Positions 1 through 64,000 of a stretch of DNA of 64,000 bases are shown one piece after another. This DNA is from Mycoplasmataceae bacterium (GTDB lineage Bacteria > Bacillota_I > Bacilli_A > Mycoplasmatales > Mycoplasmoidaceae). A program made the translations under genes and the position numbers. The stretch is taken from positions 1 through 64,000 of the forward strand of contig JAQXJX010000002.1 in NCBI GenBank assembly GCA_029009155.1, read 5' to 3'. The notes under the pieces are model-generated. The model was not told where the DNA came from. It did no database searches and saw only the letters and a program-made list of their open reading frames with translations. Each line of letters opens with the position of its first letter. The first letter of the stretch is position 1.

Positions 1-23
1 TAAAATTATTTATAATAATATTT

Positions 24-506
24 ATGAAAATTGAAAGTAGTAGATATAAGAAGTATAGAGAAGAAAAAAGACACCACCCAATTTGAAAAAAAATCTTAAT
101 TGCATTTGGTATTATGACTTTTACAGCAGGTGGTTTAATTGGTGGAGTTTATTGTTATAAAACATTTTTTGAATATCACATTTCTTTTAAAAATGTAGAA
201 TTTGTTGATATTACTGGAGTTCCATCTAAAAATATTACACCTACTCCTAATTTATCAGAAAAAGTTTTAGACACTAATAATAAGGTAGTAACTAATGTAA
301 CTTTTATTTTATTAGATGAAAAAAATACAGACATTTCTAAAACAGGATTTAGTGGTTTAGTATTTGATTCTAAAACAGGAATTATTAGTGGTATGTCTAC
401 TGCAAATGTTATTCAAAAAAATTGAAAAATCAAAGCAGTTGTCACAATAGATGGCAAAGAATATAGTTGCGTTTCACCTAGTTTTAATGTAACAATAGAT
501 GATTAA
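24..506 (+). CDS. Membrane-anchored protein with Ig-like extracellular domain
   Basis: A 160-residue protein with a basic N-terminus (residues 1-23), one membrane helix at about 24-45 and an extracellular part. The outer part contains the signature FDSKTGIISG (about residues 113-122), typical of bacterial putative Ig/cadherin-like (He_PIG) domains. The ATG at 24 adds 30 residues to the first ATG of the TGA-free stretch by reading TGA as Trp at residue 21; a second Trp-TGA lies near the C-terminus. There is no Shine-Dalgarno, and a TATAAT box ends only 7 bases before this ATG, so the transcript may be leaderless. Function is unknown; a surface role is inferred from topology only. Confidence 0.7.
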
Positions 507-578
507 TTTACTATTTTTTCTAAAAAAATATCAATTTTTTATGAAAATTTAGTATAATTTTTTTCATTTATTGTTTTT

Positions 579-584
579 TATAAT
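579..584 (+). promoter_or_regulatory. Candidate -10 box for rpoBC
   Basis: A TATAAT lies 40 bases before the rpoB ATG in the 118-base gap after the membrane gene. A second TATAAT occurs at 553-558. No convincing -35 box goes with either. The gap is otherwise plain AT-rich DNA. Confidence 0.4.
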
Positions 585-624
585 AGTTTAATTATATTAA
601 ACGCTTTCGAAAGGTAAAATAGTA

Positions 625-4986
<4,362 letters not shown>

Positions 4987-4998
4987 TAGGTGGTAATT

Positions 4999-8805
<3,807 letters not shown>

Positions 8806-8848
8806 TTAATTATTTTGCAAATGAATAACTAAAATAATAAAAAAAATA

Positions 8849-8854
8849 TATAAT
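8849..8854 (+). promoter_or_regulatory. Candidate -10 box for rplM-rpsI
   Basis: A TATAAT sits 61 bases upstream of the rplM ATG in the 110-base gap after rpoC. No good -35 is recognised, so the assignment is tentative. Confidence 0.35.
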
Positions 8855-8915
8855 CATAAAACTTATATTTTTATATAGGACAATAAAAGAAAATTTTTGG
8901 AGATAAAATATTGAT

Positions 8916-9371
8916 ATGCAAAAGTCAACCATGTTAAAAAAAGAAGAGGCATTAGCAGCACGCAAATGATACATTATTGACGCTTCTAATGCTGTAGTTG
9001 GTAAACTTGCTGTTCAAGTAGCTAATTTACTTCGTGGTAAAAACAAAGCATCTTTTACTCCTAATGTTGATTGTGGTGATTACGTTATTGTTTATAATAC
9101 AGACAAAATGGTATTGACTGGTAATAAACTAGAAAACGAAAAATGATATAACCACTCTCAATACATTGGTGGTTTAAGAACTCGTGATGGTAAAACTATG
9201 TTAAGTAACTACTCTGATGAATTATTAGAAACAGCAGTTAAAGGTATGTTACCTAAAAACCGTTTATCAAATAGAATTATTACTAAATTACACATTTATA
9301 AAAAAGACGCAGATAAAAAATACGATAAATATAACCCTACTACTATCGTTGCAGAAGGGATTAATAAATAA
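8916..9371 (+). CDS. rplM: 50S ribosomal protein L13
   Basis: Large-subunit ribosomal protein uL13, 151 residues. It begins [19 protein letters not shown], matching the usual family start, then [22 protein letters not shown] and the family block around KGMLPKNRL. One Trp codon at the RKW position and one in the middle are TGA. A GGAG site lies at 8899-8902. The stop is followed two bases later by rpsI, the standard L13-S9 pair, so the two are surely co-transcribed. The ATG at 8931 is an internal alternative, but the upstream start fits the family better. Confidence 0.96.
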
Positions 9372-9373
9372 TT

Positions 9374-9775
9374 ATGGATAAGATTCAAAATGTTGAATAT
9401 AAAGGACTAGGTCGTCGTAAAACTTCAATTGCTCGTGTTTGTATGGTTCCAGGAACTGGTACAATCACAGTTAACGAATGTGCTTTAAACGATTATTTTC
9501 CAAGTGTATTTTTAATTCAAAATTTACAACAACCATTAGTTTTAACAGATACATTAAATTCATTTGATATTAAAGTTAAAGTTATTGGTGGTGGTATGCA
9601 AGGTCAATCTGGTGCTATTAGATTGGGTATTGCACGTGCTTTAGTAGAAGCAAATCCTGATTTCAAAACAATTTTAAAGAAACAAAAAATGTTAACACGT
9701 GATTCTCGTAAGAAAGAACGTAAGAAACCAGGTAAATATGGTGCACGTAGAAGTCCACAATTCACAAAACGTTAA
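9374..9775 (+). CDS. rpsI: 30S ribosomal protein S9
   Basis: Small-subunit protein uS9, 133 residues. It contains [12 protein letters not shown] at the N-terminus, the [19 protein letters not shown] core, and ends SPQFTKR, the invariant C-terminal Lys-Arg tail that reaches the ribosomal P site. It starts two bases after rplM with no clear ribosome site of its own, suggesting translational coupling; a GAAGGG lies inside the rplM end. Two tRNA genes follow. Confidence 0.97.
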
Positions 9776-9843
9776 TCAAAAAAAAATAAAATTTATAAAA
9801 TTTACGATAATTATGATATAATATATAACATAATTATCTACAT

Positions 9844-9920
9844 GGGAGCATAGCTCAGCTGGTTAGAGCACACCCCTGATAAGGGTGAGGTCGATGGTTC
9901 GAGTCCATTTACTCCCACCA
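9844..9920 (+). tRNA. tRNA-Ile (anticodon GAT)
   Basis: A full cloverleaf of 77 bases with encoded CCA. The anticodon loop CTGATAA gives GAT. The D loop has the usual G18-G19 and the T loop is TTCGAGT with C56. The acceptor stem has a C6-A67 mismatch; otherwise it pairs well. It is 5 bases before tRNA-Ala, the familiar Ile-Ala pair, here without an rRNA operon. Confidence 0.95.
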
Positions 9921-9925
9921 TGTAT

Positions 9926-10002
9926 GGGGGATTAGCTCAACCCGATAGAGCACCTGATTTGCACTCAGGGGGTTGTGGGTTTGAATCCCATATCCTCCAC
10001 CA
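9926..10002 (+). tRNA. tRNA-Ala (anticodon TGC)
   Basis: A 77-base cloverleaf with encoded CCA and anticodon loop TTTGCAC (TGC). The acceptor stem contains the G3-U70 wobble that marks alanine tRNAs. The D loop (AACCCGATA) has A where G19 should be, and the T loop (TTTGAAT) has T where C56 should be, so the elbow pair is A19-U56 instead of G19-C56. The 15-48 pair is A-U. Confidence 0.93.
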
Positions 10003-10018
10003 TAAATACATACAAAAC

Positions 10019-10043
10019 AAGTTACCTTTGGGTAACTTTTTTT
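10019..10043 (+). terminator. Terminator after tRNA-Ile/tRNA-Ala
   Basis: Hairpin AAGTTACC / GGTAACTT with a TTTG loop, followed by a run of T. It ends the rpsI-tRNA unit. Confidence 0.85.
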
Positions 10044-10111
10044 ATATAATATGTTAATATATAAAGCGATAAGATAATTAACACGTTTTATTTTAGCGGG
10101 AGTAACTATAC

Positions 10112-13100
10112 ATGAAAAATAAAGGAAAGTTAAAATTTTTAACTACTATAGCTGGAGTTGGTGCTATTTGCGCTTCTACTTTTGCTATAGCTTATGAAAT
10201 TGTTAAAAATTCTATTAGTTATGGTTCATTAGATAATTCATCATCAAATGAATTTGAATCAAATAATACTACTTATTCAAATGATAATACTGCTTCAAAT
10301 AAGAAATCTAGATTAGGTGCTCAACATATTAACGATCAAGGAAACAATCGTTTTCAACACTTTAACTATGCTTCTGGTTTAATTGGTTCTTACAATGATA
10401 ATGCAATGGTTAGTGAAAAAGGATCAAAAAATAGACGTATTGGTGGATATAGATCTTATTCACCAGCTGGTAGTGAATGCTTTATGTTTTCTACTGAAAA
10501 CACTTGATTACAATCACCAGAAGAAGCAAGTCACTTTATTGGTGCTGGTGGATATAAAGGAGACGAATCTGATATTGGTATCCCAGTTGTTATTAATCGT
10601 GTTGATGCCATTAATACTCCAAAATTAGACTTTGTTGATAGATTTCACCAAACTGATCCTAAAGTTTTAAAATACACTGGTGTATTTAAAGATGAAGATG
10701 GGGATGATAATCATGGTTGAGAAGGAAACTATGATAGTCGTTATGCTCGTGAATCTGTTCCTGCTAATTTACATTATTATGTTTACTCGATTGGTGATAA
10801 GGTTACTATATCACAATTCTGTGCCTTTAGTTCCCTTATTGGTAATACAATTTCTGGTGATATCACATTACCGGAAACATGTGCAGTTATTGGTAATTAT
10901 GCCTTTAATGGTGCAAAACGTGATGGTGGTAGTACAATTGACATACCTGAAAATATTTATTATATGGGCCATCATGCTTTTGCTGATTGCAAATTTTATG
11001 ACATTAACTTTAGACAATCTGATTTCCACAAAATTTGAAGTGGATCTAAACCAGGAGAAGGTACACAAATTTACCAATTCTCTCCAACTTCAAATACAGC
11101 TGATTGAAAACCTTCATTAGCAACTGACCCATCAGGTGGTAAAGGATATTGTTGATTCCCATATGATCCTAATACATACCAAGTAACTGAAGATGGACAA
11201 ACATATACAGTTACTCAAATTATGCAAGCATTCCATGATTGCAAAAACTTTGGTTTTAAATATAGTGATATGCGTAATGGATCAAAAATTGTTGCTCCTA
11301 GTTTAACTGCAGATCAAACTTCATTAAAAGTTTCTGAAGAAACTACAATTCATGCTGATATGGATGCAAAAGGTGCAATTGATCCAAATGATTCAGACAA
11401 CAAAATTACTTGAACTACTTCAGATCAATCACTTTTATTCTTTGATGAAACTGATAGTTCATGAAAAACAAGTGTTGTTACTTCTGGTATTAATTCTGAT
11501 CCTAGTCAATCTACTAGTAAACATTCTGTAAAAGTAAAAGCTGTAAAAGAATCATCTAACGCTTCTACTTCTGTTATTGCAACTGTAGTTGACAACCACA
11601 AGGTATCTTTAACAAGTGAAATTTCAATTACATCTACATATGATGTGGTTACATCATTTAATTGGGAAAATCCAGGTGATGAAACTATTACTGTTTTACC
11701 ATCAGGTAAAAATACTTTAGATTACAATATTTTAGAATCAGGTTCATTACCTGGTACTTGATATGTTGAAGGTGCATCAATTGCAATTTCTGGTAATTAT
11801 CCAACAGGATTAACTATTTCTTCTGCTACTAGCAAAGTTGCAGATGGAATCCATAAATGTACTTTATCTTGAACTTCAACTACAGCTTTAATTGGTACAT
11901 ACAACTTTACAGTTACTGCTACAAGTAATGGTAAAGGTGTTGATGGTAATAAAATTACTATTACTAAAAACTTCACTTTAAACATTAAATATGAAGACAT
12001 TACTGGTTTTGATTTTTCAGCAGGTGGTGAAACACTTAATTTAATTCCTGGTGAATCTTTAACTGAAAAATATACTATTGATGAAACTTCAGCTACTGGT
12101 AATTATGAAAAAGGAATTAAATTTGAATTATTAGATATTAAAAAAGATGGTCAAGCAATTTCTAAACCAACTTGATTAACTTTATCTCCAACTGATGTAA
12201 TTACACCAGATGTTGGTGAAACCGATAAATACTCTACAAAAATTACATGTAGTACATTAGCAACTGAAGGTACTTATACATTTACAATTAAAGCTATTGC
12301 TACTGGTGTTAATGCTGCAGGTGAACATCCAACAGCTGTGAAAAATGTTACATTATCTGTAATGTTTGAACCAATTACTTCAATGAAATTTAACGGTTCT
12401 ACTTCACTTACTGGTGTTGCTGGAGATTCACAAGAATTAACAAATGAATATAATGTAGAAATCACTTCTGCAAATGGTAAATTTAAAAGAGGTTTAAGTG
12501 TTGTTGATATCTTAAACATCAAAAAAGATGGTATTCCATCTACATTAGCTGACAAGAATTTAAAATTTGCTTTAGGAAGTGAAGAAGCAATTAGTAGTGG
12601 TGTTAGATATAAATTAACATTATCAATTGGTAGCGAATTAACTAAAGGTACATATACATTTACTTTAAAAGTTAAATCTAATGGTTCTTCTTCTGATCCA
12701 TCTGTTTTAACTGAAATAGAAAAAGATGTTACTTTAGAAATTTCTTATGCTGAACCAACAAAAATTGTTTTCAAAGACGTACCTACAGTAATTTCAGCTA
12801 CTTACCAAAAACAAAAAGCTACAGGTAACTTCTCTGGAACTGTTTATCCAATTGAATATGCATGTCAAGAATTAAACTGAGCATTAATTATTCCTACAGA
12901 ATTACAATCTAAATTAGATGGTCATATTGAAATTGTTCCTTCAATAATTGGTGAAACAAAAAATCAAGCTTACCTTATGGTTGATGATCAAATTCCAGTA
13001 GGTGTATATAATGGAATTAAAGTTGAAGCAACAGTTAATGATGGTTCTAGTTTTAAAGCTCAAACTAACCCAATTACATTGATAGTATCTTATCAAAATG

Positions 13101-14698
13101 TTAAAGCTGTAAGTATTACAGGTCAAACACAAATTTCAACAAAAGCTAAAACTGCGACTCCTACTCCTGTTGTTTACTCAACTAAAGTAGATCCAGATAA
13201 CGCTAACCAAAATATTGATAAAATGACAGTAAAAGCATTGAGATACCGTCAATCAGCTAGTGCAGATTGAATCAATGTTACTCAAGAAGAATCTGGAGTT
13301 CATTTCTCATTCTCTTCTTCAACTAATGCTGGTAATGTTTGATGATCAGATGTTATAAGTAAAGGTGAATATGAAATAACTTTCTTTGCTACATCAGAAG
13401 GAACTGATGAATCAGGAAATAAAGTTAATTCAGCAGATTTTACAGTTCATTTAGATGTTTCATATAATGCACCTGAAGAATTATATGTAGAGCAACAATT
13501 ATCTAGTGCTACTATGTATGCTGGCGATGAATTGAATTTAGATGGACATGATGAAACTCATCCAATTCCATTTAAAGCAAAAGTAGATCCTACTAAACAA
13601 CCAGGATGAAGTGATACACGTGTTAAGTGAAGTATTGCTAAAGTATACAATGGTGATACTCAAATTATGTTATTCCCAACATGATTAAAAGTAGATGAAG
13701 ATACTGGAGCAGTTCAAATTACTGAAAATGCCCCTTACTTAAAAGGTAAATTATTAAAAGTATTCTTAAAAGCACAAGCTATTGCTAATGTTAGCTTAAT
13801 TGTTACTTCAACTACTTCATTAAATATTGAAATTAAAGCAACATGTCCTGATAAAGTTGATGTTAATGTTAACTCAGAAGAAGTTGCAGCTCCAGTAAGA
13901 GGACAAGAAGGTACATGTGATTGAAAATTATCTGCAGATGTATCTGCAAGAGGCTCTAAAACATCAACAATTCAAAATGTTGAATGATCAATTGATCATG
14001 TAATACATGATGGTAAACATGTTCCTACTCCATCATGATTATCAATGGATAAAAATTCAGGTTTAGTAAGTTGAACAAAAGATGTATTGCCTGGAGCATA
14101 TGAAATTTATGCTAAAGCAACAAGTATTTATGCAAGAACTGAATTTGCTAAAGATGTATATGGTGTTGCAATTAAAGCATGTAAAATGTATTCAGATTAT
14201 GAAAAACCTGACCACATTGATGTAAAAGGGGGATCATACTCTGGACAAGGTTCACAAGGTAAAGATGGACATTTAAACCGTAACTTTACAGCTATTGCTT
14301 ACGATAAAGAAGGTGACAGTAAATATTGTGACCCAAACATCCGTTGAGAAATCATTATGACTAATAGTCAAGGACAAGCTGATAGTTCAATTGAAATCCC
14401 AAGTTGATTAAAAATTAAAATGAGTGATACAGGAACTGGTGCAACTGTTTACTGAACAAATGCTTCTAAATCTGGTGAATATTACTTTAGAATCCACGCT
14501 ATTAGTGTAAATTACACTGATGTTATTGGAGAAAGCTCTAATAGTGTTCATTTAACTATTGTTGCTGAAGATTCATTATTATGATTGTGAATCTTGATTT
14601 CAGTAGGTTCTGTATTAGCAGTTGGTGCAGGTCTAGGAATCTTCTTAGGACACAAACATAAATTAAATGCACAAAAGCAAGTTGCTAAAGAATTTTAG
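10112..14698 (+). CDS. Giant surface protein: LRR segment plus tandem Ig-like repeats
   Basis: A 1,528-residue membrane-anchored surface protein, one continuous frame with many Trp-TGA codons. Residues about 8-29 form an N-terminal hydrophobic segment, followed by a Ser/Asn-rich linker (about 40-75). Residues about 225-310 resemble BspA-type leucine-rich repeats (ITLPETCAVIGNYAFNGA, then YMGHHAFADC). From about residue 385 the protein is made of Ig-like modules; repeat starts fall near 497, 632, 757, 884, 998, 1122, 1247 and 1367, about 120 residues apart. A C-terminal membrane helix (near 1490-1512) and a short basic tail anchor it. The ATG has a GGGAG site at 10097. Its role is inferred to be host-cell contact or adhesion; no ligand can be named. 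Confidence 0.85.
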
Positions 14699-14707
14699 GA
14701 AATATTA

Positions 14708-14736
14708 AAAATATAACAGAAATGTTATATTTTTTT
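14708..14736 (+). terminator. Terminator after giant surface protein
   Basis: Hairpin AAAATATAAC / GTTATATTTT with a six-base loop running into a T tract, 9 bases after the stop codon. Confidence 0.85.
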
Positions 14737-14762
14737 ATATAAAAACTTTAGTGGAGATAATT

Positions 14763-15356
14763 ATGGCAATTGATATTGATTTAAATAAATTAGATAAATT
14801 AATTAAAGATCATCATAAGAAATGTAATCAAGATGATGTTTATGAATATATGATAAATAAAAATAATAAGCAACTTGATAATGCAAATGAGTTTGAAATT
14901 GATTATGATGAATTCAAACGAATAGTAGGTGAAATTATTTGTATTTGCCAAATTATTGAGCTAGATTTAAAATTAATTTATGCTTGTCTATATTTATCAA
15001 TATTTAAAAAGAAATTTAAATATTCTTCAAATAACAATTGAACATTAGGGGAAACTATTACCCAAATAGAAAATATCCAAAAGAAATTACCCGAACCAGT
15101 TTTTAGCAAGGATCAATATAGTAAGTTATATCGAATTACTTCTGAAAGAAATAATATTACTCATACTTTAGTAAAAAGTTTTAGTTATCTAGATGATTTT
15201 GTTAATTCTATGGAATTTAAAACTGCCTTCAATCGGATCAATAATTTTTCTCAACAAGTATTAAATTTACATAAGATAATTCAAGAAAAAAGAATTCAAT
15301 TATGTAAAGAAAATGATATTCCTTTTAGTTTTTTAAACAAAATTATTAACGGTTAA
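14763..15356 (+). CDS. HEPN-like hypothetical protein
   Basis: A 197-residue, largely helical protein with no membrane segment long enough to be certain; residues 60-82 are hydrophobic. It carries RNNITH at residues 129-134 in the context TSERNNITHTL. This matches the Rx4-6H motif (R-N-x3-H) of HEPN-domain proteins, many of which are RNases in toxin-antitoxin or defence modules. ATG 14763 is preferred over GTG 14751 because GGAGA lies six bases before it. One Trp is TGA. It is a single-gene unit between two terminators with no visible antitoxin or nucleotidyltransferase partner. The HEPN call rests on one motif plus helical character, so it is tentative. Confidence 0.5.
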
Positions 15357-15391
15357 AACAAAAATATTAAATTATTTTTGTTATTTTTTTT
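15357..15391 (+). terminator. Terminator after HEPN-like gene
   Basis: Hairpin AACAAAAATA / TATTTTTGTT followed by a run of T, overlapping the end of the stop region. Confidence 0.8.
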
Positions 15392-15449
15392 AATTATTAA
15401 TTTTATGTATTAATATAGTCTAAGAAATCTTATTTTTATAAAAAATCTA

Positions 15450-15455
15450 TATAAT
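15450..15455 (+). promoter_or_regulatory. Candidate -10 box for BspA-like lipoprotein
   Basis: TATAAT lies 41 bases before the lipoprotein ATG, downstream of a terminator, so it is the likely promoter. No clear -35. Confidence 0.45.
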
Positions 15456-15496
15456 AAACATATTCTTACCCTTTAGAAAATTACAAATAGGATTAT

Positions 15497-16804
15497 ATGA
15501 AAAAAAGAATTTTAAACTTTTTAAAATGTACACTACCCTTAGCAGGTACAATTTCTTTAATTGGTGTAGCTTCTTGTTCTGAAAATAAGCCAGTTCCTCC
15601 AAGTGATGTTAAAGTAAAAAAAGTATTTGATGTATCTTGCATCAATGCTGATAAAGGCTCTTTCACTTTAGAAATTATTAACAATAAAAATAATGAATGT
15701 ATTTTAACTAGTGTTTCTAATGATTTTGCAGCTGAAGATTTTAATTTTAATGATGGAATTGTTTCAACTAATGATGAATTTGAATACACAATCACTTCAA
15801 TTGGTGATGAATGTTTCAAGGATTGCTTAGGATTAAAAGGAAATATAACAATTCCTCACACCATAAAAACTATTGGTAAAAGTGCTTTTATGGGTGCTGG
15901 AATAACTGGTAATGTTATTATTAATGAAAACATTGAATCAATCGATGAAAGCGCTTTTGCTAATACAAAAATTGATGTTTTAGATTTATCAAAATATACA
16001 AAACATATTCTTAAATATGCAAAAGACATTGTAACTGGAAGTACTTTAGTTTATGTTCCAACTAATTTTTTAAATGAATATAAAACTGCTGAAGGTTGAA
16101 AAGACCTTGATAGCAAAATTATTGTTAAACCAGATCCAATTCCGCCTCAACCAGAATGAGCAAAGAAGACAATTAATGCTCAAATAATACATGGTTCATA
16201 TGGAACAATTGATATTTTATATTCTGATAATCAACCAGGAAAATGTTGACTTCTAAAAGCCTCAAGTGACTTTACAGCAGTAGATCTTACATTTGGAAAA
16301 TTTACTATGAATACATCAACTGGAAGTCAAGAAATGCAAATAGTTGGTATTTGTGATGAATGCTTCAAAGATTGTAAGAACTTAAGAGGTTGAATCCAAT
16401 TTTCTCCAAGTGTAAAAGAAATTAGAAAAGATGCATTTAATGGTTGTTCAAATATTGTTTCAATAGAATTTAAAAATCCTACTACTGCATTCAACCAAGG
16501 AATTCAAGATATTTACGCTAATGCTTTTAAAGGAACAAAAGTAAATTCTTACATTCGTACTCAAAAATTACCAAAATCAATCAAACACATTGGTAATAAT
16601 GCTTTTGAAAATTCTTTCATGGAAACTTTAGATTTATCAGCCTTAGACCATGTAATAAGCATTAACTCTAATCCTTTTGATCCTAATAATGGTTTCTTAG
16701 CGAATACTAAAGTCTCTAAAATTCTTTTAAGAGATCAAGAAATGATAGATAAATATACATCTAATGCATATTGAACTTTCTGTAAAGATTTATTTGCTTG
16801 CTAA
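15497..16804 (+). CDS. BspA-like leucine-rich repeat lipoprotein
   Basis: A 435-residue lipoprotein. The signal peptide ends in a lipobox (IGVASC, Cys about residue 27) for lipid attachment to the outer face of the membrane. Two LRR_5/BspA-type blocks follow: the first includes SIGDECFKDCLGL, IPHTIKTIGKSAF and ESIDESAF; the second, about 180 residues later, repeats ICDECFKDCKNLRGW, VKEIRKDAFNGC and IKHIGNNAF. It therefore looks like an internal duplication with a shared D-E-C-F-K-D-C start. BspA-type repeats bind host proteins in other bacteria, so an adhesin role is inferred. The LRR style resembles that in the giant protein upstream. Confidence 0.85.
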
Positions 16805-16840
16805 ATACTTTAAATCCATCTAATAGTTATCTAAATATTA

Positions 16841-16871
16841 AAAAAACCACCAAACGTCTGGTGATTTTTTT
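16841..16871. terminator. Bidirectional terminator
   Basis: Stem CACCA / TGGTG flanked by an A run on the left and a T run on the right, 37 bases after the lipoprotein stop. It can serve the lipoprotein gene, and in reverse back up the tRNA cluster. Confidence 0.75.
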
Positions 16872-16915
16872 AATGAATGATATTTACCTTTTGAAACTTA
16901 ATTTTCTATATTAAT

Positions 16916-16952
16916 CACAAAAAGAAACCAATGCACTAATTGCATTGGTTTT
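16916..16952 (-). terminator. Terminator of the reverse-strand tRNA cluster
   Basis: Stem of 11 pairs (AAACCAATGCA / TGCATTGGTTT) just past tRNA-Val; on the minus strand it is followed by a T-rich tract. Confidence 0.75.
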
Positions 16953-16959
16953 AAATTTA

Positions 16960-17035
16960 TGGTGGAGTGTGAGGGGCTCGAACCCCCGACCCTATCCTTG
17001 TAAGGGATATGCTCTCCCAACTGAGCTAACACTCC
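16960..17035 (-). tRNA. tRNA-Val (anticodon TAC)
   Basis: A 76-base cloverleaf with encoded CCA, a fully paired acceptor stem (GGAGTGT / ACACTCC) and anticodon loop CTTACAA. D loop GG and T loop TTCGAGC (C56) are standard. Last of three reverse-strand tRNAs. Confidence 0.95.
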
Positions 17036-17041
17036 TTAATA

Positions 17042-17118
17042 TGGTGACCTGTACGGGATTCAAACCCATGAATGTACGCGTGAAAGGCGTATGTGTTAAG
17101 TCACTTCACCAACAGGCC
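17042..17118 (-). tRNA. tRNA-Glu (anticodon TTC)
   Basis: A 77-base cloverleaf with encoded CCA and anticodon loop CTTTCAC. The D loop (AAGTGACTTAA) has G18-A19, and the T loop is TTTGAAT, so U56 replaces C56; the elbow pair is A19-U56. The acceptor has a G2-U71 wobble. It lies between tRNA-Asn and tRNA-Val. Confidence 0.94.
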
Positions 17119-17123
17119 TTGTA

Positions 17124-17198
17124 TGGCGGCCACAGTAAGGATCGAACTTACGACCAACCGGTTAACAGCCGGTTGCTCTACCGCTGAGCTATGTGGCC
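17124..17198 (-). tRNA. tRNA-Asn (anticodon GTT)
   Basis: A 75-base cloverleaf with encoded CCA, acceptor GGCCACA / TGTGGCC, discriminator G and anticodon loop CTGTTAA. D loop GG and T loop C56 are standard. First of the reverse-strand cluster; AT-rich sequence upstream on the minus strand includes TATAGT and TATTAT, either of which could be the -10. Confidence 0.95.
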
Positions 17199-17433
17199 AT
17201 ACTTTATTAAGTTATGTGATTAATATAATACTATAAAAAAGCAATTTTTTTTAATTTTTTATTTTTTTTTAAAAAAAATGTGTTTTTTTATACTTGTAAA
17301 TTTTATTTTTTCTACTTACAAAAACCTTATTTTTCTTACAAAATATATAATTTATCTTATTAACTTATCCATTACAAATAGAAATGTTTAAACACTTTTG
17401 AAAATTTATAAATATTGAAAAAAGGAAAATGCA

Positions 17434-20400
17434 ATGAAAAACAAATCCCCAATTGATAATATCGTAAATGACAAAGAAAAAAAAGTAAAACCTAAAAAGA
17501 AAGATACAGAATCAATAACAAAAAATATTGATTCTAAAGTAAATAAATCTGTGAATAAAAAAACAAAAAGTACTAAAAAAGAATCTTTAACTAACAAAAA
17601 AGCAGTAATAGTTAATGATTCTAATAATTTAGAAGTAGAAAAAACTCCAGTAAATGAAAAGAAAAAAGTAACTTCAAATAAGAACCTATCATTAGATTTT
17701 AATATTGATGATGTAGAGCCAATTATTGAGACTGAAACTAAAGAAGAGGCAATAACTGAAGAACTTCCACTTACTAAGGTTGAAGAAAATCCATTTGAAG
17801 AAATCATAACTACTAAAGCTATTTCCCCTACATTAAAGAAAAAGTTAGGAGAATTATCTGAATTATTACTTGATACAACAAAGAAAAATAATTTAATTAA
17901 TTTTACTGATTCTAAAACTAGTACATTAGAAATAATTTATCCTGACATTGAAACAATCTTTTCAAAAGTAAATGGTGGTTCTAAAATTGAATTATATAAC
18001 CCAAAAATTATTACAAATAAACGTCTACCTGGTGCTGAATTAAATATTATACCTCGTACTCAATTTATTGAAAGATTCTCATCAGCTGCTGGTAAAAATC
18101 GTTTTTTAATTTACAATAGTAAAATTATTAATCCTTTTGAGGCTTTAAAAACAATTCATAAAAAAGCAACTTTTGCTATTACTGAAACAAGTATTAATGT
18201 GTTGCATTTAGCTTTTGGTTTTGTTGAATATCATGAAAAAACAGAAAAAGCTGGTACTTTATATCGAGCGCCTATCCTTTTATTACCAATTCATTTAATT
18301 AACGATTCTATGGCATCACCATACTATTTACAATCATATGATGCTGATGAAGTAATTATTAACCCTACTTTTGCTTATAAATTACAAAGTGAATATGGTC
18401 AAACTCTTCCTCAATATAATGAAGATGAAGGTTTATCTGCTTATTTAGATAAAGTTGAAAAAATCTTATCTAAATTTCACTGAACTATTAAACGTGAAGT
18501 TAAGATGAGCACTTTCTCATTTTCTAAAATTAATATGTATCGAAATGTTAAAGATGATGCAAACAAAATTTTAGAAAACTCTATCATTCAAACAATTTTT
18601 GGAGAACAACCTGAATCTGTTCCTCAAATTGATGAAAATGATGATGAAAAAATTGAAATTCATAATATTTTTGATGCTGATTCAAGTCAAACTGAAGCTA
18701 TCAAATGAGCAAAACAAGGAAGAAGCTTTGTATTACAAGGTCCTCCTGGTACAGGTAAATCACAAACAATTTCTAATATTATTGCTGAATGCATGCATGA
18801 TGGTAAAACTGTTTTATTTGTGTCTGAAAAACAAGCAGCATTACAAGTTGTTTTTGATAAATTAAAAAGAGTTGGATTAGATGAATATTGCTTAAAACTA
18901 CATAGCTCTAATGCCAACAAAAAAGTATTTATTGATAGTTTATGTACTGCCTTAAAGAGTCAACAAGTTGGAATTCAAAATAAAGCTCAAGTTGAACTTG
19001 AAACTTTAGATATAGCACAAAAAAGCTTAGCTGCTTATGATTATGAATTACATAAAAAACGTGATGTAATAGGTATTTCTTTATTTGATGTATATGAAAA
19101 ATTAGCATTAGTTAAAGATTATAGAAGTGTTAAATTTGAAATTAAAGATCTTCCTCATAAAGATTTACTTTTTTTAGATGTGTGTGCAGAAGCAATTGAT
19201 CAATTTTCACAATATATTGATCAAATTGGCGCTGATTATCGAACTCACTATTGATATGGATTTAGAAAGATTGATTTGCCATTAAATTTTAAGAAATACT
19301 TTCAAAAAGATATGGAATTAATCGTTTCATACATTGATAAAATCAGTAAATATGATGAGGACTTAGATAAAGCAGGAATTCCTCATAAATCAATTAATGA
19401 TTTCCTTTCTTTATTTGAAATGATTGATCTTATTTCTAATTCAAATTCTATTTCTCCAGCTTTACTTAAAACTGATTTTGAACAAATATCTTTTGCAATT
19501 CACCAATTAAAGACATTATCTAAATCCGTTTTAGATCAAAAGTCAAAAATTGACCGTAAATTTAAACCAAACTTATATGAAATTAACGGTGAAAATATTT
19601 TGAAGAAATTAAAATCTGATTTTTCTAGTGGAAAATCACGTTTATTTTCAAAAGAATACAAGAGCATTATTAATAGCTTTGAATCTTCTTTAAAATCAAG
19701 TACTAAAGTTAAATATGAAGATGCAATAGAAATTGCCACAATTTTATCTGAATACCAAGCTGAATTAAGAAATTTTAAAAGCTTAAGCAATAAAGTAGAA
19801 CCATTATTCCCATTCAACTATGATGGTTTAAAAACAGATTGAGATGTTCTTAATAGTGATTTAACTGCATTGATTAAAATATCAAGAAACTCTTCAAATA
19901 AAGCAAAATTCGCTACTTTATCTGAAATGAGTAATAACGAATATCTTGAAACAAAGAATAGAATTATTAAAATTAATAATTTCATTGCTAGCAAATATGA
20001 CACATATTCAAATGTATTTAATAAGATAGACCTATACTTTGATATTGGTTTAAATGATTTAAAAAATAAAGATAAATCAAAAGTACGTGCAAAACTTGCT
20101 GAATGTATTGCAAAAATTGATACTCTTGAAATGTGAGTTTCATTCTTAAAAAATATTTTTATTTGTGAAAAATACCACTTAAGAGATTTCTTTGCTCAAG
20201 CCGCTAAGTATGAAATTGAACCAAGTGAATTTGCTGACTGCTTTAGATATATCTTCTTATCTGGGTGAGCAGATTACATTATTCAACAAACTCCTGAATT
20301 ATCAAACTTTTCAAGAATTCCTCATGATAATGCAGTTAAAAAATTTGTTGCAAAAGACTTATTGTCATTTAATATAAATAAAGCAAAAATTAAATCAGCT

Positions 20401-22476
20401 GTATCTAGTCGTAAGGTTGGCATTAGTTATAATGTTCCAAGCTCACCTGCTTGAACTATTTTAAGGGAAGGTGAAAAGAAACGTAACTTAAAACCAATCC
20501 GTACCTTATTAGCTGAAACTTATGATGTAGTTAAGTTACTAAAACCTTGTGTTTTAATGTCTCCTTTAAGTGTTTCAACTTATTTACAATCAGATAAAAT
20601 TAAATTTGATGTAGTTATTTTCGATGAAGCTTCACAAATTTTCCCACAAGATGCTTTAGTCGCCATTTATCGAGCAAAACAAGCAATTATTGTTGGTGAC
20701 TCAAAACAAATGCCACCTACAAACTTCTTTAATTCTGCAGTAACTGATAGTGAAGATGATGAAATTAAAGACGAATCATTAACAAACTTTGAATCGATTT
20801 TAGATGTTTGTGCTGCAGCTTTACCATCTAAAGAATTAAAGTGACACTACCGTAGTCGTCATGAAGAATTAATTGCTTTTTCTAATAGAAATTTCTATAA
20901 AAACAATCTTGTTTCATGTCCAAATTCTAAAAACAATGAAGAATGATCAAATGTTCAATATTTTTATGTACCAGACGCTATATATGAACGTAAGAGTCAT
21001 ACAAATTTAAAAGAAGCTGAATATGTTGTTGATTTAGTATTTAAAAATGCTGAAAAATTCCCAAAACGTTCATTAGGTGTAATTACTTTTAGTGTTGCAC
21101 AAGAAAGCTTAATAGAAAGATTAATCTATGATCGTTTACAACAACAAAAAGAATTTGAAAAATTCTTTAATGGTGATGGTGATGAACCATTCTTTGTAAA
21201 GAATCTTGAAACTGTTCAAGGTGATGAAAGAGATACTATTATTATTTCTACATCATATGGTATTGATCAAAATGGTCGTTTTATAAATAATTTTGGTCCT
21301 ATTAATAGTGAGGGTGGAGAAAGACGATTAAATGTAGCCATCACACGTGCTAAGGATAGTGTTCAAGTTGTTTCATCTATGCATTACACTATGATTGATG
21401 ATACATCAAAATCAAAGGGTGCAATTTTATTAAGAGATTATTTAAATTATGCTGAAAATGGTCCAGAAGCAGTTGGATATTCATCTAATGCTAAAGCAAC
21501 TGATGATGATAATTCATTTAATTTTGAACAATCAATTGCTGATTTCTTAACTGAAAATGGTTTCTTAGTAAAAACACGTGTAGGTTTATCTAAATTTAAA
21601 ATTGATGTTGCAGTTAGAGACCCAAATAATGATAATTATCTTCTAGCAATTGAATGTGACGGTAACACATTCCATAGTTTAAAAACTGTTCGTGATCGTG
21701 ATCGTTTAAGAAAGCAAATGCTTGAATCAAAAGGATGAGAATTCTACCGAATTTGATCAATTGATTGATTTGCTAACTTAAATTATGAAAGACAACAATT
21801 ATTAAAAGAAGTTAAGAGAATTGTTGATATAAATAAGAAAAATAATACAGTAACAAAAGTTCAAGCGTTTGAAGCAGATTTTTTACCACCAAAAGTTGAT
21901 CCTTCATTTACTAAAGTAATTAAAGCTGATATTAATGAAGATAAATATAAATTCCCACACTTTAAATGAGCAAACATGCAACGTATTATTGATCAATGTG
22001 ATAAAAATCCAAGTGGTTATGGTTCATTAATAAAACAAATAATTGAAACAGAAGGCCCTGTTAATGAAGATGATATTTTAAAACGTACACACTTCTTCTT
22101 AGGACGTGAATCTGCAGATAAGATTGCTCTTGAGCTATATAAACGTTGTGCCCCTTATATTCGTCAAAAAGGACTAGTAGATCGTGATGGATTCTGATAT
22201 CTTAAAGATCAAAATAATATTAAGTTACATACTCCTAAAGATGAAGGTACAAAGCGTGATATTAAAAACATATGTAATGAAGAATTAGCAGATGGTTTAT
22301 TGACAATGATAGAAACTAGCATATCTGTTGATAAAAATGCTTTATTTAAAGAACTTGTAACAATTCTTGGATATGAAAGAATGACTCCTACAGCATCACA
22401 AAAGTTAGAAGAAGCATTATTATTAATTGCAAATAAAATTACAATTGAGGATAATTTAATTCATATTAAAAAGTAA
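17434..22476 (+). CDS. DUF4011-SF1 helicase-DUF559/Vsr-like nuclease-DUF3320 protein
   Basis: A 1,680-residue single-frame protein. Residues 1-130 are a Lys/Glu-rich low-complexity leader. DUF4011 follows (LLDTTKKNNLINF near 147). The superfamily 1 helicase core has Walker A GPPGTGKS at 436-443, Walker B DEAS at 1064-1067, QGDERDTIII near 1263 and the last motif RLNVAITRAK near 1298, of the Upf1-like type. A long helical insertion lies between the two halves. A small PD-(D/E)xK-type nuclease domain (about 1374-1460) has KIDVAV, AIECDGNTFHS and FYRIWSIDW. A DUF3320-type domain ends the protein. An AAAGGA site precedes the ATG. Such multi-domain proteins are scattered in bacteria and some have been linked to phage defence; function here is inferred. 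Confidence 0.85.
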
Positions 22477-22499
22477 TTTATTTCAAGTTACAAAAAAAG

Positions 22500-22533
22500 A
22501 AATTACCAACTTTTGGTAATTTTTTATTTTTTG
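22500..22533. terminator. Bidirectional terminator between convergent helicase genes
   Basis: Stem AAATTACCAA / TTGGTAATTT with a three-base loop, an A run on the left and a T run on the right. It separates the plus-strand helicase from minus-strand addA. Confidence 0.88.
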
Positions 22534-22558
22534 ACTTTAAAAGACAGTTGATATTAAG

Positions 22559-25500
22559 CTAATATTCGATTTTTTGAACTTTATTATCAACAATAGAAAG
22601 TAAATAACAATTAATTATTTTATTAGGGAATATTTTTGATAAATATTCCTTATAAATTAACAATTGATTTTTATATTTTTCAGGATCAATATTCGATAAT
22701 TTGTAATCAATAATATCAATATGATCATTATATTCAACAAACAGGTCAATTATACCTATTGTAAAATCTACTTCATTATTGAAACTATATTCTTGGTAGA
22801 TTTTACCTTGTTTAATATTTTTAAAAATAGGATTAGTTAAAACATTATCAATCATTTTTTTCTTTTTTTCATCTTTGATAAATGAAGTATCTAAATTATT
22901 AAAATCTATACATTCCATTAACAAGTGAAGTTCAGTTCCTAATTGCAAATTATCTAAATTAACATTTTCATTTAATTCATTTGATGCTTTATGATAGAAA
23001 ATATTCTTTTTAAATTCATACTCAAATTGCTTTATTTGTAATGTTTTATCGTTATTAATTTTGTTATTATTGGTTGTTGGATCATTTATGGTTGTGTTAT
23101 TATAATCGTTTTTTGCATCTGGTATATTTTTTAATTCACAACATTCTTCATCAAGTAATTTATAAAAAATGTTATTAGAATCTTCAGAACAAACTAAAAT
23201 CATTGTTTCTCTTGCTCTTGTTAAAGCTACATATAACAATCTTATTTTTTCTTGTTTTTCTTTTTCTTTGTCATTACCAAATAACATTTTTTTAAGAATA
23301 CAAATTAATGGTTTGCTGTCGAATGTATAAAAAGATGGTAATGAAAAGCCATATTTTTCATCTAATCAAAATTTTCCAGTTTTTTCGTTATGGTTATTAT
23401 TTTTGCTATCTCTCATGTATAAGTAAACAATTGGATATTCTAAACCTTTAGATTTATGAATAGTAGTTAATTTGACAGCGTTTTCAACAATATTTGAATT
23501 ACTTGTTTCAATTTCTATATTTAAATCATTAAGTTTTTCTAAAAATAAAATAAATTCCTTTATACCATAACCAAGTTTATCCATTTCTAAAATTCTGTTA
23601 TAAAGAATGTTGTTATTAACTAAACTATCTAATGCATCATGTGTTTTATCTAAAATTGCAACTTTCTCTAATAAATTAAATTCATTAATTAAGTTAAAAA
23701 AGATATCTTTTAAATATGAATTTTTATTATCATGAGCAAATTTTTCTATTTTTAAAAAAGCTGGATCATTTCTTCATTCTTTTTCTCTAATATCAAATAA
23801 TTGCTTATCGGTATATTGAAAAATATAACTTCTAGCAATTGAAAAAAACAAATGTTTTTGTACGTTAATTTGTTGATCATTTTCATTAATAGAATTTATT
23901 AATGTTAATAAATTAATAATAGTATCTACAGATTGATCTTTTATAATTTTACGGTCATAAATAGCATTAATAGGGATACCATTTTCAATAAAAGCTTTTT
24001 CAATTTTTTCAAAATCTGTTTTGGTTTCAGCTAAAATTGCAAAATCTTTATATTTACAAGGTTTTAATTTTTCAGTGCTATTATTATTTTTATCTAATAC
24101 TTTTACTTTATTATTAATTTTTGCTTTTATATTAGCAATAATTTCTTTAATTTTTTCATCGTTTTTTTCATCATCCTTTTTCTTACCATCTTTAGTAAAA
24201 TATATTTTGTATATTCCATATTCTTGATTTTCAAGGTCTTGAGCTTTAGGATCTTCATAAATAGAAGTGATAGGATATTTAATTTCTTCATCTTCACCAT
24301 ACTTGATATCACTATTTTCCCTATTCATTAATTCTCTAAAAATTTTATTTATACGATCAATAACTTCTTTTCTAGAACGGAAGTTATCATTCATATTAAT
24401 ATGATTACCTAATTTTGGATTCGAATCATATAATTTACACTTTTCGTTGAATTGTTCAGGAAATGCATTTCTAAAACCATAAATAGATTGTTTAATGTCT
24501 CCAACTATAAAAGTATTATTGTTAGAAATTAAACTAATAAATTTTTCTTGTTCTTTTGATGTGTCTTGATATTCGTCAATAACAATCATTTTTAAATTAT
24601 TTTTAATTTCATTTCTAATATCTTCATGTTCTATTAGTAAATTAGTTGCTAAATTAGAAATATCAGAATAAGTATAAGCATTTTTATCTTTTTTAAAATT
24701 ACTAATCCTGTTATTTAATTCTTGAGCAATCTCAATAATCAATGGCATAAATTTATTATTGAAATAAATTTCTTTTTCTTTAATTAGTGCAAAGTTTTTA
24801 AAAAGAAAAACAAAATCTGCTTTAACACCTGAAAAACCTGATTGATCTTTTATTTTATCCATTGTTATTTTTGAAACAAGATTATCATCAATTTCTTCAA
24901 TCGAAGAAATTTTGTTGATTATTGTTTTGTTTTTACGTCTTTTTTGCTCACTATTTTCTAAATTCTTTTCTTCAATTCATCCGTTAATTACATCAATTAT
25001 TTGATTAGCTCAATCATTGTATTTTTTATCAAAATCTTGATTTAATAATTGTTGAACATACGAAAATCCATTTTTGTTAATCATGTTAGCAATTTTTTCA
25101 ACAAATGCAGCTAATTCTTTTGTGTCTTTTATGCAATATGATTCAATTAATTCATTAAAAAGAGGATTATTATCAATTAGATTATTAAATATTTCGTCAA
25201 TATACTCTCAGCTTTTAACTTTAATTAATTCATCCGGGATTATTGTTACATCACAAGAAACTTTTAATTTATCAAAATATTTTTTTACTAAATTTAATTG
25301 ATATGAGTCAAAAGTACAAATATCAGCACTATCAACATTTATAACTAAATGTTTAGTTTTATCATTTTCAGAAAGTTTTTGTTTAATTCTTTCCTTCATT
25401 TCATTACTTGCATCTTTAGTAAAAGTTAACACTAACAATTGATCTAAATTAACATTATTGTTAATGATGTTTGTAACGATTCTTTGGGTTAGAACACTAG

Positions 25501-25585
25501 TTTTACCACTTCCAGCACCTGCAGTAACTGCAACATTGCCTTGATTAGAATTTATTGCTTTTTGTTGTTGATTGGTAAAACCCAT
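22559..25585 (-). CDS. addA: ATP-dependent helicase/nuclease subunit A (UvrD-type, AddA)
   Basis: A 1,008-residue superfamily 1A helicase with a C-terminal RecB-type nuclease. Walker A is GAGSGKT (Lys28); further motifs are DEYQDTSKEQ, VGDIKQSIYGFRNA, TTIHKSKGLEYP and LLYVALTRARETM. The nuclease part keeps GIIDLFVEYNDHIDIIDYK (Asp960 in DYK) and the QxxxY motif in NQLLIYKEYL, so it should be active. Several internal TGA codons encode Trp. The ATG overlaps the addB stop (TAATG), implying coupled translation and a stoichiometric complex. It is shorter than B. subtilis AddA (about 1,230). Role: resection of double-strand breaks for RecA-dependent repair. Confidence 0.88.
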
Positions 25586-28050
25586 TATTTTTTAACCTCG
25601 TTTTCTACTTTATTTAAAAAGTATTTATTTATTTCACTTGTTACTCTTATATTATTTTTATGTTTAAAGCAAATATCATTATATTCACAATATTTACATG
25701 CAGTTATTTTATCTTCACTTTCACTTCCTGTAAAAGGAGAAATAGGAAAAAATCCATTAGAAATATTATGGATAAATACTTCTACTCATTTTTCTACTTG
25801 TTTTAAGATATCATTAGAATTCTTGAAAAAAGAAGTTTCGCGTCTGGAACTATAATATATGTATTTAAAATTATTATTATCTAGATTAGGTTCAAAAAAG
25901 TTTTGATATTCGTTTTTTCATAATTGCTTTTTTTCCTTATCTTCGCTATCTTTAAAAGGATTTAATGTTTGACCAGAGAACTTAAATGAATCTTTTAATA
26001 GTTCGGATGTTAAGGCACCTTCAAGCTTCTTTTCTTCTAAATCTTTTCAATTTCTAAAGTTTTCCTTAGGATCTAAAGCTTCATAATATAAACCACTAAC
26101 TTTTTCATTTTTATAATCTTTTGAATTACTAAAAAGATATAGATAGAAAGGTAACTGCAAGCCTAAACCAAATTCTTGCCAATTTATTTTTTTTATTTCA
26201 CTTTCCATTTTGCCTGTTTTATAGTCAATTATTTCAACTAACGTATTATCTTTGCCTTTTGAGCTAATGATGCAATCAATATAACCATGAATTTTGTATT
26301 CAGGTTTTTTATTAAAATCTACAGTAAATTCTTTTTCACATATAAATTCTGGAATCTTGTTAGCTTTTATAATATCTTGTTTTAAATCATGTATTTTATT
26401 TCACACTTGGTGAATTAAATGGATATAGCGACGAACATATATCTTTTCTCATTTATCAAATGTTGAATATTTTAATTCACTTTCTTCTTTTGCTTTTTCC
26501 ACTACTTTTTCAAAACTATCACTAGTATTTACTTGTTTGATTATTCAATGGATAAAACTACCAATTTTAGTATTAGTACTTTCAGAAAATTCATCTAATT
26601 TTAATACTCTTTTACAAAAGTATTTAAAAGGACATTCCAAATAATCATTAATTAATGAATAGCTAATTTTTTTTGGAACTTCCATTGCACTGAATGGCTT
26701 AAAACTATTATCATAGTAAGATATTTTGTTTGCAAAAAAATTAGTATAGACATTATTTTCTTGTTCGTTAATACGATAAGTCCTATTATTCTTTTTATAA
26801 TGGGAATGTCATAATTTTGCTAAACCTTCACTATACTCTATATAGTTGTTTTGATAATCTATAACTTCTTTATTATCTTGTTTTTTATTCTCATAAAAGA
26901 AAGATAATTTTTCTACTCCATTAATTGATTTAGTAGAGTATGATAAATAAAGATTATCTGACAAATTTAAAAAAGATTTACATAAATTAGAATTTGTTTT
27001 ATTTAACTCATTAGAATCTTGTAAATAGTTTACTTTTTTAATTTTGTCTGGTAAAAGATCATTATCTTTAGAAACAACATTAAAGTTTGAATTAGTAAGA
27101 GATAAATAAAAAACGTGTTTATATGGATGAAAATATTTGTTTTTTAAAACAATAATAAATTCTTTATCATTTTCTTCTTGTTGATTATAAGGAATATCTT
27201 TTAAGATTGAAGCATAATTAAGCTTTAAAATTGTTTTATCTTGAATTTCCATTAAGCGATAATCAATAAGAACTTGTTTAATTATTTTTCTTGCTATTTC
27301 ATCATTAGTTTTTAAACTATCTAAAAAATCAATACTATTTTGATTTAAATGATTGAACACAACTCTTGCAAATGGAGTATCAAATAATGTTTGATTTTCT
27401 TGGAACTTTAAATTAATTTTTAATTCCTTAGCAAATAATTTTAAATAAAAACCACATTCATCATTATTAGTGCATATAACTATATCTTTGGGTGAAACGT
27501 GTTTATTTTGAATTAAGTCAATTATTTTGTATAAAGCATCTTTAACTTCTAAGGAGATTAAAGAATATTTAGTAACTGGAACTTTGATTTCAGGGAATAA
27601 ATCATCAGTAGTAATATAAGATATTTGACTTTGATTTATTTCAAGTTTTTCAATTAAATGTTTTAATTCAGTATTATCCTTATCAATTCCGATTATGAAC
27701 ACTTTTTTGTTTTTAAATAGATATTTATAGTTTTCGTTTATAATGATCAGATTATTTTGATTTAGTAAATTGTAAAACTGATCAATCTCATGATTAGTCT
27801 TAGGATTAATACCTTTTTGTAAGTATGAAATTCATTTTTTTATAACAAGATAATTATTATTTATGTGTTTAATACCCAACTGGTAAGCATTAGGAAGAAT
27901 AAAATGTCCAAAGGCCATTTGTTGGGCTTTAGACATTGAAAGTAATTTAATATTTACCTTGGGAAATTTTTGTTTTATTGCCAAAACGTAAGATGAAAGT
28001 TCATCTAATGTAATAATGATTGAGTTATCAAACTTACTAATATCTAACAT
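25585..28050 (-). CDS. addB: ATP-dependent helicase/nuclease subunit B (AddB/RexB-type)
   Basis: An 821-residue partner of AddA. The C-terminal nuclease region has the PD-(D/E)xK signature VEIIDYKTGKME and the QLPFYLYL helix. A conserved iron-sulphur arrangement is visible: LECPFKYFC before the nuclease and CKYCEYNDIC near the C-terminus, as in AddB. I see no Walker A at the N-terminus, so helicase activity may be missing, as in RexB-type subunits. The protein is much shorter than B. subtilis AddB (about 1,160). It starts 8 bases after lysS and overlaps addA by one base. Placement beside AddA supports the call more than sequence similarity alone. Confidence 0.8.
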
Positions 28051-28058
28051 AATAACTA

Positions 28059-29549
28059 TTATTCGTTATTATTTGTTTCATCTTTCATGTGAGGAAATAA
28101 TAATACATCTCTAATAGTTTCTTTATTAGTAAATAACATGCATAGACGGTCAATACCATATCCAACACCACCAGTTGGAGGTAAACCATATTCTAAAGCT
28201 TCGATGAAGTCCATGTCCATATCATTTGCTTCACTATTTCCTAATTCACGTTCTTTTAATTGTTCTTCAAAACGTTCATATTGATCAATTGGGTCATTTA
28301 ATTCACTAAAAGCATTAGCATATTCTTTACCGCAAATGAATAGTTCAAAACGACGTGTAATATTTTTGTTGTTTTGACATTTTTTAGCTAATGGAGAAAT
28401 TTCAATAGGGTGATCGTATACAAATGTAGGTTGCATACAAGTTGCTTCTCCATATTCTTCAAAGAATTTAGAAATAACATGTCCTAATGTTTGTTCATGT
28501 TTTTCTAAAGTAATATTATGTTCTTTAGCTAATGCAATAGCTTCTTCATTTGTTTTAATGTTGTTAAAATCAACACCACAAGCGTTTTTAATGCAATCAA
28601 TCATTGATATTCTATTGAATGGTTTAGTAAAATCAATTGTTACACCTTTATATTCAATAGTTGTTTTGTTTAAGCTTTTAGCGATGTGTTGATATAATTG
28701 TTCACTTAATGTCATCATATCATCAAGTGATTCAAAAGCTGAATAAGCTTCCATAGTAGTGAATTCTGGGTTATGAGTGGCATCCATACCTTCATTACGG
28801 AAAATTCTACCTAATTCAAATACTTTGTCAAAACCACCAACTATTAATTTTTTAAGTGGTAATTCTGTTGCAATTCTTAAATAGTATTCACGATTTAATG
28901 CATTATGATGTGTAATGAATGGTCTAGCAGCAGCACCTGTTAACACTGGTTGTAAAACAGGAGTTTCTACTTCAAAATAACCTTTATCTTCCATAAAGCG
29001 ACGAATTATACTTACAATTTTACTTCTTAAAACAAAAGTCATTTTTGATTCATCATTCATGATTAAATCAACATAACGATGTCTTGCACGAGCTTCTTCA
29101 TCAACTAAACCGTGATATTTTTCTGGTAAAGGACGAAGAGATTTAGAAAGTAATACAAATTTTTTAATTTTTACTGTTACTTCTCCAGTATTAGTTTTCA
29201 TTGGTGTTCCATAAATTCCAATGATATCTCCAATATCTAAATTTTTAAATTGTGCAAATTCTTCAGGTTGAACTTCTTTTTTATTTAAATAGAATTGAGC
29301 AGAACCAAAAAAATCTTTAATTACACCAAATGTTTGTCTAATTGCCATTATTCTACCGGCAATTTTGATTTCATCTTGGTTTTCATGAAGCTCTTCTTTT
29401 GTAAATGGTGAATATTTTTCTTTAAAAGAAGCTGTGTTAAAATTACGTTCAAATTTTTCAATTGCGAACGGATCTTGATTATTTTTTTTAAGCTCACTTA
29501 ATTTGTTCCTACGAGCTATTTCTTGGTCATTAAATTTACGATTATCCAT
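28059..29549 (-). CDS. lysS: Lysyl-tRNA synthetase, class II
   Basis: Charges tRNA-Lys. 496 residues, normal length. An N-terminal OB-fold anticodon-binding part is followed by the class II core: motif 2 region FELGRIFRNEGMDATHNPEFT and motif 3 GGVGYGIDRLCMLF. It contains no TGA codon, so the frame is visible in any code. It is the third gene in the reverse-strand operon, 17 bases after the TSCPD gene and 8 bases before addB. Linking a tRNA synthetase to DNA-break repair in one unit is unusual. Confidence 0.97.
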   Translation of the reverse strand: MDNRKFNDQEIARRNKLSELKKNNQDPFAIEKFERNFNTASFKEKYSPFTKEELHENQDEIKIAGRIMAIRQTFGVIKDFFGSAQFYLNKKEVQPEEFAQFKNLDIGDIIGIYGTPMKTNTGEVTVKIKKFVLLSKSLRPLPEKYHGLVDEEARARHRYVDLIMNDESKMTFVLRSKIVSIIRRFMEDKGYFEVETPVLQPVLTGAAARPFITHHNALNREYYLRIATELPLKKLIVGGFDKVFELGRIFRNEGMDATHNPEFTTMEAYSAFESLDDMMTLSEQLYQHIAKSLNKTTIEYKGVTIDFTKPFNRISMIDCIKNACGVDFNNIKTNEEAIALAKEHNITLEKHEQTLGHVISKFFEEYGEATCMQPTFVYDHPIEISPLAKKCQNNKNITRRFELFICGKEYANAFSELNDPIDQYERFEEQLKERELGNSEANDMDMDFIEALEYGLPPTGGVGYGIDRLCMLFTNKETIRDVLLFPHMKDETNNNE

Positions 29550-29566
29550 ATTGTTTTTTTAACCTA

Positions 29567-29842
29567 TTATTTAGGTTGTATTTCTCCTTTAAGTATTAAT
29601 TTTAAGCCTTTTGCTAATTGATCAGGACAAGATGTTCCTCTATTCCTGCAATCGATATTTTCTAATAATTCAATAACTTCCTGGCACTTCCGACCCTTTA
29701 CTAGTCTACAAACACCTTGAGTGTTGCCTGGACAACCACCTATAATTTTTACATCAACAATTTTGTTATCACTATCATCAATTTTGTATTCAATTAATTG
29801 TGAACAAACGCGTTGAGGATGATATTCATAATTTTTAATCAT
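29567..29842 (-). CDS. TSCPD-domain protein (TIGR03905 type)
   Basis: A 91-residue protein with four conserved Cys: VCSQL, GGCPGNTQGVCRLV and RGTSCPDQLA. The TSCPD motif is related to the C-terminal domain of some ribonucleotide reductases and occurs as a stand-alone small protein in many Firmicutes. A metal-binding or nucleotide-related role is inferred from the cysteines; no function is established to my knowledge. It lies between a HAD phosphatase and lysS in one operon. Confidence 0.8.
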   Translation of the reverse strand: MIKNYEYHPQRVCSQLIEYKIDDSDNKIVDVKIIGGCPGNTQGVCRLVKGRKCQEVIELLENIDCRNRGTSCPDQLAKGLKLILKGEIQPK

Positions 29843-29856
29843 AATTAAGTTTTTTA

Positions 29857-30801
29857 TTATTCTTTAATTTTATTATTTTTTATCATTTGTTTTTCATCAT
29901 TTTTTAAAGCTGAATATGTTTGCTTATCAAATGCTTGTTTCATTTTGAAAAAATCTATCAATTCTTTAGCTACACCGCATTGATTATTATCATATTTTGT
30001 AATGTAGTGAGAATAAAGCTTAGCTGTAATTGTAGCATTCTTCATTGCAAAACCAAAACGTGCATTTTGCAGCATATCAGTATCATTATCTCCATCACCA
30101 AAAGAAATACAATTACTTAGCGAGATTCCATAATAGCTAGATAAATATTTTAGTGATCTTCCTTTTGTAGAGAAAATTGAATTGATTTCAAGAATAATTC
30201 CAAGTGTACTATTTCTTCATGTTCTTGTAACCAAAGTGTCGGCGAATCAACGAATTTGGTACATTAAATCATCTAAGTGTGTTTCACTAGTTAGTTGTAA
30301 TAGAATTGTATGTACATCATCGTGACAAATATTGCTTAAATCGGGTTCAATTAATGTAACGTGTTTTTCATCTCGAATATGAAAATTTTCAAACAATACC
30401 TTTTTAGCATTTTCATCCTTTGGAATATTTGAAATAAAAGTTCCGTGATTATTTTCAACAACATAGCTTTCAATTCATTGACTTACTAATTTATTGGTAA
30501 AAATACGCTTTGCAATTGAAAATGAAAATCCTAAATTAATTGGTAAAAATTTTTTAGATCTTGGATTAGTTATTAATGAACCGTTATAGTTAACCATTAA
30601 GTGATTTAATCCAAGTTTTTTATATATTTCAATACTTGCACGAGGTGGGCGACCTGTTACAATACAAAAAATGTGTCCCATCTTTGTGATTTTTTTAATA
30701 ACTTTTATTGTTAGAGGATCTAATTCACCTTTATCATTAAGTAGTGTTCCATCAAGATCTGATAGAATTAAGAACTTAAACATGTTTTCTATTTTTTCCA
30801 T
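29857..30801 (-). CDS. HAD-superfamily Cof-type phosphatase
   Basis: A 314-residue sugar-phosphatase-like hydrolase of the Cof/YidA group. The nucleophile motif is SDLDGTLLND (about residues 14-23), followed by TGRPPRA, the MVNYNGSLI cap-side motif, and the metal site SFGDGDNDTDML. All catalytic positions are present, so it should be active on small phosphorylated metabolites; the substrate is unknown. A weak AAGGG lies before ATG 30801. Two in-frame Trp-TGA codons fall in the middle. First gene of the HAD-TSCPD-lysS-addB-addA operon; it is divergent from the EIIB-like gene. Confidence 0.9.
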
Positions 30802-30841
30802 TACAGCCCTTTTAAAAAATATTTAGAAATTAATTATTTTA

Positions 30842-30869
30842 AATCTTAAAACAACTATGCTTTAAGATT
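30842..30869. promoter_or_regulatory. Inverted-repeat operator candidate in divergent promoter
   Basis: A perfect 9-base inverted repeat (AATCTTAAA / TTTAAGATT) with a 10-base spacer sits in the 101-base gap between the HAD operon and the EIIB-like gene. It abuts TATAAT on the plus strand (30869-30874), and the reverse strand also offers TATAAT (30868-30873). The geometry suits a dimeric regulator, or it may be an RNA hairpin. Confidence 0.45.
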
Positions 30870-30902
30870 ATAATATATATCAAAATAAGATATTAAGAAT
30901 TT

Positions 30903-31265
30903 ATGAACAAGTTTGTATACAATTTTTTAAACATTATTACACTAGGAATATTTTCACTTTGCTTGAAAAACAAAGCCAAGAAAGTTTCTAATAAAATTAA
31001 TCAAGAATTAACATATGAGAAAAAGTATGATTTTAACATTGAAAATTTTGTAAAAGATTTAGGTGGAATTGAAAATTTTTTAGAAGTTAGTAGTACTTTA
31101 TCAACTGTAAAGATTTCTTTAAATGATATGACTAAGATTGATTCTAATCTAAAACAAAAATATAAAATCAATGGTTTAAGTAAAACAAAAAATACTTTAT
31201 TTTTGGTTTTTGGAAATAATTCAATTGCTATAGCAAATGATTTAAACAAAATGTTATCTAAATAA
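30903..31265 (+). CDS. Membrane-anchored PTS EIIB-like protein lacking the active-site Cys
   Basis: A 120-residue protein: a hydrophobic N-terminal segment (about residues 5-22), a basic patch, then a glucose-type EIIB fold. It aligns with EIIB over DLGGIENFLEVSSTLSTVKISL and the end FGNNSIAIANDLNKM. At the place of the phosphorylated Cys (normally in a D-A-C-x-T-R-L motif) it has Thr65, and the following Arg is also lost. It therefore cannot carry phosphate in the normal way. Small EIIB-like proteins occur in other mycoplasmas. It faces trpS convergently, 4 bases apart. Confidence 0.6.
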   Translation: MNKFVYNFLNIITLGIFSLCLKNKAKKVSNKINQELTYEKKYDFNIENFVKDLGGIENFLEVSSTLSTVKISLNDMTKIDSNLKQKYKINGLSKTKNTLFLVFGNNSIAIANDLNKMLSK

Positions 31266-31269
31266 TTTC

Positions 31270-32283
31270 TTATTCTTCTCTCATTCCAATTTTTTTGTAA
31301 ACAAAATCAACCTTGGCATTTGCGATTTTGTTAACATATTTTGCATTTTCAATTAAAATTGGTTTTATTATAGATTCATAATTCTTGTAAGAATCATAAT
31401 ATTTACTTTGAATTTCTGCCATTAGTTTTGCAACTATTTCTGCTAGATCTTTCTTGAAAACACCATAATTTTCACAATGTTCATATTTCTTTTCGATTTC
31501 AGGAATACTAATTCCACTAATTGCATTGTAAATAGTAATTAAATTGCTAATTCCTGGTTGATTTTCTGGATCAAACTTAACTTTGTTTAAACAATCAGTT
31601 TTTGCTCCCATAATTTTCTTCTTTGCAGCTTCAATATCATCTAACAAGAATATAGTACCTTTTTCATTAGTTGCTGATTTAGACATTTTAGATGTTGGAT
31701 TAAGTAGATCCATTATTCTAGCACCAGTCTTAGGAATAAATGGTTTAGGCAATGTAAATAAATTACCGTATTTTTTGTTCATTCTTTCAGCTAATATTTG
31801 TGTAAGTTCTAAGTGTTGCTTTTGATCTGCACCAACAGGGACAATATCAGCATCATATAGAAGAATATCGCTTGCCATTAGAACAGGGTATTCAAATAAA
31901 CCTGCAGGGATTGATTCAGTTCCATTGCTTTTTGCGAATTTTTGTGATTTATCCTTGAATTGAGTCATTCTGTTTAGTTCACCAATTTTTGCATTACACA
32001 TTAATACATGTTCAAGTTCTGTATGCGCAGGAATATCAGATTGATAAAAAACATGAGTTTTCTTTAAGTCTAAACCACATGCTTGATAAAAACAAACAGC
32101 CATCTTTTTATTTTCAAAGATTTTTTTGTAATCAATATCTGGGTTTGTTATTACATGTAAATCTGCAACAAAAATAAAACTTTCATATTCATTTTGATAG
32201 TTTATATATTGCTTAATTGCTCCTAAATAGTTTCCTAATGTAATTTTGTTTGATGGCTGAATACCTGACAACATTCTTTTCAT
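31270..32283 (-). CDS. trpS: Tryptophanyl-tRNA synthetase
   Basis: Charges tRNA-Trp, here needed for UGA as well as UGG codons. 337 residues, usual length. The class I HIGH-like site is PSNKITLGNYLG (about residues 9-20) and the KMSKS motif appears as KMSKSATNEKG. The Trp-pocket motifs LMASDILLYDADIVPVGADQ are present. It has no Trp-TGA codon itself. A short gap of about 150 bases separates it from the divergent SSB pair. Confidence 0.97.
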   Translation of the reverse strand: MKRMLSGIQPSNKITLGNYLGAIKQYINYQNEYESFIFVADLHVITNPDIDYKKIFENKKMAVCFYQACGLDLKKTHVFYQSDIPAHTELEHVLMCNAKIGELNRMTQFKDKSQKFAKSNGTESIPAGLFEYPVLMASDILLYDADIVPVGADQKQHLELTQILAERMNKKYGNLFTLPKPFIPKTGARIMDLLNPTSKMSKSATNEKGTIFLLDDIEAAKKKIMGAKTDCLNKVKFDPENQPGISNLITIYNAISGISIPEIEKKYEHCENYGVFKKDLAEIVAKLMAEIQSKYYDSYKNYESIIKPILIENAKYVNKIANAKVDFVYKKIGMREE

Positions 32284-32387
32284 ATAAAATTCTTAATCCT
32301 TAAGTAAATAATTTGTATTTTTAATGAAATTTCAATTAAATGCAAATGTATGCATTTTATTAAGTTCATTTTAAATATTTTTATTTA

Positions 32388-32393
32388 TATAAT
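32388..32393 (+). promoter_or_regulatory. Candidate -10 box for the SSB pair
   Basis: TATAAT lies 43 bases before the first SSB ATG within the divergent gap from trpS. No firm -35. Confidence 0.4.
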
Positions 32394-32436
32394 AAAGTAT
32401 ACATATAGGATTGAGAATAGGTAAAAATAAAATCAT

Positions 32437-32805
32437 ATGGAGTCAACTAACCTTATTAATAAAGTTATCATAGAAGGCGATATTGTACGTGGTTCTTTTG
32501 GGTCCAATGATAATCCAACATATTTTTGCACTATTAAACAAGAACGAAATGCAATTAGATTCAAATGAATTAATTATTTTTCTATATATGCTCTTCCTCC
32601 ATTAGCAAATCATTTAGCAAAAATTGTTGCTGATGACCCACATGCACACATTATTATTGAAGGTGAATTAAGAACGCATATATCTAAAAAAAGTCAAGAT
32701 CCGAAAACAAGTATTTTAGTCAATAAAATAGTTAATGTTTCCACAAACAATCAAACTGTGAACGAAAAAAATTCTATTGAATCAATTGCTGCAAAATCTA
32801 AATAG
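32437..32805 (+). CDS. SSB-like OB-fold protein 1
   Basis: A 122-residue protein that fits a single-strand DNA-binding OB fold: NKVIIEGDIVR at the start, IRFKWINYFSIYALPPLANHLA in the middle, then HIIIEGELRTHISKK. One Trp is TGA. It lacks the acidic C-terminal tip (normally D-D-x-I-P-F) that recruits repair partners; it ends AAKSK. It lies 14 bases before a second OB-fold gene that does carry such a tip, so they are probably co-transcribed. It may be a specialised or partner SSB. Confidence 0.6.
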
Positions 32806-32819
32806 AAAGAGGTTGTATT

Positions 32820-33170
32820 ATGAATAATTATGTTAATCAAGTAGTGTTATCTGGAAAAATTCAACAAATCCGATCTTCAGCAAATGGAACTTGTTTTATT
32901 AACTTATTACAAGAAGTTGAATATAATGGAATTTTTCACCAAAGACAATATGAATTATTAATAAGCCCTGAAAAATTTGAACTAATTTCATTAGTTGAAT
33001 TAGGTAAATGCATAAAAGTAGTAGGTGAATTAACTATTTTTAAAGTTAAAAAATATTCAATCTATAAAATGATGGTAAATGTTACAGATATGGAAATATT
33101 ACCTGATGATTCTTTTGGTAATGGTTCTAGTGATGTAAATAATCAAGATGATTCTGATCAAACTTTTTAA
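32820..33170 (+). CDS. ssb: SSB-like OB-fold protein 2 with acidic C-terminal tip
   Basis: A 116-residue protein beginning NYVNQVVLSGKIQQIR, typical of SSB, with the OB-fold strands CIKVVGELTIFK and MMVNVTDMEIL. It ends in an Asp/Asn-rich tail closing DDSDQTF, which matches the acidic-plus-Phe tip that SSB uses to bind other proteins. A strong AAAGAGG site lies 7 bases before the ATG. It is shorter than most SSBs (about 160). No rpsF or rpsR flanks it, unlike the common rpsF-ssb-rpsR layout. Confidence 0.65.
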   Translation: MNNYVNQVVLSGKIQQIRSSANGTCFINLLQEVEYNGIFHQRQYELLISPEKFELISLVELGKCIKVVGELTIFKVKKYSIYKMMVNVTDMEILPDDSFGNGSSDVNNQDDSDQTF

Positions 33171-33276
33171 ATTTTAACTAAAAATCTAATATTAATAATT
33201 AACTTTCTCTTACTCATATTTAATAAAAAAAGGTATAATTTTATACTATATAAAAATTCAATAAAAGAGGAATTTT

Positions 33277-35007
33277 ATGAAAATTAATGAAAACTTAAAT
33301 AGATTGGCTTCGATTTTATTAGCTAAATCTATTATTGATTTATATCCAAATGTTATTATTGGTGAATCTACAATCACAGAAGATGGATTTCGTTATTCTT
33401 TTAAATTACCAACTGATGTAAAAATCTCAATTAAAGATTTTAATAAGATTAAAAAACAAATGCAAAAAAACATTGATCGTAACTATGAAATTAGTTATGA
33501 ATCTTTATCATATGAACAAGCAAGCAAATTGTTTGCTTCTAATCCATATAAACTTGCTTTGTTAGCTAAAGATCAAGAAAATGGAATAATCCATTTAGGC
33601 AATGATTTTGTTGACTTGTCTGCTAATTTACAAATTACTAAATTATCATCAATAAAATTCATAGAGTTAAGCAATGTTTCAGGATGTCATTTTAAAGGTG
33701 AAAATAGCAATGAGCAACTTATTGCTATTGACGGATTTGCTTTTGATAATGCTAAAGACCTTGAAACTTTTAAAGCTGAATTACAAGATCGTGCAGAACG
33801 TGATCACAGAAAAATTGGTGCAAACCTTGAATTATTTTGTTTCTCAGATAAGATAGGACAAGGTTTACCAATCTGATTAGATAATGGTACAAATATTAAA
33901 TTTGAAATTGAAAATTATTGTAAAGAATTAATGCAAAAGAATGAATATCATTTCGTTCAAACTCCAGTTTTAGGTACAACTGAACTTTACAAAATTTCTG
34001 GACATTGAGATCACTACCGTGAAAACATGTTCACTCCTTTTAAAGTTGAAAATGAAGAATTTGTTTTAAAACCAATGAATTGTCCTCACCACATTATTGT
34101 TTATAAACAAAAACCACATTCTTACCAAGAATTACCTTATAGAATTGCTGAGTTTGGTATTCAACATCGTTATGAATCATCTGGTTCTTTAACAGGATTA
34201 GAACGTGTAAGACAAATGCAACTAGTAGATACTCATACAGTTTTAATGCATGAACAAATTAGAGATGAAATCAAAAAAGTATATTCAATGATTCTTGAAG
34301 CTCATAAAACTTTAGGAACTTCAATTTATTCATTGGAATTATCACTACATGACCCTAAAGATAAAGCAAAATTCTTTGATAATGACAAAATGTGAGCAAA
34401 TGCTGAAAAGCAATTAAGGGAAGCTTTAAAATCTTTAAAAGTTCCTTTTAAAGAAGTTATTGGTGAAGCGGCTTTTTACGGTCCTAAGATTGATATGCAA
34501 ATGAAAACAGCTTTAGGTCACATTGTAACAATTTCTACTATTCAATTAGACTTTTTATTACCTGAAAGATTTAATCTTGAGTATATTGACAGCGAAGGTA
34601 AAAAAGCAAGACCAGTATTCATTCATGCAGGAATAATTGGAACTTTTGAAAGATATTTGGCAATTTTACTTGAACAAACTAAAGGTATATTACCATTCTG
34701 ATTGTCTCCTAATCAAGTAATCTTTTTACCAGTTTTACCAGAAAAACATGGTAAATTCGCTAAAAAATTACAATTAAAATTATTGAATATGGGTATTAGA
34801 GCAAGAATTGATAATTCTAACGAAAGATTATCTAAGAAAATCCGTGAAGCTCAAATTAAAAAAATACCTTATCAAGTTATTATTGGTGATGAAGAAATGA
34901 ATTCAAAAAACATTTCTTATCGTGAATATGGTAAAGAAGAATCTATCAAATTACCTTTTAGTGCATTTGCTAGATTATTAAAAGGAAGAATTAACAAGAA
35001 AAATTAA
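33277..35007 (+). CDS. thrS: Threonyl-tRNA synthetase with degenerate editing domain
   Basis: Charges tRNA-Thr, 576 residues. It lacks an N-terminal TGS domain. The catalytic core is intact: KPMNCPHH (zinc Cys), motif 2 [17 protein letters not shown] and the anticodon-binding end. The editing domain (about residues 5-170) is still recognisable (TEDGFRYSF and VDLS) but its active residues are gone. The two His of the HxxxH motif are replaced, and the Cys-x3-His site (usually D-L-C-R-G-P-H) reads DLSANLQ, with Ser115 for Cys. Ser misacylated to tRNA-Thr would not be cleared in cis. An AGAGGA site precedes the ATG. The stop overlaps the next gene (TAATG). Confidence 0.96.
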
Positions 35008-36080
35008 TGAATAATAAATTTAAAGATAGAGAATTTGATAAAAAATCTATTCCAGTTGACATTTTAAATAAAGCTGGAATAAATGTTTTTATCAAAAGTA
35101 ATCCCCAAAAAAGATTTGTTCAACAAAAAAAGGAAAATCTATCTAACATTTCTCTTGTAAATAAAATCATTATTTTTGATGTAAATCCCATAAATGATCA
35201 AGTAGTAAATGAAATAGTTGCTGGAAAATTAGCTTCATCTTTAAAAAATATTTCTTCAAAAAATATGCTAATTTTCACTTCTATTATGAGTTTTGAAGCC
35301 ATGTATAAATTAATAATCAAAGATTTACAATTAACAAATGGCTTTATTATTTCTAATAACGGCGCTAGAGTATATGATATTTTTAATAAACAATTTATTT
35401 TTCAAAAAAATTTAACAGTAGATCAAAAAAATATGGTTGCTCATAATGCATGTATGTTCGGATGATATACAATTGCATCAACTCAAAGCCAAGATCTTGC
35501 TTATTTTTGTAATTATTTGGATGCTGAGGAATTTAAGAAATTATCATATCATGAATTTTCTTACACAACTAATTACACAATTTATAATTCTTATTTCACA
35601 TCAAATAATTTTTTAAGCTTCTTATGTTTTGAAAAAGACCAAAAAATTTTAGAAAATAAGTATCAGCTATTAAAAAAAGTTCAAAAGGAATGAAAAATAA
35701 ATATTTCTGAAATTAGTAATAGAATGTTTACTATTACTGCAGAAGGCGTTAATAAACTTAATGCCATTTATTTAATTATTAGTTATTTAAACTTCTCTAA
35801 TATTGAAGAAATTTATTATTTTGCGATGAATAATTTCGACCCTAAATGTTGAAATGCTTTTTCAAAAAATCATTACATAAATATTGACCTTTTAATTCAT
35901 GCAAAAATTAAAGCAAAGATTGATGAATCTTTTTATTTATCAACTCTAAATATAGCTCTTGTTAGATTATTAAAAACAAATTCTAAATATCGTAATTACT
36001 TGATGTGTAAAAATTTTTATTCTTCAGTTTCAGCTGAATCTACAATCGATCCAGATGCTTTAAAAAATAAACCTATGTAA
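35007..36080 (+). CDS. Degenerate HAD-like (Cof-type) protein
   Basis: A 357-residue protein that starts on the thrS stop. HAD landmarks are visible but broken: KIIIFDVNPIN replaces the D-x-D-G-T nucleophile block, GFIISNNGARVYDI matches the cap-side Asn-Gly motif, FTITAEGVNKLNAI keeps the Lys, and YYFAMNNFD stands where the G-D-G-x-N-D metal site should be. The general acid/base Asp and most metal ligands are lost, so phosphatase activity is unlikely. Trp is TGA at several places. It may have become a binding or structural protein; the coupling to thrS has no known explanation. Confidence 0.6.
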
Positions 36081-36136
36081 ATTGATAACATATAATTTAC
36101 TTATTGGTATTTATATTGGGGTGCGTACAGGAAAAT

Positions 36137-38980
36137 ATGGAAGATAAAATTGTAATTCATGGAGCAAGAGAAAATAATTTAAAAAATGTAGATTTAATGA
36201 TACCTAAAAATAAATTAGTTGTTCTTACTGGTGTTTCAGGATCTGGAAAATCTTCACTTGCCTTTGACACTATTTATGCAGAAGGCCAACGTCGATATTT
36301 AGAATCATTATCAACATATGCTCGCCAATTTTTAGGTGGTAATGAAAAACCGGATGTAGATAGTATTGAAGGTTTAAGTCCAGCAATTTCAATTAGTCAA
36401 AAAACTACAAGTCACAACCCTCGTTCTACTGTTGGTACTGTTACAGAAATTTATGATTATTTAAGAATTTTATTTGCAAGAATTGGTACACCTTATTGTC
36501 CTAATGGTCATGGAAAGATTGAAACTGTAACTATTAAGCAAATAGTTGATAGTGTATTACAAAATTTTGTAGAAGGTGATAAAATTATTATTTTATCACC
36601 TTATGTAACAAAACAAAAAGGAACATTTAAAACTGATTTTGAAAAATTAAGAAATTTAGGTTTTTTAAGAGTTAGAGTGGATCAAGAAAATTACTCATTG
36701 GATGATGATATCAATTTAGATAAGAATAAATTCCACAATATTGATATTGTTATTGATAGAATTATCGGTCATCATGATAATGATACCACAAGTAGAATAT
36801 TTGACAGTATTGAAACAGCATTTAAACATTCTAATAAACAAGTTAAAATTTTAATTAATGAAAAAGAATATTTATTTTCTGAATCTCATTCATGTCCTGT
36901 TTGTGGATTTTCAATTCCTGAAATGGAACCCAGATTATTTTCATTTAACTCTCCAATTGGTGCATGTAGCGAATGTAAAGGTTTGGGTGTTACTTTTGAA
37001 CCTGATGAAAAAAGAATGATTCCAAATCCTGAATTATCTATTAATGAAGGTGGTATTGAATTTTTCAAAAATACAGTTAATACTACATCAATAGATTGAC
37101 AAATTTTTAACTGTATGTTGGAACATTACAACATTAATAAGGATTGTCCAATTCGTGAATTAAAAAAAGAGGAACTTAAATGAATACTATATGGTTCAGA
37201 TGAGCCAATAAACATTAATATTGTTTCAAGCGGTGGTATTCATCAAAAAAAATATGATTATGTTGAAGGTGTACTAACTAAAGTAAAACGTTTATATTTT
37301 GAAACAAATAGTGAGATGGCTCGTCAATTTTATGCAAAATTTATGAGCGAAAAAGTTTGTAAATCTTGCAAAGGACAAAGACTTTCTCCTGCCGCCTTAT
37401 CTGTTAAAATTAATGGAAAATCAATTATTGATTTAACAGATATGGCAATATCTGACCTTGTTGATTTCTTCTTAAATGTTAAGTTAACTGAACAACAAAA
37501 AATTATTGCTAATATGGCATTAAAAGAAGTTGTTGATCGTTTATGCTTTTTACAAAATGTTGGTCTTGAATACTTGACATTGTCACGTTCAGCTAACACA
37601 CTATCAGGTGGTGAGCTACAAAGAATTAGATTAGCAACACAAATTGGAAGTTCATTAACAGGTGTTTTATATGTTTTAGATGAACCTTCTATAGGTTTGC
37701 ATCAAAAAGATAATGCGATGTTAATATCTACATTGAAAAAGATGCGTGATTTAGGTAATACAATTATTGTTGTGGAACACGATGAGGAAACAATGTTAGA
37801 AAGTGACTATATTGTTGATATTGGTCCAGGCGCAGGAATTAATGGTGGCATGGTTACAGCTTATGGTACTCCAACTGAAATTATGAATAATCCTAATTCT
37901 TTAACTGGAAAATACCTTAGCGGAAAATTATCAATTCCAGTTCCTAAAACACGAAGAAGTGGGTCACCTTATAAAATTGTGATAAAAGGTGCTAAAGGAA
38001 ATAATTTGAAAAATATTAATGTAACTTTCCCATTAGGTAAATTTATTTGTGTAACTGGTGTTTCAGGATCAGGTAAGTCAAGTTTGGTTATTGAAACTTT
38101 AGCAGCTAACATTAATAAAATACTTTTCAATCCTTTTACTCCTGCTTTAAAAATTGATTCTATTACTGGAATTAAAGACATAGATAAATTAATTATCGTT
38201 ACTCAAGATCCCATTGGTAGAACTCCTAAATCAAATCCAGCTACTTATGTAGGTGTATTTGATGATATTCGAGAATTATTTGCATCAACACCAGAAGCTA
38301 AAGCTAGAGGATATAAAAAAGGTCGTTTTTCATTTAATGTTCCTGGGGGAAGATGTGAAAAATGTCAAGGATATGGTACTCAAAAAATTAGTATGCAATT
38401 TTTACCAGATGTTTATGTTAAATGTGATGAATGTCATGGTAGAAAATATAATGATGAAACATTAAGCATTAAGTATAAAGGAAAATCTATTTATGATGTT
38501 TTAGAAATGCCAATTTCTGAAGCAATGGAATTCTTTAAAAACATTCCAAATATTTACCATAAAATTTCACTACTAAATGATGTAGGGCTAGGCTATTTAA
38601 AATTAGGATCTTCTTCTGATTTATTATCTGGTGGAGAAGCACAAAGAATTAAATTAGCTAAATTCTTGCAAAAAAACAGCTCATCTAACACTATTCTAAT
38701 ACTTGATGAACCAACAACAGGATTACACACTGATGATATTAAAAAATTAATTGAAGTCTTAAATCGTATTGCTGATCGAGGTACAACTGTTATTGCAATT
38801 GAACATAATCTAGATTTCATTAAATGTGCTGACTATATTATTGATATTGGTCCTGATGGTGGAAAACATGGTGGTGAGGTTATTGCAACTGGAACTCCTG
38901 AACAAATATTAAAGTATGCTGATATCTCATACACAGCAAAATATCTAAAAAAAGTACTAGAAAAAAATCAGGAAGAATAA
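36137..38980 (+). CDS. uvrA: Excinuclease ABC subunit A
   Basis: DNA-damage recognition ATPase of nucleotide excision repair, 947 residues, usual length. Two ABC ATPase halves: [20 protein letters not shown] near residue 31 and [15 protein letters not shown] near 641. Signatures are [14 protein letters not shown] (near 489) and [14 protein letters not shown] in the second half. Zinc fingers: CPVCG with a later C-x2-C (near 253), and CEKCQGYGT with CDECHGR (near 741). ATG 36137 has an AGGA site at 36129 and matches the family start [17 protein letters not shown]; a longer start at TTG 36104 is unlikely. TATAAT lies at 36091-36096. Confidence 0.97.
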
Positions 38981-38994
38981 GGCATTAATTACTT

Positions 38995-40734
38995 ATGAAA
39001 CATTCATCTTTATATCAAAAATATCGACCAAAAAATTTTAGTGAAATTGTTGGTCAAAATCATGTTATTAAAACTTTAGTTAATTCAATTAAATTAGATA
39101 GTATAGGACATGCCTATATTTTTAGTGGTCCTAAAGGTGTTGGTAAAACAACAATTGCTAAAATTTTTTCTAAAGCAATTAATTGTTTAAATTTCAAAGA
39201 TGATATTTGTGATGAATGTGAAAATTGTCAAATAATTGCCTCAAATGATACAACTGATATTTTAGAACTTGATGCTGCAAGTAATAATGGTGTTGATGAT
39301 GTTAGAAGAATCTTAGACAATACTAAATTTTTACCAGTAAATTTAAAATATAAAGTTTACATTATTGATGAAGCACACATGTTGACTAATTCATCATGAA
39401 ATGCTTTTTTAAAAACATTAGAAGAACCACCAATGAATGTAGTTTTTATTTTTGCAACTACTGAATTTCATAAAATACCACAGACAATTGTTTCTAGATG
39501 TCAATGCTTTGAATTTAATCGTTTAACTGATAAACAAATACATGATTTAATAGTTTATGTTAATGAAAAAGAAAAAATTAAAGCTACTAAATCTGCTATT
39601 GAAGTTTTAACTAATCTATCAACTGGATGTGCTCGTGATGCATTATCAATGCTTGAACAAGCTATGTTATACACAGATAATGATATTACTGATATAGCAA
39701 TTAACGAAATGTTTGGCTTAACAAATGATAGTGAAAAAATTGCTTTCATTAAAATGCTAATTGAAAAAGACGTTAATGGATTAATTAAAAAAACTCAAGA
39801 ATTTCAACAAAAAGGAATTAATTTTAGTCAATTAGTTTTAGGAATATCAAATATTTTAACAGATCAACTTATTTATTTACAAACTAATGATCCAAATATT
39901 CTTAATAATTTAAGTTTATCTAACATCCATGATATTAATCTTTCTAAAGAACAATTGATTGCCTTAATAACAATTTTTCAAAAAACATATATTGACATGA
40001 GAAATAATGATGATCAACAATTGTTCTTTCAGATTATGTTTTTTAAAGCAATAGAAAAATTAAATACTAATTCTTGCTTATTACAACCTAATGTTGTTGA
40101 ACAAAAACAAGCAGTCATTTCAGGTAAATCAATTAATCAACCAAAATTAATGCCAAATAATATCCTAGATCAAGAAAAAGAAATTGACTTATCTTTTATT
40201 AGAATTAATTCTGATGAAATTTTTGAAACAAAAGAAATTTTAATTGAAAATAAAAATAAAGAAAATAAAAAAGTAAAACAAGATGATTTAATCCAAGAGA
40301 ATAATAACGACCAAAGCACTGAAGAAATTATTTTATCTATTTTGTCTAATAAAACAAAAGAAGATACAAATAATGCTCAAAAACTTTTAGATAAATTTTT
40401 ATTTTTATCAGAAGTTCAACCATTATTTTCTCGTTTTTCTAATGGTTGTAAAGTTTCTGTTGCTTCAAAAAATGGAATCATATTTTCTTTTAAAGATGAA
40501 ATAGATGCAGATTGATTAAATGCAAATTATGATAATAAAGAAATTCAAACCATTACAAAAGAAATAATTGGCCATGTCTGTTTTTTAATTGGTTCAACAT
40601 ATAAGAAATTAAAAAACATCCATAGCAAAATATCAAAAATTAAAAAACCTGAACCTAATTTAGATTCACTTAATAAACTGTTTGACTCTGACATCGACAC
40701 AGACACAATAGGTAAAAAAATATTTGGTATTTAG
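38995..40734 (+). CDS. dnaX: DNA polymerase III subunit gamma/tau
   Basis: Clamp-loader ATPase, 579 residues. It begins HSSLYQKYRPKNFSEIVGQ. Walker A is GPKGVGKTT (near 45) and the zinc module CLNFKDDICDECENC follows; Walker B is YIIDEAHML and the sensor region is IFATTEFHKIPQTIVSRCQ. The C-terminal third is Lys/Asn-rich and poorly conserved, as in tau-type subunits. One Trp-TGA is at residue 135. It follows uvrA by 14 bases. I see no strong slippery site for a frameshift product. Confidence 0.96.
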
Positions 40735-40811
40735 ATTCTTATATTCAAGATAGCTATTTTATTGCTATTTTTAAATTTATAATAATTTAATATTATAAAA
40801 AATAAGATTAT

Positions 40812-42605
40812 ATGTTTAAATTATTAAAGTATTTAAAGGGTAAATCATTAAAGTTGACTATACTTTCTATTATCTTCACTTTTTTAAGTGCTGCTTTTGA
40901 TATTTTACAACCTTTATTATTAACTTATGTAATTTCCATTGTTCAAGTTATTAATGGAACTGTAACACAAGATGTTCCTTTATTTTTTAATATTGTAGTA
41001 AATGCTTCTAATGCATGATATTATTTTTGGTTATTGTGTAGCATAATGGGTATTGCTGCCATCTTTTCATTTTTTCTTGGTGTTTTATCAAGCTATACAG
41101 CTTCAAAATCATCATTATTATGAATTCAAAATATTCGTAGTGCTTGTTATAAACAAATTTTGTCTTATTCTTTTTCAGAGTTAGATAAATTTTCAGTAAC
41201 TTCATTAATTACTAGATTGACAAATGATGCACAAAAAATACAGACAACTTATTTGTTATTTGCAACTGTTTTAATTAAAACACCATTATTAATTATTGGT
41301 GGTTTTATTCTTGCCTTTATTTTTAGTTGACAAATGGGTTTATTAATCATCGGAATTATATCGATTATGGCAGTCATAGTTGGTATTCTTGGAACAAGAG
41401 CAACACCATTATTTAATGCTAGTCAAAAATCTATAGATGAAGCTTCTTCTGTTATGAGAGAAAATATTTTGGGAGCTAGAGTTGTAAAGTCATTTAATTT
41501 ACAAGAAGATCAATCAAGACGTTACAATTTTTTTAATGAAAAATTAAGATTTTTTGCATATCGATCACAATCTTGAATTATTCCTATTATTTCTGTTGTT
41601 CAATTATTTTTAAATCTTGGAGTTGTATCAATTTTAACATTAGGTGGATTTTTAGTAATGACTCAAGGTGACCCTAATTTAGCCAACCAAATATTTGGAA
41701 TTGTTTCAACTATGGTTATGATCTTATCATCATTTGTTTCTGCTTTTATTTCTTTTTCAATGTTTGTTCGAACTAAAACATCATTTAAAAGAATTAATGA
41801 AGTAATTGAAACAGAGCCAAAAATCGTAAGCCCAATTAACTATAAACATTTTGATGAAAACAATTATGATATTGAATTTGAAAATGTTTCCTTTAGTTAC
41901 TTAGAAAATGCTAATAATAAAGTTTTAAAAGACTTAAATTTCAAGATTAAAACAGGATCAACTTTTGGTATTATCGGATCAACTGGAAGTGGTAAAAGTA
42001 GTATTATTAACTTAATCCCACGTTTACATGATGTAACTTCTGGAAGTATAAAAATTAATAATGTCAATGTAAAAGATTTATCTATTGATGAATTAAGAAA
42101 AAATATAGCTGTTGTTTTGCAAGAACAAATTCTATTTTCTGGTGATATTAAATACAACTTAAGATATGGTAAATCTGATGCCACAGAAGAAGAAATGATT
42201 GAAGCATGTAAGCAAGCATGTGCTTGAGAATTTGTTTCTCAATTACCTTCTAAACTAAATTCAACAGTTGAACAAAGAGGAAGAAATTTTTCTGGTGGAC
42301 AAAAACAAAGATTATGCTTAGCACGTGCATTGATAAAAAAACCAAAAATATTAATTTTAGATGATACAACTAGTGCCCTTGATTTAATTACTGAAACAAA
42401 AATTCAAGAAAATATTAAGAAAAATTTAACTAAGTGTACAAAGATTATTATTTCAGAAAGAGTTTCTTCAGTAAAAGATGCTGACCAAATCATTGTTTTA
42501 GAAGATGGGTTTATCACTGGAATTGGTACAAATAAACAATTAATAAAGACAAATTCTTTCTATAGAAATCTTGTTAATTCACAATTAGGTAGTATGAAAG
42601 GATAA
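40812..42605 (+). CDS. ABC exporter half-transporter with degenerate ATPase site
   Basis: A 597-residue ABC exporter: about six membrane helices (residues 15-310) and one ATPase domain. Walker A is GSTGSGKSS, the signature is FSGGQKQRLCLARA, but Walker B ends ILILDDTT (Asp518 for the catalytic Glu) and the H-loop reads IISERVSS (Glu549 for His). These mark a non-hydrolysing site, as in heterodimeric exporters such as BmrCD/LmrCD. The partner gene follows after two bases. It probably exports drugs, lipids or peptides; the substrate is unknown. Confidence 0.92.
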
Positions 42606-42607
42606 AT

Positions 42608-44497
42608 ATGAAGAAATCACCTTTAAAAGAGATGAAAGGTAAATGTAGTCCATCATACATTTATGAAAAAAACCAAAAATTTAATAAGAACATCAATGTT
42701 CAAAATTTTAAAATTTCATCAACAATAAAAAGATTATGACCATATGTTAAAGATGTAAAGTGATGATTGCTATTAATGTTTTGCTTTAATATTTTTGCAA
42801 TTTCGCTTGAAGTTTGCGGAATGTTTTTTACAGGTTTTGTTTATGACAAATATTTAATGACAATTGATATTGAGTGAGTTAAAATATTTTCAACTTTTTG
42901 TTTGTATTGTGTAATTATTTTAATTTCATATCTTTTTGGACATTTTTTTGACTATATTTGTATGTTGTCAACATTATGAATTTCGGAAAAAAGAATATGT
43001 TTTAAGCTTAGAAGAGATATTTTTAATAAATTTCAAAAGATGCCGGTTAAATATTTTGATCAAAGTGCATCAGGTGAGTTAATTACTAGAACAACAAATG
43101 ATGTAGATAATATTGCTATAGCTATTAACCAATATGTAAATAACACAATTTTTTGAATTATGATTTCTATTGGAATTGTTATTACAATGTTAGTAATTAA
43201 TGTAGTTCTTGCTTTAATTACTCTTATTGTTTATCCAATTATGATTTATTCAATTATTAAAATTGCTAAATTTATTAATCCATATTACAAAAAACAACAA
43301 GCACAAGTTGGTTGCTTAAATTCATTTGTTGAAGAAAGAGTAAGTGGTACTAAAATTATTTCTTTATACCAAAAAGAAAAAATTAATGAAGCAGAGTTTG
43401 AAGCTATTAATAAAAATTTAACTAAGAATTCTATTGTAGCTAATAGTACTTCTAATATTATGATGCCATTAAATAACTTTTTCAATAATATGGCATTTGT
43501 AATTTTGTCACTTTTAGGTATTTCATTAACTGCAACAGGCGTGATTAGTAAAGAATGAGGTTTAGTTAAATATGAAAATGTATCTTCACTTTTAATTGTG
43601 TTTACAATTTTTGCAAGAAATTTAACTAACCCTATTAACCAAATTGCATCTTCATTTGGTCCAATCATGTTAGCTCTAGCTTCAGCAAGTAGAATTTTTG
43701 AAATTTTAGATAAACCCGAAGAAATTGATGGTGAAAATGCAAAAGACATCAAGAATGTAAAAGGATATGTTCAAGCCAAAAAATTATGCTTTGGTTATGA
43801 TTCATCCAAAATGGTTTTATCAGATATTAATTTTAACGCTAAACCAGGTCAAATAACTGCTCTAGTAGGACCAACAGGTGCAGGTAAAACTACCATCATT
43901 AGTTTGATAACTAAATTTTATAAGATTACAAGTGGTGATTTATTAATAGATGGAGTTTCTATTAATGACATTACAGCAAAATCATTAAGACAAAATATTA
44001 CCATGGTATTGCAAGATACTTTCTTATTCAAAAATACAATTAGAGAAAATATTCGTTATGGAAGAATAGACGCAACAGATCTAGAAGTTAAAAAAGCTGC
44101 AGAATTATCAAATGCTAGTCACTTTATTGAACAATTACCTTTTGGGTATGACACAATCATTGAAGATAATGGCGCAAATTTATCACAAGGCCAAAGACAA
44201 TTATTAGCTATAGCAAGAGCTTTTTTGGCAAATTCAAAAATTATTATTTTAGATGAAGCAACAAGTAATATTGATACAAAGACTGAATTAGATATTCAAA
44301 AAGCTTTAGAAAAATTAATGAAGGATAGAACTACTTTTATTATTGCTCACCGTCTTTCAACAATTAAAAATGCTGATAATATTTTAGTTTTAGATCAAGG
44401 TAAAATAATTGAATCTGGAAAACATGATGATTTGCTTAAAAAGAAAGGTTTTTATGCAAAACTATATAATTCCCAATTTGAAGGGAAAACTATATAG
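42608..44497 (+). CDS. ABC exporter half-transporter with canonical Walker B
   Basis: A 629-residue ABC exporter with an N-terminal extension (about 50 residues) and about six membrane helices. ATPase motifs: Walker A GPTGAGKTT, signature LSQGQRQLLAIARAF, Walker B IIILDEATS with catalytic Glu, and H-loop IIAHRLST. It supplies the active catalytic Glu and His missing from its partner, so the two form an asymmetric heterodimer. The LSQGQ variant is common in mycoplasma exporters. It starts 3 bases after the first half. rbgA starts 3 bases after its stop. Confidence 0.92.
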
Positions 44498-44499
44498 TT

Positions 44500-45315
44500 A
44501 TGCAAAAAATTAATTGATTTATCGGCCACATGGCCAAATCATTAAAACAAATTCAATCTGAAATTAAAGGAATTGACTTAATTATTCAAGTTCTTGATGC
44601 TCGAGCAATTCAAAGTTCTACTAATCAGGAACTTGTTAATTTAGCAAAAGATAGAATTTTAGTAAATGTTGCTTTAAAAAGTGATTTAGCAGATTTAACT
44701 GATAAAAAGTCTAATGTATACTATTTTGATGTTAAACAAAAAAATCTAAGTACTGAAATTAATAAAATTTTAAAAAATGCTTTAAAAAGTAAGATTGAAA
44801 GATATAAAGCTAAAGGATTAGTTAATCCACATTTTTATGTAATGATAGTTGGACTACCAAATATTGGTAAATCTTCATTAATTAATGCATTAGCAAAGAA
44901 ATGTCGAGTTCAAGTAGAAAATCGTCCAGGTGTAACCCGTAAAGTTCATTTGATAAAAATCGATAAAAACTTCTCAGTTTATGATACTCCTGGAATTTTT
45001 ATCAAGAATATTGATTCTAATCAAACAGGTTACATCTTAGGATTAATTGGCGCTATTGATGAAAAAGTTTTACCATTAATGGATGTAACAGAATTTGCAA
45101 CAAATTATCTTTTTAAACATTATGAGCAACAAATTAGAAAATATTTTTCATATGATAAAGAGTATAATTTCTTTAACTTTGTTAATTTTGTAGCTCAAAA
45201 AAATTGCTTTTTATTAAAAAAAGAAGAATTAGATTTAGAGCGAACATATAAGTATTTGTTTAAACTATATAAAGAAAATAAAATTGTTAAAGTTGATTAT
45301 GAAAAAGAAAACTAA
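44500..45315 (+). CDS. rbgA: Ribosome biogenesis GTPase RbgA (YlqF)
   Basis: Assembly GTPase for the 50S subunit, 271 residues. The circular permutation is clear: G4 comes first (ALKSDLADL), then G1 (GLPNIGKSSLINAL), then G3 (DTPGIF). The N-terminus NWFIGHMAKSLKQI is diagnostic. The G4 motif, normally N-K-x-D, is LKSD here, with Leu59 instead of Asn, which could relax guanine specificity. The C-terminal domain is shorter and more divergent than in B. subtilis. It begins 3 bases after the ABC stop and overlaps rnhB by 17 bases. Confidence 0.92.
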
Positions 45316-45967
45316 AAAAGAAGTATATGATCGTTACCTTTATGAAAATAAGTATTGATCTAAAGGTTGTAATTATGTACTAGGTATTGATGAAGCTGGT
45401 AGAGGAAGCTGAGCTGGTCCGATTAGTGTGGCCGGAGTAGTATTACCAGTTGGATATAAAAATGATGAAATTAATGATTCAAAATTATTATCAGCAGCTA
45501 AAAGGCAAAAATTATTTGATGTGATTATTAAAGATGCAGTTTGGTATCAAATAACTTTTGTCCCTGCTGTTGATGTAGACAAATATAATCCTAAGCAAGC
45601 AACTATTAATGGAATGAAAAAAATTATTGAAAAATGTAATCCTAAGCCTGATGTTGCTTTAATTGATGCTGAAAAAATTCAAAACTGCAAGATTAAAACA
45701 GAATCTATTATTAAAGGTGATCAAAAATCTATATCTATAGCAGCAGCTAGCATTCTTGCAAAAGTTTCCCGGGACCTATTAATGTGTGAATATGATAAGA
45801 AATACCCTGAATATGAATTTGCTAAACATAAAGGATATGGAACTTTATTACATTTAAAAAAGATTCGTAAATATGGTCCAATAGAAAAATTTCATCGTTT
45901 TTCTTACAATTCTATTAAAGAAATTAACAAAAATGCTAATTTCGAAGAAAGAATTCATAGTAAATAA
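45299..45967 (+). CDS. rnhB: Ribonuclease HII
   Basis: Removes RNA from RNA-DNA hybrids, including misincorporated ribonucleotides. 222 residues. The catalytic motif GIDEAGRGSWAGP keeps the Asp-Glu pair and Gly-Arg-Gly; a later VALIDAEKI supplies another acidic ligand. The end block AASILAKVSRDLLM is typical. Two Trp codons in the first 40 residues are TGA. The ATG lies within the rbgA 3' end, so the two are translated together, as rbgA and rnhB commonly are. Confidence 0.95.
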
Positions 45968-45977
45968 ATTGGAATTG

Positions 45978-45994
45978 TAGGCATCATTTGCCTA
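45978..45994 (+). terminator. Weak hairpin after rnhB
   Basis: TAGGCA / TGCCTA with a five-base loop followed by a mixed AT tract rather than a clean T run. A weak terminator for the ABC-rbgA-rnhB unit. Confidence 0.4.
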
Positions 45995-46063
45995 TATTTA
46001 TATATATAAGGAAACATAATTTTAATAACAATTTATATACTCAAAATCACTCTTTTTAAAAAA

Positions 46064-46090
46064 TTAGCACTCTTTTTGTTAAACTGCTAA
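46064..46090 (+). promoter_or_regulatory. CIRCE operator (HrcA site) upstream of dnaK
   Basis: TTAGCACTC, nine bases, then AACTGCTAA: the left arm matches the CIRCE consensus fully and the right arm at 7 of 9. It overlaps the -35 box, so HrcA binding would block the dnaK promoter. hrcA itself is not in the window. Confidence 0.85.
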
Positions 46091-46104
46091 TTTTTTGTTA
46101 TAAT
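46076..46104 (+). promoter_or_regulatory. dnaK promoter
   Basis: A -35 TTGTTA (46076-46081), a 17-base spacer, and a perfect -10 TATAAT (46099-46104). The -35 is inside the CIRCE element, giving a clear repressor-controlled layout. Confidence 0.8.
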
Positions 46105-46121
46105 ATCTTTAATCAAAATGA

Positions 46122-47942
<1,821 letters not shown>

Positions 47943-47966
47943 TTAAGTAATTTTGTTAAAAATTTA

Positions 47967-47998
47967 AATAGTAAGAACTAATTTCTTGCTATTTTTTT
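47967..47998 (+). terminator. dnaK terminator
   Basis: Stem of 11 pairs (AATAGTAAGAA / TTCTTGCTATT, one G-U) with a five-base loop and a T run. Confidence 0.85.
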
Positions 47999-48040
47999 AT
48001 TTTTATATTTAATATAAAGATTCATATTAAAAATAGTTTG

Positions 48041-48046
48041 TATAAT
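48041..48046 (+). promoter_or_regulatory. Candidate -10 box for ptsI
   Basis: TATAAT 90 bases before the ptsI ATG, giving a leader of about 80 bases. No convincing -35. Confidence 0.4.
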
Positions 48047-48135
48047 ATTAACCTATATATAAAAAAATATAGTTATAGGGGAAAAATACATAATTATTTA
48101 ATTATTTTTCCTGTTGAAAGGATTTTTATACTAAA

Positions 48136-49872
48136 ATGGCTGAGATTAAAGCTCAATTTTTAAAAGGTATTGGTAGTAGTGATGGAATAGCTATTGCTAA
48201 AACTTATTTATTAGATAAACCACAAATTAATGTTGATAGAACTAAAACTATTGATAATATTGATGAAGCTATAAAATCATTAGAAAAAACTATTGCAACT
48301 ACAACTATGCAATTAGAAAAAATTAAGGATATTGCAACAGAAAAACTTGGTGAAGAAAAAGGTGAAATTTTTATTGCTCACATTGGTATTGCAAATGATC
48401 CTGAAATGATTAAGGAAATGAAAGCATTGATTAATGATACAAAAATCAATGTTCCTTATGCAATTGAACAAGTATACAACAAATATTATGAAGTTTTCAG
48501 GTCAATGGAAGATGCTTATTTCAAAGAAAGAGCAACTGACATTTTAGATATTAAAGAAAGAATGCTTTGTAATGCTTTAGGTTTAACATTACCTGATTTA
48601 GTTAGTCTTGACACTGAAGTTGTTTTAATTTGTCATGAATTAACTCCAAGTGATACAGCAATGTTAAACAAGAAATTTGTTAAAGGAATTATTTCTGAAA
48701 CTGGTGGAAGAACTTCACATGCAGCAATTATGTCTCGTAGTCTAGAAATTCCTGCAGTTTTAGGAGTAAAAGACATTTTAACTAAAGTTAAACCAAATCA
48801 AATGGTAGCAATTGATGGTAAAGAAGGAATTGTTGATACAAATCCAGATTTAGCTAGTTGACAAGTTAGAATTCAAGAACATGATAAATTTGTAAAAGAA
48901 TTACAAAAATTTGTTAATGTTAAAACATTAACAAAAGATAATGTAAAAGTTAATGTTGAAGCTAATATTGGTAATCCAGTAGATGCTGATTGAGCTATAA
49001 AATATGGATGTGAAGGTATAGGATTATACCGTAGTGAATTTTTATACATGGGCAATAACCAATGACCAACTGAAGAAGAACAATTTATTGGTTACAAATC
49101 AGTTTTAGAAAAAATTAAGGATGAAATAGTAGTTATTAGAACACTTGATATTGGTGGAGATAAAAAATTAAGCTACTATACATTCCCTGAAGAAATGAAT
49201 CCATTTTTAGGATATCGTGCTATTAGATTCTGTTTAGCTAATAAAGATATTTTCAGAACTCAATTAAGAGCATTAGGAAGAGCTAGTGTTTATGGAAAAT
49301 TAGCTATTATGTTCCCAATGATTGCTACAATTGATGAATTTAAACAAGCAAAATCATTTGCTCTTGAAGTATTTGATGAATTAAGAAAAGAAGGAAAACC
49401 AGTAGCTGATAATATTCAAATTGGTATGATGGTTGAAATTCCTGCAAGTGCTGCTATGGCTGATAAATTTGCAAAATATGCAGATTTCTTCTCAATTGGT
49501 ACTAATGATTTAATTCAATATACAATGGCTTGTGACCGTATGTCTAAAACAGTTTCTTATTTATACCAACCTAACAATCCAGCTTTATTGAGAATGATCG
49601 ACATGACAATTAAAGGTGCACATGCTAATAATAAATGAGTTGGTATGTGTGGTGAAATGGCAGGCGATATTATGTCAACTCCATTGTTATTAGGTTTAGG
49701 TCTTGATAATTTCTCAATGAGTGCTACAAGTATTCCAAATGCTAGAAGAATAATTAATAATCTAAATCGTAAAGATTGTGAAAAATTAGTTCAAGAAGCA
49801 CTTAATTTAGAAACTATCGATGAAGTTAATGCTTTAGTAAAAGACTTCTTAACTAAACAAAAATTAATTTAA
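48136..49872 (+). CDS. ptsI: PTS enzyme I (phosphoenolpyruvate-protein phosphotransferase)
   Basis: First enzyme of the sugar phosphotransferase system: takes phosphate from phosphoenolpyruvate and passes it to HPr. 578 residues, usual length. The phosphorylated His is His195 in [21 protein letters not shown]. The PEP-binding TIM-barrel motifs are [23 protein letters not shown] and [16 protein letters not shown], with the active Cys in [10 protein letters not shown]. Several Trp codons are TGA. An AAAGGA site lies about 14 bases before the ATG. It is a single-gene unit between two terminators; no ptsH is nearby. It implies that sugars enter by PTS. Confidence 0.97.
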
Positions 49873-49894
49873 TTTTTTATAGTTTTATTTATTT

Positions 49895-49932
49895 ATAAGG
49901 TCAAGTATTTACTTTTGACCTTATATTTTTTT
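49895..49932 (+). terminator. ptsI terminator
   Basis: Strong stem ATAAGGTCAA / TTGACCTTAT with a T run. Confidence 0.9.
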
Positions 49933-49999
49933 ATTTAGTTAAAAAAATAATATAATGAATTTGTTATTTTATTTTTATAGTTCATAGACAGGAGCTTAC

Positions 50000-52009
50000 A
50001 TGGATAATCAAAATAGTGATAAAGCTGTTAATGGTTCTTCTTTAAAAGATGTTACACCTTTTAAGTTGTATCCATCAAAAAAAGTTTATAACAAGATTTT
50101 TTTAGCAACTTTATTTTATTCTTTTTCTTTCTTATTATTGATTTTAGCTTGCACTTTAGGATATTCTGCATTCTCAAAAGATTTAGGTAAATTACCAGGA
50201 AATATTACTTTAGGAGCATTATGTTTATCTTTTTCAATAATATTTTTCATTCTCCTTATTTGATATCAATATAAAAAATGTGAAAGACCATATTCAATTG
50301 AACTTTACAAATGAATGTTATACTTATCAGCTATTCCATTCGTCAATGCAATAGTTGCTTATTTATGACGTCGTGATGAAAAGAAAATTTTCAACACAAA
50401 TTGTGCATTAAAAGATAAAAACTTTAAGCCAAGTCATTTTATGCCAGCTACATTAACAATTTTATTCATGTTAATTATATTTATTGTTTTAACAGCATGA
50501 ATTTATTATGTTTCAACTGGTGGTGTAGAATATTCATACAAGGATAAAGAAGGTATTGTACACATTGAAAAATGTCCTGTTCCAGGAATCTTAGATATAT
50601 TCTTAAACCCTATCAAAGGTTTTACTGGATATACTTCTGAAATTAAACAAGACTTCTGAAAAGATCAAGCAGCAAATATTCCTACACCTGGATTAGATAA
50701 ATATCAACGACCATTTAAAAATGGTACTGCTAGTATTACAATTTTCTTATTATCAATGAATGGTATGATGGTTTTAGTAAGTAGAACTAAAGCACTAGAA
50801 GCTGGTATGGGTAAATTATTGATAAAAATGAAAGGTAAAGAAATTATCTTAGTTCCATTATTAACTTTTATTTTATCAATTTGTGGTACAGTATGAGGTA
50901 TGTGTGAACAAACAATGCCATTATTTGTTGTAGTAGTTCCATTATTATATGCAGCTGGATTCGATATTATGACAGGTGCATTAGTAGTAATCTTTGGTGC
51001 AGGAATCGGTGTTGCTGGTTCATTAATCAACCCAACAATGATTAGTATTGCATGTGATGCTGCAGGCCATGCTATAGGTCAAAATATTACTATGACAAAT
51101 GGTATTGTATGAAGAGCAATTATCTACATATTATTTACAATTGCTTGTTGTACAGTATTAACATTATATGCAATAAGAGTTAAGAAAAATCCTACTAAAT
51201 CACTTGTTTATTTAAGTGAACAAGAATTTAAAACACAATTTACTTTTGATAAAGCATCAATTCCTGAATTCACAAGACAAAGAAAAATAACATTATGAAT
51301 CTTCTCGTTATCATTCCTTTTATTAATGATTGGTTTTATTTCATGAGAAAAAATCATTCCAGGATTTACAGGTATTACTAATTTAAATAACATGATGAAA
51401 GAATATTTCCCATTCTTATCAAGTGCTAACCCTATTGGTGATTGAGAAATGGTAGAAGGTGCATTCTTATTTACAATTAGTGCATTTATTGTTGGATTTG
51501 TAAACTGAAGATCTGAAAAAGATTTCATTAAAGTATTTGTAGGTGGATGTGCAGAATTCTTAGGTGTTGCATTTACATGTACATTAGCTCGTGGTTTATC
51601 AATCACTTTAACAGAATCAGGATTACATACAGCTTTAATTAATGGTTGTTCATCAGCATTACGCAACATTAACCCATCATTATTTATCTTCTTAGTATTT
51701 ATATTGTTATCATTCTTATCATTCTTTATTCCTTCAACTTCTGGTTTAGGATCTGCATCGATGCCAGTATTAGCTCCATTAGCAGTTAATGCAAATGTTT
51801 CTGTATCTGGTGTTATTACAGCATTCAGTCATGCAGAAGGTTTAGTAAACTTAGTTTCTCCTACATCAATGGTATTACCACAACTTGAAGCTTCAAAAAT
51901 TACTTATGATAAATTCTTGAAAGCAGTTTGACCAATGTTATTATTGTTCACACTAATTTCTGTTGTAACACTATTAGTTGGACCAATGTTAGGAAACAGT
52001 TTATTCTAA
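50000..52009 (+). CDS. YfcC-family membrane transporter with N-terminal extension
   Basis: A 669-residue polytopic membrane protein. The C-terminal ~500 residues match the YfcC/DcuC-like family: the V-P-G-I-L-D-I-F start, the GMCEQTMPLFVVVVPLLYAAGFD block, GAGIGVAGSLINPTMISIA and the end IPSTSGLGSASMPVLAPLA. Family members are proposed to move carboxylates or basic amino acids (arginine-ornithine exchange is often inferred in mycoplasmas); the substrate here is not known. Residues 1-170 add about four extra membrane helices not usual for the family (about 33-53, 70-90, 105-122 and 148-170). An AGGAGC site precedes the ATG. It is a single-gene unit. Confidence 0.85.
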
Positions 52010-52023
52010 GAGATTATGAAATT

Positions 52024-52052
52024 TAGCTAGTAAATTCACTAGCTATTTTTTT
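52024..52052 (+). terminator. Terminator after YfcC-family gene
   Basis: Stem TAGCTAGT / ACTAGCTA with a six-base loop and a T run; the ispG -10 box begins four bases after it. Confidence 0.9.
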
Positions 52053-52055
52053 GTT

Positions 52056-52061
52056 TATAAT
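52056..52061 (+). promoter_or_regulatory. -10 box of ispG, probably leaderless
   Basis: A perfect TATAAT ends six bases before the ispG ATG. Transcription would begin on or next to the start codon. No Shine-Dalgarno is present, and the preceding terminator leaves no room for another promoter without read-through. Confidence 0.6.
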
Positions 52062-52067
52062 ATTTTC

Positions 52068-53111
52068 ATGTATAAAAGAACACAAACAAAATCAATTAAA
52101 ATCAAAGATGTAGTGATTGGTCATAGTAATCAAGTTATTATTCAATCTATGACTAATACAAAAACTAGTAATATTAATGCAACTATTAAACAAGTTAATA
52201 AACTAGTTAGTTTAGGATGTAAATTGGTAAGAGTAGCTATTTTTGATACTAATGATTTAAAAGGATTAAAAAAGATAGTTAATTCAGCTACATGTCCAAT
52301 AATTGCTGATATTCATTACAATTATCAATTTGCAATTAATGCAATTATTAATGGTGCTGCAGCAATTAGGATTAATCCAGGAAATTTACAAGATTTAAAT
52401 CAATTTTTAGAAATAATTAAAGTTGCTAAAGAATATAAAACACCAATTAGAATTGGTCTAAATACAGGATCATTACCAAAAGATGTAAAAACTAATATAC
52501 AAATTATTAATTTAATGAAAAAATATGTAGCATTTTGTGAGGATAATAACTTTAATCTTTTAGTTTTAAGTATTAAATCAACTGATGTTCAAAAAACAAT
52601 TGAATTAAATGAATTATTAGCATCAACATTTTCTTATCCAATTCATCTAGGCGTCACAGAAGCAGCAGATTTAACAATTTCAAGCATTCGTTCAACTATT
52701 GCTTTGAGTAAACTTTTACAAGAAGGAATTGGTTCTACAATCAGAATTTCAATTAGTGGTGAACCTTACAATGAACCAATTGTTGCTAAAATTTTATTAG
52801 ATGAAATTGGAATCAAACAAGATATAACAAAAATAATAGCTTGTCCAACATGCGGTAGATGTCAATACAATTTTACTCAACTATATTTAAGAATAAAAGA
52901 ATTTGTTGATTTAAATCCTAATGGAAAATTAACAGTAGCAATTATGGGTTGCACTGTTAATGGAATTAATGAAGCTAAAAAAGCAGATATTGGTATTTTT
53001 GGAGTTGATAAAAATCATGGTATTCTTTATGTTAAAAATAAAATGATTGGTAAATTTTCAATAAATGAATTAATTGATAAGTTTAAAGAAGAATATTTAA
53101 AGCTAATGTAA
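52068..53111 (+). CDS. ispG: 4-hydroxy-3-methylbut-2-enyl diphosphate synthase (flavodoxin)
   Basis: GcpE/IspG of the MEP isoprenoid pathway; converts methylerythritol cyclodiphosphate to HMBPP using a [4Fe-4S] cluster. 347 residues, usual bacterial length. N-terminal barrel: VVIGHSNQVIIQSMTNTKT and PIIADIHYNYQFA. The cluster Cys are 259 and 262 (ACPTCGRCQ) and 295 (IMGCTVNG). It has no Trp-TGA codon. The other MEP genes are not in the window, but this one implies the pathway. The first codon directly follows a promoter-like -10, suggesting a leaderless message. Confidence 0.96.
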   Translation: MYKRTQTKSIKIKDVVIGHSNQVIIQSMTNTKTSNINATIKQVNKLVSLGCKLVRVAIFDTNDLKGLKKIVNSATCPIIADIHYNYQFAINAIINGAAAIRINPGNLQDLNQFLEIIKVAKEYKTPIRIGLNTGSLPKDVKTNIQIINLMKKYVAFCEDNNFNLLVLSIKSTDVQKTIELNELLASTFSYPIHLGVTEAADLTISSIRSTIALSKLLQEGIGSTIRISISGEPYNEPIVAKILLDEIGIKQDITKIIACPTCGRCQYNFTQLYLRIKEFVDLNPNGKLTVAIMGCTVNGINEAKKADIGIFGVDKNHGILYVKNKMIGKFSINELIDKFKEEYLKLM

Positions 53112-53334
53112 TAAGTTTATTTGGTTTTGTGTTTGTTACATAAATCATAATCAACTTTGTAATTAAAACAGTTAAACATAGTAAGATTGTTTTTTAAAAT
53201 AATTTATTACTCATAGATATAACTAATATAGAAATTTTTGATCATATAATATTTACTTTTTTATATATAATATAAATCTTAATATAATTAGTAATCTATA
53301 TTCTAATTTATTTGCTTGTGGAGATTGGTGATTT

Positions 53335-54867
53335 ATGGTAAAAAATAGTAATAAAGTTTCAAAAGCTTTAAACGATATTGTTAAAAGAAACACAAAAGAA
53401 AAAAAAGAATATGAATCTAAATTAAAGGTTGATAAAAAATACCTTAAAAAAGAACATGTTTTTGAAGCAAGAGAAGAAAAACCAGTTGAACAAGAAGGTT
53501 CAGTTGTTTTTAAATCAAGACAAATTAAACAACAAAAGAAAAATAAAAATCAAGTTTTAATTGCACAAACTACACAAAAAAGGGGTCGTAAACCTACTAT
53601 TAGAAAACTTGTATTAAATAAAAAATCAGCAAGTGCAGAATTTGGTGGAGACATCATTACAGGTGTAGTTGAAGCTAATGTTAAATTACGTAAAATTTCA
53701 GATTTTGAATTAAACCAAATTCTTAATAAATTAATTAATAAAGCAAAAACAAGAAAACATAACAAAAATGTTATTGAAATTACAAAACTAGAAAAAGCGT
53801 TTGAAGGCTATGATCGTGATGATAATTTCATTAATAATGTTTTAAAAAAACTTAATAGTGAAGGTATTAAACTTGAAATAAAAGATGGTGATGATGTTCG
53901 TGAAATTACTTCTGATGAAGTAATGGACCAAAACCATATTGATATCATTAGTGAAGTTGCCGGTATAATGAACATTTCAACTAAAGAAAAAGTTGATGAT
54001 GGTATTAAATCTTTCTTAGGTTCATTAGGATCATCAAGAATGTTATCAAGTAAAGAAGAAATTTATTTTGCTTCTTTATTAGATGACCCACAACCAGATA
54101 TTCGTCAATATGCACAAAATCAATTAGTTACTTCAAACTTAAGATTAGTAACATCAATAGCTAAAAAATATTTAAATCGTGGTATTGATCTTGAAGATTT
54201 AATTCAAGAAGGTGCAATTGGATTAATGAAAGCTATTAGTAAATATGAATATAAGTTAGGAAATAAATTTTCAACTTATGCAACTTGATGAATTCGTCAA
54301 TCAATTACTCGTGCAATTGCAGATCAATCACGTTGTATTCGTATCCCTGTCCATTTAGTTGAAACAATCAATAAATTAGTAAAAACTGAAAAAGATTTAA
54401 TTCAAGATCTAGGAAGACAACCAACAATTGAAGAATTAACTGAAGCAATGGGAGGAGCAAGAGAAGGCTTTACTCCTAAACGTGTTATGGAAATTAAGAG
54501 AATTTCTGTTGACTCAGTTTCAATTGATCGTCCTATTGGTCATGATGAAGATTCACAATTTGTTGACTTTGTTAAAGATAAAGATGCTCCAACACCAGAC
54601 AAATATACTAGCAACCAATTAATGCATGAGGAAATACAAGAATTATTTAAAAAAGTATTAACTGATGAAGAAAAACAAATTATTTCAATGCGTTATGGTC
54701 TACCACCAGAAAAAGCTGCAATTAATTTAGAAGAAATTAGTGAAAAATTAGGTAAATCAAGAGACACTATTAGACAAATTGAAGCTAAAGCATTAAGAAA
54801 ATTAAAACACCCAAGTAAAAACAATAAATTAGCTTCATTCTTTGATAATTCAGATGCTGAAGAATAA
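53335..54867 (+). CDS. rpoD: RNA polymerase primary sigma factor
   Basis: Housekeeping sigma factor (SigA/RpoD), 510 residues. Region 2 is intact: [43 protein letters not shown] (both Trp are TGA) and [10 protein letters not shown]. Region 4 has [41 protein letters not shown]. The first ~190 residues are a Lys-rich extension with RGRKP at 83-87, an AT-hook-like pentapeptide, in place of a normal region 1.1. A GGAG site lies at 53320. Its stop overlaps trmK. dnaG, often upstream, is not adjacent. Confidence 0.96.
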
Positions 54868-55531
54868 TCGAATTGATACAATAGTGAATTTAATTAATAA
54901 TAAAGAAGCAGTGATTGCTGATGTAGGTAGTGATCATGCTTTTTTAGCAATTAAATTATTACAACAACATCGAGTTAAACATGTTTATAATATTGAAATT
55001 AATGAACTACCATTGAATAACACTATAACTAATTTACAAAAACATTCTTTATTATCACAAACAACAAATGTAATTAATGATGGTTTAAATAATTGAAAAT
55101 TGACAGATCATTTTAACTATGTTACTATTTCAGGCATGGGAGCAAAAACAATTGCTGACATTATCAAAAACAAACCTATTTCATTAAAAGTTGATTATTT
55201 TATTGTTGTACCTAATAATAATGCTCATATTTTAAGAAAACTATTTGCTGATAATAAATACTCAATAATTCATGAATCAATCATATATGAGAATGGTTAT
55301 TATTATGAATTGATTGAATGTTCTACTAATCCAAATGAAGGATTAGTAATTTCTAATGAAAAAGATATTTATTTTGGACCAGTAAATTTAAAAGAAAATA
55401 CTGAATTATTTAAAAAGAAAAATATTGCACGTTATAACTACATTAATAATGAATCAATTTTAAAATTTAATTCTTCTTTAAGAAAAGAAAGGCATATTTT
55501 ACATGAATGAATTCAAAAAAATAACAATTAA
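54854..55531 (+). CDS. trmK: tRNA (adenine(22)-N1)-methyltransferase TrmK
   Basis: SAM-dependent tRNA methyltransferase (YqfN/TrmK) modifying A22. 225 residues. The SAM motif is VIADVGSDHAFLAI, followed by VYNIEINELPL and TISGMGAKTIADII. ATG 54854 gives a 14-base overlap with rpoD; a TTG four codons earlier is possible but unneeded. Two Trp-TGA codons, one near the C-terminus. It overlaps nif3 by 29 bases. The order sigA-trmK-nif3 is the classic Firmicutes arrangement. Confidence 0.9.
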
Positions 55532-56300
55532 ATCAATTTATGACTTATTAAATAGTTCTTTTCCAATTGCTAATCAAGAAACATGAGATCAATCTAGATT
55601 AAGACTTTTTGATTTAAAATCTACTCCAATTTCAAAAATAATTTTATGTTTAGATTGCACAAAAGACATTATTGATTATGCAATTGAGAATAATTACAAA
55701 TTAATTATTTCACACCACCCTATTTTTACAAAAAATAAATATTTTGAACCAAGTAAATTTGACATAGAAAACATTAAAATTTTAAAAGCACACAAAATAT
55801 CTTTATTATCATTACATACATGTATTGATAATCATGAAAACGGATTAAACACTTATATTCTAAAAAAAATAGGATTAAACAATATTCAAAAAAATAATTG
55901 TAAATATGGTTGTTATTTCTCTGGAACACTATCAAATGAAATTACCATTAAATCTTTTACAAAATTATTGTTTAAAAAATTAAATCTCTCTCATGTTATT
56001 GCTATGAAAAATAGAATTAATAATAAAGTAAAAAATATTGCTTTATGTTGTGGATCTGGATTTTCTGTTTTTAGAACTGAAATTAATAACTTAGATCAAT
56101 TTGATGCTATTTTAACAGGAGACATTAAATGACATGATTGAAGATTAGTAGATCAATGTAAATGAGCATTAATAGATATAGGACATGACGTTGAGAAAAA
56201 TTTTTGTTTTTTAATTAAAGAAAAAATTGAACAAAATTTTAAAAATATATCTATTAAAATAGCTGAACCTTACTTAGATTTTTATTTTAAAACTAAATAA
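55503..56300 (+). CDS. Nif3-like dinuclear metal-centre protein (YqfO)
   Basis: A 265-residue member of the Nif3/YqfO family, often labelled GTP cyclohydrolase 1 type 2 homologue; the true reaction is unsettled. Metal-binding motifs are LIISHHPIFTKNKY, LHTCIDNHENGLNT, ALCCGSGFSVF and LTGDIKWHD. It lacks the ~100-residue insert found in longer relatives. Trp-TGA occurs three times in a 60-base stretch (WHDWRL). It starts inside trmK and is followed 16 bases later by the EzrA-like gene. Confidence 0.88.
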
Positions 56301-56316
56301 TATAAAATTATTAATA

Positions 56317-58041
56317 ATGAAATTATTTGCAACTGATGAATTAAATGAATTAGATATCACATTAATTATTTTTTTGGGAATAATTCTTCTTTTAGCATTG
56401 TTTTTTTCTATTCTTTTTTGATTACAGTACAAATATATTCAAAAGACTCGTAAACTTAAAATTGAATGTAATAAATTGAAATCTTCTACACCAATTGATC
56501 AATTTAAATACTTAGAATCATTATCAAAAAATAATAAGCAACTTGAGAATATTGCAATAAGTATAGCTCAAGCTAGAAAATTTTATATTGAGCAAACAAA
56601 AAAAATGAAATCTAACATTATGGTTTTAAATATTTTATCCCATAATTTCTTTTTTATAAGAAGCTCAAAGATGATTAAGATTATTGAGAAAGATATTGTT
56701 CATTGTAATACTTTATGCAATTTAATTAAAGAAGTATTTAAATCCGCTACTGATTATAATGAATCATCTGCATCAGTTGTTTCTGGATTTAGAGAAGTTT
56801 TTAGTTCAATCTTGCATTTTTATCGTACTAATTTACAAGCTCAATATGATAAACCTGAAATTTTACATATGGTTGAAGCTATATCACGTGAAATTACTCA
56901 AGCTGACAACAATATGGTTGCAATTGATAATGAAAAATTAATTCAAACAATTTATTTGGTAAGTGAAAATGAAAAGAATTTATTAAAAACAATTAGAACA
57001 ATTTATGTATATCGTTACACATATTATTACTTTCAACGCTGTAAAACTGAACTAGATGCTTCTTACAAGAATCGTTCAAATATTTTAAACCAAAAAGAAA
57101 AAAATGAAATTCAAAAAAGTCAAATTGATTTAACTTATCAACTTGCCCAATTAAAAAATAATTTAAGTGCTTTAAAATTTGATGCATCAAATAAATTAAT
57201 TCACGTTATTGCAAATAAATTAGAACCTAACATTAATTTATTCAAAGAAAATGAAAATATTAATATCATGCTTGAAGGAGGAATGAAGTTTATTATTGAA
57301 CAAAGTACTATTTTATCTGAAAATTACTTTGAATTAAATAAAGCGCTCCAAGCATTATGTGTTTTCTTTAAAACAGATAATCAATCTCTAATTCAAGAAA
57401 AAATTGATAATTTAACTCATTTTTATAAAAAAATTAATACCCATGTAGATGAATTGAAACGTCAACAACGTGATTCTAATTATGTTGATAGAATTTCTTT
57501 TATTAAAGAAATATGTCAAACTATTAAGGATCTACAAACATGAATGAATAAGTTACAGGAATTATATAACTATTCAGTGGCAACATATCGTAGCTCTATT
57601 GAAATAGTTGATAATATTTTCGATGCAGAATGAGCTATAGTTCAAATGCTAAATATTAAGAAAACAATCACGCCAGATGATGCTCAATCCTTTAACATCA
57701 TCAATGATGCTATCATGAAAATTAATGAAGCTAAAACATTAATTAAGACTAATTATGCAGCAAACTATTCAAATGTTTTACAAATTATCTCAGATGTTAA
57801 AAAAATAATAGAAAAGCTTTATAACTCTTACTTCTTGGATAAATCAATTCAAGTATATGCTCGTAATTTAATTTTCTTTGCAAATAAATATCGTTATGAA
57901 AATGATGCTATAGCTAAATCTATTAATAAGAGTGAAGAATTATATAAACAACATAAATATACTGATGCAATTGATGCTTTATTACCTACATTAACTTATG
58001 TTAAAGAATCTGCTAAACAAAGCCATGTAAAATTTAATTAA
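56317..58041 (+). CDS. EzrA-like membrane-anchored coiled-coil protein
   Basis: A 574-residue protein with one N-terminal membrane helix (about residues 14-38) and a long, almost wholly helical coiled-coil cytoplasmic part, rich in Asn, Lys, Glu and Ile. This topology is that of EzrA, the septation-ring regulator that binds FtsZ in Firmicutes. Identity is low and no defining motif is seen, so the name rests on topology, length (EzrA is about 560) and repeat character. A few Trp-TGA codons occur near the C-terminal part. No strong ribosome site precedes the ATG. It ends 23 bases before tRNA-Glu. Confidence 0.5.
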
Positions 58042-58064
58042 TATAATATATTTATTAATTACAT

Positions 58065-58142
58065 AGCCCGTTGGTGAAACGATTTAACACACACGCCTCT
58101 CAAGCGTGGATTTGCAGGGTTTGATTCCCGCACGGGTTACCA
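58065..58142 (+). tRNA. tRNA-Glu (anticodon CTC)
   Basis: A 78-base cloverleaf with encoded CCA, related to tRNA-Glu(TTC) at 17042 (the same D-arm style GTGAA...TTAACAC). The anticodon loop CTCTCAA gives CTC. The acceptor starts A1-U72, G2-U71. The T stem is imperfect (CAGGG / CCCGC) and one base longer in the variable/T-stem area, as if an A bulges. The elbow is A19-U56, as in the other tRNA-Glu. It is a lone gene just before a terminator. Confidence 0.8.
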
Positions 58143-58157
58143 TAACATAAAAATAAT

Positions 58158-58194
58158 AAAAAATAGTGCAGATACATTCATGCATTATTTTTTT
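58158..58194 (+). terminator. Terminator after tRNA-Glu(CTC)
   Basis: Stem AATAGTGCA / TGCATTATT (one G-U), a ten-base loop and a T run. Confidence 0.8.
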
Positions 58195-58603
58195 AATTAA
58201 CAAGATAAAACGAAAAACAGGAATTAAGAGTAGCTATCCCCTAATCCCTGCTTTTCATAATATTGCAATATTATTTTATTTTGCTAATCAACTATATAAA
58301 TCACTCATGAAGCTATTGTTACTTAAATCTATGATAATTAGACTGTTCTTAAATAGTTTCATTTCATTAAACCCTTGTTTTTAAGCATCTAAATCATTCC
58401 GCTATAAAAGCTTCCTCTATCTATCAAATATTAAATTATCTCTTTGAGCTATGGTTAAGTTCACTACAACCTGCAATGCTCTTAATCTTCTCATCAATTT
58501 AACCTAACTTTCAATAAGTAGTAGCCAATCACTCATTTTCTATATGATTAATTCGCTAATATTATTAAACATTATTTTTTCAAATATGAGTTACTTTTTT
58601 TAG
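58195..58603. other. Gene-free stretch between two terminators
   Basis: About 410 bases with no convincing reading frame in any of the six. Two lines sampled here (58201-58260 and 58441-58500) are each about one-third G+C, higher than the usual spacers in this window. It contains a perfect 18-base palindrome at 58257-58274 (ATAATATTG / CAATATTAT) and a possible long-range stem (CAGGAATTA near 58218 with TAATCCCTG near 58242). It may be a small RNA, a decayed gene or a replication/segregation site; nothing was recognised. Confidence 0.4.
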
Positions 58604-58641
58604 AAAAAATATCTCTATATAAATATATAGAGATATTTTTT
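58604..58641. terminator. Bidirectional terminator at the end of fmt
   Basis: A long stem of 12 pairs (ATATCTCTATAT / ATATAGAGATAT) flanked by an A run and a T run. It overlaps the fmt stop codon and closes the gene-free stretch on the plus strand. Confidence 0.88.
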
Positions 58642-59578
58642 AGTTAAATTTTGTGTTAACTTTAAAGATATGTTTACCATTTATAATTTGTTTTATTTCA
58701 ACAGGATTTTTTCCAGGAATTTGGATTTTAGTTATTTTTATAATTTTGTCTTGTGCTTGAACACTAATTCCTGTTTTATCAATCTTGGTAATTAAACCAT
58801 AATTATTGTCTTTAACATTATCATTAGTTACTTCCATTGAAAAGATCTTAATCCTTTGTCCTTCATAAACAGTGTAAGCAATTGGCTTGTCATATAAAGC
58901 TCTTACCTTAGCATCTATTCTAATAGCTGATTCATTTCAGTCAATTTTTTCTTGATTTGCATCTATTATTGATATATAAGAAGCTTTTTGATTATCTTGA
59001 GGAAAATGTTTAATATTTAAATCAAATAATTGATCATAATATTTTTCTAGCATTAATTCAATAGTATTTTTTACTTTTGATTTAAGTGAAAATAATGTTT
59101 CGTTATTTGACATTTGTATTTTTTCTTGGAAAAGAATATCACCTTCATCAAGAGCTTTAGTAACAAACATAAAAGTTACACCAGTTTCTGTTTCATTATT
59201 TAAAATAGCACCTTGCATAGGACTTGCACCACGATATTTTGGTAATAATGATGGATGAATATTTACACAATGATATTTTGGCAGATTAATAATTTCAATA
59301 GGGATAATCTTTCCATATGAACATGTCAAAATAAGATCAGGTTTTAAACTACTTAATTCATTTAAAACATCACTTAATTTTTCAGGTTGAAATACCTTAA
59401 TATTATGATCTAATGCTATTTGTTTAACTTGACCAACAATTATCTTTTTATTTCTTCCAGAAGGTTTGTCTGCTCTTGTTACTACAGCAATTATGTTTGC
59501 TTTTAAATTAATTAATTTCTCTAAAACGCACGAACCAATTTCATCAGTTCCAAAAAAAATTATACTTTTACTTTGCAT
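58640..59578 (-). CDS. fmt: Methionyl-tRNA formyltransferase
   Basis: Formylates initiator Met-tRNA. 312 residues, usual length. N-terminal domain: IIFFGTDEIGSCVLEKL, VVTRADKPSGRNKK and the catalytic region CVNIHPSLLPKYRGASPMQGAI (Asn-His of the family). The C-terminal OB-fold domain is present. One Trp-TGA at the KIDWNES site. The ATG lies within the end of the upstream gene, 11 bases before that gene's stop is complete, so translation is coupled. Its presence implies formyl-Met initiation here. Confidence 0.95.
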
Positions 59579-60293
59579 TTGCTTTTTTATTTTTTTCTTT
59601 TTCTTTTTGTAATCTTTTTTCCATACGCTTTTGTAATTTTTCGCGTTGCTTTAATTGTTGTTCTTCAATTCTTTTATTTTTAGCAGCTTCAGCATCTTTC
59701 AATGGTGCAATTCATTCCATCTCTTTATCATAATCTAATGCACCATTAATATATACTTTACGGTCTTGATTTTTCTTGTCAATTCTTTTAGTTACAACTT
59801 CACATTCAATTGCTTGTGGACTGTTCAATACACCAGTTTTTACATCTCTTGTAGTAAAACATACTACATATAGATCACGCATTGGTGGTCTAACAAAATG
59901 TGCTTTTATACCATTTTTATTACATTCTTGTTCTTCTTTTTTATAAAAGTAATCACGAATTTTGTTTTCATATCTTTTTTTATCTTTTACATATTTAGAA
60001 TTGTTAGGATTAATGTAATCAATAGGATTTCTTTTTGCTACATATGAATCAACAATTTCAACACCATACATGTTAGCATCCTTTAAGTATTGTTTAATTG
60101 ATTTTCAAACTTCATCCTTATTATGACGTGAAGAAATCATTTGTCTAGCTTCTTTTTGTTTCTTCTTTTTTATCATCATTGGAATACCAACAACAGCTAC
60201 CACTATTAGGACAATAATGATAACTCAAAGCATGCTATTGTTTCCTGCTGACGAAGAATCTCTTAAAATTGTTGCATTTAATACATTGTTCAT
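59568..60293 (-). CDS. Membrane-anchored basic protein of unknown function
   Basis: A 241-residue protein. A short outside-facing N-terminus, one membrane helix (about residues 22-40), then a basic stretch (KKKKQKEAR), a middle conserved-looking domain (residues about 60-190, with AHFVRPPMRDLYVVCFTTRD) and a Lys/Glu/Arg-rich coiled tail (about 200-241). Two Trp-TGA codons link the parts, which otherwise look like broken frames. It overlaps fmt by 11 bases. The charged tail could bind RNA or ribosomes; this is inference. I do not recognise the family. Confidence 0.75.
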
Positions 60294-60376
60294 AATTTTT
60301 ACTTTTTATTTATTTTTAATTATAATAATATTCTAATTTTATATAATTAAGCAAAAAAAGAAAAACATTATAACAT

Positions 60377-60631
60377 ATGGCTAATATTAAATCAAACATT
60401 AAAACTATTTCAAAATCATCAAAGAGACGTGCTCAAAATCGTATTGTTAAAACAACAATTAAAAACGATATTAAACGTGCTAAAACTACAGCTAAATCAG
60501 AAGATTTGAATGTAGTATTTAAAAAATTAGACTCAGCAGTAGCTAGAAAAGTTATTACTCAAAATAAAGCTAATAGATTAAAATCACGTGCTACAAAAGC
60601 TGTTAATAAGAAAAATATTGCTGCTAAATAA
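60377..60631 (+). CDS. rpsT: 30S ribosomal protein S20
   Basis: Small-subunit protein bS20, 84 residues. It starts MANIKSNIKTISKSSKRR and is rich in Lys, Arg and Ala, with NRLKSRATKAVNK near the end, all typical. It has no clear Shine-Dalgarno. TATAAT boxes lie upstream at 60321-60326 and 60342-60347. The lipoprotein gene starts five bases after the stop. Confidence 0.93.
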   Translation: MANIKSNIKTISKSSKRRAQNRIVKTTIKNDIKRAKTTAKSEDLNVVFKKLDSAVARKVITQNKANRLKSRATKAVNKKNIAAK

Positions 60632-60636
60632 TTACA

Positions 60637-61179
60637 ATGATTTTAAATAAAAAAATTACTTCTATTCTTATAGGTATATCTGCTATTGCCTCTACAAGTA
60701 TTGCTCTAGTTGCTACATCATGTGGTGGTGAAGATCCTATTTCTAAGTATGTTTATGGAAATACCTTGGATATTAATGTAGATAATTCTGCAAAAATAGC
60801 ACAACATGCAAAAAAATTTTTAAATAAAGAAGCAGTTAGAAAAGATATTACAGAAGCAGATTTTAGCACTTGAAGAACAGAAAACTTGTTAACAAATAGT
60901 AATTTTTATTGAGAACTTGTTCTTTTTAACGCAAATAGAATTTCTAACTCTAAAAGCGGTTCATTTTCTATTAATAAATGAGATGTTAGTAAAAATAAAT
61001 CTAATGATTCTACATTAACTGATATCTCTATTGCAATTGATGGAAATGCAAAAGAAAATTTATCTGGTCAATTATCTTATAACTTTAATTCAGATACAAG
61101 AAAAATTGTTTGTGACTCTTCTAATTTGGTAACAAATTTCGATTCATGACAATGAGAATCAATAACTATTACAAAGTAA
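60637..61179 (+). CDS. Small lipoprotein
   Basis: A 180-residue lipoprotein. Signal peptide residues 1-27 with lipobox LVATSC (Cys 28), then GGEDP. The mature part is Asn/Ser/Lys-rich with no family I recognise; it has several Trp-TGA codons. It sits 5 bases after rpsT and is followed by its own terminator, so it may be expressed from the rpsT promoter. Probably surface-exposed. Confidence 0.8.
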
Positions 61180-61199
61180 TTTAATTATTTTTATTATTT

Positions 61200-61229
61200 A
61201 GATGTCACTTATGTGGCATCTATTTTTTT
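61200..61229 (+). terminator. Terminator after the small lipoprotein
   Basis: Stem AGATGTCAC / GTGGCATCT (one G-U), loop TTAT, then a T run. Confidence 0.88.
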
Positions 61230-61301
61230 ATTATTATTAAAATAAATTTGTTGTTTTTATAAAGAATAGTATCATATATTTTTTAAGAGGTTTTTATTTT
61301 T

Positions 61302-63290
61302 ATGGACAAAACATATAAGTCATTATTATTTGATGATGAAAAAATAGCAAAATACGCTGGACAAGAAGTATTAGAATCTTTAATTGCTTCAAGAAAAGAA
61401 CATAAGCAACCAGACAGAGTTATTATTGAAAAAATAGCAGAAGCAATGCAAGAATGAGCACTTGAAAATGGTGCTACTCATTATACACATTGATTCTTAC
61501 CACAAGGTGGTTCAACTGCAGAAAAAATGATCCCCCTTACTACACCTGCACCAAATAGTGAAAAAGAAATTAACTTTTCAGCTGAATGTTTATTAGTTGG
61601 TGAAAGTGATGGATCTTCATTTCCTTCTGGTGGATTAAGAAATACATTTGAAGCAAGAGGTTCATCTACTTGAGACTTTTGTTCACCTGCTTTTATTAAA
61701 AAGTTTGGTAAGTCAAATGTTTTATATATCCCAACAAATTTTTATGCTTTTAAAGGAGAAATGCTTGATAAAAAAACTCCATTAATTAAATCAACATATG
61801 CATTGCAAAAACAAGTTTCACGTTTGATGCAATCATTAGGATATGGAACTAAAGAAGTAATAAACTATGTTGGTGTTGAACAAGAATATTTTTTAATTGA
61901 TAAGCAATTATTTAATGCTCGTCCTGATTTAAATATATTGGGTAGAACTATTATTGGTAAAGAAAATAAAAACTTACAATATCGTGTAGGACATTATAGT
62001 GGAACTTTTAGCAAGAATGTAGCTAAATTTGTTACTAAAGTTAATGAACAATTAACTACTCTAGGAATTACTCCTTGTGCAGAACACCTAGAAGTTAGTC
62101 CAAATCAATTTGAAATTGCTTTAACTTATGATCGATCTCCATTAGTTATTGATCAAAATCAAATTCTAGTTGATATTATGAAAAATACAGCTGAAGAATA
62201 TGATATGGTAGCACTATTTGATGAAAAACCTTTTAGAGGAGTTAATGGTAGTGGAAAACATACAAATTGATCAGTTGCATATGGAGAAGATAATTTATTT
62301 TCTTTTGGTAAAAAAGGCGAATACACACTTAGATTCTTATTAACTTTAGCAATTTTTATTAAAGCTTGTGATATGTTTCCAGAATTAATCATTGGAACTA
62401 TAGCAAACAGATCTAATGAATTCAGATTAGGTGAAAAAGAAGCTCCACCAATGATTCTTTCATTGTACATTACACAAAATCTTTCTAATGCTTTTGAAAT
62501 GTCAAAAGAAGAAATAGCAAACTTAAAATTATCTAAGGAATATTGTAATTGTGACCGTAATCGAACTTCTCCTTTAGCCTTCACTGGTAATAAATTTGAA
62601 TTTAGAGCAGTTGGTTCAAGTCAATCAATTTCTTTACCTGTTACTTCATTAAATACTGCTTTTGCTTATGTTTGTTCGTTAGCAGCAGACCGTTTAGAAA
62701 AAGCAACAAATAAGCAAGATGAAATAATCAATATTATTAAAGATTATTACAATGAACACAAACGTATTATTTTTAATGGAAATTGCTATTCTAAAGAATG
62801 ACCAATAGAAGCTAAAAAACGTGGTTTAACAATTATTACGAACATTGAAGATGCTATTAAAAATATTGCTTCTAATAAGAATATTGAACTAGCTAAAACT
62901 ATGGATGTGTTAAGTGAAAAAGAATTGAATGCAAGAGTTAATGTATCAATTGAAGCTTACACAAAAAACATCCAACTAGAATGCACGTTAATGATTGAAA
63001 TGTTAAAGAAATATATTATACCAAGCGCATATAAGCAATTAAAATCTTTACAATTAAATCATTTATCAGATGCTCAAAATAAATATTTAAATTCATTTAA
63101 CGAAAAAATGTCTAAAGTTCTTGAAACATTAGACATTCTTCAAGAAGGTGTAAATTCAACATTTAAATCTAATAGTGATTATAAGTTAGCTTTAGAAAAT
63201 GCTAGAAATAACATTGATGATTTAATGTCATATATAAGCAAGGAAAATGATGATTTACCAAGCTATGACGATTTGTTATTAAAATTGTAA
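61302..63290 (+). CDS. glnN: Type III glutamine synthetase (GlnN)
   Basis: Makes glutamine from glutamate and ammonia with ATP. 662 residues, the long GSIII form rather than the ~450-residue GSI. Diagnostic blocks: FLPQGGSTAEKM (usual family HWFQPLTG region), [54 protein letters not shown] (most diagnostic) and GNKFEFRAVGSSQSI. The C-terminal ~150 residues are helical. Trp-TGA occurs several times. An AAGAGG site lies about 12 bases before the ATG. It is convergent with the aconitase-X pair, the stop codons being adjacent. Glutamine synthetase is rare in mycoplasmas. Confidence 0.95.
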
Positions 63291-63728
63291 TTAATCAGAT
63301 ACTATTACAGTACCATCCTCTTTAATTTCAATATTCATTCCTTCTTTTACGTAATTTAAAAATTCATCACCCAATTTGTCTATTGTAGGCATTGGGTTTT
63401 TTGTTCATACAGCAGCTAAAATTGTTCCAGCTACTGCTAATGAATCAATTGGTTTTGAAAATAATAATGCACCAGGATTACATCCAATAACTGCAGCATT
63501 ATATAAAACCATACCGCCTGTTGTTGAACCAATTGTTTGTGGTAAACATAAAGCTACACCAACAGTTGATTTTCCATATAATTCTTTATTATTTTGATCA
63601 GCACAAATGTTTTTATTTGGCTTACAGTTTTTATATGATGCTAATGTATTAAAACCTTCATGAGTTACTAAAGCCTTTAGATTAGCAGTTCCTTTTACTA
63701 CCACATGCCCTTTAAAAGTTTTTGTCAT
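63291..63728 (-). CDS. Aconitase X small (swivel) subunit, DUF126 type
   Basis: A 145-residue protein matching the swivel domain of aconitase X. The N-terminal strand is FKGHVVVKGTA; the conserved core is VGVALCLPQTIGSTTGGMVLY, where other family members have a Ser-rich P-S-x-R-G-S-x-S-G loop, and the end is SLAVAGTILAAVW. The Trp is TGA. In bacteria the two-subunit form is known as cis-3-hydroxy-L-proline dehydratase; in archaea as phosphomevalonate dehydratase. It begins two bases after the large subunit stop and ends back to back with glnN. Confidence 0.75.
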
Positions 63729-63729
63729 A

Positions 63730-64000
63730 TTATTTTACCTCACTAGTAATCTTATTTAGAATTTCATCATTTGTGTAATAACGCGCAGATGTATAAGTTC
63801 TTAATTTATTAGAGTTAGTAATTACAGGAACATGTGCACATAATGGATTTGACATATACATCAATGGACAAATATAAGATAATGTAATTCCCATTTTCTT
63901 AATTTTTTGTCCTTCTGGAGTTTTATTAAACATTTCAATTACTGGAACTGGAGCAGTAAAGACTGTTTTAATACTTACTTTCTTACGATTATTTTCTTTT
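63730..64000 (-). CDS. Aconitase X large subunit (C-terminal part, cut by window edge)
   Basis: The last 89 codons of a minus-strand gene whose start is beyond the window. The frame is open to the edge. Features: a basic stretch, the strand VSIKTVFTAPVPVIEMF, then ICPLMYMSNP and VITNSNKLRTYTSARYY. The last two match the C-terminal Cys and the T-N-S-x-K-x-x-x-Y motif of the aconitase-X catalytic domain (DUF521). The small subunit starts two bases after the stop, as in other two-subunit forms. Substrate is inferred only. Confidence 0.65.
   Translation of the reverse strand, partial: KENNRKKVSIKTVFTAPVPVIEMFNKTPEGQKIKKMGITLSYICPLMYMSNPLCAHVPVITNSNKLRTYTSARYYTNDEILNKITSEVK

Follow-up and report, generated by a model that had tools for sequence, protein, structure and literature searches.

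The G19:C56 pair, a tertiary contact between the D loop and the T loop of tRNA, is commonly regarded as near-invariant. Residue R57 stacks on the 19:56 pair, and the elbow stacks against RNase P, the ribosomal L1 stalk and the A-site finger. The exposed pair caps the elbow stack, and it presents a flat stacking face for RNase P, the ribosome and T-boxes (PMC4810234). A G19C mutant of human mitochondrial tRNA-Ser(UGA) loses charging and regains it when the pair is rebuilt as A19:U56 or as C19:G56 (PMC10412605). In C. elegans tRNA-Ala, a change of G18G19 to AA combined with a compensating change at 56 fails to restore charging by AlaRS, with the caveat that G18 is changed as well in that mutant (PMC10485164).

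Here we describe A19:U56 tRNAs in the bacterial family Mycoplasmoidaceae. The trait is real, coordinated, old and inherited, and it adds a new natural set to compensated changes of a kind already known. The A19:U56 pair resembles the canonical one in that it occupies the same positions, has a purine at 19 and a pyrimidine at 56, is Watson-Crick, and adjoins a normal G18:U55. It differs in having one hydrogen bond fewer and other groups in the groove, and its R57 is nearly always a G (150/153 A19:U56 tRNAs versus 87/202 G19:C56 tRNAs, in fetched loci that include duplicates and relatives). The mitochondrial rescue variant has the same pair, but it is engineered (PMC10412605), whereas the pair of this family is natural, bacterial and fixed.

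The window, the whole 64,000-nt stretch of DNA that we analysed, has six tRNA genes. We located them with ARAGORN, and a script assigned the Sprinzl numbering (Table 1).

Table 1. The tRNA genes of the window and the state of their 19:56 elbow pair (ARAGORN, Sprinzl numbering).
tRNA	Positions	Strand	Elbow state
tRNA-Ala(TGC)	9926..10002	+	A19 at 9945, T56 at 9982 (A19:U56 elbow pair)
tRNA-Glu(TTC)	17042..17118	-	A19 at 17101, T56 at 17062
tRNA-Glu(CTC)	58065..58142	+	A19 at 58082, T56 at 58122
tRNA-Ile(GAT)	9844..9920	+	canonical G19:C56; directly upstream of tRNA-Ala
tRNA-Val(TAC)	16960..17035	-	canonical G19:C56
tRNA-Asn(GTT)	17124..17198	-	canonical G19:C56 in the window

The preliminary description had assigned A19 and T56 to the alanine and both glutamate tRNAs, and G19 and C56 to the other three, and the ARAGORN genes under Sprinzl numbering confirm it: the former read G18-A19 and T54-T55-T56, and tRNA-Ile, tRNA-Val and tRNA-Asn read G18-G19 and T54-T55-C56. 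An alignment that places another G at 19 fails. The D loops of Ala (AACCCGATA) and Glu(CTC) (AACGATTTA) each contain a single G, required as G18 opposite U55, so that placing it at 19 would cost the G18:U55 contact; in the Glu(TTC) D loop (AGTGACTTA) the second G is G15, opposite C48. The Ala D-loop GA also falls in the GG columns of the Rfam tRNA covariance model. In other respects tRNA-Ala(TGC) has A15:U48, G57, full acceptor and T stems and an encoded CCA.

The source assembly is 92.5% complete, with 885,581 bases on 33 contigs, and 33 tRNAs score above threshold in it; all of them were read. Twenty-nine are G19:C56, four are A19:T56 (Ala(TGC), Glu(TTC), Glu(CTC) and Arg(TCG)) and none is mixed, which upholds for the organism's own tRNAs the claim that the switch is coordinated. 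If placed independently among the 33 tRNAs, four A19 and four T56 would coincide exactly with P = 1/40,920. The three out of six seen in the window are a local enrichment of a trait present in 4/33 tRNAs. In the genome scan, Rfam RF00005 gives 63.9 bits to Ala, 53.9 to Glu(TTC) and 62.7 to Arg(TCG); with their cloverleaf stems, T-loop motif and scores above gathering, these have the features of functional elongator tRNAs. Ala(TGC) and Glu(TTC) are the sole genes in the assembly with their anticodons. Glu(CTC) has the lowest tRNA score in the genome (42.7 bits) and is absent from the listing of the window scan. It is 78 nt long, has A1:U72, and needs a bulged A at 58116 for its T stem to pair in full. 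The same tRNA is well formed in congeners, and the copy in the window may be a decaying gene or an assembly error. The genome also has a tRNA-Trp(TCA), which indicates that UGA is decoded as Trp, as in Mycoplasmatales.

Across the 95 genomes of the family set, 67 tRNA-Ala genes match a pattern running from D loop to T loop: 56 are A19:T56 (the tRNA-Ala of the window and those of 55 other genomes), 11 are G19:C56 and none is mixed. The 11 canonical carriers comprise every genome of genera g3 and g4 (ten in total), which we take to be the hemoplasmas, and one congener, G037. For tRNA-Glu(TTC), all 39 matched family genomes have A19:T56 and all 15 matched genomes from five other families of the order have G19:C56, with no mixed state in the 54. 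A19:C56 occurs in neither the family tRNA-Ala set nor the order tRNA-Glu set, both of which were open to detecting it. With a pattern that leaves out the D loop, T56 appears among the matches listed in Asp(GTC) of g2, g3, g4, g7, g9, g11 and part of g8, in Pro(TGG) of g3, in Asn(GTT) of g4, and in Arg(TCG) and Glu(CTC) of g1; the tRNA-Asn of g4 is A19:T56 wherever its D loop was read. The family genomes presumably include M. genitalium G37 (G079), M. penetrans (G027), M. parvum (G010), M. suis (G011), M. wenyonii (G012) and M. haemofelis (G016), and Ureaplasma diversum, M. alvi and M. testudinis appear to be among them. Since the Glu switch is fixed and the Ala switch nearly so, A19:U56 is an old, stably inherited trait of the whole family, M. 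genitalium and Ureaplasma included, and not recent drift. Of the "compensated drift" proposed in the preliminary description, the compensation stands; drift applies only in part, given family-wide fixation in Glu, near fixation in Ala and two inferred reversals.

Those reversals come from an RpoB tree of 30 genomes, a quick tree whose inter-genus backbone is poorly resolved. With full SH-aLRT support, the hemoplasmas group with G073, a g9 genome with an A19:T56 tRNA-Ala, and are nested inside the family. On this tree parsimony counts one change for Glu, three for Ala and three for Asp. We read the three Ala changes as one gain, one reversal in the hemoplasmas and one in G037; for the hemoplasmas, it is their position in the tree that makes a G19:C56 tRNA-Ala a reversal.

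Outside the family, a scan of 395 genomes of the class finds a T56 tRNA-Ala only in the family and a single distant genome, where A19 is likewise present. In the GTDB species genomes, at least 117 stretches have the T56 tRNA-Ala pattern, the majority from Saccharibacteria; the matches listed also include Mycoplasmoidaceae, rumen Alphaproteobacteria and Opitutaceae, along with single others. Saccharibacteria, the Alphaproteobacteria and Opitutaceae are lineages unrelated to the family. Among the GTDB matches listed, A19 accompanies T56 in 118/118 T56 tRNA-Ala genes, a count that includes two loci fetched from family genomes; one match is not a tRNA. The 118 genes, with the unmixed 67 Ala and 54 Glu genes, bear out the claim that the D-loop/T-loop contact is kept by another pair: both positions change together, and mixed states are rare. 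In 17 genomes from the GTDB scan, T56 tRNAs are nearly all Ala(TGC) or Ala(CGC), which is no evidence of an Ala preference because these genomes were preselected for a T56 tRNA-Ala. An open phylum-level sample of 392 genomes, covering tRNAs of the GCTC/GAGC type that have T56 and A or G at 19, has 29 T56 genes, of which 27 are A19:T56 and two are G19:T56: an Arg(CCG) in G103 and a Thr in G564. These two are plausible wobble intermediates. We also observe A19:T56 tRNA-Ala on contigs titled Thermoplasmata, Rickettsiales and Paludibacteraceae (L118, L119 and L054). The Rickettsiales- and Paludibacteraceae-titled contigs resemble Mycoplasmoidaceae and Saccharibacteria sequences, so those bins may be contaminated.

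We consider it highly probable that G19:C56 was replaced by A19:U56 in a compensated substitution, fixed at the base of the family, inherited and occasionally reverted, with a flat Watson-Crick purine-pyrimidine pair kept at the elbow. A Watson-Crick pair of purine 19 and pyrimidine 56 would still cap the D-loop/T-loop stack, and A19:U56 would offer its flat face to the stacking partners. Fixation in tRNA-Glu would date to the base of the family, as most likely would that in tRNA-Ala; later switches followed in single genera (Asp, Arg, Pro, Asn), and the route was probably a tolerated G19-U56 wobble. The switched pairs would have been passed down from then on, with tRNA-Ala reverted in the hemoplasmas and one congener. 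The substitution is most likely harmless and shape-preserving, although the persistence of A19:U56 in tRNA-Glu across the family could reflect selection.

Other explanations make different demands on the data. That sequencing or assembly errors, tRNA pseudogenes or misnumbered D loops created the pair has almost no probability left: the poorly formed Glu(CTC), with its low score and bulged T stem, is what such an explanation can point to, but A19:T56 is conserved in single-contig genomes, one of them of 580,076 bp, and the well-scoring Ala and Glu(TTC) genes have no other gene of their anticodon in the assembly. An artefact is refuted for Ala, Glu(TTC) and Arg. It had also been suggested that recognition by modification enzymes or EF-Tu was relaxed. 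EF-Tu binds the T stem and not 19:56. As for the enzymes, loss of TruB or of other T-loop enzymes could have lifted the need for C56, and TruB is lacking in hemoplasmas, M. genitalium and M. pneumoniae (PMC4014445); our search of the family genomes likewise did not find it in the hemoplasmas or G079. We judge this very unlikely. TruB, the Psi55 synthase, is present in the source genome (E 1.4e-52) and in most of the A19:U56 genera (it is found in 56/95 family genomes, mostly A19:U56 carriers), and the hemoplasmas that lack it have a canonical tRNA-Ala. Psi55 synthase loss is therefore rejected as the cause, and the suggestion of relaxed enzyme recognition is not supported.

A closer contender, which we still regard as improbable, is co-adaptation with AlaRS, whose C-Ala domain touches the elbow: a family-specific form of this domain would read A19:U56 in tRNA-Ala, and G19:C56 would have returned once the domain was remodelled. 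C-Ala of C. elegans requires G18G19 (PMC10485164), and the genera with a canonical tRNA-Ala have altered synthetases: the AlaRS of hemoplasma genus g3, about 440-460 aa, is without the editing and C-Ala domains, that of g4 has lost most of the helix preceding C-Ala, and the complete AlaRS genes of the remaining genera are full length. The tree, on which the hemoplasma tRNA-Ala is a reversal, also fits. However, g3 and g4 form one clade and so amount to a single event, G037 combines a G19:C56 tRNA-Ala with a full-length AlaRS, and the tRNAs for Glu, Asp, Arg, Pro and Asn switch likewise without any C-Ala. The 19:56 state of tRNA-Ala thus agrees with the C-Ala state in the hemoplasma clade and disagrees in G037, which leaves the link weak and the hemoplasma coincidence suggestive. 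Equally doubtful in our estimate is a broader version, in which 19:56 and R57 together would mark particular tRNAs for identity or sorting in a lineage-specific way; an elbow-binding partner such as AlaRS C-Ala would read the mark, released in the hemoplasmas as the domain decayed. Regarding the synthetases themselves, the AlaRS ORFs of g3 are 440-447 aa long, without the editing and C-Ala domains (L171-L177), and g4 AlaRS keeps both domains and is missing about 60 aa before C-Ala. Profile end points had indicated a g4 AlaRS without C-Ala, which is ruled out by an alignment showing the C-Ala core and its GGG motif.

For compensated substitution, the bacterial covariation matches the mitochondrial rescue, and both would say that the pair is kept and its letters are free. 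The pattern across genomes suggests that the requirement at 19:56 is one of geometry. The sequences of the named species have long been public, and an incomplete literature search found no paper on the A19:U56 trait in bacteria. With several A19:U56 isoacceptors, reversals and few wobble intermediates, one bacterial family provides a natural mutagenesis experiment, which probes whether RNase P, the ribosome, T-boxes and elbow-reading synthetases need the geometry of the pair or its letters. G19 and C56 should not count as fixed in tRNA models or design rules for Mycoplasmoidaceae-type bacteria and Saccharibacteria.

Other elbow variants occur in the family. Like A19:U56, they change both bases of a D-loop/T-loop contact together, each in single isoacceptors, and they differ from it in kind: one hits 18:55 as A18:G55 (Phe, Met, Ile) and the other is the swapped pair T19:A56 (Trp). 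In the tRNA-Phe(GAA) of the source genome (L007, positions 552-627 of the minus strand, G000:C21), A18 and G55 replace G18:U55; the second elbow contact is likewise switched in coordination, and with G55 no pseudouridine is possible at 55. A18:G55 is also found in the tRNA-Met of G003 (L018) and in hemoplasma tRNA-Ile (L021 and L022). The tRNA-Trp(CCA) of two family relatives (L079 and L105) has T19 and A56, a swapped Watson-Crick pair.
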